Assembly: GCF_007904085.1 (NCBI RefSeq)
Contig: NZ_CP042326.1
Coordinates: 992,001 to 1,056,000, forward strand
Source: Euhalothece natronophila Z-M001
GTDB lineage: Bacteria; Cyanobacteriota; Cyanobacteriia; Cyanobacteriales; Rubidibacteraceae
DNA length: 64,000 nt
Reading direction: 5' to 3'
The position numbers and the translations under genes were made by a program. Numbering within the stretch: position 1 is the first letter of the stretch; the number at the start of each line of letters is the position of its first letter. This document shows positions 1 through 64,000 of this stretch, piece after piece. The notes below the pieces were generated by a model, which had not been told where the DNA came from, searched no databases, and saw only the letters and a list, made by a program, of their open reading frames with translations.

Positions 1-102
1 GCTGTTAGAGCTAGCCAAAATAGCATAATTGATGGAAGTATTTTTTTAGGTGAACTTAATTTGCCAGAAGTACCCCCCCCTGAAAATGCCAATGAGTTAT
101 AA
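1..102 (+). CDS. C-terminal end of an unidentified protein (partial)
   Basis: The first frame is open from base 1 to a TAA at 100-102 and encodes 33 residues ending in a proline/acid-rich tail (LPEVPPPENANEL). The 5' part lies outside the window. It sits 64 bases upstream of a run of pilin-like genes on the same strand, so it may be the end of another minor pilin or surface protein of that operon. The fragment is too short to name. Confidence 0.5.
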   Translation, partial: AVRASQNSIIDGSIFLGELNLPEVPPPENANEL

Positions 103-166
103 CCGTTTGATTTTTAGCACTGACTTGTTCACAGTAATTTAATAGACTTAAAGGAAATTACACATT

Positions 167-1009
167 ATGATTAACCCAAAATATTTTGAAAAATTAGTCA
201 ATTCCTTCAAATTTGATAAAAAACTCTTTTCTAAATTAATCGTAATATTAATTACCTTATTATTGAGTAGTGCCTTAAATTACGAGCATCAAAATGTAGT
301 TGCATAAGGTCAAGGTCAAGGTCAAGATTCCGGGTCTGGGTCTAGTAACGGTGACAATGGTTGTGGTGCAAATTATCCCAGGACTGATTCAGATTGCAAA
401 ATTGAGGATAATTTTAATCTGGAACTAGATGAAGGTTTTATTACTTTTCACTATGAAGGTGATAGCTTAAGTCTAAAGGGAGGAGATAGCCTAGAAGTTT
501 ATACAGATGAAGTTTGTCTAGCCACTGATGGAAGCGATCAACAGATTTACGCAAAATCTTGTGACGATGTATCACAAGAGTCTAACAAATCCTATCAAAA
601 TTTTAATTCTAGAGTTTACCTCCATCTCACTGGCGAAGATATGCTGACTCTCTCTGGTAACTCGAATATTACCAATACTAGTACTCAACCAGGTCGGTTT
701 CGCATCTATGGTAATCCTGCGGGAGGGGAATCACAGGATATAAGATTTAATGGAACTCCTTGTTTTGAAGGCTTTATTTATGCGCCCACTGCTACTGCAG
801 GAATTAGAGGAGGAGGAGGCGGCCAAGGTGGCAGCTGTGTTGTAACTGGTGCCATTTGGGTTAATAAGTGGTCTGAAGGTAGTAATGCCCCAGGCGCAGT
901 TATCAACGTACCAGAAGATATAGATCAAGCATTTGAAGACAATTCTATTAGTAACGCCGGTCTAAAGATCATTCGTTCTAGTGCCCCTCGACAATGGCAA
1001 CGTAGATAG
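167..1009 (+). pseudogene. Pilin-like surface protein (DUF7305-like) interrupted by an in-frame TAA
   Basis: An ATG at 167 opens a frame with a basic N-terminus and a hydrophobic segment (residues about 22-37). The frame stops at TAA 305-307, then continues uninterrupted in the same frame to 1009, giving 280 codons in all. The TAA is the first unit of a tandem CAAGGT repeat (TAAGGT, then three CAAGGT-like units), so one C-to-T change explains it. The distal part has the pattern of the Gly-rich adhesin-like domain found near PilX/PilV proteins: an 'SGNSNI' stretch, 'FRIYGNP', 'GFIYAPTAT' and a poly-Gly turn. A restart at ATG 641 would give only 122 residues. Either a recent pseudogene, a sequencing error or readthrough. 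The domain name is from memory of the family. Confidence 0.6.
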
Positions 1010-1058
1010 ATCAGTGATACAAGTAATTAATTGAGATAAAGACAGAAGAGGGAAGTGC

Positions 1059-1667
1059 ATGAAAAACTTCATATTCATAAAATATTTACTAGCTGGTTAC
1101 AAAAACTCAGCACAAGGCTTCACTTTGCTAGAAGTGTTAGTTGGGATTATTCTTATCACCACTTTCACCTTAACAGCAATGCAAGCCCTTGTTATTTCAA
1201 CTGTTTTTCGGGTGCGATCCGCAGAAAAATCAGGAGCAACCGCATGGATTCAAGAAAATGTTGAAGAGGCAAGATTTTTAGGTACAGAGGAACAGTTTAA
1301 CGCTACTGAAGACATTCCAGATCTTGACATTAGCCCAAATTGTAGGGATGATGATAGTTGCGGAGAGGATTTAGAAACATATATAGAATTCATATCGCCT
1401 TCTAATGACGAGGAAGAGGTACGGTGGGGCGACGAGGATTTTTATTTGATTAATGGCGGTAACTCCAGACAATTTCTTGGAGATAATGATAGTGGAAGAG
1501 AGGTTTGGCTGTTTAGATATACAAGCCATGATGACAATACCTTAGAATTAAGATATATTGCTGTTTTAGGTAACAACAATGGATCTCCCCCAAGCTCGGT
1601 AAGTGAAAATGATATTGTTGCTGCAGTTAACACAGAGGTAGTTCCTGATGTCGCCTTTGATGACTAA
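1059..1667 (+). CDS. Type IV pilin-like protein, PilV/HpsB type
   Basis: A 202-residue prepilin. After a short basic leader comes the peptidase/methylation site G-FTLLEV (residues 21-27), then one hydrophobic helix of about 20 residues. The remainder is a highly acidic, periplasmic-facing domain (DDD, NDEEE). The segment after the helix (AMQALVIST..FRVRSAEKS) resembles HpsB, a pseudopilin of the cyanobacterial hormogonium polysaccharide system. The gene overlaps the next pilin gene by 20 bases and follows the interrupted surface-protein gene, so it is part of one operon. Its likely role is a minor pilin or pseudopilin in surface attachment or polysaccharide export. The prepilin call is firm; the Hps assignment is tentative. 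Confidence 0.8.
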   Translation: MKNFIFIKYLLAGYKNSAQGFTLLEVLVGIILITTFTLTAMQALVISTVFRVRSAEKSGATAWIQENVEEARFLGTEEQFNATEDIPDLDISPNCRDDDSCGEDLETYIEFISPSNDEEEVRWGDEDFYLINGGNSRQFLGDNDSGREVWLFRYTSHDDNTLELRYIAVLGNNNGSPPSSVSENDIVAAVNTEVVPDVAFDD

Positions 1668-2136
1668 AAATAACCAAGGATTTAATCTCCTTGAAATTAC
1701 GATTGTTTTATTCATTGTTGGTATTTTAGCCGCCATTTCTGCTCCCAACTTTCTGGTCTGGTATCGGCGAAACCAATTAAACCAAAGTGTTAGTGAAGTT
1801 AAAGGGGCATTAATACAAGCGCAAGAAGAAGCGATTCGCCGTAGTGAGGAGTGCGATGTTGATATTACCAATAATACGATTAGCTCCTGTATTTCAACAA
1901 GAACATTACCAGAGCTTATAAACGTAGGAATTGATACTGATGGTGACACACCAATTAGGTTTAACCTTCGAGGTGTATTAGTAGATGAGGATGGCGAGGA
2001 AAAGGAAGAGAATTATACGATTACCTTTTCTAGTGAAGATGTCCCTGAAGATCTATGTCTGAGAGTATTCAGTCCTTTAGGTATTATTCGACAAGGAGTT
2101 ATAAACAATGGAAATGGAGCATGTGTACAACCATGA
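1648..2136 (+). CDS. Type IV pilin-like protein, GspH/FimT type
   Basis: A 162-residue prepilin with cleavage motif G-FNLLEI at residues 11-17 and the helix ending 'LAAISAPNFLVWYRR', typical of GspH/FimT minor pseudopilins that prime pilus assembly. The start at 1648 lies inside the end of the preceding pilin gene; an alternative ATG is at 1660. The stop codon overlaps the ATG of the next pilin gene (ATGA at 2133-2136), indicating translational coupling. Two Cys pairs in the distal domain (ECD.. SSC and DLC.. GAC) could form disulfides. The family call is good; the particular apparatus it serves is inferred. Confidence 0.82.
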   Translation: MSPLMTKNNQGFNLLEITIVLFIVGILAAISAPNFLVWYRRNQLNQSVSEVKGALIQAQEEAIRRSEECDVDITNNTISSCISTRTLPELINVGIDTDGDTPIRFNLRGVLVDEDGEEKEENYTITFSSEDVPEDLCLRVFSPLGIIRQGVINNGNGACVQP

Positions 2137-2765
2137 AAAATCAGCCATTTTACCGAAAAATTCTTTGCAATTTATCTCAAAAAACTTCTGGATTTACCCT
2201 TATTGAGCTATTAGTTGCTGTTATTATCACAGCAGTTTTAGTAACTGGAACTGGAGTGGGCTTAAACACAATTTTACAAGCTAATGCTCGCTCAGAACAG
2301 GAAACTTTGAGACGCAGACAAGGTAACCGCGCTCTAAATTATATTTCGGAGGATATCAAAAGAGCTAGTGATATAAGAATAAACAACGAGATAGAAACAG
2401 AAAATCTAGAGGATCCACCTTCAGGATCAGATGAAACTTGGATTTTTCAATTAAATATTCCAGAAGGGGACGATATTACATACAGCATTGATAACTCAGA
2501 TGAGACTTTGCTACAAGATCAAGTGATTTATCGTCGTGAGGGTGATGAAGAGAGGGAACTTTTAATTGACTTAATTACTGAAGCAGACGAAGACGACCTT
2601 TCAGGTTTTTGCGCCCAAGCTAACACCTTGGATGCGTCAGAAGGATTTTACATTTGCTTAGATCCTGGTAGTGGAAGACAAGCAGAAATTGTTATCCGTT
2701 CAGAGCTAGATAATGGTGATATGATTAGAGTGAGAACAAGAGCTTTTGCAAGGTCTTCTAATTAA
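2133..2765 (+). CDS. Type IV pilin-like protein, PilW/HpsC type
   Basis: A 210-residue prepilin starting at the ATG that overlaps the previous stop. An upstream in-frame ATG at 2055 would put 26 extra residues before the leader, which is less likely. The cleavage motif is G-FTLIEL at residues 20-26, followed by the helix 'LVAVIITAVLVTGTGVGL' and the segment 'RRRQGNRALNYISEDIKRA', as in PilW and the cyanobacterial pseudopilin HpsC. It is the last gene of the pilin operon. The next gene is convergent, on the minus strand. Most likely a minor (pseudo)pilin of a cell-surface export or motility apparatus. Confidence 0.8.
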   Translation: MKNQPFYRKILCNLSQKTSGFTLIELLVAVIITAVLVTGTGVGLNTILQANARSEQETLRRRQGNRALNYISEDIKRASDIRINNEIETENLEDPPSGSDETWIFQLNIPEGDDITYSIDNSDETLLQDQVIYRREGDEERELLIDLITEADEDDLSGFCAQANTLDASEGFYICLDPGSGRQAEIVIRSELDNGDMIRVRTRAFARSSN

Positions 2766-2876
2766 TTGCGTTATTGTTTTATCGTTTCAGAGAATTGCGC
2801 GAATGGCTAGCTGTGCAATCCCCTTGAATCACCTTGAGTCTGGGACTAAAGACGAAATGCTTGTTTTCAGGTTACC

Positions 2877-4226
2877 TCATGCTTGTTTTTGTCGAAAATA
2901 TTGTCGGTAGAGGGGGAGTCTGGGGTAAGCGCGATCGCGCTCTAGGTCAATTAACCCCATGCTATAAAGTTTATAAGCAAGAATCGGTTCTACTGCAACG
3001 GGTTCATCTGCGTTCATTATTTGATAACAAGCCTCTGCTAATTCTGGTTGTTCTTGTAACTTAGCTTGATGGCGTTGTAAATGTTGTCCATAGATGCCAC
3101 TAAAATGGGTAGCATTTTCTAAAAGTTCAGGTAAAGTAATATTTTTTTGATGTAAATGATAAAACGTCAGATGAGTGAGTGCTGGATGTCCATCAATGAT
3201 CGACATTAGCTGTTGTACTTGCTCCTCATCCCAAGATAAATCATAATAAGTTGCCAGCTGTTGTACTTGTTCTCCGTTGAACTTTGGCAGTTCAATGGGT
3301 AACCCCACATTAGTAAAAGGGGAATGATTCATTTGTAGTGGCACATACACTTCGGTGGAATGGGTAATCACCAGCCGTAACTTTTGCCAGATAGGGGTTT
3401 CTTTTGCTTCTTCATGCCATGATCGCAGTAGCGGTAAAAAACTTTTGGCTATTGTCGGATACTCAAAAATCTGATTCACTTCATCAAAACCAATAATCAC
3501 AGGGGCTTCTAGCTGTTCTAGTAAATAATGAAGATATAAACTGCAACTGACACTATTCCCAATATCTTCATCCCAATATTCATTAATTTGATTGGGAAGA
3601 TGAAGCTGATAGCTGAGGTTAGCACAAATCCACCGTAAAAATCCTTTCAAGTTACCCAAAATTTCTGGATCAGCTTGTTGTAAATCTAGTTTTGCCGTAT
3701 AGTAGCCTAATCGTTCTCCCTGCTTCAAAATTCTAATCAACAGTGACGTTTTTCCCATCTCTTGTGGCGCTTTAATTCGTACTAATGCCCCTGGCTTTTG
3801 AATTTCCGTAACTGTTTCCTCTTCAATGGGAGAGCGTCTCACATAAAATTTAGACTCCAAAGGAACTGCGCCACTAGGATAATAAACTGATTTTTTAACA
3901 TTATCTGTTTCTAAAATTAGCGGTTCAGATAAGTGATTAAACTGTAGTTGATAGGTTTGTAAAAGTTGGCGACAAGTTTTTTTAGTAATACGTTTTTCCG
4001 TAATTTTACTTAAGCGTTGCCATAATTTTGGGGCAACAACATTAGTTAAATAGCCTGTACTATATCCCGATTCTTTTGCAATTTCTTGATAATTTTTATC
4101 TTCCCAAACTCCCTGTAAAATAAGCACCTCAATCGAACTGAGACCAGCTTTTTCTTGAGATACGAGATCATGATTTAACTGATCTAGAACTCCCGTCAGT
4201 AACTGAGAGTTGGCAAAAGACATCAC
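2877..4226 (-). CDS. AAA-like ATPase with N-terminal helix-turn-helix (vMAP/AAA_35 type)
   Basis: 449 residues. Residues about 30-90 form a helix-turn-helix-like segment (QEIAKESGYSTGYLTNVVAPKLW) like the effector-associated N-terminal domain common in large cyanobacterial signalling ATPases. The AAA-like domain follows, with Walker A 'APQEMGKTSLL' near residue 152 and Walker B 'PVIIGFDEVNQIF' near residue 245. These proteins often carry WD40, TPR or protease modules; this one has none, so it is a compact form. The start region lies about 40 bases from a 192-bp IS605-like element, so its promoter overlaps mobile DNA. Its target is unknown. Convergent with the pilin operon. Confidence 0.75.
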   Translation of the reverse strand: MMSFANSQLLTGVLDQLNHDLVSQEKAGLSSIEVLILQGVWEDKNYQEIAKESGYSTGYLTNVVAPKLWQRLSKITEKRITKKTCRQLLQTYQLQFNHLSEPLILETDNVKKSVYYPSGAVPLESKFYVRRSPIEEETVTEIQKPGALVRIKAPQEMGKTSLLIRILKQGERLGYYTAKLDLQQADPEILGNLKGFLRWICANLSYQLHLPNQINEYWDEDIGNSVSCSLYLHYLLEQLEAPVIIGFDEVNQIFEYPTIAKSFLPLLRSWHEEAKETPIWQKLRLVITHSTEVYVPLQMNHSPFTNVGLPIELPKFNGEQVQQLATYYDLSWDEEQVQQLMSIIDGHPALTHLTFYHLHQKNITLPELLENATHFSGIYGQHLQRHQAKLQEQPELAEACYQIMNADEPVAVEPILAYKLYSMGLIDLERDRAYPRLPLYRQYFRQKQA

Positions 4227-4266
4227 ACTTTATTAGTTCTTATTATCGCGAACCTATAATCTTATA

Positions 4267-4458
4267 TTATCGTAAAATCACGGGTTCAAAACCCCGCCAT
4301 TTATGGCGTTCTGTGTTAAGATGTATGTGTCTGCGGTTGGAGCGACCGTGACCAAACAGCCCTGTAACGGCGGTCTGTCGGGGATTTAACTCTAAGAGTT
4401 AAATCTAGATAAGAGTCTATAAGGGAATCTTCTCGCCTTTAGGCAGAAGAGGCTCAAC
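4267..4458 (+). mobile_element. 192-bp non-autonomous IS200/IS605-like element, copy A
   Basis: Nearly identical to a second copy at 8191-8382, with only a few base differences. It begins TTATCGTAAAATCACGGG, followed by a left-end-type hairpin (GGGTTCAAAACCCC and CGCCATTTATGGCG). It ends with the subterminal hairpin CTTCT-cgcctttaggc-AGAAG followed by GGCTCAA, which has the look of an IS200/IS605 right end. There is no transposase or tnpB between the ends. The interior resembles the transcribed 3' scaffold region (omega/reRNA) of tnpB elements. It lacks terminal inverted repeats and target duplication, as expected for this family. Assigning it as a MITE or PATE is inference. Confidence 0.65.
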
Positions 4459-4483
4459 AGACTTCTACTTCAAGGAAAAGTGT

Positions 4484-4633
4484 TATAGCAATCCTAAATC
4501 AGTTGTAAATTCCTGCATTTGATCCCCCCTTTAATTCCCCCCTTATTAAGGGGGGTTAGGGGGGAAGCCTTCGGCACGGCTTTCAGCCTACGTAAGTTAA
4601 GCTACTTTTTACAAATGACATCATATTGCTATA
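4484..4633. repeat. MITE-like element with terminal inverted repeats
   Basis: About 150 bases bounded by imperfect inverted repeats: TATAGCAATCCTAAATCAG on the left, and on the right the complement of a sequence ending ATTGCTATA. The interior holds a C-run/G-run foldback (CCCCCC..GGGGGG at about 4522-4564). It encodes nothing and sits directly beside the 192-bp IS605-like element. Confidence 0.6.
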
Positions 4634-4669
4634 GTTATTTGTTATTGCCTATTGCCTAATATTGAAACC

Positions 4670-5788
4670 TCAGTTTTTTAAGCTGAACCTTGTCTGATTA
4701 TCACTAATCTGATCTCGCTTGAGCTTATCTTCTTCGCTAAATTGTTCAAAAAACTCTCTAACTTTTGGTGGTAAATTAGGAAAAGAGAAAACAGCATCAC
4801 CCTGAGCGATATCTGCCCATAAATATTTTAACTCAGGCATTAATTGGCTGGCTTCTTGTTCCGATAAATTAAGTGGCGGATTAGTTAATAATCTACCAAT
4901 AAAAGGATCAGCGCGATTTGCCATCCATTCTCGTGAAAAATGCAACAAATCATCCCAACCTGGTAAAGTTTTTACCCAATGAGATTCAATATTCACTTCC
5001 CAATTATTGCAGGATTTTCCTTCAATTTCAATGACTCGATAAGGATGAGGATAACTGACTAAAGAGCCTGTTGTCACTTCATATAAATCCCCTTCTTTAG
5101 CAATATCTTGCACATGAAGATGCCCCGTAAACATTAAATTTATCCCATAACGATGCAGTAAGGTTTTTAATGAATCTGCGTTATCTAACATATAGCGACG
5201 GGAAAGCGGATAAGTTGCTTGCCCTGGGAAATGCTCAATTACGTTATGATGAATCATCACCAAAACCAGTTTATTTTCTAATTTTGGTAATAATGTTTCC
5301 AGCCATAATAGTTGTTTGTCATCTAAGCGGCCAAGCTGTTTTCCATCATTGTCAAAAATATTAGAGTTGAGGGCTACTAGCTGTACTCCTGGCTGAAGTT
5401 CACAGGTATAGTAATGTTGGTCTGTATTGTTATAACCACAATGAGGATAATATTCGGGAAAAATATGAGATGGAATTGCAGGATTTTTCCCTGGATTTTC
5501 TCCAGATAGGGTGGGAATATCATGGTTACCCGGAATAACGTAAACAGGGAAAGGAAGGGTTTGCAAATAGTCTGATAACCATTGATGATTTTCAGGTTCG
5601 CCATCCTGGGTTAAGTCTCCAGGAAGCAATAAAAAGTCAAGATCAAGGGTTTTTAAGTGAGCGATGACTTCCTTAAAAGCAGGAATACTAACTTCAGCTA
5701 AATGAAACCGTTTCGAGTGATGGAAGATGGTTTGTTCCAGTGCAATATGAAGATCACTAGCAATTCCAAAGCGAAAATTAAAACTCAT
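4670..5788 (-). CDS. Calcineurin-like metallophosphoesterase
   Basis: 372 residues with the ordered metal-binding motifs of the calcineurin-like phosphoesterase superfamily: 'GIASDLHI' (DxH) near residue 8, 'LLLPGDLTQDG' near 55, 'VIPGNHD' near 84, 'MIHHNV' near 175 and 'FTGHLHVQD' near 217. These bind a dinuclear metal centre. The family includes cyclic-nucleotide phosphodiesterases (CpdA-like) and other phosphomonoesterases, so the substrate cannot be fixed. There is no signal peptide, so it is probably cytoplasmic. It reads toward a MITE/IS605-like region. The Crp/Fnr regulator gene upstream on the same strand starts a separate unit or leads into this one (42-base gap); a link to cyclic nucleotides is a speculation from that position. 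Confidence 0.85.
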   Translation of the reverse strand: MSFNFRFGIASDLHIALEQTIFHHSKRFHLAEVSIPAFKEVIAHLKTLDLDFLLLPGDLTQDGEPENHQWLSDYLQTLPFPVYVIPGNHDIPTLSGENPGKNPAIPSHIFPEYYPHCGYNNTDQHYYTCELQPGVQLVALNSNIFDNDGKQLGRLDDKQLLWLETLLPKLENKLVLVMIHHNVIEHFPGQATYPLSRRYMLDNADSLKTLLHRYGINLMFTGHLHVQDIAKEGDLYEVTTGSLVSYPHPYRVIEIEGKSCNNWEVNIESHWVKTLPGWDDLLHFSREWMANRADPFIGRLLTNPPLNLSEQEASQLMPELKYLWADIAQGDAVFSFPNLPPKVREFFEQFSEEDKLKRDQISDNQTRFSLKN

Positions 5789-5830
5789 AATGGGCGGTAA
5801 AATGATCCGGCACTGTTGTCTATTATAGTG

Positions 5831-6514
5831 TTACTCACTTCCCGTAATTGGTTCAGGAGAATGAGGTAAACAGATCAAATTATCTCCCACTGTTAGGATC
5901 ATGCCTTTTTGTTTCAGTTTCCCCATAAGACGAGTCACAGTTACTCTGGTTGAGCCAATGGCACTGCCGATTTGGGCATGAGTTAAAGGAAAAGGTAAAT
6001 AATACCCCTGTTCAATGGGTTCGCCATGTTCCTCTACTAGTAGGGTGATGAACCCCAATAAGCGATCAATGGTTTGTCGTTGTCCGAGAGTGCTTAACCA
6101 AATTAATTTTCGTTGATGTTGAGCGCGAAAGGCTTCTAAAATTTCCCAACGAAAATGGGGCCAGTTATCAAGATCTTGCCAATATAGCCAGATTACAGAA
6201 GTATCATCTATATGAGCATAGGCTTGTAGCGCATAAGGAGATTGAGCAACAATTTCAAAGGGCTGACCAGAACCAATAAACCCTAAAAAGGTTTCTCCTT
6301 CTTCAGAAATTAATTTTTGTTTGCTGGTAGTTTCTTTGGAAACCCCTGCTAAACGAATCACTCCCCGTTGTACTAAATATAGTAAACCTGGGCGAGCTGG
6401 AATGCGCTGATCTTTCAGAAATGTTCTTTCGCGATAATGATCTTGCGCCCAGTCAATAATTCTTTGCCATAAAAGTAGAGGACGAGTGTTATCAAGAGAG
6501 GAAGAAGATTGCAT
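5831..6514 (-). CDS. Crp/Fnr-family transcriptional regulator
   Basis: About 227 residues from the ATG at 6514. Longer forms from 6541 or 6712 are possible, but the latter would overlap the divergent gene deeply. The N-terminal half is a cyclic-nucleotide-like beta-roll (RPGLLYLVQRGVIRL; ETFLGFIGSGQPFEIVAQSP). The C-terminal part has the Crp winged helix-turn-helix (PLTHAQIGSAIGSTRVTVTRLMGKL, residues about 177-201), with the recognition helix STRVTVTRLM. This resembles a conserved cyanobacterial Crp-type regulator distinct from NtcA, but I cannot name its regulon. It is transcribed divergently from the DALR-domain gene with only about 25 bases between start codons. Confidence 0.85.
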   Translation of the reverse strand: MQSSSSLDNTRPLLLWQRIIDWAQDHYRERTFLKDQRIPARPGLLYLVQRGVIRLAGVSKETTSKQKLISEEGETFLGFIGSGQPFEIVAQSPYALQAYAHIDDTSVIWLYWQDLDNWPHFRWEILEAFRAQHQRKLIWLSTLGQRQTIDRLLGFITLLVEEHGEPIEQGYYLPFPLTHAQIGSAIGSTRVTVTRLMGKLKQKGMILTVGDNLICLPHSPEPITGSE

Positions 6515-6539
6515 TGGTTTTTCTAAATTAACATTAATC

Positions 6540-7316
6540 ATGCAAGTATCGAAATATACATTCAAAGGAATAAGCTCGTCAAGAGAATCACAAGGATGGG
6601 TCGCTATTGAGTTGTTATTGAGAGAACAAGTTAAGCTATCATTAAAGTCGTTTGAAAGATATGATTTAGAGCAATATCTTTGTAAATTAAAATTACAAAA
6701 AAATCCAATCAATTATCGAAGCGCGATCGCGCTAGCTTTAGCTGGGAAATATACTGATTCCCCATTAAATTTAGCACAGCAACTGTACACCTCCTTAAAA
6801 AAACAGCTTGACCCCAACTTGATCCAAGTTCAAGTGACTCCCCCAGCTTGGATTGATTTTAAACTGACTGCAACCGCCGTTGAGCAATGGTTAGAAGAAA
6901 ATTTAAAACAGATTTCTCCAGACAGCTTTCCGCTTTTTATCAGTCCGCCTAATTCTTTTGCTGAGTATATTCAAAGGCGTTGTTCTTCTATTTTACATCT
7001 AGGAATTTCAGAAAATCTAATTTCTGAGAATCCTAAACTGTGTAAAATTCCATCTTTCTCGAATCAAAATTTATTAACCAAAGCAGATTGGCAATTTCTT
7101 GCACAACTAATTGCAACGGTTGATGAATTGGAAAGAGTCTCATCAGGGCAATCTAATGAGAAATTAGCATTATCCTTAGCTCACGCTTTTGATCAGTTTC
7201 ATCGTCACTGTCCAATTTTTGACCGCAAGCAAAGCGGTTATCCCCTTATTTCTCAGCTACGTTTATCTTTAATTGCTCTGACACAAGCAATTTTAAGAGA
7301 TCCGCGAATTGTCTGA
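6540..7316 (+). CDS. DALR anticodon-binding-domain protein
   Basis: About 258 residues from the ATG at 6540; no clear ribosome-binding site decides the start. The C-terminal 120 residues carry a helical DALR-type domain (LARSLAHAFDQFHR-like stretch 'ALSLAHAFDQFHRHCPIF', then 'LSLIALTQAILR'), as at the C-terminus of arginyl- and cysteinyl-tRNA synthetases. There is no aminoacylation catalytic domain (no HIGH or KMSKS), so it is a stand-alone DALR protein, a form seen in cyanobacteria. A role in tRNA binding is inferred only from the fold. The 3' end overlaps the convergent chorismate lyase gene by 24 bases. Confidence 0.65.
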   Translation: MQVSKYTFKGISSSRESQGWVAIELLLREQVKLSLKSFERYDLEQYLCKLKLQKNPINYRSAIALALAGKYTDSPLNLAQQLYTSLKKQLDPNLIQVQVTPPAWIDFKLTATAVEQWLEENLKQISPDSFPLFISPPNSFAEYIQRRCSSILHLGISENLISENPKLCKIPSFSNQNLLTKADWQFLAQLIATVDELERVSSGQSNEKLALSLAHAFDQFHRHCPIFDRKQSGYPLISQLRLSLIALTQAILRDPRIV

Positions 7317-7922
7317 GTCTTCAAGAAGTTGCCGATTCTCTCCTAGATAGCGCTTGAGATAAGGGGAGAAAACTTCGTAGATCAAAGTTAAGGGCTGACC
7401 ACTATGCCAAAATAAGTAATGTCTTCCCCAGAAGGGCCCCTTTTCTTGAAAAGCCGTTTCTAGTTCATAGGAGTGCCCGTAATAAATGCCTTGAATATCG
7501 CGATAAAGTTCAGTATGTAATTGCGATAAGTTATCCCAAATCGGCAATGATCGATTTTGCAGATACTCATCTACTTCTTGGGCATCCCACCATGACACCG
7601 CATAGGCTAATCGTTGCCCCGATGCAGTGCGTAACCACACTTGACGGCGTAGTCGAGGAGTAGGAACTGCGGTAATGTCTTCTGGAGCGCGATCGCGTTG
7701 ATTGCCAATTGACGACATATCAATAACATCTACCTCAATGGGTTCTTGGGTTAATAGTCTGAGATGACGGGTGGGAGAGCCATCTCCTAACAATAAAATT
7801 TGCCATGCTGGAGGTAGTTGGCGATGGGGAAGTCCAGTTTTCACCACTTCTTCTCCCCCTTCCCAGAGTGGTTTTAAAGCGTACCAATTTGTTTCTACAG
7901 TTGGAGTGGGTTGCCAGTTCAA
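7293..7922 (-). CDS. Chorismate lyase (cyanobacterial chorismate--pyruvate lyase)
   Basis: 209 residues matching the cyanobacterial/plastid chorismate lyase family (DUF98 type) typified by Synechocystis sll1797. It splits chorismate to 4-hydroxybenzoate and pyruvate, the entry to plastoquinone-ring synthesis. Visible family features are 'WQILLLGDGSPTRHLRLLT' (residues about 40-58), 'IEVDVIDM', 'RRQVWLRTASGQRLAYAVSWW' (split here as two conserved strands) and the terminal 'PLTLIYEVFSP'. It is soluble with no signal peptide. It overlaps the end of the DALR gene and lies just downstream of the tRNA-Leu terminator on the same strand. Confidence 0.8.
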   Translation of the reverse strand: MNWQPTPTVETNWYALKPLWEGGEEVVKTGLPHRQLPPAWQILLLGDGSPTRHLRLLTQEPIEVDVIDMSSIGNQRDRAPEDITAVPTPRLRRQVWLRTASGQRLAYAVSWWDAQEVDEYLQNRSLPIWDNLSQLHTELYRDIQGIYYGHSYELETAFQEKGPFWGRHYLFWHSGQPLTLIYEVFSPYLKRYLGENRQLLEDSDNSRIS

Positions 7923-7979
7923 AATGCCAATGCAAGGATTTTACAAAACTTAATACCTATTCCTATGATAACTGTTCCT

Positions 7980-8021
7980 ACAAAAAATGTGGCTTCTAGA
8001 AACATCTCATTCAGAAGCCAC
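7980..8021 (-). terminator. Rho-independent terminator of tRNA-Leu
   Basis: On the minus strand GTGGCTTCT pairs with AGAAGCCAC (9 bp), followed by ATTTTTTG. It begins about 8 bases past the 3' end of the tRNA-Leu gene. Confidence 0.8.
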
Positions 8022-8028
8022 AAAATAA

Positions 8029-8110
8029 TGCGGATGGCGAGACTCGAACTCGCAAGGCGTAAGCCACACGCCCCTCAAGCGTGCGTGTCTACCAATTCCA
8101 CCACATCCGC
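8029..8110 (-). tRNA. tRNA-Leu (anticodon GAG)
   Basis: The reverse complement begins GCGGATGTGGTGGAATTGG and ends GTTCGAGTCTCGCCATCCGC-A. The acceptor stem GCGGATG pairs with CATCCGC. The D-arm has TGGTGGAATTGGTAGACA, as in class II leucine tRNAs. The anticodon stem CACGC/GCGTG closes the loop TTGAGGG, anticodon GAG (reads CUC/CUU). A long variable arm and a GTTCGAGTC T-loop follow. CCA is not encoded. Confidence 0.93.
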
Positions 8111-8190
8111 GAGGAATGTATTTTTCTTAAACACCTTTGCTAGGATAACACATTTTTTCCATTTTGAAACAATTAATCAGTAAATTTTCT

Positions 8191-8382
8191 TTATCGTAAA
8201 ATCACGGGTTTAAAACCCCGCCATTTATGGCGTTCTGTGTTAAGATGTAAGGGTCTGCGGTTGGAGCGACCGTGACCAAACAGCCCTGTAACGGCGGTCT
8301 GTCGGGGATTTAACTCTAAGAGTTAAATCTAGATAAGAGTCTACAAGGGAATCTTCTCGCCTTTAGGCAGAAGAGGCTCAAC
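8191..8382 (+). mobile_element. 192-bp non-autonomous IS200/IS605-like element, copy B
   Basis: Second copy of the element at 4267-4458: same ends (TTATCGTAAAATCACGGG; right-end hairpin then GGCTCAA), same length, a few substitutions. It lies head-to-head against the right end of a decayed tnpB element and just upstream of tRNA-Leu. There is no coding capacity. The sequence immediately after the right end differs between copies, as expected for insertion sites (or, if transcribed, guide segments). Confidence 0.65.
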
Positions 8383-8411
8383 TCATTGTGTTGTCGTCTT
8401 CAGATATCCTA

Positions 8412-8450
8412 TTGAACTCTCCACGTGATAAATCGACGTGGATTCCAAAC
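8412..8450 (-). repeat. Right-end hairpin of the decayed IS200/IS605 element
   Basis: On the minus strand GGAAT-CCACGT-cgatttatc-ACGTGG-AGAGTTCAA forms the typical subterminal right-end hairpin downstream of tnpB. It places the end of the element near 8412. Confidence 0.55.
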
Positions 8451-8546
8451 GTTGCTTCGCATTAGTACGGGGCTTTCCTTCGGTTCGGGCTTCTTACGTT
8501 TTGAGGAAACCTCCAAACTAAGCCCTCACAGGGTGCTGAAATGAAT

Positions 8547-9028
8547 TCAGCACACAGCCCCTCCTAAAGCCGTAATGCTTCGCGTTTTTCGTTTGGAGTT
8601 CCAAAGATAAAATCTCTGGGGCAGGCTCAAAACTGCTCTACTGACCTTGGCTAAGACTAAGCCTAGCTGTATCTCTACTTTTCTCAGAATGTTTGCCGCC
8701 GCTTGGGCATCAGCATTGACAATTCTCATGAATGAATCTTGATAGCATCCTCTCGTTACTCGTTTGCCTGACACCTGCCACCTTTCGGGGTTTTCACCGA
8801 ATTTCGGTAGCAAATCACGGTCTAAGAACGAGGCTTTTGAGGTATAAGATTCTTCAGTTTCAACGAACTCAAGATTCCGTGTTCCTCTGCTAATTGTTGA
8901 ATCCGATTTTTCAACTTAGCTGTGGGGATCTGAACGAAGTTTTGATTATTCTGATGTCCTATGTTGATCCCCTGACGCTGACCTTTATTCCATCCAAAAA
9001 CAAAGATTAAGCCTTCGTATTGAAACAT
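8547..9028 (-). pseudogene. tnpB remnant (IS200/IS605 family), 5'-truncated and frameshifted
   Basis: Two minus-strand frames form one TnpB-like C-terminal third. The frame starting at 9028 has 'FGWNKGQRQGINIGHQNNQ' and 'IPTAKLKNRIQQLAEEHGI'; it runs to a stop at 8822. About 45 codons before that stop, the other frame takes over with 'EFVETEESYTSKASF', then 'DLLPKFGENPERW', 'VSGKRVTRGCY' and 'IVNADAQAAANILRKV', ending at 8547. The two joined read as the RuvC-III end of TnpB, so a frameshift lies near 8875. The N-terminal two thirds, including the first catalytic Asp, are missing. A hairpin at 9161-9196 may be a left-end remnant. Confidence 0.75.
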
Positions 9029-9160
9029 CTAGAGTTCAAAATTAAGGTTATATGCTAGATATAAACGGAAAACAATGACCCATTTAGTGGAAGATTGGAT
9101 TGATACATTAGAATTTCCAGAATCAAAAGAGGACACAGGGAGCTAAAGCTCCAATGTATC

Positions 9161-9196
9161 ATTCATCCCTCGATTTAAAATGGAGGGATGAATGAT
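9161..9196. repeat. Perfect inverted repeat, possible IS left end or terminator
   Basis: ATTCATCCCTC and GAGGGATGAAT pair around an AT-rich loop. Together with the small hairpin GAGCTAAAGCTC just before it, this may be a left-end relic of the tnpB element or a transcription stop. No T-run follows, so the terminator reading is weaker. Confidence 0.4.
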
Positions 9197-9256
9197 TGTT
9201 ATTATGTAAACAGTGATACAGTGATAGATCATTAATAAAAATTTTAGGAGTCATCG

Positions 9257-9646
9257 ATGGTTGGCATCATCAAAAATCTGTTTAGTGGCAAAAATAACTA
9301 TTACATTGAATTAGACGAAAGCGAAGCCCAAAACAGCTCACAAGAGGAAAATACTCAAAAAACTGAACAAAAAGCTGAACCAGCAGAAAAACCAAAAGCC
9401 GAGCCAAAAACGGAAGAAACCAGCAAAACTCAAACGCAACCTTCTTCTGCTCAGCCTACTTCTAGCACTCCACAGCAACCTGTATCGGCTCAAAGTAATG
9501 GTAAGCCTGAAAGCAATCAGCTTACGGGAGAAACTTTTGCACCTACTTATTTAATCCCGAAAGCAACAGTGAGTCGCCGCCGTCCGGGTGCTAATATGAG
9601 TGAATTTATTGAATTTGCTCGTGAAGTTAACAGTTCATCTAGATAA
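9257..9646 (+). CDS. Conserved cyanobacterial protein of unknown function with low-complexity middle
   Basis: 129 residues in three parts. A short ordered N-terminus (VGIIKNLFSGKNNYYIELDE) comes first. A disordered Glu/Lys/Pro/Gln/Ser linker spans residues about 28-88. A compact basic motif follows at the C-terminus (TYLIPKATVSRRRPGANMS, then FIEFAREV). The ordered ends with a variable linker suggest a small adaptor that binds partners at each end. The start ATG is preceded by AGGAG with good spacing. I do not recognise a function. It precedes the DUF2862/Get3d-like pair on the same strand but is 160 bases away. Confidence 0.65.
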   Translation: MVGIIKNLFSGKNNYYIELDESEAQNSSQEENTQKTEQKAEPAEKPKAEPKTEETSKTQTQPSSAQPTSSTPQQPVSAQSNGKPESNQLTGETFAPTYLIPKATVSRRRPGANMSEFIEFAREVNSSSR

Positions 9647-9806
9647 GACCTTTTTTTTGCCTCAATGTTAACCCTTACAAAACTGGTGGACTAGTAGTAG
9701 GGGTTAACTACTGTCTTACAAAGAGGATATAACTGGACAATTAAGAGTATCAATTATTCAAGAGATTCGATATACTGTGGAAGGAAAATTTGATTGGAGA
9801 TACTGA

Positions 9807-10019
9807 ATGATGGTAGAAATTGGACAAAAAGTAAAAGTCTGTCGGCTACGCGATCGCGTTTCAAATGACATTATGGACAAATTAGGAAAAGTGGGGACAG
9901 TCGAGGACTTTAAGATGACTGATGGTAGCGGTGTCGGAGCCGTTGTTACCTTTGAAGATAACAGCAGCAGTTGGTTTTTTGAAGATGAACTAAAAACAGT
10001 TGAACCAGCAAATAAATAA
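9807..10019 (+). CDS. DUF2862-type small protein
   Basis: 70 residues from ATG 9807 (a second ATG follows at 9810). A compact beta-rich sequence: 'VEIGQKVKVCRLRDRV', 'GKVGTVEDFKMTDGSGVGAV' and 'SSWFFEDELKTVE'. It resembles the short DUF2862 family of cyanobacteria and plastids, with an SH3/KOW-like pattern. The function is unknown. The stop codon is six bases before the ATG of the Get3d-like ATPase, so the two are probably co-transcribed and may work together. Confidence 0.65.
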   Translation: MMVEIGQKVKVCRLRDRVSNDIMDKLGKVGTVEDFKMTDGSGVGAVVTFEDNSSSWFFEDELKTVEPANK

Positions 10020-10025
10020 TTGGTA

Positions 10026-11126
10026 ATGATTTTAACGTTTCTCGGAAAAGGGGGAAGTGGTCGAAGCGCGATCGCGCTGGCAACCGCTTACCAACTCTCA
10101 CAAGCAGGTAAACGAGTTCTTCTTACTACCCAAGACCCCACCACAGAATTACTGCTAGAAACTCCCATTCGCTTAGAACCCACAAGCATATCCAGTAACT
10201 TTTGGGCGGTAAATATTCGAGCTACTGCCCTTCTCGAACAAAGCTGGGAAGAAGTGAAAAAGTTAGAAGCCCAATATGTACGTTTTCCCCTGTTGGGTAA
10301 TGTCTATGGTCAAGAGTTAGCAGTGTTACCAGGGATGGATCAAGCCCTTGCCCTCAATGCCCTTCGCGAGTATTACGAAAGTGGTAACTATGATGTCATT
10401 ATTTTTGATGGAGCTGGGGATTTGACCACATTACGGATGTTTGCTATTCCTGAACATCTCAGTTGGTATATCCGTCGCTTTCGGGATTTATTCTTAAACT
10501 CTGACTTAGGAAAAACCATTTCTCCCTTTATTCAACCCATTAGCAATGCGGTTTTAAATGTGACCTGGACAGCAGAAGACCTCACTGATAACCCCAACGC
10601 TAGTGAAGCTAATCAAATGCTGGAACGGGGAAAAACCGCTTTAGAACAAGGGAAAGTGGCAGCCTATTTGGTAACAACAGATGATCCTTATGCGTTGAAA
10701 ACCGCAAAATTCCTTTGGGGAAGTGCCCAACAGAGTGGGTTAAGGGTAGCAGGGGTGTTACTCAACCAAGAAACTACCGTGCGAGAGGTGGTTAACGAAG
10801 AATTTACCCCCTTGCCAATTACATCTTTGCCCCCCATTGATCCTGGAGAATGGATGGCTTTAGGCAATGCATTACCAGACCTGTTAGGGACGATCTCTCA
10901 AGCACCACCAACAGTTGAGATTGATCGTAACCAGCGCACGGTAAAAGTCTTTCTCCCAGGGTTTAGCAAGCAACAAGTAAAATTGAGTCAACCGAAACAT
11001 CAACAAGAAATTACCATTGATGCTGGAGATCAAAGGCGTAATATTCCCCTACCTCCTCCCCTGAGAGGACAACCCGTTACCGGTGCCAAGTTTCTAGAGG
11101 ATGGTCATTTATTAGTGTCTTTTTGA
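10026..11126 (+). CDS. Get3d/ArsA-like ATPase with C-terminal HSP20-like domain
   Basis: About 366 residues. The start chosen is ATG 10026; a TTG at 10020 is in frame. The N-terminus is a SIMIBI-class ATPase: P-loop 'FLGKGGSGRSAIALAT' (residues about 5-20), 'VIIFDGAGDLTTLRM' near 125, and 'VAGVLLNQ' later. The last 75 residues (PTVEIDRNQRTVKVFLPGF .. GHLLVSF) form an alpha-crystallin-like domain. This domain order is that of Get3d, the Get3/ArsA branch found in phototrophs. The invariant P-loop Lys of deviant Walker A (GKT/S) is Arg here (GRS). It probably binds hydrophobic clients or ligands in the cytosol; the client is unknown. Followed by a good terminator. Confidence 0.8.
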   Translation: MILTFLGKGGSGRSAIALATAYQLSQAGKRVLLTTQDPTTELLLETPIRLEPTSISSNFWAVNIRATALLEQSWEEVKKLEAQYVRFPLLGNVYGQELAVLPGMDQALALNALREYYESGNYDVIIFDGAGDLTTLRMFAIPEHLSWYIRRFRDLFLNSDLGKTISPFIQPISNAVLNVTWTAEDLTDNPNASEANQMLERGKTALEQGKVAAYLVTTDDPYALKTAKFLWGSAQQSGLRVAGVLLNQETTVREVVNEEFTPLPITSLPPIDPGEWMALGNALPDLLGTISQAPPTVEIDRNQRTVKVFLPGFSKQQVKLSQPKHQQEITIDAGDQRRNIPLPPPLRGQPVTGAKFLEDGHLLVSF

Positions 11127-11150
11127 TCAATTTTGATCACAGAGAATTTG

Positions 11151-11189
11151 CCTCAGCAGGGATATTTAAACCTGTTGAGCATTTTTTTT
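11151..11189 (+). terminator. Rho-independent terminator after the Get3d-like gene
   Basis: CTCAGCAGG pairs with CCTGTTGAG (one G-U pair) around a short AT loop, followed by C-A-TTTTTTTT. Confidence 0.8.
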
Positions 11190-11280
11190 AGCATGGGTTA
11201 AAGCAGTGTTCTCAGGTTTGGATTCGTTAGAATTTAGAAAAAAGCCCTTTACTAAGATTATTAAGCTCTAATCACACACA

Positions 11281-11922
11281 ATGGTATCTTCAACCTCTAT
11301 GGCTGTACGAGAACTTCCCCTTTTTCCATTACCTGATGTCGTATTATTCCCAGGTCGTCCCCTTCCTCTCCACATCTTTGAGTTTCGTTATCGGATGATG
11401 ATGAATACAATTTTAGAAAGTGATCGTCGCTTTGGTGTGTTAATGTTCGATCCCGTCAAAGGGGAAATTGCTTCGGTAGGGTGTTGTGCAGAAATTTCCC
11501 AATTTCAACGTCTCCCAGATGATCGGATGAAAGTGCTAACTCTAGGACAACAGCGATTTCGTTTGCTAGATTGGGTACGAGAAAAGCCTTATCGTGTGGG
11601 CTTAGTTGAGTGGATTGAAGATGAAGATCCTGAAACTGATTTACGTCCTTTAGCTAGTGATGTAGAAGCACTACTTAAGGATGTGGTAAAGTTATCAGCC
11701 AAATTAACTGATCAAAAAATTGAACTCCCAGATGATGTCCCTGATCTTCCGCGAGAGTTATCGTTCTGGGTAGCTAGTAATTTGTATGGAGTTGCTTCAG
11801 AGCAGCAAAGTCTGTTAGAAATGCAGGATACTCAAGCACGATTGGAACGAGAAGCGGAAATTTTAGGCTCAACTCGGAATCATCTTGCCGCTCGTACAGC
11901 CCTTAAAGATGCCTTAAATTAA
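11281..11922 (+). CDS. Stand-alone Lon N-terminal (substrate-binding) domain protein
   Basis: 213 residues that are almost entirely a Lon-N (PUA-like) domain: 'LPLFPLPDVVLFPGRPLPLH' at residues about 13-32, 'RYRMMMNTILESDRRFGVLM' and 'LTLGQQRFRLLDW'. A helical C-terminus follows. There is no AAA module and no Ser-Lys protease dyad, so it is not a protease itself. Such proteins are common in cyanobacteria and may be substrate-recognition or scaffold proteins. A second ATG at 11299 is possible. The lytic transglycosylase gene begins 18 bases after its stop. Confidence 0.82.
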   Translation: MVSSTSMAVRELPLFPLPDVVLFPGRPLPLHIFEFRYRMMMNTILESDRRFGVLMFDPVKGEIASVGCCAEISQFQRLPDDRMKVLTLGQQRFRLLDWVREKPYRVGLVEWIEDEDPETDLRPLASDVEALLKDVVKLSAKLTDQKIELPDDVPDLPRELSFWVASNLYGVASEQQSLLEMQDTQARLEREAEILGSTRNHLAARTALKDALN

Positions 11923-11940
11923 TAGTTGACGCAATTAAGG

Positions 11941-14088
11941 ATGTCAGGTATGGATGCGCGATCGCGCCGAACAACTTGGGGGCTAGTGGCTCTTGCTTTA
12001 CTAGGAGTAGGGGCAATTTGGGCTTTGCAGGATCGAGTAGATATTTCCCCTCCCCAAGAGATTTTAGAAGACTTAGAAAGCGAACCTGAAGTCACTTCTG
12101 AAGTCTTTTCTCTAATTACTCTTTCTGAAGAAGAAAAGCTCAGTAAATTAGAGGTAATTGCTGAAACAGGAAACGGACTTGATCCTTATCGCGCTCGTTA
12201 CTTATTAGCAGTTAATGCAATAGACGCAAATCAACCTGAAACTGCTCTTGACTATCTTAATGAGTTAGAACAAGAGTATGAGGTACTTCAAGATCAGATT
12301 TTATTAAAACGTGCTGAAGCCTATGATTTAAAAGATGAAAGCGAGCAAGCTAGGGAGATTTGGTCAAATTTAATTGCAAGGGATTCTTCTGTCGCGGCAG
12401 AGGCAATGTATCACTTGGGGGCGTATGACTCCCAACACTGGGATGATTTAATCAGTGAGTTTCCTTATCATCCTCACAGTCATGAGATTATCTTACAACG
12501 TCTCGAAGAGAATCCAGAGCAACCTTTAGCACTCTTACGGACGTTGCTTTATCATGCCCCAGAAGGAGAAGAAAGAGCCAAAGGGCGCGATCGCGCAGTA
12601 GAAGAGTACGAAGAACAGCTCACCCCTGAAGATTGGGAAGTAATTGCAGAGGGGTATTGGGATACTTGGGAGTATCAAAAAGCTGCCGAAGCCTATGCTA
12701 ATGCCCCAGAAACGCCAAGAAATATGTATCGCCATGCTAGAGGCTTACAAGTTAGTGGTGAAACTGAGAGTGCCAAAGACATCTATCAGCAACTGAGTAG
12801 CCGCTTTCCTGAAGCGGAGGAAACTGGCTTAGGATTACGCAATCTTGCTAGTATGGTTTCCCGTGAAGAAGCCTTATCCTACTTAGAGGAAGTGATCAAT
12901 GAGTTTCCAAAACAAGCCCCTAATGCACTGATTAGCAAGGCAAATTTGCTCGAAGCAGCAGGAGAATCTCAAGCCGCCCAAGAGGCGAGACAAATCCTCT
13001 TAGAAGATTATTCTGATTCTAACCAGGTTGCCGAATATCGTTGGGAAATGGCGGAAGAGGAAGCTGATGAAGGGAACTTAAGTGAAGCAATTAATTGGGG
13101 AGAAGCGATCACCCGAGAAAATCCCAGTCATTCTAATGCCCCGAAAGCTAGCTTTTGGGTGGGAAAATGGTTACAGCAACAGGGAGATATGGAGGCGGCA
13201 AATACTGCTTGGGAAGATACCCTATCTCAATTTCCTACCTCGTATTATGCGTGGCGTTCTGCTGTTCATTTAGGGCTGCCTGTGGGAGATTTTAGCAATG
13301 TTCGTAATTTAGAACCAGAAGTGATCAAACCTAACTCACGGGCAAGACTTCCTGCGGGATCCGATGCTTTTAAGGAGCTCTATCAATTAGGGCAAGATGA
13401 GGTGGCTTGGCGTTTATGGCAAGGTGAGATCGGTAATCAGTCCTCCTTATCTATAGCAGAACAATTTACGAAGGGAGCTTTACAACAAAGACAAGGGGAA
13501 TATTTACAAGGCATTAATCAAATCACCTCGTTGCGCGATCGCGATGATGAAAAGGATCTTGAAAAGTGGCAAAGTCTTCGGGAAGAAGAGATTTATTGGC
13601 ATTATCTATTTCCGTTTCCCTACAATGATAGTATTATCCAATGGTCAGAGGAAAGAGAAGTAAATCCCTTATTAACCATTAGTTTAATCCGTCAAGAATC
13701 CCGTTTTGAAAAAGATATTGGTTCAGTTGTTGGGGCGAGAGGATTAATGCAGTTAATGCCTACTACAGGGGAATGGGTAGCCGAGCAAATTAACTTAAAT
13801 GATTATTCTTTAACTGATCCTGATCAGAACATTCAGTTAGGCACTTGGTACTTAGCCTTTACCCATCGACAACATAACAATAATTCGATGTTAGCTATGG
13901 CAAGCTATAATGCTGGCTCAGGAAATGTTACGAATTGGATTGATCGGTTTGGGTTAGAGGATGAGGATGAATTTGTCAGACAGATTCCCTTTCCAGAGAC
14001 AAAAGGGTATGTAGAAGCAGTTTTTAGTAATTATTGGAATTATTTACGGCTATATAATCCAGAAATTCGGGAGTTAATGGAAGAATAG
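11941..14088 (+). CDS. Soluble-lytic-transglycosylase-type murein hydrolase with TPR region
   Basis: About 715 residues. ATG 11941 directly follows TTAAGG, ATG 11950 is also plausible, and a TTG at 11926 would extend it. An N-terminal membrane anchor (WGLVALALLGVGAIWAL) is followed by a long all-helical, TPR-like superhelix (residues about 60-560). The C-terminal SLT domain then has 'SLIRQESRFEKDIGS' (catalytic Glu of the ES motif), 'GARGLMQLMP' and 'MASYNAGSGNVTNWI'. This is the Slt70 layout: it cleaves the glycan strands of peptidoglycan to 1,6-anhydro products in the periplasm. Its likely role is wall turnover. It follows the Lon-N gene closely. Confidence 0.88.
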   Translation: MSGMDARSRRTTWGLVALALLGVGAIWALQDRVDISPPQEILEDLESEPEVTSEVFSLITLSEEEKLSKLEVIAETGNGLDPYRARYLLAVNAIDANQPETALDYLNELEQEYEVLQDQILLKRAEAYDLKDESEQAREIWSNLIARDSSVAAEAMYHLGAYDSQHWDDLISEFPYHPHSHEIILQRLEENPEQPLALLRTLLYHAPEGEERAKGRDRAVEEYEEQLTPEDWEVIAEGYWDTWEYQKAAEAYANAPETPRNMYRHARGLQVSGETESAKDIYQQLSSRFPEAEETGLGLRNLASMVSREEALSYLEEVINEFPKQAPNALISKANLLEAAGESQAAQEARQILLEDYSDSNQVAEYRWEMAEEEADEGNLSEAINWGEAITRENPSHSNAPKASFWVGKWLQQQGDMEAANTAWEDTLSQFPTSYYAWRSAVHLGLPVGDFSNVRNLEPEVIKPNSRARLPAGSDAFKELYQLGQDEVAWRLWQGEIGNQSSLSIAEQFTKGALQQRQGEYLQGINQITSLRDRDDEKDLEKWQSLREEEIYWHYLFPFPYNDSIIQWSEEREVNPLLTISLIRQESRFEKDIGSVVGARGLMQLMPTTGEWVAEQINLNDYSLTDPDQNIQLGTWYLAFTHRQHNNNSMLAMASYNAGSGNVTNWIDRFGLEDEDEFVRQIPFPETKGYVEAVFSNYWNYLRLYNPEIRELMEE

Positions 14089-14127
14089 ATCATGAGGTAA
14101 CAAAGATATTACTCAACCTTTCACCGT

Positions 14128-14234
14128 TATAGTTGTTCCAATGCAGTTCCGTAGTGCAGCCATCTTGGCTGCTACTAGCGAGCAAGATGCTCCCACTACT
14201 TTTAAGCTGCTGTTTTTTATGTGGAATCACTATA
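14128..14234. repeat. MITE-like foldback element
   Basis: Imperfect terminal inverted repeats TATAGTTGTTCCA and TGGAATCACTATA enclose a large foldback in which GTAGTG..ATCTTG pairs with CAAGAT..CACTAC. It is non-coding and lies between the transglycosylase and IctB genes, which converge here. Confidence 0.55.
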
Positions 14235-14247
14235 GCTGTAACAACAT

Positions 14248-15612
14248 TCATGCCGATTCTTTCTTTTTGGCGGCTTCAACTTGAGGGTAATAACTGGCAA
14301 CAATGGCAACCATTAACCACCAAACAGTACTAATTGCTGGACGATACCACACTGTATCCACTAAGCCATGAGTTAACATTCCCACGATCGCGCTAATTGC
14401 CCCAATTAACCATAATCCTTCTCGATGGTTTAACGCTTTTAAGCAACTCAATTTTCGCCACCCTTCATAAGCAAGACTTACCAAAATTCCTATAAAGGCA
14501 GTAAAGCCAATTATTCCTGTTTCCACTAAAGTTTCTAAGAAAACAGAATACGCACTTAAGGCATTAAAGTTAGGACGCTGATAAAGGGGATAAACTTGAT
14601 TAAAAGCATTATTGCCCGGACCGATGCCTAACCAAGGATAATCCCGAATCATATCAATTACAGAAAACCAAACCGTTAAACGGAAATTGTTACTACTATC
14701 ATCTCTTCCTGCAAAAATACTCATCACTCGCAAGCGTAGGGGTTCGACAAATGTAACAGCAGCAAATGCCAGCCCTCCCAAAATGATAAAGACAATGGGT
14801 AATAACCAAGTGCGCCAAAATGGGGGTAAATTTTGTCGGTACCAATAGTACATTAAGACTAAAAATGCTACAGCTAATCCCACTAACGCAACCCAACCGC
14901 CACGAGAACCTGTAAAGTATAAGCAACTGGTATTAACGATAATGGCTGTCACAGCTAATCCTTTTTGTATCCAAGTTCGCCAAACCCAAAAGGCCGCTAA
15001 AGAAAGCGCGATCGCGCTAATTAAATATCCTGCTAATAAATTAGGATTCCCTAAATAACTATAAACTCGGGTTGACTCGGCTAAAACGGAATCAGGATCA
15101 TTCCAAGTTGCTAGGTGATCAACCCCAAAAATTTGTTGCCGAATCCCATAAACACTGACTAAAAGCGAGGTTAATAAAAACGCTGTAATTGTCCAATTTC
15201 TCAATGCCGGAGAACGCAATACTCTCGCACAAAGGGCAAACCAAACTAAATATAATGTTAGCCGAATCCAACCTTGAAACGCTGCTTCCGTAACTGGGGA
15301 AAAAGCCACTGAGATAGTTGCTGCCCCCCAATAAAAAAAGACTAGAATGTGAATCGGGGTAATCGCAATAATATCGCGATCGCTGAGAGTTAATAATCCC
15401 CAATAAGCCCCCCCTGCAATTAATAAAACTCCAACTAAAGTGGTTGAAACTAATGGCGCTAAAAGCAAGACTAACGCTACCAATAGCACCCCAATCGGTT
15501 CTGCCCATTGCAAGAGATAACTCCCCTCACGCCAAGGGTGAAATAACCCAATCAAACGGTAAACAAAACTACCACCACGCCAACTAGAAACTTGAGAACT
15601 CATCATTATCAA
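14248..15612 (-). CDS. ictB: IctB-like O-antigen-ligase-family membrane protein
   Basis: 454 residues with about ten hydrophobic helices and the large extracytoplasmic loop plus Wzy_C/O-antigen ligase signature ('YSYLGNPNLLAGYLISAIAL', 'FTGSRGGWVAL', 'WLGIGPGNNAFNQVYPLY'). This matches IctB of cyanobacteria, first described as inorganic-carbon related and formally a member of the O-antigen ligase/polymerase superfamily. The biochemical role is unsettled: bicarbonate accumulation or a glycan ligase/polymerase function. The Arg of SRGG and the His of the C-terminal 'LTHGLVDTVWYRP' are the expected functional residues. It starts on the minus strand just past the Uma2 gene end, which is 3 bases upstream. 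Confidence 0.85.
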   Translation of the reverse strand: MIMMSSQVSSWRGGSFVYRLIGLFHPWREGSYLLQWAEPIGVLLVALVLLLAPLVSTTLVGVLLIAGGAYWGLLTLSDRDIIAITPIHILVFFYWGAATISVAFSPVTEAAFQGWIRLTLYLVWFALCARVLRSPALRNWTITAFLLTSLLVSVYGIRQQIFGVDHLATWNDPDSVLAESTRVYSYLGNPNLLAGYLISAIALSLAAFWVWRTWIQKGLAVTAIIVNTSCLYFTGSRGGWVALVGLAVAFLVLMYYWYRQNLPPFWRTWLLPIVFIILGGLAFAAVTFVEPLRLRVMSIFAGRDDSSNNFRLTVWFSVIDMIRDYPWLGIGPGNNAFNQVYPLYQRPNFNALSAYSVFLETLVETGIIGFTAFIGILVSLAYEGWRKLSCLKALNHREGLWLIGAISAIVGMLTHGLVDTVWYRPAISTVWWLMVAIVASYYPQVEAAKKKESA

Positions 15613-15615
15613 TTT

Positions 15616-16188
15616 TTAAAGCTCTAACTCGGAATACAAATCCCCTAATTGCATTTCAAAGAGAAGAGAGGACAAAACAATTTTATCAGTAGCTTCAGTA
15701 TATTCTGAGAATAGCCACTGTTTTTGATTAAACTTAGAATATCTTTCTACTTTTAACTGATACTGATCAATTAATAAATATTCTTCAAATGTAGGAATGC
15801 TCCGATAAGCCGTAAATTTTTCGTCTTTATCATAGCTTCTAGTAGATTGAGAAAGAATTTCTGCAATCATTAACGGATTGGTAACTGTATCATTTCGCCC
15901 TTGCTGGAGAGTAACAGGACGTTGGATCACCATCACATCAGGATAAGTGTAAATATTAAATTCTGGAATCCACAGCCGTTGATCGGCAACAAAAATGCTA
16001 TAAGGTTGCCCTCGCAAACTTAATCGCAGTAGCCCATTGAGAATGCTAGCAAGTTCATTATGATTCGGTGTTCCCCCTGCCATTGGTCTAATTTCCCCAT
16101 TAATGTACTCATGGCGTTCCTCTGAAGCCGTTTCCAACTCCAAATACGCCTCTGGGGAATAGATTTTCGGTTCTGATTGCGCGATCAT
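15616..16188 (-). CDS. Uma2-family putative restriction-endonuclease-like protein
   Basis: About 190 residues from the ATG at 16188; the ATG at 16215 would overlap gun4. It has the Uma2 (DUF820) pattern: 'EAYLELETASEERHEYINGE', 'NHNELASILNGLL', 'YPDVMVI' (the catalytic-type Asp), 'PLMIAEILSQSTRSYDKDEKF' and 'EYLLIDQ'. The fold is PD-(D/E)XK-like; the nuclease role is inferred for most members. These proteins are expanded in cyanobacteria. Sandwiched between gun4 and ictB on the same strand with short gaps. Confidence 0.85.
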   Translation of the reverse strand: MIAQSEPKIYSPEAYLELETASEERHEYINGEIRPMAGGTPNHNELASILNGLLRLSLRGQPYSIFVADQRLWIPEFNIYTYPDVMVIQRPVTLQQGRNDTVTNPLMIAEILSQSTRSYDKDEKFTAYRSIPTFEEYLLIDQYQLKVERYSKFNQKQWLFSEYTEATDKIVLSSLLFEMQLGDLYSELEL

Positions 16189-16202
16189 AGCACTATAAAA
16201 AA

Positions 16203-16910
16203 TTACTCTTGCCAAGCTGGATGAGAGAGAAGAGAGGCAAACTCACGCACTCCTCGTAATTGGTTAGACAGAGGCAAATGTCCTACTGGTGCGCTTAAAT
16301 CCCAGATAAACTCATTGGGATAGCGTGTCCAAAGATTTCCTTTTTTCCAAGCAATTTTTTCCCAGAGTTTGGGGAAGTCTTTACCAAGAGACAGCCATAG
16401 TTTTCGTTGTACAGAGAAGCCAAACTTCCCTTGCGAGTAAACATACCACAACTGATCCATAGTTTTTAAGTCGGTACTGGGAAAGTTCTCCACCTCAGTG
16501 AAGTAAATCCATTTCCGTTGCATGGCTTGTTCTCCAGCCAACTCACAACGCTTAAGCAAGGTGAGGCGATCTGCTTCTTGAAATTCCCGCTTAACCAAGG
16601 CTTCTTGTAACGGAGAATAATCAATATTGCGCTCACTTTTTAGGGGAACCACTCCTTGGGGAAACTTATCCGCTAAAAATTGATTAAATTTTGGGGAATT
16701 TGCCTGATAAAGCTCAATATATGCTTCCCCTACTGCGGGAGTGGGTGATGCGCTCTCTTGCTCTAAAAACTGCCTTAAAACCTCTAATCCTACCTCGCCG
16801 AAACTTGCCAGTTCTGAAATAATCGGGAGTTGTTTCTTCAGAGATTCTGAAAATAGTTTCTCTTGTAATTCTGTTAGTTGATCAGGGGAAGGGGAATTTG
16901 TATTATCCAT
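16203..16910 (-). CDS. gun4: GUN4, porphyrin-binding activator of Mg-chelatase
   Basis: 235 residues, the usual cyanobacterial length. The N-terminal 75 residues form the helical bundle. The GUN4 core begins at 'RNIDYSPLQEALVKREFQEA' and contains 'QRKWIYFTEVENFPSTDL', 'GKFGFSVQRKLWLSLGKDF', 'NLWTRYPNEFIWDLSAPVGH' and 'LPLSNQLRGVREFASLLSHP'. GUN4 binds protoporphyrin IX and Mg-protoporphyrin and stimulates ChlH of the Mg-chelatase. The start of chlH is at the other end of this window. Upstream, on the same strand, lie prmC and tic22, separated by 45 bases. Confidence 0.93.
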   Translation of the reverse strand: MDNTNSPSPDQLTELQEKLFSESLKKQLPIISELASFGEVGLEVLRQFLEQESASPTPAVGEAYIELYQANSPKFNQFLADKFPQGVVPLKSERNIDYSPLQEALVKREFQEADRLTLLKRCELAGEQAMQRKWIYFTEVENFPSTDLKTMDQLWYVYSQGKFGFSVQRKLWLSLGKDFPKLWEKIAWKKGNLWTRYPNEFIWDLSAPVGHLPLSNQLRGVREFASLLSHPAWQE

Positions 16911-16955
16911 ATTAGGTGAAAAGACAACTAGCCATCATCCATGATAGTACGATGG

Positions 16956-17840
16956 CTACTTTCTCACACAAGCAACCGCAAAGCGTGGGAGTCCAGCTAG
17001 GTCTTTAATAATCTCTATATTTTCATAATTACTATTTTGGGTTAGTAACTCCTTAACCAGTTCCCCTTGATCAGCCCCCATTTCTATTACCCACAACCCG
17101 TCATTTTGCAGGAATTGAGGAGCAGTAGTTATTAAATGACGAATTGCATCTAACCCATCATTTCCCCCGTCTAAAGCAATTTTCGGCTCATGTTGAGCCA
17201 CTTCTGGTTGCAGTTGGGAAAGGGTTGCTGTGGGAATATAGGGAGGATTGGATACCATAACAGTGATCTTGCCCTGAACAGAGTTTAAAGGGGAAAACCA
17301 TGATCCCAAATGAAACTCAAGGTTATTCGTTAGCCCTAAATGACGGGCATTTTCTTGGGCAATACTAAGGGCTTCAGAACTTTGATCCACAGCATGAATA
17401 GTCCCTTCAGGAAGGGCTTGGGCAAGTGAAAGCGCGATCGCGCCACTTCCCGTTCCTAAATCTACCCAATGTCCTGCTTTAAAAGAATCCTGAGCGCGAT
17501 CGAGGGCAATTTCCACAATCATTTCTGTTTCTGGTCGCGGAATCAGCACCGCTGGAGAAACTTTTAACTGCAAATCTCGCCAAGGGGTTTCTCCTACCAA
17601 ATACTGTACAGGAATACGCTGTTGTAAGCGTTTTTCCCAAAGTTGCCTTAACTCATCCCAAGCCCCTTTTAGGGGGATTTCAGAACGCTTTTTATAAGTT
17701 TCCAGTCGTAAACTCAAAGGCGTTAATCCAGCCCAAGCCTGTAACAGCCAATCCACTTCTTGCGGAGAAATGGAGTGTGCTACGGCAACCTCACGACTTT
17801 TTTGTCGCCAATGAGCTAATTCTAGACCAGAAACCATCAT
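16956..17840 (-). CDS. prmC: Release-factor glutamine methyltransferase PrmC
   Basis: 294 residues, usual length. An N-terminal helical domain (residues 1-80) precedes a class I methyltransferase fold with 'VDLGTGSGAIALSLAQALP' (SAM loop, about 122) and 'VMVSNPPYIPT', the NPPY motif that binds the target glutamine (about 195). It modifies the GGQ glutamine of peptide chain release factors. Its start codon shares a base with the stop codon of the Tic22 gene (TAATG), so the pair is translationally coupled. Confidence 0.93.
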   Translation of the reverse strand: MMVSGLELAHWRQKSREVAVAHSISPQEVDWLLQAWAGLTPLSLRLETYKKRSEIPLKGAWDELRQLWEKRLQQRIPVQYLVGETPWRDLQLKVSPAVLIPRPETEMIVEIALDRAQDSFKAGHWVDLGTGSGAIALSLAQALPEGTIHAVDQSSEALSIAQENARHLGLTNNLEFHLGSWFSPLNSVQGKITVMVSNPPYIPTATLSQLQPEVAQHEPKIALDGGNDGLDAIRHLITTAPQFLQNDGLWVIEMGADQGELVKELLTQNSNYENIEIIKDLAGLPRFAVACVRK

Positions 17841-18589
17841 TACTGTTGTTGTTGTTGTTGCTGTTGAACTGACTGAATAAACTCTAAAGACTCCTGCGAG
17901 GGAACTAATTCCACTTGTTCTAATTGGGGATCATCTTCTTGTTCTAAAGTTTGTACCATCCCTTGCAAAGAAATCACGTCAATCTCAACTGAGTTGGCTT
18001 GTTCTGGTTGACTTTGTTCAAACTGCTCAATCATTCCTCGAAGCTGTTGTTTTTCAAAGAATAGAGGAATAATTTGTTGCCCATTTTGTTCAACTGTTAA
18101 ATATCCCTCATCTTGACTACTACGAGCAATAAATAATGGAACCCCTTGAAAATCCTCCACTTGTTGCCCTTGTTGTTCTAAAAGAGAAACTGCTGAATTG
18201 ACTTGTTCCTCTGTAGGAACATAAGCAAAGTTTAATCCCTCACCATTTTGCTGATTTTGTTGTTCTAATTGATAAATTTCTCCCAAAGAAAGAGCAACCA
18301 CTTGCACCTGTTCACCTAACTCAGGATTTTCTTCTTGTAAACGACCAACAAAATCTTGAGCATCTTGCTGACTCATAAATACACCAGTTACCTGACTATC
18401 ATCATCTCCCGAAGCCACTAACGGGGAACCATTTTCATCAGCAACTGTAAACACAGGAACTTGCTGTAGTTTTTGAACAATTTGTTCTTGGGGAAGGGCG
18501 ATACTATTAGGAACCATACTCACCAAGAAACCAGCGACAGCACTGCTAACAACTCCTAAACGAACGCTCCAACGTAGTAATGATTTCAT
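17840..18589 (-). CDS. Tic22-family periplasmic protein
   Basis: 249 residues with an N-terminal signal peptide (basic start, 'LGVVSSAVAGFLVSMVPNSIA') and the Tic22 pattern: 'QKLQQVPVFTVADENGSPL', 'VTGVFMSQQDAQDFVGRL', 'VPLFIARSSQDEGYLTVE' and 'IIPLFFEKQQL'. Cyanobacterial Tic22 is a periplasmic chaperone-like protein that helps outer-membrane biogenesis. It is unusually rich in Gln and ends in eight consecutive Gln codons, mostly CAA with some CAG. It overlaps prmC by one base. Confidence 0.85.
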   Translation of the reverse strand: MKSLLRWSVRLGVVSSAVAGFLVSMVPNSIALPQEQIVQKLQQVPVFTVADENGSPLVASGDDDSQVTGVFMSQQDAQDFVGRLQEENPELGEQVQVVALSLGEIYQLEQQNQQNGEGLNFAYVPTEEQVNSAVSLLEQQGQQVEDFQGVPLFIARSSQDEGYLTVEQNGQQIIPLFFEKQQLRGMIEQFEQSQPEQANSVEIDVISLQGMVQTLEQEDDPQLEQVELVPSQESLEFIQSVQQQQQQQQ

Positions 18590-18743
18590 AATTCTCTCGA
18601 CTAATTTCCTGAACTCTTGTTTATTAGCATCTTAATTCATTCTGACGATTTTTATCAATTTGCACAGAGGTTTTAGTGATACTTTGTTTACTGTCACTTG
18701 TTAAGGAACAACCTACCCTCTCAAATTGATTTTTCTGGACAAA

Positions 18744-20129
18744 TCATGAATTTTTAATGAAATGAATTTCCTCTGAAGGCACAATTGTAATTCCTCTTCG
18801 TACTGGTTTAACAGTTTTATGGGCAAATAACTCTAAATCTAAATTTGCGAAAATTGTCCCAAATACTAACTTCATTTCATAGAGTGAAAAAGCTGCTCCG
18901 ATACAAGCTCTATTGCCGCCACCAAATGGAAAGTATTCATAAGCAGTAAATTGATTCTCTAAAAATCTTTCTGGTAAAAATTGATCGGAATTCGGAAAGA
19001 TTGCTTCACGATGATGCGCTAAGTAGATACAAGGCACTAAAATTGATTCTGGATTATATGACACACCATTAATCATAATTGTTTCCTTGACCACTCGTGG
19101 CTGAGAAATTAAGGCAATAGGATACAGTCTCAGTGTCTCTTTGCAAATGGCATCCAGATAGGGTAACTTAATTAAGGATTCTGGATCAGGGTTATTCTCT
19201 AAAGTGACGAACTCTGTTTTCAGTTGTTCCCACACTGGTGGCAAGGAATAGACCCAATAAAACATCCAAGCCAAAGAAGAAGCCGTGGTTTCGTGACCTA
19301 AAAATAGTAAGGTAATTAATTGATCCCTTAACTCTTGATCACTCATTTTCTTCCCAGACTCATCTTCTGCGGATAAGAGTAAACTTAAAATATCTGTTGC
19401 TTGAGAATAATCTTGCCCTCGGCGTTCCTGAATTTCTGCATAAATTAATTCATCGATCGCGCTTTGTTTTCTAATAAAATTTCCCCAAGGACTATAGTTA
19501 CCTAAATCAATCTGTAATTGAGGAAAGAAAAATAAAGTAGAATACAAAGGATTCGTGATTGCTTCTAAAACTTCAGTAATTAATTGCTGTAATTGTTCTG
19601 AACGTTTCCCTGCTTTTAAGCCAAAAACTATTCGTAAAATGACTTTTAAGGTAATATCAGCCATTAATCTCCGAATTGCAAAAGGTTTTTTATGGGGAAT
19701 CTTTTGGAACTCTTCTCGGGTTAGCTCACAAATTACTTCTTGATAAAAGTGCATCCGTTTTCCAGACAACGGTGGTATTAATAACTTCCGCTGACGTAAA
19801 TGTTCCTCGCCATTAAGCATAATAATGGACTTATCACCAGCAAACGGACGAAAAACATGGGCAACCCTTCCTAATTCAAATATATCTGGGGGAGCAGTAA
19901 AAATTGTTTCCACTGCCTTGGGATCACCCATAAAATAAACTGGAGGAGACTTTCTTCCTAAAATTTTAGTGGCAAAGGTATCACCATAAAGGGCTTGATA
20001 CTTCTTAAAAAACTGGATCGGATTTTTAATTAACTCAAACGTTTGTTGCCAAGGATGAGTTGAGAGACTAGGAGTTAATTGCTTCATTCGGGAGGAAAAA
20101 TTAAAGTTCGACAGCCTGTCTTTTGACAA
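18744..20129 (-). CDS. Cytochrome P450
   Basis: 461 residues, usual length. The I-helix 'LLFLGHETTASSLAWMFY' (about residue 275), the K-helix ExxR in 'ETLRLYPIAL' (about 333) and the heme-binding 'YFPFGGGNRACIGAAFSL' (Cys about 408) are all present. It resembles the soluble CYP110-type enzymes of cyanobacteria, which hydroxylate fatty acids or terpenoids. The substrate is not readable from the sequence and no terpene synthase is adjacent. There is no N-terminal anchor. The upstream region abuts the divergent decapeptide-repeat gene (60 bases). Confidence 0.92.
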   Translation of the reverse strand: MSKDRLSNFNFSSRMKQLTPSLSTHPWQQTFELIKNPIQFFKKYQALYGDTFATKILGRKSPPVYFMGDPKAVETIFTAPPDIFELGRVAHVFRPFAGDKSIIMLNGEEHLRQRKLLIPPLSGKRMHFYQEVICELTREEFQKIPHKKPFAIRRLMADITLKVILRIVFGLKAGKRSEQLQQLITEVLEAITNPLYSTLFFFPQLQIDLGNYSPWGNFIRKQSAIDELIYAEIQERRGQDYSQATDILSLLLSAEDESGKKMSDQELRDQLITLLFLGHETTASSLAWMFYWVYSLPPVWEQLKTEFVTLENNPDPESLIKLPYLDAICKETLRLYPIALISQPRVVKETIMINGVSYNPESILVPCIYLAHHREAIFPNSDQFLPERFLENQFTAYEYFPFGGGNRACIGAAFSLYEMKLVFGTIFANLDLELFAHKTVKPVRRGITIVPSEEIHFIKNS

Positions 20130-20189
20130 AGCGACCGACTCAGAAATATGGTTTAGAGCGTTTATTCTAGAAGTAACATATTATAAGTA

Positions 20190-20510
20190 ATGAAGTCCTC
20201 TCTCAAAAAGCAAAAACTCGTTAATTTTGGCGTTGCCCCCCATGATGGTATCTTTTGTATTGGGATTTCCCCTCATGGCTTAATTTCCATAGGAGCAATT
20301 CCCCACGGTTTAATTTCCATTGGCTTAATTCCCATGGGAGTTTTTTCACTCGGTTTAGTCTCTATGGGCATCCTTTCCATTGGTCAAGTCACAATGGGAT
20401 TAGTAAGTGCAGGGCAAGTTAATATGACTGTCATTGAACTCAACATAGGAGAAGAGGATGATGATTCCTCAGGAGAGATGGACAGCCATGACCATGATAT
20501 GCACCACTAA
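20190..20510 (+). CDS. Decapeptide-repeat small protein with Gly/His/Met periodicity
   Basis: 106 residues. After a basic 12-residue start, residues 20-79 are six tandem 10-residue units of the pattern G-h-h-S-h-G-x-h-P/S-H/M: GIFCIGISPH, GLISIGAIPH, GLISIGLIPM, GVFSLGLVSM, GILSIGQVTM and GLVSAGQVNM. Position 10 shifts from His to Met. The C-terminus is acidic and ends HDHDMHH. The periodicity suggests a small beta-solenoid or a membrane-inserted sheet, with His/Met rows that could bind a metal. I do not recognise a function. It has its own start between divergent P450 and downstream htpG. Confidence 0.75.
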   Translation: MKSSLKKQKLVNFGVAPHDGIFCIGISPHGLISIGAIPHGLISIGLIPMGVFSLGLVSMGILSIGQVTMGLVSAGQVNMTVIELNIGEEDDDSSGEMDSHDHDMHH

Positions 20511-20679
20511 TACAATTTTTCCTTTTTAGTTTCCTCTAAGTGGATTGTCTGATTTTCAAGGGGTTCCATTAAAGTAGGGAAACCCGAATGCGATAAGCAC
20601 GGAAATTTGGGATTTGAAGTGACAGCGCGATCGCGCATAATTTTCACAGGATACCTAGACTCAAATCGGAGGACAGTTT

Positions 20680-22650
20680 ATGACCGTATTAGAACAAGGA
20701 AAAATTACGATTCATAGTGAAAATATTTTTCCTATTATTAAAAAGTCACTCTATACTAATCATGAAATCTTCTTACGGGAATTAATTTCTAATGCGGTGG
20801 ATGCGATTAGTAAGCTCAAAATGGCATCCTTATCGGGAGAATTAAATGGTGATATTGGTGAACCCGAAATTAACATTCATCTCGATCAGGGCAAAAAACA
20901 AATCTCGGTTTCTGATAATGGCATTGGCATGACTGCCGAGGAAATCAAAAAATATATTAACCAGGTTGCTTTTTCTAGTGCTGAAGATTTTATCAAAAAA
21001 TATCAAAATCAAGAGAACCAATTAATCGGTCATTTTGGACTGGGATTTTATTCCTGTTTCATGGTGGCTGAAAAAGTAGAAATTGATACCCTATCTTATA
21101 AAGAAGGGTCGCAAGCAGTTCATTGGAGTTGTGATGGTTCCCCCGAATTTCAGTTAGAAGAATCAGATCGTAAAACTCGTGGCACAACGATTACCGTTAC
21201 CCTTTTAGACGAAGAAAAAGAATACGCAGAACAACAACGGATTCGACAATTAGTTAAAACCTACTGCGACTTTATGCCTGTTCCCATCAAACTCGATGGG
21301 GAAACCATTAACCGCCAGCGTGCTATTTGGAAAGAATCTCCACAGGATTTAACCGACGAAGATTATCTCGAATTTTATCGTTATTTATATCCCTATCAAG
21401 AAGAACCCTTACTCTGGGTTCACTTAAACACTGATTATCCCTTTTTACTCAGTGGCATCCTTTATTTCCCCAAATTAAAGCCTGATGTGGATGTTAGTCG
21501 CGGACATATTAAACTCTTCTGTAATCAAGTTTTTGTCAGTGATAATTGTGAGGAAATCATTCCTGAATTTTTACTCCCTCTACGCGGTGTCATTGATAGC
21601 CCTGATATTCCCCTAAATGTTTCTCGAAGTGCTTTAACCGCTAATCGTACTGTTCGCCAAATTGCTAATTATATTGCCAAAAAAATCGGCGATCGCTTGA
21701 AATCTCTTTATGAAGATAATCCCAAGAAATATATCCAAAGTTGGGAAGATTTAGGCACTTTTGTCAAGTATGGCGCATTGCGAGATGAGAAATTCAAAAA
21801 ACAAGTTGAAGACTTAATTATCTTCCGTACCACAGCCGATTTAGGTGATAATACGCCACAAGTAGAGGTACAAAGTGAATCAGGAGATGCTTGGCAAGAT
21901 GCGACTCCCACCACAAACGCCACTGATGATAATGGCTATTATTACACTACCTTAAAAGATTATCTGGAACGGAATAAAGAGAAACATGAGAATCGGGTTT
22001 TCTACTGTACTGATCCTTCCACCCAAAGCACTTATGTTGACCTTTATAAAAAACAAGGGATGGAAGTCCTCTTTATGGACTCATTTATTGACAATAACTA
22101 CTTCATTCCTTTCTTAGAACAAGAGTATTCTAACCTGCAATTTACTCGGGTTGATGCGGAGTTAGATGATACCTTAGTGGATAATGATCAATCAGGAGAA
22201 ATTGTTGATCCGCAAACCAATAAAACCCGTAATGAAGTGGTGAAGGAATTATTTGAAAGCGCGATCGATAATTCTAAAGTTAACGTTAAACCCCAAGCCA
22301 TTAAAGGAGATGATCCCAATAATGCACCGCCAGCGATGGTACTTTTACCTGAAGCCATGCGACGGATGCAGGAAATGACGGCTTTAATTCAACAACAGTC
22401 AATGCAGTTCCCTGAAGAACACGTTTTGGTAGTTAATACGGCTCATCCCCTCATCCAAAATATTGTTAAACTAAATCAAGGAGGGATCATTCAAAGTAGC
22501 ACTGGTGAATCTTCCTCTAGTGAGTTAGCAAAAATGATGTGTCGTCACGTTTATGATCTTGCATTAATGGCACAAAAAGCCTTTGATGCTGAGGGAATGC
22601 AGCAATTTATTGAGCGTTCTAATCAGGTGCTAACTCGTCTTACGAAATAA
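20680..22650 (+). CDS. htpG: Chaperone HtpG (Hsp90)
   Basis: 656 residues, usual bacterial length. GHKL ATPase motifs: 'ELISNAVDAISK' (catalytic Glu-Asn helix), 'VSDNGIGMTAEEI', 'GHFGLGFYSCFMVA' and 'RGTTITVTL'. The middle domain has 'PLNVSRSALTANRTVRQI' with the ATP-sensing Arg. The C-terminal dimerisation domain is intact. ATP-dependent cytosolic chaperone; in cyanobacteria it is needed under heat and oxidative stress. A strong GGAGG sits 8 bases before the ATG. A perfect hairpin (AGGTGGG/CCCACCT) follows the stop. Confidence 0.97.
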   Translation: MTVLEQGKITIHSENIFPIIKKSLYTNHEIFLRELISNAVDAISKLKMASLSGELNGDIGEPEINIHLDQGKKQISVSDNGIGMTAEEIKKYINQVAFSSAEDFIKKYQNQENQLIGHFGLGFYSCFMVAEKVEIDTLSYKEGSQAVHWSCDGSPEFQLEESDRKTRGTTITVTLLDEEKEYAEQQRIRQLVKTYCDFMPVPIKLDGETINRQRAIWKESPQDLTDEDYLEFYRYLYPYQEEPLLWVHLNTDYPFLLSGILYFPKLKPDVDVSRGHIKLFCNQVFVSDNCEEIIPEFLLPLRGVIDSPDIPLNVSRSALTANRTVRQIANYIAKKIGDRLKSLYEDNPKKYIQSWEDLGTFVKYGALRDEKFKKQVEDLIIFRTTADLGDNTPQVEVQSESGDAWQDATPTTNATDDNGYYYTTLKDYLERNKEKHENRVFYCTDPSTQSTYVDLYKKQGMEVLFMDSFIDNNYFIPFLEQEYSNLQFTRVDAELDDTLVDNDQSGEIVDPQTNKTRNEVVKELFESAIDNSKVNVKPQAIKGDDPNNAPPAMVLLPEAMRRMQEMTALIQQQSMQFPEEHVLVVNTAHPLIQNIVKLNQGGIIQSSTGESSSSELAKMMCRHVYDLALMAQKAFDAEGMQQFIERSNQVLTRLTK

Positions 22651-22664
22651 GTAGCGTCGCAAGT

Positions 22665-22683
22665 AGGTGGGAACTACCCACCT
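22665..22683 (+). other. Perfect hairpin between htpG and the next gene
   Basis: AGGTGGG-aacta-CCCACCT. No T-run follows, so it is more likely an mRNA processing or stability element, or a weak attenuator, than a full terminator. Confidence 0.45.
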
Positions 22684-22703
22684 CAGGTGATCAGGTGAAA
22701 AAC

Positions 22704-23579
22704 ATGGCTAGCCTTCAGGAAAAACGCCCTCAAAATACCCCCGGAGAATTTTTTGTCGATAGTAGTTGTATTGACTGTGATACTTGTCGCTGGATGACTC
22801 CCACCGTTTTTAATCGTCAAGATGGACAGTCAGCAGTTTATCATCAACCCCAAACCGAAGCAGAAAGGTTACAATCTTTGCAAGCCCTCTTAGCCTGTCC
22901 CACCGCTTCAATTGGGACGAAAGAGAAACCAAAAGATATTAAAAAAGCCCAAGAAAGTTTCCCCCTTCCTATTACAGAAGAAATTTATCATTGTGGCTAT
23001 CATGCAGAATCCTCTTTTGGTGCAACCAGTTATTTAATTCAACGCCGAGAAGGGAATATTTTAGTGGATTCTCCTCGATTTGCGCCGCCATTAGTAAAAC
23101 AATTAGAGAAAATGGGCGGCGTGGATTTAATGTATTTGACGCACCAAGATGATGTGGCCGATCATCGTAAGTTTCAGGAACATTTTCACTGCGATCGCGC
23201 TTTACATGAAGATGAAATTACCGCCGACACCGAAGATGTAGAAATTAAACTCACTGGGAATGATCCGATCTCCCTTGCGCCTGACTTAAAAATTATTCCC
23301 GTACCTGGGCATACCAAAGGACACACAGTATTACTCTATCGCAATAAATTTCTCTTTACAGGAGATCACCTTGCTTGGTCTGATTCCTTACAACAGCTAA
23401 TTGCTTTCCGTCGCGTTTGTTGGTACTCATGGGAAGAATTACAACAGTCTATGGAAAAGTTAACTCACTATTCTTTTGAGTGGGTATTACCCGGACATGG
23501 GCGACGCTATCATGCTGATCCTGAAACCATGCAACAGCAGTTACAAAAATGTATCACTTGGATGCCAACAGTGGCTTAA
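22704..23579 (+). CDS. Ferredoxin-like/metallo-beta-lactamase-fold fusion hydrolase
   Basis: About 291 residues (GTG at 22695 is an alternative start). The N-terminal 75 residues look like a ferredoxin domain with 'CIDCDTCRWMTPTVF' and a distant 'ACPTASIG', enough for one iron-sulfur cluster. The rest is a metallo-beta-lactamase fold: 'TSYLIQRREGNILVDSPRF', 'YLTHQDDVADHRKF' (a variant of HxHxDH with HQDDVADH), 'PVPGHTKGHTVLL', 'FTGDHLAW' and 'VLPGHGRRYH'. The fusion suggests a redox-linked hydrolase or oxidoreductase; the substrate is unknown. It follows htpG closely. Confidence 0.8.
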   Translation: MASLQEKRPQNTPGEFFVDSSCIDCDTCRWMTPTVFNRQDGQSAVYHQPQTEAERLQSLQALLACPTASIGTKEKPKDIKKAQESFPLPITEEIYHCGYHAESSFGATSYLIQRREGNILVDSPRFAPPLVKQLEKMGGVDLMYLTHQDDVADHRKFQEHFHCDRALHEDEITADTEDVEIKLTGNDPISLAPDLKIIPVPGHTKGHTVLLYRNKFLFTGDHLAWSDSLQQLIAFRRVCWYSWEELQQSMEKLTHYSFEWVLPGHGRRYHADPETMQQQLQKCITWMPTVA

Positions 23580-23738
23580 TCTTATCACCGTTTCTATCTC
23601 AAGAAGACAACAAAAAATCACAAGGGTTTCGAGATATTGAGGAGAAGATAGAATTAGTAGATTATTGTCTATATTACTAGAAGCGCATTAACGCATTAAC
23701 ACAAATACACAAGCCAAATCCTTACTTGCTTGACTTAA

Positions 23739-24251
23739 TTAACCTGTTGTTTTTAAGTATTCATGTATTAATGACTTTAGTTGTTTTAGTTGACGTTCTC
23801 TTTCATGTAGTTCCTGCTCTAGTTTCTCAATTAAGGGATTACCAAAAAGATAAAATCCCACATTCACTAAATTCGCTGTTTTTAATCCCCCAATTAAAAC
23901 TTTTTCTTTTTTATAAGAGTCATCAATATCAAGTATTTGGGTTAAAGCATCTTTACAGTTAAAATGATCGTCAAAATAATTATGACAAAAAGCAAGACCT
24001 AAGTAAGCAAATGCTAGTCTTTCTTGTTCTTCAATAGTTATTGCTTCATTAAATTTACTTCTAGCTTCACGAACTAGATTAGGTCTTTCTTGTTCTGGTG
24101 CATTTTTTGCTTGTTTTAATGCTCTTATACCAGAATCAAGTTTTGCCTTTCCTAATTTGTCAATTTTTTTGTCTATTGATTCAACCACCCCAAGATAAGC
24201 TGTGATTTTTTCTACTATACTTATAGCGTTAAAAATACGAGCCACATTCAT
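23739..24251 (-). CDS. Hypothetical helical protein
   Basis: About 170 residues from the ATG at 24251, chosen because the earlier in-frame ATGs overlap the upstream gene. It is all-helical: 'DKLGKAKLDSGIRALKQAKN' and 'YLGLAFCHNYFDDHFNCKDAL' resemble paired TPR-like helices. It ends in a coiled-coil-like segment rich in Glu, Arg and Leu. No family recognised. It follows the zinc-ribbon membrane protein and shares its AT-rich composition, so the two probably form one unit. Confidence 0.6.
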   Translation of the reverse strand: MNVARIFNAISIVEKITAYLGVVESIDKKIDKLGKAKLDSGIRALKQAKNAPEQERPNLVREARSKFNEAITIEEQERLAFAYLGLAFCHNYFDDHFNCKDALTQILDIDDSYKKEKVLIGGLKTANLVNVGFYLFGNPLIEKLEQELHERERQLKQLKSLIHEYLKTTG

Positions 24252-24267
24252 TATTGTTTTTTTTAAA

Positions 24268-25161
24268 TTACAAATCACTAACATCTTTGTATATTTTGTC
24301 AACTAAGTTATTGATATTTTCAGGTTGATCATAAACACCATGATCTAAATCCATTACTGTATCACAACGATGGCAATAAAAAAGATTAGACCAAATTTTC
24401 TCTTTTTCTTTGTTTTGCCTTTTTATTTCTTCTCGGGATGTTCGCTTAAATTTATCTTGTTTTATTTTTGCTTCTTTTTCTATTTCTGCTATTTCCTCAT
24501 CTATGTTTTCTATTTCTATTTTTAATCTATCTATTTCATCATTTATTTTCTTTTCTCTTCCTTCAGCCTTTATTTTCTCTAATTTTTTTTCGTCATTTGT
24601 CTTTTTTCTTTTTTTTCTTTCGCTGTCTATATATAATGCCATGAAAAAGGCTATCAAAAAAGAGCCTACTATTAATAATATTATAAAAACAATAACGCCC
24701 AACAAACCACCAATATTTTCTCCTAACGAAGTCACATAATATAGCAAACCAAAAAATAATAAAATATAAAATAAAGCTAATAAAGGAGCCGGTATTATTT
24801 CCTGTTGTTTTTTTACTTTTTCTTTTAATTTCTCAATATTTTCTAGTTCTTCTTCAAGTGTTTTTATTTTTGTGTCTAATTCGCTTTTTTTATTTCTTTT
24901 CGCACCATAAATTTCTAAATTTATAAAATCATTTAATTCAGTGTCTCTAGGTTCTTTGACATAAATTTCACCTAATCTTTCTGCCAAACGGGTTTGTGAC
25001 TTAATAACTACATTTTTATTTTCTGTTAATAATTCACTAATAGTTGGATTTTTAGTAAAGTCATTTTTTTCTTTATATTCAGCTTCTGTTCCACTTTCAA
25101 ATATACCGCGTACAATTTGGATATTATCAGAACCGCATTTAACACACCGAAATTCAGACAT
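24268..25161 (-). CDS. Zinc-ribbon membrane protein with coiled coils
   Basis: 297 residues. An N-terminal CxxC (FRCVKCGSDN) and a C-terminal CxxC (FYCHRCDTVM) would together make a zinc ribbon brought together across the chain. Between them lie Lys/Glu-rich coiled coils (residues about 85-118 and 180-250) flanking a pair of hydrophobic helices (residues about 125-175). The predicted topology has both coiled coils on the same side of the membrane. The codons are strongly A/T-rich and Lys-rich compared with neighbours, suggesting acquisition. Function unknown; no family recognised. Confidence 0.65.
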   Translation of the reverse strand: MSEFRCVKCGSDNIQIVRGIFESGTEAEYKEKNDFTKNPTISELLTENKNVVIKSQTRLAERLGEIYVKEPRDTELNDFINLEIYGAKRNKKSELDTKIKTLEEELENIEKLKEKVKKQQEIIPAPLLALFYILLFFGLLYYVTSLGENIGGLLGVIVFIILLIVGSFLIAFFMALYIDSERKKRKKTNDEKKLEKIKAEGREKKINDEIDRLKIEIENIDEEIAEIEKEAKIKQDKFKRTSREEIKRQNKEKEKIWSNLFYCHRCDTVMDLDHGVYDQPENINNLVDKIYKDVSDL

Positions 25162-25275
25162 ACTAATTATCTCCCCTTACTTGATTTGACCATCAATGAT
25201 AACTATTTTTCACTAATGGGGGATTAATGATCGAGAATTTGTAAATTATTTTATAATAAAGCGATTAAGAGTGAC

Positions 25276-25461
25276 CTATACCATAAGCAAATCATCTTCC
25301 TCAAGTAAAAGTTCTAACACTTCTTGACCATTTTTAGCGGCTTCTTCGTAGCTGTTTCCGTGAGTTCGATAAGTTTGTTCAGGAAAATTGGGAAGATGAA
25401 CAAGATAACAGTTGTCTTCTTCTGACCAAACAATGAGCATTTGATATCTAAGATCATTCAT
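25276..25461 (-). CDS. HicB-family antitoxin-like protein
   Basis: 61 residues with the HicB partial RNase-H-like fold: 'YQMLIVWSEEDNCYLVHLP' and 'THGNSYEEAAKNGQEVLELL'. It lacks a DNA-binding tail and has no HicA neighbour. Its ATG overlaps the stop codon of an upstream open stretch ending KLIKQQSGEEK (ATGA), which suggests it was coupled to a partner gene now reduced to about 39 codons. Short solo HicB-like proteins are common in cyanobacteria. Confidence 0.75.
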   Translation of the reverse strand: MNDLRYQMLIVWSEEDNCYLVHLPNFPEQTYRTHGNSYEEAAKNGQEVLELLLEEDDLLMV

Positions 25462-25640
25462 TTTTCTTCTCCAGACTGTTGTTTAATGAGTTTGATCGGT
25501 TGTTTGACCTCTTTTTCTTGATAAGGTTTAGCATCATCCCCATCCTTCTTTACTAATACTAGAAGCGGTGTCTCCCATTAAAACTAGCGTTGGTTGAGTA
25601 ATTTGCGCGATCGCGCTTTTTTCAACAAACCCTAATTATT
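25462..25640 (-). pseudogene. Coding debris upstream of hicB-like gene
   Basis: On the minus strand one frame, without an obvious start, encodes 'WETPLLVLVKKDGDDAKPYQ' and ends in a stop overlapping the HicB-like ATG. Another frame just upstream (about 25548-25632) reads 'SAIAQITQPTLVLMGDTAS', close to the alpha/beta-hydrolase strand motif. Both look like remnants of larger genes. Neither can be expressed as a full protein. Confidence 0.4.
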
Positions 25641-25643
25641 AAA

Positions 25644-25716
25644 TGGAGAATAGGGGACTCGAACCCCTGACCTCTGCGGTGCGATCGCAGCGCTCTACCA
25701 ACTGAGCTAATTCCCC
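25644..25716 (-). tRNA. tRNA-Ala (anticodon CGC)
   Basis: The reverse complement begins GGGGAATTAGCTCAGTTGGT and ends GGGTTCGAGTCCCCTATTCT-CCA-like (CC then A73). The acceptor has the G3-U70 wobble that specifies alanine. The anticodon stem CTGCG/CGCAG closes the loop ATCGCAC, anticodon CGC (codon GCG). The anticodon arm contains the HIP1 octamer GCGATCGC. It starts two bases after the stop codon of the HAD hydrolase gene on the same strand. Confidence 0.92.
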
Positions 25717-25718
25717 GA

Positions 25719-26432
25719 TCAGCTTTCTATGGTAACATCTGCAAAGTGTTGTTTGACTCGTTCGATTTCTAATTCTTGCAAATAATCAACACTCCAATCT
25801 GCTTGGCGTTGAATCATGTGGAAGGGATAAGTATTAGCAACGCCTACCACCTGCATTTGCGCTCGTTTCGCTGCTTCAATTCCACTGGGAGTATCTTCGA
25901 TCACCAGACAGTTTTCTGGCTTTAAGTTTAAATCTGCATATTGCTGGTTTAATTTTTCAACCGCCGTGAGATACCCTTCAGGATCAGGCTTACTGGCTGT
26001 AATGTCATCACTGGTAATAATCACAGCAAAGGCATTACTAATTTTCAGCCGTTCTAAAATGTATTCTACATCCTGTCGTCGTGCCCCAGTGACAAGGGCT
26101 AATATTAAACCACTCCCCCATAAATCACGGATAAAGGATTCAATTCCGGGATAAATAGGTAACTCTTCTTGGGCTTCTAAAGTTTGACGATATTTTGTGG
26201 CTTTTTTCTCTAACAGTTGTTCGAGATACTCTTGGGTGACAACGCGACCACGACGCTCTAAAATACTAGCTAAACAAGCGCGATCGCTGCGTCCTAAGCA
26301 TACCTCATTATGTTCTTTGGCATCAGGACGTAAATTTTCTCCCAATAAAATCTCTTCAATTAATTCTTGATGAAGAGACTCATCATTAATAATTACGCCA
26401 TTAAAATCAAATAAGACTGCTTTTAAACTCAT
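25719..26432 (-). CDS. HAD-superfamily (subfamily IA) hydrolase
   Basis: 237 residues with HAD motifs: 'AVLFDFNGVIINDESLH' (motif I), 'ALVTGARRQDVEYIL' (motif II, Thr), 'SKPDPEGYLTAVEKL' (motif III, Lys) and 'CLVIEDTPSGIEAAKRA' (motif IV). It looks like beta-phosphoglucomutase or a small-sugar phosphatase. Motif I is DFN rather than DxD: the nucleophile Asp is present but the general acid/base Asp is Asn. The cap domain is helical. The gene begins 2 bases after the methyltransferase stop, so they are in one unit; tRNA-Ala follows after 2 bases. Confidence 0.85.
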   Translation of the reverse strand: MSLKAVLFDFNGVIINDESLHQELIEEILLGENLRPDAKEHNEVCLGRSDRACLASILERRGRVVTQEYLEQLLEKKATKYRQTLEAQEELPIYPGIESFIRDLWGSGLILALVTGARRQDVEYILERLKISNAFAVIITSDDITASKPDPEGYLTAVEKLNQQYADLNLKPENCLVIEDTPSGIEAAKRAQMQVVGVANTYPFHMIQRQADWSVDYLQELEIERVKQHFADVTIES

Positions 26433-26434
26433 CT

Positions 26435-27295
26435 TTAAGCTGGTGCAGGGTTTACAGGTATATCCTCGTTTGTTTCTTCCCTTACCGTAGCAGGAGAGGA
26501 TACTGGAAGCGGTTTAATGCCGACATTGGCTTGATGAACTCCCCAAATGGTATGGGTTGCAGTTGCTTCAAATCCCGCGTTTTCTAACCAAGTCTCCACA
26601 TTTTCTTGGGCATACTCTTGGATATAAGGCTCTTCAAAGATATTAGTCAACCAATCAGCAAAACGCAAGGTATTTTGATTACCGTCAAGCAATAAAAATT
26701 GTCCGCCGCCTTTGAGTAACCGAAAAGACTCTCGCAGAATCGCTTTACTGATAGTTACAGGAGTTTCATGGAAAAGAAGGGAGGCGGTAACGAGATCAAA
26801 ACTTTCTCCCTGTAACCCTGTATCTTCTGCTTTACCATGACACCATTGAATCGGAAGCCCTTTTGCTTTCCGTTGCGCCATAATCAGCATATACGGCGAT
26901 AAATCTAAACCAATGACTTGGGCGTTTGGGAACTTTTCTTGCAGTAAAACGGTGGTTGATCCGGTACCACAGCCTAAATCTAAAATGCGTCTGGGTTCTC
27001 CTTGTACCAATTTAATCGCATCTTCTCGCACCCATGTTTCATTGGGAGGAACGAAGTATTGGGTAATGGGATCATAGCTAACAGCTGCGTCAGGGGTAAG
27101 ATATCCCCCAGAAATACCATGAAAGTTTTGCGATTGGTAGTAATTCGGATATTCTAGATTAGAGTTAGCAAGACGATCGCGCTCTTGTTCCCAATTAATA
27201 CTATCTTTTAACTGCTTCAGTTGTTCTTGGTCAATGAGGTGACTAAAAATCGGGCTTAAAAATTGTTCCCACAGGGTATCAGTGCGTGTCGTCAT
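26435..27295 (-). CDS. Class I SAM-dependent methyltransferase
   Basis: 286 residues. A long N-terminal helical region (about 90 residues) precedes the methyltransferase core with 'RILDLGCGTGSTTVLLQEKF' (SAM loop), 'VIGLDLSPYML' (Asp for the ribose), 'SFDLVTASLLFHETP' and 'GGGQFLLLDG'. A UbiE/small-molecule type. The Pro/Thr-rich C-terminus is probably disordered. Target unknown. It diverges from csaB across 53 bases and is followed by the HAD hydrolase. Confidence 0.82.
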   Translation of the reverse strand: MTTRTDTLWEQFLSPIFSHLIDQEQLKQLKDSINWEQERDRLANSNLEYPNYYQSQNFHGISGGYLTPDAAVSYDPITQYFVPPNETWVREDAIKLVQGEPRRILDLGCGTGSTTVLLQEKFPNAQVIGLDLSPYMLIMAQRKAKGLPIQWCHGKAEDTGLQGESFDLVTASLLFHETPVTISKAILRESFRLLKGGGQFLLLDGNQNTLRFADWLTNIFEEPYIQEYAQENVETWLENAGFEATATHTIWGVHQANVGIKPLPVSSPATVREETNEDIPVNPAPA

Positions 27296-27348
27296 TTTCT
27301 CTCTTATCCATCCAAGATCGGCTTTGAATCAATTTTAACGACTCGTCT

Positions 27349-28398
27349 ATGCCAAAAACATCAGTTACTCAAAAAGCAATTATCTGTGGCTATTACGGAC
27401 AAAATAATGTTGGTGATGACGCACTGTTAATGAGTTTACTTGCCATGCTTCCCTCTCACATTAAACCATTAGTCTTATCAGGTAATCCCCAACAAACTCG
27501 GGAACAGTTACAAGTCGAGGCACTTCCCAATCGTTCCGCTTTTTCCATTTTAGACGCGCTAAAGCAGGGAGATCTCTTTATTTGGGGAGGGGGAAGTTTA
27601 ATGCAAGATGCTACCAGTTTCCGTAACCCGATTTATTATGGGGGATTAATGGCGCTAGCGCAACAACGAGGCTTAAAAAGTATCGCATGGGCGCAAGGGG
27701 TGGGCCCACTACGGTTTCCCTTGTCTCGCTGGATTACTCGCAAAGCCTTAATGGGATGTGATAGCATTAGTGTGCGCGATCGCGCTTCAGCAGAGTTATT
27801 AAGTAATTGGGGATTATCGCCTCTCATTGCCCCTGATCCCGTTTGGGCGTTAGATCGAGAACCTTTCCCCGAATTATGGAAATTACCAGCTCCCCGTATT
27901 GCCGTTACTTTACGAGAACACCCTCAACTCACCACAGGAAAAATTAGAGACTTAACCACTGCCCTAATTTCCTTACAAAAAGCCACCGATACTTGCATTT
28001 TACTGGTTCCCTTTCAACCGAAAGATCACCCGATAGCAGAAGCGATAGCAGATCAAATTCCGCAACCGAAAGCCGTGATTAAAAATGAATCTCCCACTCG
28101 CTTAAAAACGCTATTTCGTGGCGTAGAAATGGCAATTGGAATGCGCTATCACAGTTTAATTCTTGCAGCTTCGGAAGAGTGTCGCTGTTTTGCCCTGAGT
28201 TATGATCCCAAAATTAAGGAACTCATGAGTGAGTGGGAAATGCCAGGATGGGAGATGGGAGAGATTCCTGATGATCCCAAAGTCATTACTAAGGCTTGGA
28301 TCGAACATTATGCCAATGGAGAGGCTTTAACCCCTGATCAAATTCAATCGCAGCGCGATCGCGCTTTTATGCACCAAGAGTTATTAACCCATTGCTAA
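27349..28398 (+). CDS. csaB: Polysaccharide pyruvyl transferase CsaB
   Basis: 349 residues, usual length for CsaB. Recognisable parts: 'CGYYGQNNVGDDALLMSLLA' (N-terminal loop), 'FIWGGGSLMQDATSFRNPIY', 'AQGVGPLRFPLSRWITRKAL', 'GCDSISVRDRASAELLSNWG' and 'IGMRYHSLILAASEECRCFA'. It adds ketal-linked pyruvate to a cell-wall polysaccharide, which in many bacteria is the anchor for SLH-domain S-layer or outer-membrane proteins. SLH-domain porins are a cyanobacterial feature, so this fits. It ends 4 bases inside the convergent CyRepA1 gene. Confidence 0.9.
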   Translation: MPKTSVTQKAIICGYYGQNNVGDDALLMSLLAMLPSHIKPLVLSGNPQQTREQLQVEALPNRSAFSILDALKQGDLFIWGGGSLMQDATSFRNPIYYGGLMALAQQRGLKSIAWAQGVGPLRFPLSRWITRKALMGCDSISVRDRASAELLSNWGLSPLIAPDPVWALDREPFPELWKLPAPRIAVTLREHPQLTTGKIRDLTTALISLQKATDTCILLVPFQPKDHPIAEAIADQIPQPKAVIKNESPTRLKTLFRGVEMAIGMRYHSLILAASEECRCFALSYDPKIKELMSEWEMPGWEMGEIPDDPKVITKAWIEHYANGEALTPDQIQSQRDRAFMHQELLTHC

Positions 28399-31361
28399 CG
28401 CCATTTTGTGGAAACAGCAGGGTAGTCCTTTTTAAAGAGGGAGAAACGTCGATCTAAACAAGCTAAAACCGCCAAGCGTTCAGGTTCTTGCCATTGTTTT
28501 CCCAGAATATAATACCCCCCGTTTTGACGAGTTAATTTAACACCAACTAACCGTAAAACGTGACGAAATACCTGAATCGGTGTTGCTTGTTTAGCTGTTA
28601 CTTTTACTGTCGAAGCTAAAGTAGTTTCTTGAATTTTATGTTGCAACTGTTGTAATTCTGGAGAGTGATTTGTCCAACATTTTTCAGACGCTAATAAAGG
28701 AGGTAAATTGAGGCTAATTAATCCTTGAATCAGAGATAACTGTTGATACACCTTTGAACTTAAATTAGGTTCAATTCCTGAATACCAAAAAGACTGCATC
28801 ATCTCCTGAGCAATTTCGGGATGATAAATCAACCACAATCGTTCTTGTTTTGTAATAAAATCGCGATCATCATAAAAAACTTTTTTAATAAAATGGGGTG
28901 TCCAAATAGAACTTTTTTCGATATTAGGAAGTTGTTTTTTTAGTAATTCTTGTTCAAGTTTACCCTGTTGTGTTTTTCCTTGATAAATTGTCTCTGCATT
29001 TTTTAATTTAATCGCCTCTTTTGCTTCTTTTTCCTGTTGTTTCGCATCGGAAGATCTATCTAAGGTAACTAATTCCACTTCATGACCTTCCTGAAGCAAA
29101 ATTTGATACAAAGATTCCCAAAGATAAGACTGTTGATGATTATGAATCGCTCTTAAAATACAAAATGTTTGATGATGATTATCTTGCGTTGCATCTGTCA
29201 CCTCTTTAATAAATTCTTCTACCACTGCTGTAGTATCGTCACCTGCTAAAAGCGTATTTCCTGTTTTTAAGATTAACGATTGAATTGCTTCCAATAATGG
29301 TTCTGGAAATTGAAACTGAACTGTTTGCTTATTGAGTTGCCCATAATGAGAACACCAAAGCCAGCGAGTAACATCCACATCTCGTAACCGACTCATCATT
29401 TGTAATTGAGCATTGGTTTGGAGAACGCCAAAAAAGAGACAAAATTGATCACTAAAATAGTTCTTGAGACTAATATCAATTCCCGCCTCCGCAGCCGGGG
29501 TATAAATTAAATAATCAGGGCAGTGAGTGGTAATATACTGATTAGGAGATTTGAGAAAGGTTTGAATTTCAGGCTCGGAAATGGTTTTAGAATCAATCCG
29601 TATTCCCTGCTTTCCAGTGTCGGCTAAAAGTTGATCTAAGGCTTCTGCTTCCAGTTGACTATCAGTACAGATAACTGGCTTTGATGATAGCCACAATTGT
29701 TGTAATAAGGCAGAGCGATCGCTGCGTTTTTTGTTTCCTTTTTCATCATACGTATCTTGGAGAAACTTCACTTGTAAGGGTGTCCCTTGATAACAATTTT
29801 CCACTTTAATCAAAGGGCGATCGCGTCCGGCTAACTGATAAAGATAGTCCACACACCAATCTGTTAACATCCCATCTAAACAAAAAATCCGTTTTGCTTG
29901 TTGAAGGGCTTCCCCAAAGCGTTGGAGAATTTTGTCTCGCTTCTGTTTTAGCGTGTCGCCCGTTAAAAGATGAGTCACCACAGCTATAGCTTCATCAAGA
30001 ATGATATTTTTACCGGCAAAGGCTTCAGGAGAAAAATGGTGTAAACTATCCACACATAGGGCAAGCTGGGAATTGGGAACGTTAATGAGATCAAAGGCTT
30101 GTTCGGTTTGGAGATGAACAAAGCCCCAACGCTGAGAAGACTGGAGTAAGAGGGAATTGCGATGTCCGAGGGCTAACCAGCCTTCGTCTCTGAGTTCCGC
30201 CACAACTTGCGCTAACCAAGTGGTTTTCCCACTGCCTAACCTTGATTTAACGGCCATGAGAGTGCCTTCGGAGGGAGTTTCCCAATTAAAATAAGGTTGA
30301 TTAATGATCTCGGTTGCTTCATAGGTTTGATGAGGTGTAGCGAGATGGGGATCTAACCCTGCTTCCGTGGCTAATTCGGTGGCTAACGTCTGCACGGTTT
30401 TCCCTCTAGGGAGTCCATTTCCCCCCTGTAAAAAGTGGCGATATTGTAACGCCCCGCCCCCCACTTCACAGCCAAAGCAATACCATTCTCCTGTGTGACG
30501 ATTTACGGTAAACGCCGTTCCACTTTGCGATTGATGTCTTGGGCAATAACCGCGCCATGTTTCCCCGATTTCCTGAAATTGATGTCCTGACCAGTGATAA
30601 ATTTCTTCTAGGCTAAGGCGACTGGTTGCTTTATCAATAATTTGGCTTAATTGACTATTCCCCGTAACTCCAGTGTAGATTGAGCGTATCCCGCTTCCAG
30701 AAGCAGGAGATTTGGTTTTGCCTTGTGGAGAATAGGTTGGGTCTAGAAATTCACACAGCCAAGTGGGCGCGATCGCGATTTCTTGGTCTTCAGGCGACAG
30801 CAACCACCGATACTCCCCAGTTTGCCGATGAAAGGACGGCGGTAACACTGATTGATGCTGATTATAACGAAATTCCAGTAATTCCCCTGCACAGGTTGTC
30901 ACCGTCTCCCATTCCGTCAAGGTTTTCCGTCGAAAGGACTGTAACCTCTCTCGATAGGCTTGAGGAATTTGATAAAGCAGTTGGCGGCGACCGGGTTTTC
31001 CCGATGTCCAAGTTACCGTTTCTGGCAGTGACTCTTGGGCTAAAGCCTTTAATAATCGGTCAGCGCTGCTGCCATCAATATCAACAGCGAGCAGCCCCTC
31101 AGAGGGATCTCCTAATCTTAACCCATAGCCCGAACAAAAAGCATGATAGGGTTGACCAGTGCGCTTACTAACCCGTTGTTCTCCCTCCTGTAATAGCCTC
31201 GCAATCTCTTGGTGGGGGATAAAGGGTTCTTGTTGCCATCCTTCGCGATAAGGACGTTTTTCCCAGAGAGGGGTTAAACTCCAATGGGAGGGGATTTGTT
31301 TCAAACAAGCCGCGATCGCGCTCGCATGGGGAACAGGCTGAAAAGGAGTCCAATCAGTCAT
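28395..31361 (-). CDS. CyRepA1-type plasmid replication protein
   Basis: 988 residues, close to the usual CyRepA1 length. The N-terminal part resembles a primase-polymerase ('YGLRLGDPSEGLLAVDIDGS', residues about 78-97). A zinc motif follows near 270-300 ('YCPRH..YCFGCEVGGGALQY'). A helicase-like ATPase follows: Walker A 'AVKSRLGSGKTTWLAQVV' near 370, Walker B 'IILDEAIAVVTHLL' near 450, and 'MMSRLRDVDVTRWLW' as a late motif. In Synechocystis this family replicates plasmids such as pSYSA. Here it lies among ordinary chromosomal genes, so it may mark an integrated plasmid or mobile unit. No partition gene is nearby. Confidence 0.8.
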   Translation of the reverse strand: MTDWTPFQPVPHASAIAACLKQIPSHWSLTPLWEKRPYREGWQQEPFIPHQEIARLLQEGEQRVSKRTGQPYHAFCSGYGLRLGDPSEGLLAVDIDGSSADRLLKALAQESLPETVTWTSGKPGRRQLLYQIPQAYRERLQSFRRKTLTEWETVTTCAGELLEFRYNQHQSVLPPSFHRQTGEYRWLLSPEDQEIAIAPTWLCEFLDPTYSPQGKTKSPASGSGIRSIYTGVTGNSQLSQIIDKATSRLSLEEIYHWSGHQFQEIGETWRGYCPRHQSQSGTAFTVNRHTGEWYCFGCEVGGGALQYRHFLQGGNGLPRGKTVQTLATELATEAGLDPHLATPHQTYEATEIINQPYFNWETPSEGTLMAVKSRLGSGKTTWLAQVVAELRDEGWLALGHRNSLLLQSSQRWGFVHLQTEQAFDLINVPNSQLALCVDSLHHFSPEAFAGKNIILDEAIAVVTHLLTGDTLKQKRDKILQRFGEALQQAKRIFCLDGMLTDWCVDYLYQLAGRDRPLIKVENCYQGTPLQVKFLQDTYDEKGNKKRSDRSALLQQLWLSSKPVICTDSQLEAEALDQLLADTGKQGIRIDSKTISEPEIQTFLKSPNQYITTHCPDYLIYTPAAEAGIDISLKNYFSDQFCLFFGVLQTNAQLQMMSRLRDVDVTRWLWCSHYGQLNKQTVQFQFPEPLLEAIQSLILKTGNTLLAGDDTTAVVEEFIKEVTDATQDNHHQTFCILRAIHNHQQSYLWESLYQILLQEGHEVELVTLDRSSDAKQQEKEAKEAIKLKNAETIYQGKTQQGKLEQELLKKQLPNIEKSSIWTPHFIKKVFYDDRDFITKQERLWLIYHPEIAQEMMQSFWYSGIEPNLSSKVYQQLSLIQGLISLNLPPLLASEKCWTNHSPELQQLQHKIQETTLASTVKVTAKQATPIQVFRHVLRLVGVKLTRQNGGYYILGKQWQEPERLAVLACLDRRFSLFKKDYPAVSTKWR

Positions 31362-31517
31362 AGCAGTGGCAAGATAACAACGGAGTCACTACTATAACAA
31401 GCCTCGATTTTTTCTGGAAGAATGATTAATTACTTGTGTAACCAACTTCGATAAGCTATTTAAAAGGGTGGATCAAGGAATAGCTCATCAGGAATCATCT
31501 TATTAATTTCATCAGAT

Positions 31518-33584
31518 ATGACTCAATTGGATCAGGAAACCTGGCTAAATGAACTTATCAGATTATCTCGGGAAACTTCAGTGGGAAAACAGCTTCCTAA
31601 TGCCTTTTATGTCCATGTCAGTGCCTTACCTGCCCTTTGCGAAACGTTACAAGCCTATGAACAGAAGGCGCGCTCAGTGGTGGAAAAAGACATTGCAGAG
31701 GCAACCCTAATTAAGTACAGCTTTAGTGAGCCGAAGATTTCTTACCTATTTTATCCCGACTTTGATCGCGTTGCCCATCCTCCCCTAAAAGCTAGCTTAC
31801 AGGTAAACTTAGTGACCCTTGAGGTGAGTTATCGTAGCTATCACGATACAGTAAACCCTCCCATTCTCCATCGCAAAGAAACCTTTGTCACGCCAGAGTA
31901 TCCCTATTATCAAACATTTGTCCAACTGACTCAACAAGAAAAAGCCCTCGGATTATTAACTCAATCTCGCTACATTGGAACTCAACGGGAATGGGAACAA
32001 AAATTGCGCGATCGCGCTGTAGAAATCCAAGGTCATCAAGTGATTTCTCATCAAGCCACCCACCAGAAAAAGCCCAAAATTGAACGCCACAAAGCAGCCA
32101 TTGTTCGTCATCAAATCTCTCGTCCGGTTCGAGTTGCTTTAGAAGCAGAATTATTTACAGAAGGAACCACTTTCTTTGACTACGGTTGTGGATATGGGGG
32201 AGATATTGAACGCATTGCAGAAAAAGGATATGACAGTCGTGGCTGGGATCCCTATTACTCTCCTGACACCCCCTTAGTTGAAGCTGATATTGTCAATTTG
32301 GGTTATGTCATTAACGTTATTGAAGACACTCAAGAAAGACGAGAAGCCCTAATTAATGCTTGGAAACTCACGCGTCGGGTTTTAATTGTTTCGGCGCAAG
32401 TCCTAATTAACGATTCTAGCAACAGACAAGTAGCCTATGGGGATGGGGTAATTACGCGGCGTAATACCTTTCAAAAATACTACGAACAAGAAGAACTCAA
32501 AGCCTATATTGATCAAGTTTTAGGGGTTGATGCATTACCCATTGGCTTAGGGGTTTATTTAGTCTTTCGAGATTCCAGACAAGCGGAAACATTTCGCGCC
32601 AGTCGATTTCGTTCTCACGCCAAAACTCCCCGTTTACAAAAACGAGTCCGTCGCTTTGAAGACTATCAGACTTTATTAACTCCCCTTATGGATTTTATGA
32701 CGGAACGGGGACGTTTACCCGCCAAAGGAGAACTCCCTGAAGAATCCCAAATTAAAGCTGAATTAGGGGGATTACGGAGGGCTTTTAAGGTGATTTTACA
32801 AGCGACAAACCAAGAAGACTGGAACGCGATCACACAACAGCGTAGCGAAGAACTAAAACTCTATTTAGCCACTGCTTTACTTACGCATCGTCCTAAATTT
32901 AAAGACTTTTCGGCTACTGTACGCCAAGATATCAAAGGGCTTTTTGGTTCCTTTAAGCAAGCCTGCGCTGAAGCTGAAGCCATGCTTTTTAGTTTAAGTG
33001 ATCAAGAAGTCATTGAACAGTTATGTCGAGAAAGCAAAATTGGCTTAAAACTGAGTAAAAGTCTCCTTGTTCATATTAGCAGTCTAGAAGAATTAGATCC
33101 TTTATTAAGGCTTTATGAGGCTTGTGCCAGTCGTACTGTTGGACGCTTAGAAAATGTTACGGTGATTCAGTTTTATCTCGCAAAACCGAAAATTGCTTAT
33201 TTATCTTATCCCGAATTTGATAGAGATCCTCATCCGCCGTTAAAAGCAAAAATGGAGATTAATTTAGGAGATTTAAATGTTTATTACACTGAATATAATC
33301 AAAATAATCCACCGCTTTTACACGAAAAGGATAAATTAGTTAGTTCTGATTATCCCCTTTATGAGAAATTTGCCCGCTTAACTCAACAAGAACGAGATTG
33401 GGGATTATTAGATGATTTTAAAGCGATTCGCGATCGCAGGGGTTGGTTAAAATGTCTAGAGGAGCATGGAGCAGAACTAAAAAATCATCATCTCCGTTGG
33501 CGAAAAGATCTTGACCTCTATCGTCTTAAAATTCTGAAAAGCCAAGTACAACAACGACGAAGACAGCAGAAAAAATCTCAATGA
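31518..33584 (+). CDS. DNA phosphorothioation-associated putative methyltransferase with a duplicated flanking domain
   Basis: 688 residues. The centre (about 200-360) is a SAM-dependent methyltransferase: 'TFFDYGCGYGGDIERIAEKG' as SAM loop, then 'RRVLIVSAQVLIN'. It matches the family named after its frequent place beside dnd (DNA phosphorothioation) genes; none are here. Residues about 1-175 and 500-665 are homologous to each other: both contain a 'YPxFDR..HPPLKA' block, 'NPPILH/NPPLLH', 'TPEYPYY/SSDYPLY' and 'LTQQE..GLL'. The same domain therefore sits on each side of the methyltransferase. The true substrate is unknown. Divergent from CyRepA1 across 156 bases. Confidence 0.8.
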   Translation: MTQLDQETWLNELIRLSRETSVGKQLPNAFYVHVSALPALCETLQAYEQKARSVVEKDIAEATLIKYSFSEPKISYLFYPDFDRVAHPPLKASLQVNLVTLEVSYRSYHDTVNPPILHRKETFVTPEYPYYQTFVQLTQQEKALGLLTQSRYIGTQREWEQKLRDRAVEIQGHQVISHQATHQKKPKIERHKAAIVRHQISRPVRVALEAELFTEGTTFFDYGCGYGGDIERIAEKGYDSRGWDPYYSPDTPLVEADIVNLGYVINVIEDTQERREALINAWKLTRRVLIVSAQVLINDSSNRQVAYGDGVITRRNTFQKYYEQEELKAYIDQVLGVDALPIGLGVYLVFRDSRQAETFRASRFRSHAKTPRLQKRVRRFEDYQTLLTPLMDFMTERGRLPAKGELPEESQIKAELGGLRRAFKVILQATNQEDWNAITQQRSEELKLYLATALLTHRPKFKDFSATVRQDIKGLFGSFKQACAEAEAMLFSLSDQEVIEQLCRESKIGLKLSKSLLVHISSLEELDPLLRLYEACASRTVGRLENVTVIQFYLAKPKIAYLSYPEFDRDPHPPLKAKMEINLGDLNVYYTEYNQNNPPLLHEKDKLVSSDYPLYEKFARLTQQERDWGLLDDFKAIRDRRGWLKCLEEHGAELKNHHLRWRKDLDLYRLKILKSQVQQRRRQQKKSQ

Positions 33585-33587
33585 TCA

Positions 33588-34907
33588 TTAACTTTCTGCC
33601 ACCAAAACATACAGAAATACCTCTAAACGAGTGAGAATATTTTTGAGTTCTGCAAGGGCTTGTTCGGGTAAAATCGGTTCAAGAGAGATGGGATCACGAG
33701 GAGAAAGTTCTAACCAACGTTTTAATAGGCTGTGTAAAGATTGAGGACTATTTTCAATTAAGGGTAGTAAGCAATTCAGAGTGGAAGTATCAACAACTAC
33801 AGGATAATTAAGATACGGGTTGAGATAGTTAGTTAGTGCTAGGGGTTTTTGGGAGCGAATACTATTGATACAAGCCTCTCGAAATTCTTCTGTGCGGAGT
33901 TGGGGATGGAGATAGACTTGCAATTTTGACCATTGTTTAGCCCAATCCTCTACCCGCCATTGGGAAATAGGACGAGGTTTTTCAGTTTGAGGGCGGCTAC
34001 ACCAAAAGTCTAACAACCGATGGACGGGGTGAAACAGTTCAAATAATTCTAATCTTTGGGTTTCTGAAACTTCTGAGAATAATTGGGCAACTTCTGGTGG
34101 GAAAGACTCAGGGTTTTTAAATAAGTCCCATAAATGCCATTGATGCCAGTTCACCATCTTGATTAATTCTAATTCTGATTGTTCCAGATAGCTGAAGACA
34201 TCAGAAAGCGTACAACCGCGATCGCGCTGAAAAAGATAATTCATTAAAATATTTTCAGTAGCATCAGGCTGTTCATACTCAGATTTCCAAGTGCGAGACT
34301 TAAGGTTAACTGAAGACTTCAGAGATTTCATCACTGCTTGCACAGTGTTAATTTCTTCTGCTTCAGGATTGTGATCAAATAAGCCTAACTTTTGGAAAGC
34401 AGTTTGTCCACGATACACATCAGCCCGTTGGTAAGCACTGTGAAAATTAGCCCGAATGATGCCATCTGGTTTTAGCACCGCCATGAGTGCCTCAAAATCA
34501 GCAACTGGGGTATCAGACAGATAAAACACCTCATCACAATTAATATAATCAAAGGTCAGTCCGAGGCGAGAAACGGATTGTAAGTCCATTACTTGCAATT
34601 GAATGTCCTCTCGGTGGTGAGTGGCAACGCGCGATCGCGCCCATTGAATCGACTCTTCCGAGAGATCAATCCCTATTACCTTTGCTTCAGGATTGGCTTG
34701 GGCAAGCGCCAATGTGCCATAACCTGTGCCACAACCGACATCGAGTATCACCTTGTCAGCAGGATTAATCACTTGTCGATCGCGCAGATAGAAGGGTGTC
34801 ACTAAATTATGAGTCCATAAAACTGTGGGATCAGATTGGGGGGACTGTTCAAAAGGAATACGAGGATAGGGGCCAAAATTGAACTGCTCTCGGATGCTTT
34901 CGGTCAT
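33588..34907 (-). CDS. Class I SAM-dependent methyltransferase with long C-terminal extension
   Basis: About 439 residues from ATG 34907, which overlaps the previous stop (ATGA); an upstream in-frame ATG at 34973 is less likely. The core has 'KVILDVGCGTGYGTLALAQA', 'VIGIDLSEESIQWARSRV', 'YINCDEVFYLSDTP' and 'LKPDGIIRANFHSAYQ'. The C-terminal 190 residues, all-helical, are not a standard methyltransferase part and may carry substrate specificity. No named family recognised. It follows the second methyltransferase and the phn-type transporter genes on the same strand. Confidence 0.78.
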   Translation of the reverse strand: MTESIREQFNFGPYPRIPFEQSPQSDPTVLWTHNLVTPFYLRDRQVINPADKVILDVGCGTGYGTLALAQANPEAKVIGIDLSEESIQWARSRVATHHREDIQLQVMDLQSVSRLGLTFDYINCDEVFYLSDTPVADFEALMAVLKPDGIIRANFHSAYQRADVYRGQTAFQKLGLFDHNPEAEEINTVQAVMKSLKSSVNLKSRTWKSEYEQPDATENILMNYLFQRDRGCTLSDVFSYLEQSELELIKMVNWHQWHLWDLFKNPESFPPEVAQLFSEVSETQRLELFELFHPVHRLLDFWCSRPQTEKPRPISQWRVEDWAKQWSKLQVYLHPQLRTEEFREACINSIRSQKPLALTNYLNPYLNYPVVVDTSTLNCLLPLIENSPQSLHSLLKRWLELSPRDPISLEPILPEQALAELKNILTRLEVFLYVLVAES

Positions 34908-35674
34908 ACTTTTTCCGTGATGTAAACATTTGTATAGTACAAAACTGCTACGCGATCGCGCTCTCCTTTCCACTGTTCATGGAGTAACTGCAAGTCTGCC
35001 ATCAATTGCTCATGGGCTTCCCCTGTTTGAGGCGTATAAGACAAACTTAAGGCGCGTCCCTGTAAACTTTGCCAATCTAAAACTTGATGATAAGGAAAAC
35101 GGTGATGACGTAATGTCCCAAAGAGTTCACTTTCTTCAATCAGAGGTAGATTTTGTTCATGCTGATGATGGACATCTGCCCTTCCTGAGGCTTCTCGAAT
35201 TAGCTGGCGATAGGTAGCTGTAAACTGATCCGATTCATCCCAATCATTCCACATTAAAGCCAATCGTCCTTTAGGTTTCAGAATCCGATGAAACTCTTGC
35301 AAACTCGGTTCAGGATCAAACCAATGGAAAGCCTGACAAGCAATGATGAGATCAACACTTTCATTAGCTAATCCTGTGGCTTCGGCGTTACCATCTTGGA
35401 AAGTGACTTGGGGATGAGGGACAGCCGCTTCTCTCATTTCTGCATTGGGTTCAACTGCAATAACAGATACCCCTTGCTCGGCAAGTAAACGGCTACTAAT
35501 TCCCGTTCCAGCCCCAATATCCGCAGCCACTAGCTCACTGGGATCACCTAAGTTGTCTAAAATCAGCGCGATCGCGGTTTCTGGGTAAGTGGGACGATAT
35601 CGAGCATAATTTTCAGCGCGACTGGAAAATCGCCCCAGAGGATTTTGATCATGAAGAGGAGTGGGATCAGACAT
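34904..35674 (-). CDS. Class I SAM-dependent methyltransferase (trans-aconitate-methyltransferase-like)
   Basis: About 256 residues; the ATG at 35674 is preferred because the longer form (35710) overlaps phnE. The core motifs are 'RFSSRAENYARYRPTYPETA' (typical N-terminus of this group), 'VAADIGAGTGISSRLLAEQG', 'VIAVEPNAEMREAA', 'DLIIACQAFHWFDPEPSLQE' and 'GRLALMWNDWD'. It is a small-molecule type; the substrate is unknown. Its gene overlaps or directly follows phnE and its stop overlaps the next methyltransferase start, so all form one operon with the transporter. Confidence 0.82.
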   Translation of the reverse strand: MSDPTPLHDQNPLGRFSSRAENYARYRPTYPETAIALILDNLGDPSELVAADIGAGTGISSRLLAEQGVSVIAVEPNAEMREAAVPHPQVTFQDGNAEATGLANESVDLIIACQAFHWFDPEPSLQEFHRILKPKGRLALMWNDWDESDQFTATYRQLIREASGRADVHHQHEQNLPLIEESELFGTLRHHRFPYHQVLDWQSLQGRALSLSYTPQTGEAHEQLMADLQLLHEQWKGERDRVAVLYYTNVYITEKV

Positions 35675-35687
35675 AATATTAAAAGAA

Positions 35688-36503
35688 TTAAATAACGCGA
35701 CGGCGAACAATAGTGGAAAATTGCTCTGATCCTAAAACCACGAGCCAAATTAGAATAATAATCGTTAGGGCTTCATCATAGCGGAACATAGTCATGGCGG
35801 TTTCTAATTCCACACCAATACCGCCAGCACCAACAATTCCAAGAATCACTGCCGAGCGAATGGCTTTTTCCAGAGCATACAAACTGGTCGCCACCATTGA
35901 GGGGAACGCCACAGGAAAAATTGCCCCAAGTGTAATCCCGAATTGAGACGAACCCGTTGCTCGCAAAGCATCCACTGGACCAGGGGGAATTTCCTCAATC
36001 CGTTCTGAGAAGAAACGACCACAGAAACCAATGGTATCAATGGTAAGGGTAAAAATCCCCGCTGCTGGCCCCAAACCAATGGCAATGACAAAAATTAAAG
36101 CCCAAACTAACTCGGGAATCGTTCGCACCGCTGCGACGAGGTTACGAGTGACTAAACGCACCACTTGATTCGGGGTCGTATTATCGGAGGCTAACAGAGC
36201 AACGGGTAAACTTAAAATTACCCCAGCAACTGTTCCCACTAAAGCCATTTCAAAGGTTTCTACAATTGCCCAGAAATAGTTTTCAAAGCGCGTCAAGTCT
36301 GGAGGAACTGCTTCGGCAATAAATTCCCCAATATTGCCAATACCAGCAATAATCCGACCTGGGGTCATTTCAGCACTGTAAACCCCACGGGCGAAAAATC
36401 CCAAAATAATAGCAATGACAATCAGCCAAGAAATAGAAGGCATCTGAAAGCGATTTGGCTGTTTACTCTTTAATCGTTCTGGAGTGCTAATCATTTTCGT
36501 CAT
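35688..36503 (-). CDS. phnE: Phosphonate-type ABC transporter permease PhnE
   Basis: 271 residues with a short cytoplasmic N-terminus and about six membrane helices. The binding-protein-dependent permease signature (EAA loop) reads 'PVDALRATGSSQFGITLGAI'. 'AVRTIPELVWALIFVIAIG' and 'ILGIVGAGGIGVELETAM' match the PhnE family. The start overlaps the stop of the ATPase gene by four bases (ATGA). It works with PhnD and PhnC to import phosphonate, phosphite or similar oxyanions. An ATG at 36494 is also possible. Confidence 0.9.
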   Translation of the reverse strand: MTKMISTPERLKSKQPNRFQMPSISWLIVIAIILGFFARGVYSAEMTPGRIIAGIGNIGEFIAEAVPPDLTRFENYFWAIVETFEMALVGTVAGVILSLPVALLASDNTTPNQVVRLVTRNLVAAVRTIPELVWALIFVIAIGLGPAAGIFTLTIDTIGFCGRFFSERIEEIPPGPVDALRATGSSQFGITLGAIFPVAFPSMVATSLYALEKAIRSAVILGIVGAGGIGVELETAMTMFRYDEALTIIILIWLVVLGSEQFSTIVRRRVI

Positions 36504-37306
36504 GAGGTCATCTCCGCTTCCACTGCTGCTGTTGCTTCTTCTTCTTCCTCGTCATCGTCGTAAAGGTGATTCAATTCTTCTGTTGAAACTGATTTTTCTG
36601 CGCTATCCATCACTAAATTCCCATGACGCATTCCAATTAAGCGATCGCCGTATTCTTGAGCAATGGCTAATTGGTGCAGAGCGCAAACCACCGTTAAGTT
36701 TCGTTCGCGAACAATTTCCCACAATAAGTTCATCACTTCCCGACCTGACTTGGGATCAAGACTGGCAATGGGTTCGTCGGCGAGGACAATTTGTGGCTCT
36801 TGGAGTAACATCCGAGCAATTCCGACTCGTTGCTGTTGTCCGCCAGATAAACTTCTTGCCCGTTGCCCAGCATAATCACTGAGTCCGACTCGGTCTAAAC
36901 ATTCCATAGCGCGATCGCGCTCTTCTTTAGTGGCAGTGGAGGTAAACATTTCCCAAGGCTTGCGAATCCGTCCTAATGAGCCAAAGAGAACATTTTGCAG
37001 AACCCCTAAATTACCAATTAGTTCAAACCTTTGGAAAACCATTCCCACCTGTTGGCGTACCCGTTTAATTTTGCGATGATCTTTCCTTTTCTTGGCTGCT
37101 ACCACATCAATATCATCCACATAGATGCTGCCTGTAGTTGCGGTTTCTAAGCCATTCATACAGCGCAGAAGGGTAGTTTTCCCTGAACCATTTGATCCGA
37201 GTAAAATTGTTCCTTCACCAGGGTTAATATTAAAGCTCACTCCTTTTACAGCTTGCGTTCCGTCTGGATACTGCTTCTTAACTTGATGAATTGAAAGCGG
37301 AATCAT
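36500..37306 (-). CDS. phnC: Phosphonate-type ABC transporter ATPase PhnC
   Basis: 268 residues with a complete ABC domain: Walker A 'LLGSNGSGKTTLLRCMNGL', Q-loop 'QQVGMVFQRFELIGNLGVLQ', signature 'RSLSGGQQQRVGIARML', Walker B 'PQIVLADEPIASLDP' and switch His 'VVCALHQLAIAQEYGDR'. The 'NVLFGSLGRI' stretch is typical of PhnC. It has an unusual acidic/Ala-rich C-terminal tail (DDDEEEEEATAAVEAE). It lies between phnD and phnE. Confidence 0.92.
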   Translation of the reverse strand: MIPLSIHQVKKQYPDGTQAVKGVSFNINPGEGTILLGSNGSGKTTLLRCMNGLETATTGSIYVDDIDVVAAKKRKDHRKIKRVRQQVGMVFQRFELIGNLGVLQNVLFGSLGRIRKPWEMFTSTATKEERDRAMECLDRVGLSDYAGQRARSLSGGQQQRVGIARMLLQEPQIVLADEPIASLDPKSGREVMNLLWEIVRERNLTVVCALHQLAIAQEYGDRLIGMRHGNLVMDSAEKSVSTEELNHLYDDDEEEEEATAAVEAEMTS

Positions 37307-37393
37307 AATTCAGCTCCATAAAAAATTGACAATAGAATTAGCAACAGAAAGGAGTTATCCCTCCTCTCCATTGCAATGGCAAATCAGGTTAAC

Positions 37394-38314
37394 TTAAAGT
37401 TCGTCTTCTAAGTCTTCCAAGCTATACCCAGCAGCGCGAAATGCGTCTCTCATTACGTCATATTCATCGTCTGTTACTGAATGCAAGCTCGAGTCCTCAT
37501 ATTTTACATCAGAGGCAAATAGCGCATCGAGAACTTCCTCCTCATTGTCAAGGACTCGCTCTAAAATTTCCTCATTACATTCTTCAGAGATGCGATCACT
37601 GGTCATAATTACATCTGAAGGAAGATCCGGCCCTTCAACCAGCATCCGATAAGAATCTTCACCATAACGTTCATCAAGACGACGAATATCACTGGTTCCA
37701 GCGGCAAAGGCATCCACATCCCCTGCAATAAAGGCTTCAATTCTGGCATCTCCTAAAAGACGAGCATTGACTTCTGTTTCTGGGTCGATCCCCAATTCTC
37801 CTTCAATTAGGGCAAGGGGGCCAATATGACCACTGGTTGAGCCAGCATCTTTAAGCGCAATATCTTTACCGTGTAGATCATCAGGATCTTCAATGTCACT
37901 ATCAGGCAAGACGACAATGTTAGAGTTATACCCAGGGCGACGAATCCCCACTACAGGATTAATGTCCACTCGTGAGCCGATGGCAACATATTCAGCCGGT
38001 CCAGCTAACAGAATATCTACTTGATCAGCATCAACGGCGGCGGCTCCAATGGTACGGTCAGAGACAGCAAAGAACTCAAACTCAACTTCTAAAATTTCTG
38101 CCATGACGGACTGAAATTCTTCAAAGTCCCGTCGCAGTTCTTCCATCCCTTCTGTGCCAGTATCCGCGAACCGTAAGGTATCTGGGCAAGCACCACCAGC
38201 GCCAGTCATTTCACCGCCACCAGTTCCACCTCCATTACAGGAGGCGATGAGTACGGCTAAAGCAGAGGTAACTGCTGCCAACCGTTTTGTTTTTAACTGA
38301 ATATGTAAATTCAT
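37394..38314 (-). CDS. phnD: PhnD-type substrate-binding lipoprotein
   Basis: 306 residues with an N-terminal signal and lipobox 'LIASC' (Cys about 26), then a Gly-rich linker and a PhnD-family periplasmic-binding fold: 'LRFADTGTEGMEEL' (binding loop), 'VDILLAGPAEYVAIG', 'KDIALKDAGSTSGHIGPLAL' and 'VDAFAAGTSDIRRLDE'. It is strongly acidic. The first gene of the phn operon, with an 88-base gap before phnC. The family binds phosphonates, phosphite or hypophosphite; selectivity cannot be read here. Confidence 0.88.
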   Translation of the reverse strand: MNLHIQLKTKRLAAVTSALAVLIASCNGGGTGGGEMTGAGGACPDTLRFADTGTEGMEELRRDFEEFQSVMAEILEVEFEFFAVSDRTIGAAAVDADQVDILLAGPAEYVAIGSRVDINPVVGIRRPGYNSNIVVLPDSDIEDPDDLHGKDIALKDAGSTSGHIGPLALIEGELGIDPETEVNARLLGDARIEAFIAGDVDAFAAGTSDIRRLDERYGEDSYRMLVEGPDLPSDVIMTSDRISEECNEEILERVLDNEEEVLDALFASDVKYEDSSLHSVTDDEYDVMRDAFRAAGYSLEDLEDEL

Positions 38315-38535
38315 AATTTTGACTTCCCCTCTCTTGTAAGAATTAAGAAATTATTATTTTTTCAGTGTTAATTACACTAAGTTGAGTTGGCTTCTAGGTA
38401 GCTCCACAGTTTTTTAAGCTAACAGCTAGAAGTTAAGAAGGTTTTATTGTTATGTTAATTTTCGGTTAAATGATTGTTTAGCTCTGGTATTTTTTGTTGT
38501 TATAAAGAAGATTCAGTAGCGCGATCGCGAAAAAT

Positions 38536-39156
38536 ATGGAAATTCAAGGCATTACTCCCTCTGGTGAAAAAGTTGATTATCTCCCCATGTCTTTGCAGCG
38601 GCATAATCCAGAACAAGTTGCTAACTTAATTTATGCGTCATCACCCGAGTTATTTTCTCTAATGTTTGGTTCTCAGGCGACTCAGAATCTGACTCAATTA
38701 GTCCAAGGTTCTGAGAATAAGTTTAGCTATCAATATGTTCGTGTTGCCCAAATAAGCAAACAAGTGGTGGGAATAGCGATTATTATTCCTGCCAAAAAGC
38801 TATCGATCAATACTGACTTTAAACGATTAAATTACCCTCAACAATTGCGGTTGGGATTACTCGAACGCTTGCTTTTTCCTTTTGTCTTACAGCAAGATTA
38901 TCCTGAGGGCAGCTTTTATCTCGCTAATTTAGCTGTAACTTCCAGATATCGCAATCAAGGGATTGGGAGACAATTACTTTCCAATTGTATTGATGAAGCT
39001 AGTAATTATTCAGGATCACTTTATATCAGCGTTGATGTTGAGAATGTGAGGGCTAAAAAACTATATGAATCAATGGGCTTTCAGTTTGTGCAAGAGAAAG
39101 TGATCAACTTGGGAAGATGGAGAGTTGGTTCTTTGGTTTTAGCCTTATCAGCTTGA
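38536..39156 (+). CDS. GNAT-family N-acetyltransferase
   Basis: 206 residues. The C-terminal half has the GNAT acetyl-CoA motif 'LAVTSRYRNQGIGRQLLSNC' (residues about 135-155) and 'ISVDVENVRAKKLYESMGF'. The N-terminal half is the variable substrate-recognition part. The substrate is unknown. It diverges from phnD across a 220-base region containing a HIP1 site 9 bases before its ATG. Confidence 0.85.
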   Translation: MEIQGITPSGEKVDYLPMSLQRHNPEQVANLIYASSPELFSLMFGSQATQNLTQLVQGSENKFSYQYVRVAQISKQVVGIAIIIPAKKLSINTDFKRLNYPQQLRLGLLERLLFPFVLQQDYPEGSFYLANLAVTSRYRNQGIGRQLLSNCIDEASNYSGSLYISVDVENVRAKKLYESMGFQFVQEKVINLGRWRVGSLVLALSA

Positions 39157-39416
39157 ATCTTTGCCTAGGTAGAGTCTTCGGCGCTAGAGACAATTACAAA
39201 AAACTTTAGAATCCAGATTCCGCCCGCCAACTGTGACATCGTTTCCTCTAGCTGATAACAGCTTCGATGGCACTATGACTTGTTAACTGCTCGTTTCTCA
39301 GTTTTCTCAGCCAATGATTATTCTCCTTTAAAGTTTCAGTCAGTCTCTACTTAGAACCAGAGGCGACTATAAGAATTAACGAACAAGAAACACATTCCAT
39401 CAAGGAGAATTTAATC

Positions 39417-39767
39417 ATGAAACGCTTTTTAATTGGTAGTGCTGTAACCGTATTTTTCGCTGCTCTCTCTCCTGCGGCTTTAGCTGGCGAAATGGCAGCT
39501 GCTCCCGAAACTCGCACCAATAATAATGACATTCAACCTTTTAACTTGGTACAAGGGGCTTATCAAGGTCAATTTAGTGACCAAGGGATATCTGGTTTCA
39601 ATGGTTTAGTCAACGGATACGAGCGTAGTCAAATTGAAGCCGAAGATTTAGTGGAAGCGGCAATTGCCAAAGGAAGACTTTCTCAAGATACTCGACAAGA
39701 TAGTGGTTATCTCAATGCAGTGAGTTCACAACTACAAGGGCTTAGTGACCAAAGAGACAGCAATTAA
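39417..39767 (+). CDS. Small secreted protein of unknown function
   Basis: 116 residues with a clear signal peptide (KRFLIGSAVTVFFAALSPAA, cleavage after ALA near residue 23). The mature part is short, polar and Gln/Asp-rich ('LVNGYERSQIEAEDLVEAAI', 'LSQDTRQDSGYLNAVSSQLQ'). It is probably periplasmic or secreted. No family recognised. It has an AAGGAG ribosome site and its own strong terminator, so it is a monocistronic gene. Confidence 0.7.
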   Translation: MKRFLIGSAVTVFFAALSPAALAGEMAAAPETRTNNNDIQPFNLVQGAYQGQFSDQGISGFNGLVNGYERSQIEAEDLVEAAIAKGRLSQDTRQDSGYLNAVSSQLQGLSDQRDSN

Positions 39768-39800
39768 TTAATGAAAACGGATTGGAAATTGCAAACTAAT

Positions 39801-39835
39801 GCTCCTCATAGGAATTACCTGTGAGGAGTTTTTTT
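39801..39835 (+). terminator. Rho-independent terminator of the secreted-protein gene
   Basis: CTCCTCA pairs with TGAGGAG and is followed by seven T residues. Confidence 0.88.
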
Positions 39836-39979
39836 ATAGCGATCCCCAATGTCATGATACCATTTTTAATTACAGTAGATCCCCCCTTCGCCCCCTCACT
39901 AAAGCTTTAGTTAATAAGGGTTTGAGGGAAGTTTGGTTTGTCCTTTGTAGCCCAATAACTAATAACAACTAGCAAGAGA

Positions 39980-41428
39980 ATGAATTTTTTTAAACCATTA
40001 GAAAGCGAACTTGATAGCAACTGTCACCGTCTTGAAAGCGCGATCGCGCAAAATAATAGTTTACTCATCATTGGGCTTGATCCTAGTCCAGAAATGTGTC
40101 CACAGGAACTAAGTTATCGAGAATGGTTGCAAGGGATTATTGAACAAACCCAAGACAAAGTTTGTGCTTATAAACCCACTTTAGGCTTTTATCAAGCAAT
40201 GGGAAGCGCAGGGATGGAACTCTTAGAAGAAATTTTACAGATTATTCCAGATTCAATTCCTGTAATTCTTGATGCGAAACACGCCGACTTAAATACCAGT
40301 AGCCTCTTCGCAGAAACGGCTTTTGAAAAATGGAACGTAGATGCGATTACTGTTAACCCCTTTTCGGGACAAGATCAAGTTGCCCCTTTCCTCCTTCATT
40401 CTGATAAAATGGTCTTTGTCACCTGTTGCACCTCTAATCCCACAGCATCGGTCATCCAAAATTATCCCAACTCAGACTCTCCCCTTTATTTAGAATTAGT
40501 GAAAGAAGTTCGTAATTGGGGGCCACCTGAACAAATTGCTTTAGAAGTTGGCACTTATGATGCAAATACCTTAAAACAGGTGCGAGAAAATGCCCCAGAA
40601 CGGTTTATTCTTGCCCGTAGTTTGTGGCAATCTAGAGAGACGACCTCCATTATAGCATCTGGCTTAAATCAGACAGGAAATGGGTTATTAATTCCAGTTC
40701 CGCAAGATTTTTTAACTCAAGAAAATTTAGCAGAAGCGGTTACAAATTTAAATCAAAATATTAATGACATCCGTCAAAATGTTTCGGAAAGCAATCATTT
40801 TTGTCAGATTTGGACAAGTGATGTTTGTTTACTGGATGAACATCCTAATCAAGATTTAATTTTACAACTTTATGACCTCGGGTGTATTTTATTTGGGGAT
40901 TATTTACAAGCATCAGGACAAAAACTTCCCTATTATATCGACCTGAGAAAAATTATTTCCCAGCCGCAAGTGTTTCAAACAGTTTTAAATGCCTATTCTG
41001 CTATTCTAGAACCCCTCAATTTTGATCGCATTGCAGGGATTCCTTATGGCGCACTTCCTACTGCCACTGGCTTATCGATCCGCCTCCATTATCCCATGAT
41101 TTATCCCCGAAAAGAAGTGAAAGCCCACGGAACGCGACGAGTGATAGAAGGCTATTTTGAAGCAGGGGAAACGGTGGTGATGATTGATGATATTTTAATT
41201 AGTGGTAAAAGCGCGATCGAAGCTGCAGAAAAAATTATCTCGCAAGGTTTAAATGTGGAAGATATTGTTGTGTTTATTGATCATGAAAAAGGGGTTAAAG
41301 AGCGCATGAAACAAGACGGTTATCGCGCCCATTCTGTTTTAACCATTTCTGAGATTACGGAAACCTTATACGATGCTGGAAGAATTAATCAGCAACAATA
41401 TGAACTATTGAAAGTTGAAGACAACTAG
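39980..41428 (+). CDS. pyrF-pyrE: Bifunctional OMP decarboxylase / orotate phosphoribosyltransferase (PyrF-PyrE fusion)
   Basis: 482 residues. The N-terminal 270 residues are an OMP decarboxylase of the type with 'LLIIGLDPSPEMCP', 'VCAYKPTLGFYQAMG', 'PVILDAKHADLNTSS' (catalytic DxKxxD: D-A-K-H-A-D) and 'WNVDAITVNPFSG'. The C-terminal 200 residues are orotate phosphoribosyltransferase: 'KVEA/KEVKAHGTRR', the PRPP loop 'VVMIDDILISGKSAIEAAE' and 'DYLQASGQKLPYYIDLRKII'. Together they catalyse the last two steps to UMP. The order is decarboxylase first, opposite to animal UMPS, as known in cyanobacteria and some protists. Monocistronic, with HIP1 within the first 100 bases. Confidence 0.9.
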   Translation: MNFFKPLESELDSNCHRLESAIAQNNSLLIIGLDPSPEMCPQELSYREWLQGIIEQTQDKVCAYKPTLGFYQAMGSAGMELLEEILQIIPDSIPVILDAKHADLNTSSLFAETAFEKWNVDAITVNPFSGQDQVAPFLLHSDKMVFVTCCTSNPTASVIQNYPNSDSPLYLELVKEVRNWGPPEQIALEVGTYDANTLKQVRENAPERFILARSLWQSRETTSIIASGLNQTGNGLLIPVPQDFLTQENLAEAVTNLNQNINDIRQNVSESNHFCQIWTSDVCLLDEHPNQDLILQLYDLGCILFGDYLQASGQKLPYYIDLRKIISQPQVFQTVLNAYSAILEPLNFDRIAGIPYGALPTATGLSIRLHYPMIYPRKEVKAHGTRRVIEGYFEAGETVVMIDDILISGKSAIEAAEKIISQGLNVEDIVVFIDHEKGVKERMKQDGYRAHSVLTISEITETLYDAGRINQQQYELLKVEDN

Positions 41429-41509
41429 TTATTTATGATTTGTCAGCCAATGATTCATGCTAGTTAAAAAAAGGCGGGATTTAACCCACCTATTGCAATT
41501 TCTCTTCCA

Positions 41510-42841
41510 CTATTCTAAGAAGGAATGAGCCTCTGTGCTTGATTTACCCAGACTTTGATTAAGAATTGAGAGGGCACGAGTAAATTGGGGATCTTCCTCT
41601 GTTCCCTGTAGTTCAGGATTAGCGGATAAGCGCATTTGATCACCATCTTCTAAAGATACTTCGATATCAGGATCAATTCCTTTTTTATCAATATCACGTC
41701 CATCAGGGAGATAATAACGGGCTACGGTTAAAGCAATGCCAGAGCCATCAGACAGGGGATTGACAGCTTGCACAGTTCCTTTACCATAAGTTTGATCGCC
41801 AACGACAACTGCTCGATCATTATCTTGTAAAGCCCCAGCTAAAATTTCACTTGCACTAGCGGAGTTTTCGTTGACTAAAACAGCCAAGGGAAGGTCACTT
41901 AGTGAAGTTTGATCTGCCCCAAAATTACGATTGCCGCCAGTACGATCCACCACAGAAACAATTTCTCCTTGTTCCAACCACATTCTTGCCATTTCAATGC
42001 TACCGTAGAGCAGTCCCCCTGGATTGTTGCGTAAATCTAAGACAAAGGCTTCTGCATCTCTATCTTGCAAGTCAAGAATTGCATTTCGCATCTGATCGGC
42101 GGCGTGAGAGCTAAACTCTTCAATTTGAATATAGCCCACTCGAGTTTGATCAATTTCTCTTAATTCGTGCGTAACTCTTGGAATTTCAATGTTAGTACGA
42201 GTCAGAGTGAGGTTAAAAGTTCCTTCTCCGGCACGAGACAGCTTGAGGTCAACATCTGTTCCAGAATCGCCCCGAATTAACTCAGAAGCCTGTTCTAAAC
42301 TTAAAAGGGATGTGGGCTGACCATCAATGGCAAGAATTTCGTCCCCTGGTTCAACTCCAGCTTCTTTGGCTGGCGAGTTTTCTAGGGGTTCAACGACTTT
42401 GATGGTTTGGCTTTCTTCATCTATGGCTAACTGTAAGCCAACTCCTGATAATTCTCCTGAAGTTTGTTCTTGTAAAGATTCAAATTGTTCCGGCTCTAAA
42501 AAACGAGTATCAGCGTCATCTAATTTTCCTAAGGCTTCTCGAATGGCACGATAGGCATCTTCTCTGGATTCATAATCCCGTTCTAATAATTCTTCTCGAG
42601 TGGATTCCCAGTCATCTTGATTAAATTCTGGATCAACATATTGGTTGTTGACCATTTGCCACACTTCATCGACAAGGGTTTTGTAGCTTTCTTCAAGATT
42701 GGCAGCTGCTGGGGCGGTTAAATTAGGGATAAACCAAGAGATACCAATGAGAGTGCCGGCTAGAGTAGCACAGCGAAGGGATTGCTTTAGACGGTGGAGA
42801 GGAGTTTGCTTCATGTTATCTTTGAGACTGGAAAACATCAT
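41510..42841 (-). CDS. C-terminal processing protease (CtpA family)
   Basis: 443 residues with an N-terminal signal/anchor (LAGTLIGISWFIPNLTAPAA). A helical N-domain follows, then a PDZ domain near 145-215 ('AKEAGVEPGDEILAIDGQPT') and the S41 protease core: 'FVLDLRNNPGGLLYGSIEMA', catalytic Ser in 'VNENSASASEILAGALQD' and Lys in 'DQTYGKGTVQ'. Cyanobacteria have CtpA, CtpB and CtpC; CtpA trims photosystem II D1. The paralog cannot be fixed from this alone. Located in the thylakoid lumen or periplasm. Followed downstream of a small lipoprotein gene on the same strand. Confidence 0.9.
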   Translation of the reverse strand: MMFSSLKDNMKQTPLHRLKQSLRCATLAGTLIGISWFIPNLTAPAAANLEESYKTLVDEVWQMVNNQYVDPEFNQDDWESTREELLERDYESREDAYRAIREALGKLDDADTRFLEPEQFESLQEQTSGELSGVGLQLAIDEESQTIKVVEPLENSPAKEAGVEPGDEILAIDGQPTSLLSLEQASELIRGDSGTDVDLKLSRAGEGTFNLTLTRTNIEIPRVTHELREIDQTRVGYIQIEEFSSHAADQMRNAILDLQDRDAEAFVLDLRNNPGGLLYGSIEMARMWLEQGEIVSVVDRTGGNRNFGADQTSLSDLPLAVLVNENSASASEILAGALQDNDRAVVVGDQTYGKGTVQAVNPLSDGSGIALTVARYYLPDGRDIDKKGIDPDIEVSLEDGDQMRLSANPELQGTEEDPQFTRALSILNQSLGKSSTEAHSFLE

Positions 42842-42868
42842 GATTAGGGAACAGTGATTCTCGTGTTG

Positions 42869-43234
42869 CTAGTTATTAGAGGAATTTAAAGTTTCTTCTT
42901 CTAAGTAAACTTCCTGATCTTCTTGATTGTTGAGAACAATTGATTTTACTTTTATTTTTCCTTCAATGGTAACAGCTTCACCACTATCTGGAAGGGGATT
43001 ATTGGTCAGAATCCAAATTGTGCCACTTTCATCTTGTAGTTGATAAGCTCCATTATTGAGAAAAGGAGCGCGATCGCGCACCACTCCTTCAACTAAAACT
43101 GATTGTTCTAAACGATCGGTCTGGGTTGACAGTTGTGCAATAGAATTTACCTCTATTGATGGGTCACAACCAGCCAACCCAAAGCAAATCAAGCATAAAC
43201 TGCCCACGATTAAGGGTGACGAGATAATTTTCAT
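42869..43234 (-). CDS. Small OB-fold-like lipoprotein
   Basis: About 121 residues from ATG 43234; ATG 43261 would prepend nine residues before the signal. The signal peptide ends in the lipobox 'GLAGC'. The mature part is a small beta-barrel-like sequence ('VLVEGVVRDRAPFLNNGAYQ', 'GTIWILTNNPLPDSGEAVTI', 'EGKIKVKSIV') like nucleic-acid-binding OB folds or BOF-type periplasmic proteins. The substrate is unknown. It lies 27 bases upstream of the ctp protease gene and probably shares its transcript. Confidence 0.7.
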   Translation of the reverse strand: MKIISSPLIVGSLCLICFGLAGCDPSIEVNSIAQLSTQTDRLEQSVLVEGVVRDRAPFLNNGAYQLQDESGTIWILTNNPLPDSGEAVTIEGKIKVKSIVLNNQEDQEVYLEEETLNSSNN

Positions 43235-43310
43235 CACGGCTACTTTAATAATACCGCCCAAGTCCCCTTCATTATAGAATCTCTCACCTTACAACAAGAT
43301 TAATTTCAGC

Positions 43311-44702
43311 TTAAATTGCCTGAGAAAATGCTTTCGTCTGCTTTTGTTTTAAGTAAGCATCAAAGACACTGGCAATGTTACGAATTAATAACCGTCCTGT
43401 AGGAGTGACTTCAATGGTATCTCCTTCTACTTCTACTAGTCCATCTTTTGCTAACCCTTTTAATTGAGATAATTCGGAGGCAAAATATTCAGAAAAGTTA
43501 TGGTTAAAGTTGATACCGTACTTGTCTTTTAAGCAATCAGGAGAAAAGTGGAACTGACACATTAATTCAATAATAATTGCTTGACGGAGATGATCTTCTT
43601 CTTGCAGTTGGACTCCTTTTTGAATGGGAAATTGATCCGCATCTAAGTCGCGATAATAGTCTTTTAAGCGTTTTTGATTCTGAATATAAACATCATGCAA
43701 CATACTAATGGCGGTCATTCCAAAGGAGAGTAAATCTGACTCAGGTTTGGTGGTGTAACCTTGGAAGTTGCGATGAAGTTCCCCTTTTTGTTGCGCGATC
43801 GCGAGTTCATCATTAGGCTTGGCAAAGTGATCCATGCCAATAAAAACATACCCTTGTTGGGTTAATTTATCAATGGACATTTGGAAGATTTTTAGTTTTT
43901 CTTCCCCACTAGGTAATGCTTCTTCTGGAAGTAATTTTTGTACGGGTTTCATCCAGGGAACATAGGCAAAATTAAACACCGCAATGCGATCAGGATCAAG
44001 CGCGATCGTTTTTTCTATAGTTTCCCGAAATGTCTCTACAGTTTGATAGGGTAAGCCATAAACTAAGTCCACATTAACACTTTCAAAGCCAGCTTCCCGT
44101 ATCCATTCCATGACATTAAATAACATGGTTTCAGTTTGGACACGGTTAATCGCTTCTTGTACTTCTAGATCAAAATCTTGAATACCAAAACTAATCCGAT
44201 TAAACCCTAAATCTCTTAAGAAAAGGAGATAATTTTTATCTAAATATTTCGGATTGACTTCTAGAGAAATTTCGGAATTATCTTCAAAAGTAAACTCCTC
44301 ATTTAATTTATTCCACAGTCTCTCCACTTGATCAAGTTTGAGATAATTAGGCGTTCCGCCTCCCCAATGAAATTGATTAACTTTCCGTTTAGAATCTACT
44401 AGAGAAGATACTTGATCAATGTTTTTAAAAACATAGTCTAAGTAGGGATCCGCTACTTCCTTCCGTTGAGTAATTAATGTGTTGCAGCCACAAAAATAAC
44501 AAGGGGTTTCACAAAAAGGAATGTGGCAATATAACGATAAAGGAGTTTGATTCGTATTTCCATGCGCGATCGCGTTTTCAAAGGATTGCGGATTAAAGTT
44601 TTCTCGCAGTTCCGTGGCTGGAGGATAACTGGTATAGCGCGGTAAAGGTTGGGCGTATTTTTTTAAGAGTTCTCTGTTAACTTTAACCGTTTGAATTGTC
44701 AT
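43311..44702 (-). CDS. hemN: Oxygen-independent coproporphyrinogen III oxidase HemN
   Basis: 463 residues, full length. Radical SAM cluster motif 'CHIPFCETPCYFCGCNT' (CxxxCxxC plus the fourth Cys typical of true HemN), 'FHWGGGTPNYLKLDQVERLW', 'EISLEVNPKYL' and 'RISFGIQDFDLEVQEAINRVQ'. The C-terminal HemN domain is present. It converts coproporphyrinogen III to protoporphyrinogen IX without oxygen, so it serves low-oxygen conditions. It follows the heme oxygenase gene by 14 bases; the pair diverges from acsF. Confidence 0.95.
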   Translation of the reverse strand: MTIQTVKVNRELLKKYAQPLPRYTSYPPATELRENFNPQSFENAIAHGNTNQTPLSLYCHIPFCETPCYFCGCNTLITQRKEVADPYLDYVFKNIDQVSSLVDSKRKVNQFHWGGGTPNYLKLDQVERLWNKLNEEFTFEDNSEISLEVNPKYLDKNYLLFLRDLGFNRISFGIQDFDLEVQEAINRVQTETMLFNVMEWIREAGFESVNVDLVYGLPYQTVETFRETIEKTIALDPDRIAVFNFAYVPWMKPVQKLLPEEALPSGEEKLKIFQMSIDKLTQQGYVFIGMDHFAKPNDELAIAQQKGELHRNFQGYTTKPESDLLSFGMTAISMLHDVYIQNQKRLKDYYRDLDADQFPIQKGVQLQEEDHLRQAIIIELMCQFHFSPDCLKDKYGINFNHNFSEYFASELSQLKGLAKDGLVEVEGDTIEVTPTGRLLIRNIASVFDAYLKQKQTKAFSQAI

Positions 44703-44716
44703 TGTCTTCTTCTTAT

Positions 44717-45433
44717 CTAAACAGCTACTTCAGTGCTACCTTCTTTATTTTGGCGAGTGAGGAGATCAAAAGTATGCTCACCAATGGTTTCTTTAATATC
44801 ATCTTCTAACTCGTGGAAAACATCCCGATTCAGCTTAAACACATAATTTGCCTCAGAAATAATAGCATCTAATGTGTCTTGATTGACTGCAATGCTATCT
44901 AGGGCTTGACGATATTTTGCTTTAAATTCTTTTTTCGCTTCAGGAGTAGGGAGAGCATCAAATTCATGTAAACCTGTTCCTTGATCAGCTGGTAAATCCA
45001 TTGCCGATCGCGCAATTTTTCTTAACCCTTGTCCCCCAGAAAGATCCCCTAAATAACGCACATAAGAATGAGCAATTAAAGATTCTGGTTGAGTCTCACT
45101 GACTTCCTTAATGCGATCAACATAAACTTTTCCAGCAGGAGATGGGGCAATTTTATCTTGCCAATTTTCTCCAAAAAAGTAAGCTAAATCTTGTTGTAAT
45201 TTTTCTTTACGTTCTAACTCAGGGAAGTAAATTTTTCCTACTACAGGATGATCCCGATGACGATAAATTTCTGCTTCTAAAGTTGAGTAAACAAAATATA
45301 AATCCGCCATTAATTTTGCATAGGGCTTTTTCTCCATTACCCCTTTGAGAAAACATTTCATAAAGGCGGTATTTTCAGAAGCAGTGTGAGCTTTTTTGGT
45401 TCCTTCACGAAGTTCTTGCGCGAGATCACTCAT
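44717..45433 (-). CDS. ho: Heme oxygenase (biliverdin-forming)
   Basis: 238 residues, usual length. The proximal heme-ligand His is in 'LREGTKKAHTASENTAFMKC' and the distal helix in 'YVRYLGDLSGGQGLRKIARS' with its GDLSGG signature. It opens heme to biliverdin IX-alpha, the precursor of phycobilins. Whether it corresponds to HO1 or the low-oxygen HO2 cannot be told from sequence reading. Its location next to hemN and divergent from acsF resembles the Synechocystis chlAII-ho2-hemN cluster, favouring the low-oxygen type. Confidence 0.93.
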   Translation of the reverse strand: MSDLAQELREGTKKAHTASENTAFMKCFLKGVMEKKPYAKLMADLYFVYSTLEAEIYRHRDHPVVGKIYFPELERKEKLQQDLAYFFGENWQDKIAPSPAGKVYVDRIKEVSETQPESLIAHSYVRYLGDLSGGQGLRKIARSAMDLPADQGTGLHEFDALPTPEAKKEFKAKYRQALDSIAVNQDTLDAIISEANYVFKLNRDVFHELEDDIKETIGEHTFDLLTRQNKEGSTEVAV

Positions 45434-45602
45434 GATTAACTCCTTGCCATTTCGTTTGTTATTCTTTTATAGTTATAAGAGTATTTAGAAATTATTGCCC
45501 AGTCGAGTTGGCAATTCTTTACAAAGTTTGACAATCACTGTGCCTAATCCATAAAAATTGTCTATGATACCTATTGGATAACTATAGGGAGGAACTTAAA
45601 CA
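45434..45602. promoter_or_regulatory. Divergent promoter region of ho-hemN and acsF with mirrored ATAACTATA elements
   Basis: ATAACTATA occurs at 45578-45586, 16 bases upstream of the acsF ATG. Its exact reverse complement lies at 45468-45476, 34 bases upstream of the ho ATG, so each gene reads the same element in its own direction. Either shared -10-type elements or an operator pair. A further inverted pair (TTGACAAT and ATTGTC) lies at about 45528-45563. In Synechocystis the comparable genes are induced in low oxygen by ChlR; whether a ChlR site is here is not known. Confidence 0.5.
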
Positions 45603-46658
45603 ATGTCAACTGCGGTATCTCAACCAGAAGTCAAAACGTCCATGAAGGAAACCTTACTTACGCCTCGCTTCTACACCACAGACTTTGATGCGATGGCGAA
45701 CATGGACTTATCCAGTCAGCAAGAGGAATTAGAGGCGATGGTAGCGGAAATGCGTGCTGACTATAACTGCTATCATTTTGTGCGTACCGAAGAATTTGAA
45801 AAGTCTTGGGATCACATTGACGAAAAGACCCGAGAGGCATTTCTAGAGTTTTTAGAGCGTTCCTGCACCTCCGAATTTTCAGGGTTTTTGCTGTTTAAGG
45901 AACTTTCTCGCAAACTTAAAGGACGTAATCAGTTATTAGCAGATATTTTTCACTACATGGCGCGAGACGAAGCCCGACACGCAGGGTTTTTGAATAAAGC
46001 CATGAAAGATTTTAATGTCACCCTTGATCTTGGCTATTTAACGAAGCATCGCACTTATACTTTCTTTAAGCCAGAATGGGTGATTTATGCAGTGTATTTG
46101 TCAGAGAAGATCGGTTACTGGCGCTATATCACGATTTATCGCCATCTAGAACAACATCCTGAATATGAGTTTTATCCCTTATTTAAGATGTTTGAAAGTT
46201 GGTGTCAAGATGAGAACCGACATGGGGATATTTTTAAAGCCCTGCTGCGATCGCAGAATAAGTTATGGCAAACTTGGCGTGGAAGACTGTGGGCGCGTTT
46301 CTTCTTACTCTCTGTTTTTGCTACCCATACCCTCACGGTACATGAAAGAGCGGATTTTTACGAATCTTTAGGTTTAGATGCAAAAGAATTTGATCGTCAC
46401 ATTACACGGAAAACCAACGAAACTGCAGGGCGTGCTTTCCCAGTAATGTTAAATGTGGATCATCCCGAATTTTTCCAGCGTTTAGAAACCTGCGCGGAAC
46501 GTAACAAAAAGTTAAATGAAATTGAAAATAGTGATGCGCCACGCTGGTGGAAAAAACTGAAAAAACTGCCTTTAATTACAGCGATTTTTGTTGATTTAGT
46601 ACGTCTCTATTTCATGAAGCCCATTGATGCAGTGAGTGAATGGGAAGCAGTTTATTAA
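45603..46658 (+). CDS. acsF: Mg-protoporphyrin IX monomethyl ester oxidative cyclase AcsF
   Basis: 351 residues, full length. Diiron ligands are in '[20 protein letters not shown]', '[20 protein letters not shown]' (ExxH) and '[20 protein letters not shown]' (second ExxH). It forms ring E of chlorophyll from Mg-protoporphyrin monomethyl ester, with O2. Synechocystis has an aerobic (ChlAI) and a micro-oxic (ChlAII) isozyme; the divergent ho-hemN neighbours suggest this could be the ChlAII-like one, but that is inference. GGAGG lies 10 bases before the ATG. A hairpin terminator follows. Confidence 0.95.
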
Positions 46659-46674
46659 TTTAATTTAATTTGTT

Positions 46675-46711
46675 AGGTTGGGTAGAATGAAAGTCAAACC
46701 CAACCTTTTAT
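46675..46711 (+). terminator. Probable terminator of acsF
   Basis: AGGTTGGG pairs with CCCAACCT around a 16-base loop, followed by TTTTA. The T-run is short. Confidence 0.6.
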
Positions 46712-47153
46712 AAGTTTTCGATAAAATTTGCTCCCAAATAAAACATCGGCTCTAACATAATTTTTTAGTTTTTAATTATTTAATTCAAGTACAACTTGTA
46801 AATTAATGGATTTAATGCTGTCATACTTAATCAAGAATATTATCAAACTCTGATGAGAAGGCGCGAGATATGATGACAAGTTCATTCAAGTTTTATCTTA
46901 ATGTGACGAGAAGATGCTCACGCTTTGCTCCGCTCCGTTATACCGTCAGGTTAACGGGGTGACGGGGCGTATAAACATCTGAGGAGAGCTTCACTTCCTC
47001 GCTTCGCTGTGTCGCTCCAGTCAGATGACAGCCCCTCATGAATCGTCACCAAACAAATAAAAGTCCGTAAGGACATCCTTAAACTAACAATTAACAAGTT
47101 GACAACCTATGATAAACATCCTACAATAAGCAATTTACCAATCAATCAGGTCG
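46712..47153. other. Non-coding stretch upstream of tnpB, likely including the IS200/IS605 left end
   Basis: No gene is visible. Around 46906-47045 there are several short hairpins and a CG-rich block (GTTAACGGGGTGACGGGG), likely part of the left end of the tnpB element. I could not fix the left boundary, and there is no TnpA-like Y1 transposase reading frame here, so the element appears to be tnpB-only. Confidence 0.4.
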
Positions 47154-48244
47154 ATGTTAACTTTCAACTACCAGTACCGAATCTATCCCGATCAATCTCA
47201 AGAAGAAAAACTCCTTGAGATTATGGAAGTTTGTCGAGGGGCATATAACTACTCCCTTCGAGAAATCAAAGATTGGTGCAATAGTCGAAAGTGTAGTATC
47301 GACCGATGCAGTTTAGTTTCGGAGTATATCATTCCTGCTGATGCTAAATTTCCTAGCGAATTAAATCAGCTTAATCAACTTCCAAAAGCCAAGACAAAAT
47401 TTCCTAGATTAAAAGAAGTCCCCTCTCAGGTGTTGCAACAAACCATTAAACAACTACATCGAGCATGGGACTTTTTTAGAGAAAGAGGATACGGCTTTCC
47501 TAGATTCAAAAAGTTTGGACAATTGAAGTCGATTCTTTTTCCTCAATTCAAGGAAAACCCAATTACAGGTGGGCAAATTAGCTTACCCAAAGTGGGGAAA
47601 ATCAGAATCAATGTTCATCGTCCAATCCCAGAGGGGTTTCAGGTTAAGCAAGTTCGAGTCATCAGGAAAGCAGATCGATGGTATGTGTCAGTATATCTTC
47701 AATTAGATGTAGAAGTACCTAATCCACCCCCTCATGGTCATGCTATAGGAGTTGATATCGGATTAGATAAGTTCTTAGCAACCAGTGATGGTGTTCTCGT
47801 CAAGCCGCCCAAGTTTTTTAAGGAAATGCAAAGGAAGTTGAAATCACTTCAACGCAGACTTTCTAGAAAACAGAAGCGGTCGAATAATTACGAGAAACAA
47901 CGCATCAAGGTAGCAAGAATGCACCACAAAATTAGCAACACTCGAAAAGATTTCCACTATAAGCAGGCTCATGCTTTGTGTGATGGTGGTGACATGATCT
48001 TCATGGAAGATTTGGATTACCGCATTACAGCTAAGGGAATGCTTGGAAAAGAAATGTTGGATGGTGGTTTTGGTCAGTTCCGAACCATCACTCAACAAGT
48101 CTGTTGGAAACGTGGCAAGTATTTTAGTGTTGTTGATGCGAGAGGATCAAGTCAAACTTGTCCTAATTGTGGGGTTCATGTCAAAAAAGACTTGAGCGTA
48201 AGAGTGCATAATTGTCCTGAATGTGGCTACAAAGCGGATCGGGA
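47154..48244 (+). CDS. tnpB: TnpB RNA-guided endonuclease, 5' exon (split by a group II intron)
   Basis: 363 codons plus two bases of the next. It is the TnpB N-terminal part (MLTFNYQYRIYPDQSQEEKL) followed by RuvC-I 'AIGVDIGLDKFLATSDG' (Asp), RuvC-II 'MIFMEDLDYRI' (Glu) and the zinc-binding CPNC and CPEC pairs. Reading continues to GCG GAT CGG GA, where a group II intron begins (GTGCGA). The intron frame adds 11 wrong residues and then stops at 48278. Joining to 50842 gives ADRDVAAAQVLRNRGLNLV, the normal RuvC-III end, whose D codon is split GA|C. It is not active as DNA-encoded unless spliced. IS200/IS605 family; no tnpA nearby. Confidence 0.93.
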
Positions 48245-48278
48245 GTGCGATTCGTTCAGTCTAAACACACTCTTGTAG

Positions 48279-48953
48279 TGATGGGGACGACTGGCTTCTG
48301 GGGGGTAACCGATTAGGTAGAGTTCGCACTTTAATCCCTCCCAGATGACAACTCTGTGACCTTACAGGTGAGAGTGACCAGTGTAGCAATAGCAAAGACC
48401 ACTGGAAGGGGTAACTCCCATAACAACTCAAGTCCTGTCGCCAAGGCACTTGGTTGAAAGCATATTCCCTACGGTAGCGACTAGCCATCAATCCGTAAAG
48501 CGGGAATAGAAGCGGAAAGAGGAAGGATAGCCTGTGTCCCAGTCCCGTTAGCAAGTCTCTAAGGAGAACAAGGTCTAAGGATACGATTGAATCATCGTTA
48601 CCGCTAACCAGAGAAATCAGGCTGACTACTCTGGGAGTCCCAAAAAAAGGGCAATAGTTGGGGTGACAAGAGGATTCTCGTCTACTTGTCAGTGCCACCC
48701 ATAAGCTCGGTGAGGAGTATCCCTCCTAAAGGAGACAAACCAAAGGTCACAGGGAACGAAGTAACTCCCTCGTTTACTCTCAACTCTGGTCGATGAGTGG
48801 AGTAGTCAGCTAAGACGCAACATCTACTTTCATTTGGTAGGTAGCGGGGGAGAGAGATTGAGTCAGAAGCAAACGCTCTTTGTAACAGAAGAGATAAACT
48901 GACGGACTCACGGTTAGATGGATTGTAGAGGTACAAGTAAGAGTACATAAGTT
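48279..48953 (+). other. Group II intron domains I to III (non-coding RNA part)
   Basis: About 700 bases between the intron's 5' end and the maturase gene. No protein is supported; this is the structured ribozyme part. I did not assign exon-binding sequences. Confidence 0.6.
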
Positions 48954-50744
48954 ATGAACACGGACACAAACCGATGTATTAAATGGGGCGACATCAATTG
49001 GCATAAGGTCGAGAGAGTCGTCTATAAGCTCCAAAAGCGCATCTACAAAGCGTCTCGTCGTGGAGATGTCAAAGCAGTTCGCAGACTCCAGAAATTGTTA
49101 AACAAGTCTTGGTCGGCTAAGGTATTAGCGGTGCGTAGAGTTACTCAGGATAATCAGGGCAAGAAGACGGCAGGAGTGGATGGGGTTAAATCCTTGTCCC
49201 CAGAAGCACGTATGAAGCTCGTAAATAATCTGAAACTGGGTTCAAAGGTCAAACCGACTCGAAGGGTGAGGATTCCCAAGCCTAACGGGGAGGAAAGACC
49301 TTTGGGAATACCTACCATGTATGACCGTGCGCTTCAAGCGTTAGTAAAATTAGCCTTAGAACCTGAATGGGAGGCGGTCTTTGAACCAAATTCCTACGGG
49401 TTCCGAGCAGGACGTTCAGCCCATGATGCCATTGAAGCAATTTTCGACGCTATTCGGTTCAAACCCAAATACGTGCTTGATGCGGATATATCCAAATGTT
49501 TCGACCGTATTAACCACGAAAGACTTCTGAATAAATTAAATACCTTCCCCACGTTTCGGAGGCAAATCCGAGCGTGGCTCAAGTCAGGGGTAATGGAAGG
49601 CAAGAAGTTTTCACCAACGTCTGAGGGTACGCCACAGGGTGGGGTCGTATCTCCGCTATTGGCTAATATCGCCCTCCACGGTATGGAAAACGAGATTAAA
49701 TCTATTGCTGGCAGTTTCGATATGAAGCGTCCGAATGGATATCAATTACCATTAAGGGATAAGAAAGACTCTGTTAGTATAGTCCGATATGCGGATGATT
49801 TCGTAATCTTACATAAAGACCTAGCCGTTGTCCAAAGATGTAAAGAGGTTATCACAGGATGGTTGACAGACATGGGCTTAGAGTTGAAACCGAGCAAAAC
49901 CAGAATCGCCCACACCCTTGAAAATTACGAAAACGAAAAAGCAGGATTTAACTTCTTAGGCTTTAATATCCGCCAATACAAGGTGGGTAAATATACATCA
50001 GGAAGGGATTCAAAAGGTCAGATTCTGGGATTCAAAACGCTCATCACCCCTAGTAAGGAGAGTCAGGAAAGACACTACCGAAGAATTTGTGAGGTGATAG
50101 ATAAGTATAAGGGACAGTCACAGGCTGTTCTGATTACTAGACTTAATCCCATAATCAGAGGTTGGTGTAATTACTTCTCTACGAAAGTCAGTCAAAAGGT
50201 CTTTTCGAGACTAGACTACCTGACTTTCTGGAAACTATTTAAGTGGGGTATTAAACGTCATCGAAACAAAGGAAGAAAATGGATAAAGTCCAAATACTTC
50301 CGAACGATAGGTGGCGATAAATGGACATTTGCTACTACTCCTCGTGAAGGGTCGAATCCTATAGTGTTGATGAAGCACTCACAGACAGCAATCGTCCGCC
50401 ATGTCAAAGTTAAGGGAGATAAAAGCCCCTATGACGGCGACTTAATCTATTGGAGTTCAAGAATGGGCAAACACCCTGAGATGCCAAAGCTAACGGCATC
50501 GTTGCTCAAAAAGCAGAAAGGGAAATGCGCTCACTGCGGATTGTTTTTCCGAGATGGAGATTTATTAGAGGTTGACCATATCGTTCCCCGCTCAAAAGGT
50601 GGTAAGAACGAGTACAAGAATTATCAACTACTCCATCGACATTGCCACGATGAAAAGACCAGAACGGATGGGAGTTACGACCGCGTGGCTACCATCATCC
50701 CAAAGGATTACCGATGGGAGAACGATATGCTGGTGACGTGCTGA
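48954..50744 (+). CDS. ltrA: Group II intron reverse transcriptase/maturase with HNH endonuclease domain (LtrA-like)
   Basis: 596 residues. Reverse transcriptase blocks include 'RRVRIPKPNGEERPLGIPTM', 'YVLDADISKCFDRINHERLL', 'TPQGGVVSPLLANIALHGM' and the catalytic 'RYADDFVILH'. A maturase X domain follows ('LITPSKESQERHYRRICEVI', 'NPIIRGWCNYF'). The C-terminal HNH domain has 'KCAHCGLFF', 'LEVDHIVPRSKGG' and 'LLHRHCHDEKT'. The protein aids splicing and drives retrohoming. It lies inside the intron in the sense orientation. Confidence 0.95.
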   Translation: MNTDTNRCIKWGDINWHKVERVVYKLQKRIYKASRRGDVKAVRRLQKLLNKSWSAKVLAVRRVTQDNQGKKTAGVDGVKSLSPEARMKLVNNLKLGSKVKPTRRVRIPKPNGEERPLGIPTMYDRALQALVKLALEPEWEAVFEPNSYGFRAGRSAHDAIEAIFDAIRFKPKYVLDADISKCFDRINHERLLNKLNTFPTFRRQIRAWLKSGVMEGKKFSPTSEGTPQGGVVSPLLANIALHGMENEIKSIAGSFDMKRPNGYQLPLRDKKDSVSIVRYADDFVILHKDLAVVQRCKEVITGWLTDMGLELKPSKTRIAHTLENYENEKAGFNFLGFNIRQYKVGKYTSGRDSKGQILGFKTLITPSKESQERHYRRICEVIDKYKGQSQAVLITRLNPIIRGWCNYFSTKVSQKVFSRLDYLTFWKLFKWGIKRHRNKGRKWIKSKYFRTIGGDKWTFATTPREGSNPIVLMKHSQTAIVRHVKVKGDKSPYDGDLIYWSSRMGKHPEMPKLTASLLKKQKGKCAHCGLFFRDGDLLEVDHIVPRSKGGKNEYKNYQLLHRHCHDEKTRTDGSYDRVATIIPKDYRWENDMLVTC

Positions 50745-50766
50745 TGACAACAGCCGTTTAACTGAG

Positions 50767-50841
50767 GAGCGGTATGAGGTGAAAGTCTCACGTACCGTTT
50801 TGAAGAGCAGTGGAGGGGGTGACCTCTTCACTGACTTTAAT
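50767..50841 (+). ncRNA. Group II intron domains V and VI
   Basis: Domain V (GAGCGGTATGAGGTGAAAG then TCTCACGTACCGTTT) folds as the conserved 34-nt hairpin with AGC-type catalytic triad at its base. Domain VI follows (GAAGAGCAGTG with CACTGACTTTAAT) and ends the intron with AT. Confidence 0.85.
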
Positions 50842-50977
50842 CGTGGCAGCAGCTCAAGTTTTAAGAAACCGAGGATTAAATTTAGTACCGCAGGATTTGC
50901 GGGAAAGGAAACTGCCTGCTACCGATGGGGTTTCCCATCAAGAGCGATCTGTCGGGGGATTGGGAAACCAGTCCTAG
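50842..50977 (+). CDS. tnpB: TnpB, 3' exon
   Basis: Reading with the first base as the third position of a split Asp codon gives DVAAAQVLRNRGLNLVPQ and ends at TAG 50975-50977, adding 45 codons including the stop. The restored TnpB is 408 residues. The Asp at the junction is the last RuvC catalytic residue. The C-terminal part after the RuvC end is a basic tail (DLRERKLPATDGVSHQ). Confidence 0.9.
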
Positions 50978-51060
50978 ATAAGTGCGACGCTGGAAAATCT
51001 TAACTGTGAAGTTAGGAAGCCCTCGACATAATCTCTGATTTGTCGAGGGAGGATATCACA
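50978..51060 (+). ncRNA. Right-end region with likely guide-RNA scaffold (omega/reRNA) end
   Basis: After the tnpB stop, CCCTCGACA (51020-51028) pairs with TGTCGAGGG (51041-51049), followed by AGGATATCAC. This is the usual right-end hairpin with terminal sequence of IS200/IS605 tnpB elements, where the guide RNA scaffold ends and the guide begins. The guide would start near 51060 (AGAATGGTAATC). It is inferred from structure only. Confidence 0.45.
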
Positions 51061-51094
51061 GAATGGTAATCAATTGACGGCTACTAAAACGATA

Positions 51095-51292
51095 ATGAAC
51101 TCACTAACAATTCAACTGCCAGACGAAAAACTACAAAAACTACAACAGCTAGCTAAAGAAAAGGGTATTACAACTGAAGAACTCATAGAAACTAAAATCA
51201 ATGAATGGTTAACACACAACCCTCAAGAATTTCCTGAAGTAGCTAATTATGTTGTAAACAAAAATGCTGATCTTTATAAGCGCTTAGCATGA
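51095..51292 (+). CDS. Antitoxin of a Doc-type toxin-antitoxin pair
   Basis: 65 residues from ATG 51095 (a TTG at 51074 is in frame). An N-terminal strand and helices with 'NSLTIQLPDEKLQKLQQL' and 'GITTEELIETKINEWL' resemble ribbon-helix-helix-like antitoxin DNA-binding ends. The C-terminal part (VANYVVNKNADLYKRLA) is likely the toxin-wrapping segment. Its stop overlaps the toxin start by four bases (ATGA), the standard TA arrangement. Confidence 0.75.
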   Translation: MNSLTIQLPDEKLQKLQQLAKEKGITTEELIETKINEWLTHNPQEFPEVANYVVNKNADLYKRLA

Positions 51293-51678
51293 CCCGTTAC
51301 TTGACTCTATCAGAAGTTTTAGACTTACACGCCTTACTCATTCAGCAATCAGGAGGAAGAGACGGAATTAGAGATAGAGGAAGCTTAGAATCTGCGATTT
51401 CCCAGCCTCAGATGACATTCGGAGGAGGAAATTTGTATCCTACAGTCATTGAAAAAGCAAGTGCCTTAGGATTTTCCTTAATTCTGAATCATCCCTTCCT
51501 TGATGGGAATAAAAGAACAGGTCACGCAGCCATGGAAACTTTTTTAATCCTAAATGGTTGGGAAATTGAAGCAAGCATTGATGAGCAAGAAAACATCATT
51601 TTAGGAGTTGCATCAGGAAAAGTTGATAGAGAAACATTGACTCAATGGTTAAGAGAACATACCAAACCTTTTGATTAA
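51289..51678 (+). CDS. doc: Doc-family (Fic fold) toxin
   Basis: 129 residues with the Fic/Doc signature 'HPFLDGNKRTGHAAMETFL' and 'LTLSEVLDLHALLIQQSGGR' at the start, as in death-on-curing toxins. Doc phosphorylates elongation factor Tu in P1; the activity here is assumed from family. 'GRDGIRDRGSLESAISQPQ' is the usual N-terminal block. It overlaps the antitoxin gene. Located between the tnpB element and an IS630 element. Confidence 0.9.
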   Translation: MTRYLTLSEVLDLHALLIQQSGGRDGIRDRGSLESAISQPQMTFGGGNLYPTVIEKASALGFSLILNHPFLDGNKRTGHAAMETFLILNGWEIEASIDEQENIILGVASGKVDRETLTQWLREHTKPFD

Positions 51679-51902
51679 CTGACACGAACAATAATTTTTA
51701 GTTAAATTAATACTTTCTTCCATTGGCTTACAAGTTAATTTAAAGGATAGCGCGATCGCGAAAATTAGTAGTGGGAGGGAATCGAGTAGAAGTTATTGTA
51801 CACAGCAAGGATTTGTAAAAACCAGAATGAAGTGGCACAGATGAACCTAGCGCGCATCGTAGCTGAGTCTATAATCAAGTTATAAGGGTGCAAGATACCT
51901 TA

Positions 51903-51928
51903 TTAATCCGTGCGCTAAATAGTTAACA
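51903..51928 (+). repeat. Left terminal inverted repeat of the IS630 element
   Basis: Matches the complement of 52994-53019 at 23 of 26 positions; the three mismatches are contiguous (GCT versus AGG). Confidence 0.93.
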
Positions 51929-51957
51929 TGGGAAAGTGAAGTACGGCAGTTTTCTAT

Positions 51958-52992
51958 ATGCAATTAAAAGACGCTCGGAGTTTACCCCCTCAAGCTCAAC
52001 AAGCAATCCGTAAAAGGGCGGTCATGGCAGTGATTGAGAACAAACGTTCTCAAGGAGAAGTGGCCCAAGAGTTTGGAGTTACTCGTACAGCAGTTAATCA
52101 GTGGGTGCAACGTTACCGTCGTGGGGGTGAGACAGCTCTCAAAGCTTGTAAACAAGGTCGTCGTGAGCATCCTACCTTGGCGCGATCGCAGGTAACGACA
52201 ATTACTCGTCTCATTCGGGATTACAGCCCAGAACAACTACAACTGCCATTTACTCTCTGGACTCGACAAGCCGTATCTCAGCTCATTGAACAATGTTGGG
52301 GAATTACTCTTTCTCAAACGACGATTGGTCGTTATCTGCGTCGTTGGGGACTGTCTCCACAAAAGCCTGCCAAATGCGCTCGTGAGCAATGTCCTCACCA
52401 GCTTCAGCATTGGTTAACTCATGAATATCCAGCGATTCACAAGCGAGCACAGCAGGAAGGAGCTGAGATTCATTGGGGTGATGAAATGGGATTGCGTTCG
52501 GACCATCAAGCAGGGACTTGTTGGTCTGAGGTAGGGAAAACGCCAATTGTAGAAGGAACTGGGCAACGTTTCAGTTGCAACTTAATTTCCGCCCTGACCA
52601 ATCGAGGAACCCTACGCTTTCAAGTATTTCAAGGGGGATTTAATAGCGATGTCTTTTTGGAATTTTTACGCCGATTAATTCGCTCCAGGGAAAACAAAGT
52701 TTTTTTGATTGTAGATCGCCACCCAGTACATCGCTCCCGTAAAGTTCAACAATGGGTAGCTCAACATCAGGATGAATTGGAACTGTTTTATCTTCCCCCC
52801 TACAGCCCAGAACGAAATCCCGATGAATTTCTCAATCAGGACATTAAAAGCAATGCTATGAGACGACAAAGACCCCGTAATCGTAATGAACTCATGAAAA
52901 GGGTTCGCTCTTATTTATACAGTCTTCAGAAATGTCCCGAACGTATTAGTCGTTATTTTTGGGCTCAGCCAGTTCAATATGCTGGCCTTTAG
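51958..52992 (+). CDS. IS630-family transposase
   Basis: 344 residues. An N-terminal helix-turn-helix region ('QGEVAQEFGVTRTAVNQWVQ' and 'SQTTIGRYLRRWGLSPQKP') precedes a DDE catalytic core: 'IHWGDEMGLRSDHQAGT' (first Asp), 'FLIVDRHPVHRSRKV' (second Asp) and 'YSPERNPDEFLNQDIKSNAM' (Glu). The frame is continuous, without the programmed frameshift found in some relatives, so it should be functional. Confidence 0.93.
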   Translation: MQLKDARSLPPQAQQAIRKRAVMAVIENKRSQGEVAQEFGVTRTAVNQWVQRYRRGGETALKACKQGRREHPTLARSQVTTITRLIRDYSPEQLQLPFTLWTRQAVSQLIEQCWGITLSQTTIGRYLRRWGLSPQKPAKCAREQCPHQLQHWLTHEYPAIHKRAQQEGAEIHWGDEMGLRSDHQAGTCWSEVGKTPIVEGTGQRFSCNLISALTNRGTLRFQVFQGGFNSDVFLEFLRRLIRSRENKVFLIVDRHPVHRSRKVQQWVAQHQDELELFYLPPYSPERNPDEFLNQDIKSNAMRRQRPRNRNELMKRVRSYLYSLQKCPERISRYFWAQPVQYAGL

Positions 52993-52993
52993 G

Positions 52994-53019
52994 TGTTAAC
53001 TATTTCCTGCACGGATTAA
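52994..53019 (-). repeat. Right terminal inverted repeat of the IS630 element
   Basis: Complement of the left repeat at 51903-51928, followed by TA. Confidence 0.93.
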
Positions 53020-53100
53020 TAGTTATAGATTTTCAATCGCAGCTGATTTGATTGATTCAGTTGTGATATTCAACCAGAATAACTAAAAAACATATTAGCC

Positions 53101-53814
53101 ATGGATCAACCAACAATCGTTTCAGGAATGGTTTTCCCTTCTCCCCTAGCGGAACCGTGCCAACTGCAGATCATTGAGTTAAATGAGATTAGCGTTGCTG
53201 CTACATTATTAGTAAGTGCTTTTGGCAGTGAACCGGCTGCTGTTGCTCTATTTCCCAACCCTCGCCATCGCTATCATTACCAGATGATCACCGCAAAAAT
53301 TTTACTGAGTAGCATCATTCCTCATGGTAGTGTTTATGGTGTCACGTGCCATGGGGAACTGGCAGGAATTGCCGTTTGGCTACCACCATCAGTGAATTCG
53401 GGTTTCAAATGGAGAATGACTCGTTATCTGCTAGAGTTGGTGTTAGTGAGTTTGCAATTCCCCACAGCTTTGCCAAAAGCATTATGGACACAATGGCGCG
53501 ATCGCGCAGTTGTCAGAAAGGTGCTTCGGATTAAAAGAGAAATTGATACCATGACTAATGGTCAGCCTTATTGGTACTTAAAAGCACTTGCTACCAAAGC
53601 GGAGTTTCGTGGGCGCGGAATTGCCCATCACTTATTAAAGCAGATCTTAACCCATTGCGATCAAAAGCAATTAGAGGTGTGGCTAGATACCACGGAAGCG
53701 GTTAACGTTTCTTTTTATCAACGCTTGGGCTTTGAAACAGTTTACGAGACTGAAGCAGGTAAATTTTTACCGAGTTTTTGGCTAATGCGTCGCAACCCCC
53801 AACCGATTGCTTAA
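53101..53814 (+). CDS. GNAT-family N-acetyltransferase
   Basis: 237 residues. The acetyl-CoA motif is 'LATKAEFRGRGIAHHLLKQI' (residues about 162-181), followed by 'EVWLDTTEAVNVSFYQRLGF'. The long N-terminus with 'YGVTCHGELAGIAVWLPPS' is typical of one group of aminoglycoside- or small-molecule-type GNATs. Substrate unknown. It starts 80 bases after the IS630 right end, so the insertion may have separated it from its original promoter. Confidence 0.82.
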   Translation: MDQPTIVSGMVFPSPLAEPCQLQIIELNEISVAATLLVSAFGSEPAAVALFPNPRHRYHYQMITAKILLSSIIPHGSVYGVTCHGELAGIAVWLPPSVNSGFKWRMTRYLLELVLVSLQFPTALPKALWTQWRDRAVVRKVLRIKREIDTMTNGQPYWYLKALATKAEFRGRGIAHHLLKQILTHCDQKQLEVWLDTTEAVNVSFYQRLGFETVYETEAGKFLPSFWLMRRNPQPIA

Positions 53815-53879
53815 GGAAGCAATGTAACAGAAAACCCTGAGTTAATTACCCACAACCAATTTCTTCATGGGGTTCAATG

Positions 53880-53994
53880 AGGCGTATAAACTTCCGCTTC
53901 AAATGACCCCCCCCTAGCTTTGCACCACCACTAGCTTCTTCGGTTCGTGAGTGCGCTTTAGTTTCCTACAGGGGGGTTGGGGAAGATTGTCTAG
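53880..53994. repeat. C-run/G-run foldback, possible MITE remnant
   Basis: ACCCCCCCC at about 53904 and AGGGGGGTTGGGG at about 53971 pair across roughly 60 bases. It resembles the core of the MITE-like element at 4484-4633 but without clear terminal repeats. Nothing coding. Confidence 0.3.
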
Positions 53995-53999
53995 TAGCA

Positions 54000-56492
54000 C
54001 TACTTTATGGAAATGGTATTACGTTTCAGTAACATCGAATTCCCAATTACTGAGAGGGAACTAGCTGTCATGGCAATTACGCCAATAGCTGGGTGAAGAA
54101 GTCCGATCGCGGCAATGGGGATGGCTGCTAAGTTATAAATGGAAGCCCAGAACAGATTCTGAATAATTTTATTGAAGGTAGCCCGAGATAGCTGAATCGC
54201 TTCAACCACTTTAGAGAGTTCACCACTAACAAGGGTGACATCAGCGGCTTCAATAGCAACATCAGCACCAGCCCCAATCGCTATGCCCACATCGGCTTGT
54301 TTTAGGGCAGGGGCATCATTAATGCCATCACCCACCATGGCAACTTGACTGCCACGGGATTGAAAATGTCGGATTCCATCAATTTTCCCTTCTGGGAGGA
54401 CATTAGCTAACACGCGATCAATCCCAACTTGAGTCGCGATCGCGTTGGCTGTTCGTTCATTATCTCCCGTGATCATGACAGGTTCAATCCCTTCTTTCTT
54501 CAAGGCTTTAATTGCTTCAGTGGAGTCAGGTTTGAGGGTATCTGCTACGGCAACAATTCCCACTAAAAATTCCTCAATCCCCACTAACATTGCGGTTTTG
54601 CCTTGTTGTTCTAATTGTTCTAACTCGTTAACTACTTCCTGAGTATCAAATCCTAGTTCCTCAAACCAACGGTAACTCCCGACGCGAACCCATTGCTTGC
54701 CAATTGATCCCTGTACGCCACGGGCAGTTACTGATTCAAATTGTTCTATCTTGGGAATGTTAACAGCGCGATCGCGCGCTCCATCGACAACGGCTTGGGC
54801 AAGGGGATGAGCGGAACCTGCTTCTACACTGGCGGCAGAGCCTAACAGTTGTGCTTCCGAAAAATTCCGATTACAGAGAATTACATCAGTTAGCGTGGGT
54901 TCTCCTTTGGTAATTGTACCTGTTTTATCCAAAACGATAAATTTAATATTTTTTAGGGTTTGAATTGCACTACCATTACGAATGAGAATCCCTTGATTCG
55001 CTCCTAGCCCAGAACTAACCATCAATGCAGTGGGAGTTGCTAACCCTAAAGCACAAGGACAAGCAATCACCATCACGGCAATACTGGCAAGGATACCTAA
55101 AAGCCACCGATTTGCTTCAGGATCAACCCAAGGCAAAAACGTTTCGCCCCAGACTAAAATGGGAGTAAGTTGTTCAGGAAACAGCCACCAAGCGGCTAAA
55201 CTGATCAGGGCGATAACAAAGACAATGGGAACAAAATAGGTCGTAATTTGGTCTGCCAACTCCTGAATCGGGACTTGTGATCCTTGGGCTTCTTTGACTA
55301 ATCGAACCACTTGTGATAAAAAAGTATCACTTCCGACTTTGGTGGCACGGACTTCTAATAATCCTTCTTGATTAATCGTTGCGCCGATCGCGCGATCGCC
55401 AGCACTTTTTTCCACGGGCACTGATTCACCTGTGGCAATAGATTCATCCACATGACTATTACCCGCAATAATTTCGCCATCTGTTGGCACTTTTTCCCCA
55501 GGGCGCACAATCATCACATCCCCAACACGGAGAGATTGAATTTCGACTTCCATCTCTTGATCTTCTCGCCGAACCCGTGCCGTTTTTGCCCCCATGTTCA
55601 ACAATTTCCGAATTGCTTGTGAGGCTTGACCTTTAGCTAGTGCTTCCAAATAACGACCGAGCAAGTGAAACGTCATAATAGTCGAAGCCATCTCGATAAA
55701 GGAAGTCATGGGATAAATAAATCCCACAAGTCCAATGAAGTAGGGGGGAAGACTGCCCAAACTAATCAGGGCATCCATATTGGGAGTACGGTTAAGTATT
55801 GAGCGACGGGCTGAACGGTGGGTAGTACGCCCAGCAATAAAGATCACAGGAAAAGCTAAAATGGCAACAATTGCTAAATACACCTCATTGGGGAGTATTT
55901 CTAAAGGCATCTGAAACGCCATTAGTAACATAATGATGACAGTGGGTGGGATAGCAAGCCATAATCGTCTTTTTGCGGCTGCCAAATGCGCGGCTTCTAC
56001 ATCAGTAGTGGCGGTTTCATCGCTAGTTTCCCCTTGTTCGATAGGTTGTAGATCAGCAACTTCATAACCTGCCTTTTCCACTGTTTCACGCAAAGTTTCA
56101 GGGGATAAGTGAGTGTTATCAAAGGCGACGCGCACTTGATGATCACTGGCACGGGTTTCCACTTGTTTCACTCCCTGCAATCGTTCCAGAGAATCTCTAA
56201 CAATGCCAGCACAATGATTACTTCCCATGCCAGGTACAATTAAGATCAGGCTAGGTTGATGGGAGTTCAGAGCTGCTACCTCATATCCCGCTTTTTCCAC
56301 TGCATCACGTAAGTTTTCAGGAGAAAGCTGACTGGCATCAAATTCGATCTCCACTCGATGATCGCTAGGGCGTGTTTCTACTTTTTGGACTCCACTCAAT
56401 CGCTTTAGAGAATCACTGACAATGCCAGCACAGTGATTACTTCCCATACCAGGAACGATTAAGGTAGCACTTTGGTGGGTTGATTGTGACAT
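54000..56492 (-). CDS. Heavy-metal P-type ATPase (copper type) with two N-terminal metal-binding domains
   Basis: 830 residues. Two near-identical heavy-metal-associated domains lie at residues about 8-75 and 80-145, each with '[13 protein letters not shown]' where the usual GMxCxxC is expected, so the first Cys is missing and the second is kept. The ATPase part is complete: '[20 protein letters not shown]' (CPC metal site in the membrane), phosphorylation site '[18 protein letters not shown]', '[20 protein letters not shown]' and hinge '[20 protein letters not shown]'. It exports or distributes Cu(I). Eight membrane helices expected. The DUF305 gene with a MerR-type promoter lies upstream on the same strand. 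Confidence 0.88.
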
Positions 56493-56522
56493 AATGATAT
56501 TAACTCCTATCGGATCAAGTGT

Positions 56523-56613
56523 TTATTCCACATTGAGAAAGGTTGCCATGCCAGCCTCAAGGTGTTCTGGGATATAATGATTCCCAATAATAACCCGAGC
56601 CGTTTCATCATTA
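56523..56613 (-). pseudogene. Remnant of a multicopper-oxidase-like C-terminus
   Basis: On the minus strand, an open stretch with no normal start reads 'ARVIIGNHYIPEHLEAGMAT' and then FLNVE before a stop. 'HIxEHLEAGM' is the type-1/type-3 copper end of multicopper oxidases or cupredoxins (normally C-H-I-x-x-H-x-x-x-G-M), here with NH in place of CH. Too short to be a gene; it lies between two copper genes, fitting a lost copper oxidase. Confidence 0.4.
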
Positions 56614-56656
56614 ATCTCCTAAATAACACTTATTCAATGAGTTAAATCTTCACGAA

Positions 56657-57397
56657 TTAGTGATGATCACCATTGCCATTGTCATGTCTTTGCTGGTGCA
56701 TTTGTTCTCTCATGACCTCGTGAGAATCCACATCAAACCAGTCTTGTAACCAGCTTTGCATTTGATGAATTTCGTCTCTTTGCGCTTGGGCAATGTCTTG
56801 AGCCAGTTCTCCCACTGGTTCGTTTTCCACTAATTCCTGTTGCAATAACATCCGCGACTGCATGACTGCTCCCATATGATGGATAATCATGTCTTCTAAA
56901 AATACCTGATCTAATTCATCCCCTTCTAGATCAGATAAGTCTCGCATCATGGGTTCATACTCAGTTGCGCGATCGCGCTCAGGATGCCATTGCTCTAACC
57001 AACTCTCAATTTGCTCAATTTCTGCCGTTTGTGTTTCAATAATTTCCTCGGCAAAGGCTTGCATTTCAGGGCGTTCTGTCCGATCACGTAAAATTTTAGC
57101 GGCTTCAATGGCTTCCTCATGATGGGGAATCATGTGAACTAAATAGTCCAATTCACTTTCAACATCGGCATGATCGCCCATATCATGATCCTCACGATTG
57201 CCATGATGGGGGGAATGTTGATCGCCCATATTATGGTCTTCATGATTACCATGATGGGGAGAATGTTGGTGAGCTTTTTCTGCAAAGGATTCAGCTCCAG
57301 TACGGTTGGCTAGGGCAGCTCCGCTAATCACTAAGGTGGCACTGGCAACTGCAATTGTTGTCACCCGAGCAATATCCTTCCAATGATTCGTTTTCAT
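56657..57397 (-). CDS. DUF305-family (CopM-like) periplasmic metal-binding protein
   Basis: 246 residues. The signal peptide (ARVTTIAVASATLVISGAAL) is followed by two copies of a His/Asp-rich 16-residue unit (QHSPHHGNHEDHNMGD and QHSPHHGNREDHDMGD). Then two DUF305 four-helix-type halves follow: 'DYLVHMIPHHEEAIEAAKIL' and 'FLEDMIIHHMGAVMQSRMLL', each with a conserved M-I-P/I-H-H. This resembles CopM of Synechocystis, a periplasmic copper-binding protein. The C-terminus is also His-rich. It has a MerR-type promoter and precedes the P-type ATPase. Confidence 0.88.
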   Translation of the reverse strand: MKTNHWKDIARVTTIAVASATLVISGAALANRTGAESFAEKAHQHSPHHGNHEDHNMGDQHSPHHGNREDHDMGDHADVESELDYLVHMIPHHEEAIEAAKILRDRTERPEMQAFAEEIIETQTAEIEQIESWLEQWHPERDRATEYEPMMRDLSDLEGDELDQVFLEDMIIHHMGAVMQSRMLLQQELVENEPVGELAQDIAQAQRDEIHQMQSWLQDWFDVDSHEVMREQMHQQRHDNGNGDHH

Positions 57398-57427
57398 TTC
57401 TCCACCTCTTCTTCTCGATTTACCCTT

Positions 57428-57459
57428 ATTCTAAAGTCTCCACTCGACTGGAGAGTCAA
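57428..57459 (-). promoter_or_regulatory. MerR-family-type promoter/operator upstream of the DUF305 gene
   Basis: On the minus strand: -35 TTGACT (57454-57459), a 20-base spacer, then -10 TAGAAT (57428-57433). The spacer carries the dyad CTCCA-gtcgag-TGGAG (57438-57453). An elongated 19-20 bp spacer with such a dyad is the mark of MerR-class metal-activated promoters. It fires toward the ATG at 57397 with a short leader. No merR gene lies in this window. Confidence 0.72.
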
Positions 57460-57680
57460 CCCCCAAATCAATTATCATGGTCAGTAACTTTTTAGTGATT
57501 AAAGCGCCGAAAAGGATAAATCAAAGATAAACGCCTCGTAAAATGCCGTTATATCTTAAAATTTAATTAAAATTTTGCCAAAAATAAGTGTTATTTCTTA
57601 ACAAGACTGGGCTAAATATTGATTTTTGTGTTATTTAGAAGAGAATTATATGAATTAAGCTGTCTCTCTCTTCAATCAAT

Positions 57681-59303
57681 ATGCGTACACTACTAATTTA
57701 TCCCCGTTTTCCACAAAGTTTTTGGTCATTTGAAAAAACCCTACAACTAATTGGGCGTAAAGCTATGTTACCGCCACTGGGGTTAGTAACTGTTGCTGCT
57801 ATTTTACCTCAAAACTGGGAGTTTCGACTCGTTGATCGTAATGTCACTGACTTAACAGAAGCTGACTGGAATTGGGCAAAATTAGTCATTCTATCTGGTA
57901 TGATTGTTCATCGTGACGATCTATGTAGTCTAATCCAAGAAGCAAAACGAAGAAATAAAAAAGTTGCTGTTGGTGGCCCTTATCCAACCTCTTTTCCTCA
58001 TGAATTGGAAGAAGCGGGAGCAGATTATTTGATTCTAGATGAAGGAGAAATTACTCTCCCCATGTTTGTAGAGGCACTTGCAGAAGGAAAAGAGACAGGG
58101 ACATTTCGCGCCACTGAAAAACCTGATATTACCCAAACCCCAATTCCTCGCTTTGATTTATTACAATTAGAAGCCTACTCAGAAATGGCAATTCAATTCT
58201 CTCGGGGTTGCCCCTTTCAATGTGAATTTTGCGATATTATTGTCCTCTACGGGCGAAAACCGCGAACTAAATCTCCTCAACAATTAATCGCAGAATTAGA
58301 GCGACTTTATGAATTAGGGTGGGAACGTAGTATTTTTATGGTCGATGATAATTTCATCGGTAATAAACGTAACGTTAAGAAATTACTGCGAGAACTTGCC
58401 CCTTGGATGGAAGAGAGAGCTTATCCTTTTTCCTTCTCCACAGAAGCCTCAGTTGATTTAGCCAATGATGAAGAGTTAATGGATTTAATGACCGATTGTA
58501 ATTTTAATGCGGTCTTTTTGGGAATTGAAACCCCTGATGAATCTAGTCTTACTGTAACTAAAAAGTATCAAAACACCCGTGATCCCCTTGCTGAGTCAGT
58601 AGAAAAAATTACACGCTCTGGGCTGCGTGTGATGGCTGGCTTTATCATTGGCTTTGATGGTGAAAAAACAGGAGCTGGTCAACGTATTGTTGACTTTGTT
58701 GAAAAAACGAGTATCCCCACTGCCATTTTTAGTATGCTACAAGCCCTTCCTGATACAGGGCTATGGCACCGTTTAGAACAAGAGGGAAGATTACGAGGGG
58801 ATGCCAATATTAATCAGACAACGTTGATGAACTTTGTCCCAACTCGTCCCTTAGAAGAAATTACCCGTGAATATATTGATGGATTTTGGCAACTGTATGA
58901 TGCTCAAAAATTTTTAGATCGTACCTATCGCCATTATCGTCTTTTAGGAACTGCTCCCTGTCATCGCAAGCGACGAGAAAAAGCTAAACAAGCAAGCAAG
59001 CCTAAAACTAAAGCAAGAAAATCGATTGATTGGCAACAAATTAAGGCTTTAGCGGTTATTTGCTGGCGACAGGGAATTGTCCGTAAAACTAGTTTTACTT
59101 TCTGGTGGTATCTTTGGCAAATGTTTTTACATAACCGCAGTGGAATTCCCAGTTATTTAGGTGTTTGTGCCCAAGCAGAGCATTTTATTGAATATCGGCA
59201 ACTGGTTAAAGAGAGAATTGAATCACAATTAGAAGCCTACCTTAGTTTGCAAGCAGAACAAACTGATGAAAAGATTACAAAAGCCTTTACGCTCTCCCAG
59301 TAA
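57681..59303 (+). CDS. B12-binding-domain radical SAM protein
   Basis: 540 residues. An N-terminal cobalamin-binding-like domain (LLIYPRFPQSFWSFEKTLQL; GADYLILDEGEITLPMF) precedes a radical SAM core with 'FSRGCPFQCEFCDIIVLYGR' (CxxxCxxC), 'SIFMVDDNFIGNKRNVKKLL' and 'AVFLGIETPDESSL'. The C-terminus resembles DUF4070. Relatives include hopanoid-modifying and other B12-dependent radical methylases or epimerases; the substrate is not readable. The true start at ATG 57681 follows a 280-base gap after the copper operon. Confidence 0.85.
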   Translation: MRTLLIYPRFPQSFWSFEKTLQLIGRKAMLPPLGLVTVAAILPQNWEFRLVDRNVTDLTEADWNWAKLVILSGMIVHRDDLCSLIQEAKRRNKKVAVGGPYPTSFPHELEEAGADYLILDEGEITLPMFVEALAEGKETGTFRATEKPDITQTPIPRFDLLQLEAYSEMAIQFSRGCPFQCEFCDIIVLYGRKPRTKSPQQLIAELERLYELGWERSIFMVDDNFIGNKRNVKKLLRELAPWMEERAYPFSFSTEASVDLANDEELMDLMTDCNFNAVFLGIETPDESSLTVTKKYQNTRDPLAESVEKITRSGLRVMAGFIIGFDGEKTGAGQRIVDFVEKTSIPTAIFSMLQALPDTGLWHRLEQEGRLRGDANINQTTLMNFVPTRPLEEITREYIDGFWQLYDAQKFLDRTYRHYRLLGTAPCHRKRREKAKQASKPKTKARKSIDWQQIKALAVICWRQGIVRKTSFTFWWYLWQMFLHNRSGIPSYLGVCAQAEHFIEYRQLVKERIESQLEAYLSLQAEQTDEKITKAFTLSQ

Positions 59304-59346
59304 ATCACAGATTATATCGGGAAGTTTTTGCTTCTAACTTTTTTGA

Positions 59347-59991
59347 TTAAAACTCGATTTGGCTATGATGGATTTGGCCCATTGCACCACAAACATCCGT
59401 TCGATACCAGCCGTCATTGGTAGAAGGATAAATAGTAAGACTGGTTTCCTTGTTTACTGAACAAATAATGCGACCATTGGGGATTACTCGCACGTTAGAA
59501 GTAGCAGCAACGACTCTGGCATTACTGGTGATAGGAAAAGGGTAGTTAATGATTTCCGAATAATCATTATCAACAGTACAAGAGCCTAAGTTTGTAATAT
59601 TCCATTGCAAATCACCTCGATTGTTGGCTCCTATTATTACAGTTAATCCTTGCTTGCAATAAGTTTGATAAACCTGAAAGGAACTGGTTAGAGGAGCTCT
59701 TGGAATACAGTGGTGATTTTTAAAGTCATTAAAACGAATATTTCGCCAAGAAGCTGATCCAGAACCGATTCTAGATGAACGTAAATTACGGTTCCCCAAA
59801 CAAACACTATCTAAATTAGGAACAACAGTTTTTTCTAAATTAGAATACCAATTCTCTGCATAGCTAGGAGTAGCAAAAGTCAGGCTTCCTGCAATTCCTA
59901 ATGTTAAGCCAATTACTTTCCAAGCATTTCCAATCCCTTGATGAGTATCCACCGCATAATCCCCAACTAGAAAAATTAATAAAGATAGCAA
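59347..59991 (-). CDS. Secreted protein with C-terminal SH3-like domain, paralog 1
   Basis: 214 residues. Hydrophobic signal segment (VIGLTLGIAGSLTFATPSYA) at residues about 27-46, then a Cys-rich middle domain and a C-terminal SH3b-type segment (SNVRVIPNGRIICSVNKETS then 'WYRTDVCGAMGQIHHSQIEF'). Homologous to the protein encoded at 60395-61084 across its length, with shared 'LQW.ITNLGSC', 'RIICSV' and the same C-terminus. It is probably extracytoplasmic. No function known. It lies downstream of the degenerate intron. Confidence 0.7.
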   Translation of the reverse strand: MLSLLIFLVGDYAVDTHQGIGNAWKVIGLTLGIAGSLTFATPSYAENWYSNLEKTVVPNLDSVCLGNRNLRSSRIGSGSASWRNIRFNDFKNHHCIPRAPLTSSFQVYQTYCKQGLTVIIGANNRGDLQWNITNLGSCTVDNDYSEIINYPFPITSNARVVAATSNVRVIPNGRIICSVNKETSLTIYPSTNDGWYRTDVCGAMGQIHHSQIEF

Positions 59992-60087
59992 TTTAAAATC
60001 AATTGTAAAGTCCTAGTTTAATCTGCTTTTTTTTGAAATCCCGAGACACTTCGGCTATTGTTTATAAATGAAACGGTATTGCTGCCG

Positions 60088-60321
60088 GGTAGGTCAGAGA
60101 CCTTGATCTTAGTATAACATCTTGGTCTCTTTCCTCCCTCAAAACCATACGTGCGACTTTCACCGCATACAGCAGGGGGCAAACACAGACTAGACATCGA
60201 CCCTCTCTCATATTCACGTGCCATTTAACGCTTTCCCACTAGTCTTCACAGTAGCTGGTTCACCCGTACCTAAGTTAGCTCCTCTTTCGATTGTGGCAAA
60301 TAATGCGACTTCGTGTCGCAC
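60088..60321 (-). mobile_element. Degenerate ORF-less group II intron
   Basis: On the minus strand the stretch starts with GTGCGACACG at 60321, the group II 5' pattern. A domain V-like hairpin (TGTATGCGGTGAAAGTCGCA then CGTATGG) lies at about 60142-60175. A domain VI-like hairpin follows, with AGAGACC pairing with GGTCTCT. Only about 234 bases separate the ends and there is no reverse transcriptase, so it is a deletion remnant. The short reading frames over it are not genes. Confidence 0.55.
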
Positions 60322-60394
60322 GAACTCACTATGATTTCGGGTTCAAACGATTATCATTATCATATTCATAGAAGTAACCTGAGCCCCATGCTAA

Positions 60395-61084
60395 TTAAAA
60401 CTCAATTTGACTATGATGGATATAGCCCATGGGACCACAAACATCCGTTTGATACCAACCATTACTAGGAGAACCGTAAAGATCAATCATCGTTACCTGT
60501 CTCACCGAACAAATAATGCGACCATTGGGCGTTTCTCGGACATTAGAGGGAGGATCAAAGACTCTTGCAACCCCTTGAGAAGAAGTAGGCGATTGTCCAT
60601 TACCACTTGTAGCAACGGGATAAGTTGTAATTTCCCAATTAGCATTCCCAACGGAACATGAGCCTAAATTGGTAATCTGCCATTGCAAATGAGCGCGATC
60701 ATTCCCTTGCCAAGTGACAGTTAACCGACCTTGGCAATGATTTTGATTTTGATAAACATTAAAGAAACCAGTTAAAGTATCTCCGGGAACGCAACCCTGA
60801 TTTTTGATGTTATTAAATCTAGCATCCCCAGAATAAGGGCCACCTCCGAAAACGGTTCTTACCGAAGGTAAATAACTGTTTCCCCAGCAAATACTATTCA
60901 AGTTAGGAATAACAGTTTTTCCTGAGTTAGAACGCCAAGTCGCTGCAGAACTAGCAGTAGCAAAAGTCACGCTTCCTACAATCCCTAAAGTTAAGCAAAG
61001 TGCTTTCCAAGCCTTCCTACCCCCTTTATCAGCATCCATAGCACTATCTCCAATTAAAAAATTTAGAAAATCTGAGGGTCTCAC
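60395..61084 (-). CDS. Secreted protein with C-terminal SH3-like domain, paralog 2
   Basis: 229 residues, homologous to the protein at 59347-59991. The signal segment is 'LCLTLGIVGSVTFATASSAA' (residues about 30-49). The middle domain has four Cys and 'LQWQITNLGSCSVGNANWEI'. The C-terminal SH3-like part is 'SNVRETPNGRIICSVRQVTM' and 'GWYQTDVCGPMGYIHHSQIEF'-type. An insertion of Ser/Gly (GQSPTSSQG) distinguishes it from paralog 1. It looks like tandem duplication with the degenerate intron between the copies. Function unknown. Confidence 0.7.
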   Translation of the reverse strand: MRPSDFLNFLIGDSAMDADKGGRKAWKALCLTLGIVGSVTFATASSAATWRSNSGKTVIPNLNSICWGNSYLPSVRTVFGGGPYSGDARFNNIKNQGCVPGDTLTGFFNVYQNQNHCQGRLTVTWQGNDRAHLQWQITNLGSCSVGNANWEITTYPVATSGNGQSPTSSQGVARVFDPPSNVRETPNGRIICSVRQVTMIDLYGSPSNGWYQTDVCGPMGYIHHSQIEF

Positions 61085-61309
61085 TCTCAGAATGTGACCT
61101 CCTGTCGCACCCTTGATATGTTAATTGTAGCACTAACTCTACTGATTCATCTACCCGAAAAATAAAATATTGTGTTGGGGTGTAGCACAGCGTGAGCTTC
61201 TTCTCAGAACGCTAGATAAATTTTGATGTTTAATCTGCTTTTTTTAGTAATGCTAAGAAACTTGGGCTGTGCTATACAAATGGATTTGCATTCCCACGCT
61301 TTCGATGAC

Positions 61310-61347
61310 AAAAAAGCCCCCAACTGGACACCTAAGCCCGTTGGGGT
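61310..61347 (-). terminator. Rho-independent terminator of hemL
   Basis: On the minus strand CCCCAAC pairs with GTTGGGG across a 15-base loop, followed by GCTTTTTTG. It lies 10 bases past the hemL stop codon. Confidence 0.82.
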
Positions 61348-61356
61348 CAACTTTTC

Positions 61357-62658
61357 TTACAAGGAAGCCATCACTTCATCAGCAGCATTCAAGGTTTTAT
61401 TAATATCTTCCTCGGTATGCGCTAAGGAGGTGAAGCCAGCTTCAAATTGAGAGGGGGCTAAATAAATACCACGTTCTAACATGCCGCGATGATAGCGACT
61501 AAACTTATCTAAGTCAGAGGTTTTGGCATCTTCAAAATTACGAACTGGACGATCTGTGAAAAAGACACCAAACATGGCACTAAGTTGACCAATTTGTACC
61601 GCATGACCATGTTTTTGGGCAATTTCTTTTAAGCCATCAGTGAGCTTTTTCGTCATTTGATCCAGTTGCTCATAAGTGCCTGGGCGTTGCAATAATTCTA
61701 AGGTTTTAATCCCAGCAGTCATGGCAAGGGGGTTACCCGATAAGGTTCCAGATTGATACATGGGGCCGGCGGGTGCAATCACTTCCATAATATCTTTCCG
61801 CGCTCCCAAAGCACCGACAGGTAAGCCACCACCAATGATTTTACCAAGGGTTGTGACATCAGGAGTAATACCAAATTTCTCTTGTGCGCCACCATAGGCA
61901 ATACGGAAGCCAGTCATAACTTCATCAAAGGCTAATAAAGCCCCATGCTGTTGAGTCAATTCTCGCAAACCTTGCACAAATTCCATATCAGGCGCAATAA
62001 AGCCAGAGTTTCCTACCACAGGTTCTAGCATTACTCCAGCAATTTCATCACCATGATCTTGAAATAGCTTTTTCACCGCTTCTAGGTCATTATAGGGAGC
62101 GGCTAGGGTACTACTGGTAGCAGACTTGGGAACCCCAGGAGAGTCAGGAAGCCCTAAAGTAGCAACTCCAGAGCCAGCTTGCACCAGCAACATATCAGCA
62201 TGACCATGATAATTACCTTGGAATTTAATAATTTTATCTCGTCCTGTATAGGCACGCATCATGCGAAGTGCCGACATACAGGCTTCTGTTCCTGAGTTTA
62301 CAAAGCGCACCATCTCGATGCTAGGAACAGCATTAATGACCATCTCCGCGAGGATATTTTCTTCCACCGAAGGCGCACCAAAACTGGTTCCCTTTTCAAT
62401 GGCTTCTTTTAAAGCCTTAACCACTTCTGGATGGGCATGACCACATATTGCGGGGCCCCAAGTTCCCACGTAATCAATATATTCATTGCCATCAACATCC
62501 CAAACATGAGAGCCTTTCACTTTATCAAACACAACAGGATCGCCACCAACAGACTTAAAGGCGCGAACAGGAGAGTTCACACCCCCTGGCATTAGGTTTT
62601 GAGCTTTGCTAAAGATATCTTTTGATTTCTTGGTGTTAAATGCGGTTGTTGAAGTCAT
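61357..62658 (-). CDS. hemL: Glutamate-1-semialdehyde 2,1-aminomutase
   Basis: 433 residues, usual length. '[20 protein letters not shown]' (PLP phosphate cup), '[20 protein letters not shown]', '[20 protein letters not shown]' and catalytic Lys in '[19 protein letters not shown]' are all present. It forms 5-aminolevulinate, the committed tetrapyrrole precursor, from glutamate semialdehyde. It diverges from chlH, the Mg-chelatase gene, across 362 bases. Confidence 0.97.
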
Positions 62659-63020
62659 GGTATTGATTCAGTTTAAGTTTCTATTATCCGTACTATCCCA
62701 TTAATAAGGGAAAATTTATCTCTTCGTTTAACCAAGTTTAATCCTAATCAAATCCTACGACCAGTGACCATGTTTTTGGTTTAAGTATTGATGTGAGTTG
62801 TCATTACTTTACATAAATTTACATTATTAAAAGTATTTACTGCGAAAAATGTAAAAAAATATTTCAAAAAATGACATACTTTTTGTCAAATTATGTCGAA
62901 TCAGGGTTAATCTATCGAATGTGTAGCGATTTTTTGATACAAGAAACAAGTGGGAGGGGCAATTTGTTACCTCCTGGGTTCGTTGGAAGAAGTTATTACT
63001 CATCTAAGGAGAAAGTGTGA
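62659..63020. promoter_or_regulatory. Divergent intergenic region of hemL and chlH
   Basis: An AT-rich 362-base region without a gene. TGACA..TGTCA forms a small inverted repeat near 62871-62888, and a hairpin GGAGG-ggcaatttgtta-CCTCC lies near 62952-62974 in the likely chlH leader. AAGGAG sits 10 bases before the chlH ATG. The open frame over 62950-63201 is a shadow of chlH and not a gene. Confidence 0.45.
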
Positions 63021-64000
63021 ATGTTCACTCACGTCAAGTCCACCATTCGCCACATTGAACCAGATACCCTCGGAGATCGTTCTCTTGTTAAGGTGGTCTA
63101 TGTCGTGCTTGAGCCTCAGTATCAAAGTGCGCTCTCGGCATCAGTCCGCTCGATTAATGCCAATAATCCTGATGTTGCCATTGAGATTAGTGGTTACTTA
63201 ATTGAAGAACTGCGTGATCCTGAGAATTACGAGGCGTTCCAAAATGATGTGGCTCAAGCCAATTTGTTTATTGGTTCGTTAATTTTTATTGAAGATTTAG
63301 CCGATAAAGTTGTGGCTGCGGTTGAACCTTATCGGGATCAACTCGATGCAGCGATTGTGTTTCCGTCCATGCCCCAAGTCATGCGCCTAAATAAATTGGG
63401 TAGCTTTTCTATGGCGCAGTTAGGGCAAAGTAAAAGCGCGATCGCGCAGTTTATGAAAAAACGCAAAGAGAAACAGGGGGCATCTTTCCAAGATGGTATG
63501 CTCAAACTCCTGCAAACCTTACCAAAAGTTTTAAAATACTTACCATTAGATAAAGCTCAAGACGCTCGCAACTTCATGTTGTCCTTCCAGTATTGGCTCG
63601 GTGGTTCTCCTGATAATTTAGAGAACTTCCTGCTAATGCTCACTGATAAATATATTCTCAAGAAAGAACATAAAGAAGAAGAAGTTAAATATGATGCTCC
63701 GGTTGTTTATCCGGATATGGGAATTTGGCATCCTCTTGCGCCGAAGATGTTTGAAGATGTCAAAGAATATTTAAATTGGTACAACAGTCGCAGTGATATT
63801 AATGAAGACTTAAAAGACCCCTTAACCCCTTGCATTGGGTTAGTTTTACAACGGACGCACCTGATTACTGGGGATGATGCCCATTATGTGGCGGTAGTTT
63901 CCGAACTCGAAGCCATGGGCGCAAGGGTGATTCCTATTTTTGCTGGTGGCTTAGACTTTTCTAAACCAGTGGATGAGTTCTTCTGGGATACCGCAGCCGA
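63021..64000 (+). CDS. chlH: Magnesium chelatase subunit ChlH (partial, 5' part)
   Basis: The frame is open from ATG 63021 to the window end, 326 complete codons (full ChlH is about 1330). Visible ChlH parts: 'IRHIEPDTLGDRSLVKVVYV', 'LFIGSLIFIEDLADKVVAAV', 'VFPSMPQVMRLNKLGSFSMA', 'YWLGGSPDNLENFLLMLTDK', 'YPDMGIWHPLAPKMFEDVKE' and 'ALGLVLQRTHLITGDD'-type. ChlH is the porphyrin-binding subunit of Mg-chelatase, assisted by GUN4, which also occurs in this window. The 3' end is outside. Confidence 0.96.
   Translation, partial: MFTHVKSTIRHIEPDTLGDRSLVKVVYVVLEPQYQSALSASVRSINANNPDVAIEISGYLIEELRDPENYEAFQNDVAQANLFIGSLIFIEDLADKVVAAVEPYRDQLDAAIVFPSMPQVMRLNKLGSFSMAQLGQSKSAIAQFMKKRKEKQGASFQDGMLKLLQTLPKVLKYLPLDKAQDARNFMLSFQYWLGGSPDNLENFLLMLTDKYILKKEHKEEEVKYDAPVVYPDMGIWHPLAPKMFEDVKEYLNWYNSRSDINEDLKDPLTPCIGLVLQRTHLITGDDAHYVAVVSELEAMGARVIPIFAGGLDFSKPVDEFFWDTAA

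Follow-up and report, generated by a model that had tools for sequence, protein, structure and literature searches.

The gene at 31518-33584 of the window (the whole stretch of DNA analysed, 64,000 nucleotides, being contig 1, 992001-1056000, of a 3.52 Mb genome that is cyanobacterial by its nearest relatives) encodes a putative methyltransferase (MTase) flanked by two copies of one domain, here termed A, and its family co-occurs almost perfectly with the writers of DNA phosphorothioation (PT), both Dnd and Ssp, in the sampled genomes. The MTase is provisionally interpreted as a PT accessory, whose A arms would read PT-DNA or the sulfur relay and which, as a pseudo-dimer, would methylate DNA at or near the PT site; the probability of this reading is put at about 50%. 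PT occurs widely among cyanobacteria, 33 of the 117 genomes of an even draw containing dndC, and its role is unsettled; an MTase found nearly always with PT, across two largely unrelated writers, would be a missing component.

Gene organization and family assignment

The features of the gene are as follows, with the basis of each assignment in brackets.

31518..33584, + strand: TIGR04096 open reading frame of 688 aa with the layout A-MTase-linker-A (ATG to TGA; profile match)
31530..32042, + strand: N-terminal A domain, residues 5-175 (self-alignment; the C-terminal part of TIGR04096 aligns here)
31854..31871, + strand: NPPxLH block of the N copy, residues 113-118
32079..32633, + strand: predicted class I SAM methyltransferase core, residues 188-372 (AF2 model, VIA-align)
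32178..32192, + strand: SAM motif I DYGCG, residues 221-225 (alignment of relatives)
32466..32477, + strand: family signature TFQK, residues 317-320 (alignment of relatives)
32634..32990, + strand: predicted helical linker 'K', residues 373-491 (AF2 model)
32991..33503, + strand: C-terminal A domain, residues 492-662 (self-alignment, AF2 model)
33306..33323, + strand: NPPxLH block of the C copy, residues 597-602

Judged by its profile match, the protein is a member of the already known NCBIfam family TIGR04096 (dnd_rel_methyl), 'DNA phosphorothioation-associated putative methyltransferase', with a score of 848.6 bits against a curated cut-off of 150 and a match covering model positions 1-477 of 478, which, together with dndC, dndD and dndE in the host genome, bears out an earlier note on this DNA that had named it a phosphorothioation-associated methyltransferase. 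The model shares the MTase, linker and C-terminal A with the window protein and aligns to residues 187-661, plus a second stretch, which in the whole-genome search is the N-terminal A matched against the C-terminal part of the model; it starts at the MTase and thus contains no N-terminal A, although most of the examined members have one. The full-length protein has no significant match in Pfam, PHROGs or PADLOC, nor does it match the profile of any Dnd or Ssp protein. Both neighbouring genes are on the minus strand, the upstream one encoding a CyRepA1-type plasmid replication protein and the downstream one a 461-aa frame.

In the literature searched, neither a mention of the identifiers TIGR04096 and dnd_rel_methyl nor a function for TIGR04096 was found. 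The accessible part of the 2024 reappraisal of PT systems (PMC10853773) contains neither the TIGR04096 identifier nor any mention found of the family, and the word 'methyltransferase' is absent from the main text of PMC8569181. The term 'phosphorothioation-associated' occurs together with 'methyltransferase' in one genome paper.

The methyltransferase core

The AlphaFold2 model of the window protein (49 sequences) has a mean pLDDT of 89.3 and a pTM of 0.65, and its residues 187-354 have the class I SAM methyltransferase fold, the best VIA-align match reaching a Z of 13.8 over 151 residues (rmsd 2.7, 14% identity). Fold matches by Foldseek and VIA-align include METTL6, Trm9, TehB and the bacillithiol methyltransferase NmbA, at identities of 9-18%; the window protein has the Rossmann core and SAM motif I in common with these enzymes, but possesses its own TFQK signature and the A domains. 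In the family alignment D221-C224 of motif I are invariant and G225 nearly so, and TFQK is likewise invariant, being present also in stand-alone relatives from viral contigs and lost in the dead remnants described below. From these motifs and the model, the window protein is predicted to have one intact SAM-binding methyltransferase with an active site.

PCQ, the motif of DNA C5-cytosine methyltransferases, is absent from the window protein, which also has no Pfam DNA-methylase match. The motif [DNS]PP[FYW], catalytic in DNA amino-methyltransferases (PMC10853773), is absent from the whole protein. These absences count against DNA as the substrate, and so does the fold of the core, which comes closest to small-molecule, thiol and tRNA methyltransferases.

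The matches to NmbA, TehB, METTL6 and Trm9 would also suit a small-molecule or thiol/RNA methyltransferase handling sulfide, persulfide or damaged nucleotides as by-products of sulfur mobilisation, so that the link with PT would be only physiological, and the stand-alone TFQK cores in viral contigs and MTase-only matches on plasmids agree with this. Such fold matches are, however, common for class I methyltransferases, and the retention, in one or two copies, of a 170-residue domain that has a conserved site, as well as the presence on plasmids with Ssp sets, points to a macromolecular partner, which makes handling of by-products an unlikely function.

The A domain and its conserved site

The two flanks of the core, claimed to be homologous in the earlier note, are indeed so: residues 5-175 and 495-659 are identical at 67 of 171 aligned columns (40% by BLASTP over 160 residues, E 4.3e-43), and their local alignment score of 323 is far above chance, 2000 shuffles giving a mean of 31.8, a standard deviation of 5.3 and a maximum of 66, with control scores of flank against core at the shuffle level (28 and 32). 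The three shared blocks described there (YPxFDR-HPPLKA, NPPxLH and LTQQE) were all recovered in both copies, the first as YPDFDRVAHPPLKA at residue 79 and YPEFDRDPHPPLKA at residue 564, the second as NPPILH at 113 and NPPLLH at 597, and the third as LTQQE at 137 and 621.

The A domain alone is predicted by AF2 to have a confident fold (pLDDT 93.8, pTM 0.88). A comparison with PDB folds gave no confident match, the best E value by Foldseek being 0.34 and the best VIA Z score 4.1 over 73 residues; neither a PDB sequence match nor a PHROG was found, and the best Pfam E value among 68 members was 0.009, in two members, which is not a real match. This lack of a match does not show that the fold is new.

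In an alignment of 84 A domains (cyanobacterial, plus one row from a viral contig and two from metagenome-assembled genomes (MAGs) titled otherwise), the nearly invariant residues are G509, H519, Y564, F567, D568, H572, P573, N597, P598, P599, L601, H602, K604 and W643 (numbering of the C copy), and the cyanobacterial N and C copies both keep the same conserved residues. Twelve further N copies (11 proteobacterial and one viral, the latter, from contig L123, forming part of the cyanobacterial as well as the proteobacterial set) all contain G509, H519, H602, K604 and W643, with an aromatic residue at the position of H572 in 12/12. The 10 additional C copies, nine from Proteobacteria and one from a viral contig, keep N597 in two cases and W643 in none. 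Since Proteobacteria keep the site only in the N copy, the family does not require two equal sites; one well-kept A site appears, from this pattern of conservation, to be required, and two do not. Two working arms are likewise not essential, because the proteobacterial C-terminal A has lost the site and the Rhizobium protein (L148) terminates downstream of the MTase, before the C-terminal A.

As to its chemistry, the A domain is reminiscent of the sulfur-binding domain (SBD) of ScoMcrA, which has a sulfur cavity (PMC6224610), both being PT-tied domains with conserved histidine, tyrosine, proline and a basic residue. The likeness is chemical only and inferred, the A domain having no detected structural match in the PDB, and it is a lead only because no common fold was detected.

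Phosphorothioation genes of the host genome

The host genome encodes dndC at 552 kb (673.9 bits), dndD at 555 kb (668.7 bits) and dndE at 1324 kb (148.5 bits), and a DndB-family match (60 bits) is located on contig 5. The MTase gene, at 1024 kb, lies outside the dnd gene cluster, approximately 470 kb from dndC and dndD and 300 kb from dndE. All matches to dndB, dndC, dndD and dndE are outside the 64-kb window, in agreement with the earlier note, which had found no dnd genes nearby and regarded the protein as either an orphan or a partner of dnd genes elsewhere; the genome-wide search that it proposed, having located dndC, dndD and dndE in the same genome, removes the first of these options and fits the second.

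The host dndC and dndD are adjoined by SspC, an HNH protein and a cysteine desulfurase. By profile matches, this ssp set is incomplete: DUF4007 (SspB) has no match in the host genome, the same search being positive in 11/40 genomes, SspC matches only positions 4-711 of 1104, and the SspA-like cysteine desulfurase lacks its first half. The short SspC may nevertheless be a natural variant, as Synechocystis also has a short SspC beside a similar HNH protein. The PAPS-reductase matches in the host genome are DndC and one 293-aa frame.

Co-occurrence with Dnd and Ssp across cyanobacteria

Two sets were searched by profiles with cut-offs, an even draw of 117 cyanobacterial genomes and a set of 40 genomes (the host and its relatives). 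In the even draw, the MTase is over the cut-off in 40 genomes and dndC in 33, and the MTase is found in 33/33 dndC-positive and 7/84 dndC-negative genomes; the dndC of G036, counted as positive, is truncated, and its dndD is a 63-position fragment. Four of the seven MTase carriers without dndC contain SspB (G042, G047, G104 and G121), another (G026) has a dndD cut by the contig end, and the remaining two (G051 and G090) have neither of these.

When PT-positive genomes are defined by dndC or by DUF4007 at ≥150 bits, a value chosen after seeing the list, the MTase is found in 37 of 40 PT-positive and 3 of 77 other genomes (Fisher p = 2e-23, kinship ignored), although Fisher p values overstate the evidence because dnd is partly vertically inherited in Cyanobacteriales (PMC8569181). 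The weaker DUF4007 matches (G059, G100, G102 and G137) do not affect the PT-positive count, because all are in dndC-positive genomes. The PT-positive genomes without the MTase are G046, in which sspB and sspC are located on a 7.8 kb contig, and G110 and G124, which contain an SspA/SspC/SspB-like set and a PAPS reductase; in G110 the profile of this reductase is BrxP-like.

In the 40-genome set, the MTase is over the cut-off in 33 genomes and dndD in 31, with both in 30 and neither in six. The MTase without dndD is found in G006, G029 and G036, and dndD without the MTase in G023. G029 possesses SspB, and the MTase of G006 is fragmented, with a stop in two of the fragments. Across the two sets, MTase and dnd are jointly missing in G007 and G008 (family f1), G015 (f8) and G085 (f33), the other members of these families having both, and the MTase thus tends to be missing or broken where the PT writers are. 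The Ssp-like sets of G110 and G124 and the dndD of G023, all without the MTase, speak against an accessory function.

Gene neighbourhoods

The 80 named loci are the set that was kept, at least 459 further relatives lying outside it; 78 are titled cyanobacteria and two are MAGs titled otherwise, many flanks are cut by contig ends, and, judged by length and content, some named loci coincide with unnamed ones on one contig (L028 with L077, L040 with L045, and L053 with L157). Below, long forms contain the N-terminal A and short forms do not.

A link with SspABCD is evident in 13/80 named loci (12 long, 1 short), in which sspB and sspC are divergently upstream of the MTase, although the host genome of the window differs in its incomplete ssp set without a DUF4007 match. 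SspABCD adjoins the MTase in the viral contig L123 (by profiles) and in the proteobacterial L139 (by annotation), and SspBCD, without SspA, does so in L133. The MTase is accompanied by an MzaB-like ATPase and a PbeA-like helicase on Trichormus plasmid A, with SspB, SspC and SspD, and on L123, with SspABCD; among laboratory strains, Trichormus variabilis ATCC 29413 has it beside sspBCD and Synechocystis PCC 6803 has it on pSYSM, where the ssp set appears to be incomplete within the 29 kb covered. In L139 and G042 it directly follows the cysteine desulfurase of the ssp locus, in the former next to sspBCD (annotation).

With DndABCDE, apart from the co-occurrence in all dndC genomes of the draw, the link is closest for short forms, several of which directly follow dndE (L028, on the same contig as L077, L029-L032, L071 and L121), and dndD or dndE is within the available flank in 7/80 named loci (4 long, 3 short). 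Long forms are, in contrast, usually far from dndC: the MTase is within 10 kb of dndC in 1/24 genomes with long forms and 6/9 with short forms (p = 4.8e-4, even draw), and the two genes share a contig in 11/24 long and 7/9 short pairs, of which 1/11 and 6/7, respectively, are near, a contrast blurred by draft assemblies that split MTase-dndC pairs. In seven loci (L052, L053, L058, L067, L085, L107 and L110) the upstream neighbour of the MTase is a divergent dndC-like PAPS-reductase match, checked by profile in L053 and L067. Among proteobacterial loci, the MTase of L141 precedes dndBCDE (annotation), and a large FtsK/SpoIIIE gene with two companions is directly before the MTase in L142, L143, L144 and L147; one small gene lies between this set and the MTase in L146, and in L131 FtsK/SpoIIIE-type genes are on the opposite strand, separated from the MTase by a few genes. 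The proteobacterial FtsK/SpoIIIE gene and its companions are read, by size and order, as dndFGH. The annotation of the neighbourhood shows no PT gene in L140 and L145.

A simple division, short forms with Dnd and long forms with Ssp, was rejected, since the short forms of L109 and G042 are with Ssp and 24 long-form genomes of the even draw contain dndC.

The adjacency to individual pathway genes allows the MTase to be read instead as modifying a PT-pathway protein (e.g. DndC/SspD or the cysteine desulfurase) and tuning its activity, the A arms docking there. The short forms directly 3' of dndE, the MTase after the ssp desulfurase in L139 and G042, the dndC-like neighbour in the seven loci and the resemblance of the core to non-DNA methyltransferases all favour such a substrate. 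The relay shared by the two systems consists of a cysteine desulfurase and a PAPS-reductase-like protein, and their sulfurtransferases are only distantly alike (SspD against DndC, 25-28% over 154-163 residues), so that recognition of their common product is more probable than a single docking site serving both, and a PT-protein substrate, though possible, is considered doubtful.

Side matches include one phage record with a partial match and five viral contigs, four of which have only the MTase core; MTase-only matches also occur on plasmids.

Proposed function

The protein would be an accessory enzyme of DNA phosphorothioation and not a core writer, with which the activity of the Vibrio-derived iscS-sspBCD in E. 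coli, a set without such an MTase gene (PMC8092258), is consistent. Dnd and Ssp have in common the PT-DNA product and the sulfur relay, their other parts being different (PMC10853773), and because they share little else, PT-DNA or the relay is the most likely target of the A arms. The MTase would then methylate DNA at the PT site or close to it; after DNA, a writer protein is the next possible substrate. The view favoured, with modest confidence, is that the A arms would bind PT-DNA and that the methyl group would go to DNA at the site.

A more specific version, in which the enzyme S-methylates the PT linkage or methylates an adjacent nucleotide and the A domains are a new PT reader, is a long shot; if it were true, cyanobacterial PT epigenetics would consist of a double mark, for both double-strand (Dnd) and single-strand (Ssp) PT. 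Cyanobacterial PT is usually without the known dndFGH restriction partner (PMC8569181, PMC12707154), and 83.9% of sspBCD sets are without a known restriction partner (PMC8092258).

Distribution and origin of the A-MTase-A layout

The N-terminal A is present in 29 of the 40 MTase carriers of the even draw, three of these long forms (G020, G104 and G137) having a stop inside the match, and in 73 of the 80 named loci, a ratio biased by the ranking of this set by likeness to the window; one of the seven loci without it is cut at a contig end. Proteobacterial homologs contain the N-terminal A in 11/11 and both copies in 9/11, the N-terminal A of L147 being a separate open reading frame just before the MTase, and no C-terminal A was detected in Microvirga L146. 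Of the two actinobacterial homologs, that of Nonomuraea is without the N copy and that of Arthrobacter has a broken frame. Unduplicated homologs, which the earlier note had held would speak against its view if they were the rule, are thus the minority among both the cyanobacterial carriers and the proteobacterial homologs.

The recurrence of the layout in Proteobacteria, together with the conserved A site kept in both copies by cyanobacteria, might suggest that A-MTase-A was selected since two arms grip two strands or sites, the single active site reaching both PT strands, a DNA version of the suggestion in the earlier note that the protein binds two equal partners or both strands of a DNA site. 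This is improbable, as the layout also accompanies Ssp, a one-strand modifier (PMC12707154, PMC8092258), one-arm forms are found in Dnd operons and beside Ssp (L109 and G042), and the proteobacterial C arm is degraded.

The preferred origin of the layout is a tandem duplication. In the tree of A domains, all 31 N copies (30 cyanobacterial and that of the viral contig L123) are on one side of one branch, which separates them from the C and short-form copies with a support of 99/96 and is recovered in 99% of bootstrap trees. In two proteins, G013 (905 aa) and G016 (915 aa), the N-terminal A is preceded by the second half of an MTase and a linker remnant, the MTase part spanning profile positions 64-181 and 65-168 of 185, respectively; motif I and TFQK are destroyed in these remnants, and the main MTase of both proteins is intact. 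A linker remnant only is found in 7/80 named loci (L075, L079, L086, L092, L102, L113 and L119), which are not independent because they are mostly from one group of filamentous cyanobacteria, several being close relatives and three Okeania. The relics in these nine proteins suggest that the layout may have arisen by tandem duplication of an MTase-linker-A unit, after which the first MTase would have died and been lost, leaving two arms and one active site, and by the same evidence suggest that the long form is a single-chain pseudo-dimer. Neither these relics nor the Ssp link figure in the earlier note.

The cyanobacterial and proteobacterial duplications may be one event or two. In a more careful tree, the cyanobacterial N, C and short copies are grouped apart from the proteobacterial copies (93/75), with the Pseudoalteromonas N copy and the actinobacterial row falling inside the cyanobacterial group. 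After removal of 19 of the 68 rows, the longest branches among them, a quick tree places all N copies on one side (support 67). The short cyanobacterial forms may have lost the N-terminal A or never had it: they are nested in the MTase-linker tree (82) and are beside the long forms in the whole-unit tree (60/86).

Genomic context of the A-MTase-A gene

Seven loci (L052, L053, L058, L067, L085, L107 and L110) have a gene for a divergent dndC-like PAPS reductase upstream of A-MTase-A, and in L061 it is one gene farther away; the two examples examined with profiles are 344 and 412 aa long. A search of genome G090, a cyanobacterial carrier whose contig is also that of L053, found neither dndC nor DUF4007. 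In Euhalothece natronophila, the methyltransferase gene adjoins a plasmid-type replication gene, and both are on the 3.3 Mb contig:

window 28395-31361 (-), plasmid replication protein of the CyRepA1 type, containing a Prim-Pol domain

dndE and a DndD-like gene elsewhere in the genome

The E. natronophila dndE is isolated, distant from dndC and dndD, and is adjoined by a C5-cytosine DNA methylase (PF00145 match, 246.7 bits). A second DndD-like ATPase is surrounded by housekeeping-looking genes. Among this genome and its relatives, 40 in all, 32 contain such matches of 120-182 bits under the cut-off.

L163:6543-7706 (-) and 8142-8540 (+), the locus that holds dndE and its C5-cytosine DNA methylase neighbour
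L027:8297-10360 (-), second DndD-like ATPase with a CxC motif (162 bits, under the cut-off)

Variant forms and Ssp companions

Matches to the methyltransferase alone, in which the A domains are absent, occur on viral contigs (L124-L127), where they contain the TFQK signature, and on cyanobacterial plasmids (matches H26 and H29-H35), and possibly serve counter-defence or another use. In Sphingomonas, the separate N-terminal A may be either a natural split or a frameshift.

L147:7995-9895, N-terminal A as a separate ORF overlapping the start of the methyltransferase ORF

The Ssp set recurs together with an MzaB-like ATPase and a PbeA-like helicase in a viral contig (L123), Trichormus plasmid A (L133) and locus L160, and these two proteins may together act as the effector where an Ssp system has neither sspE nor sspFGH.
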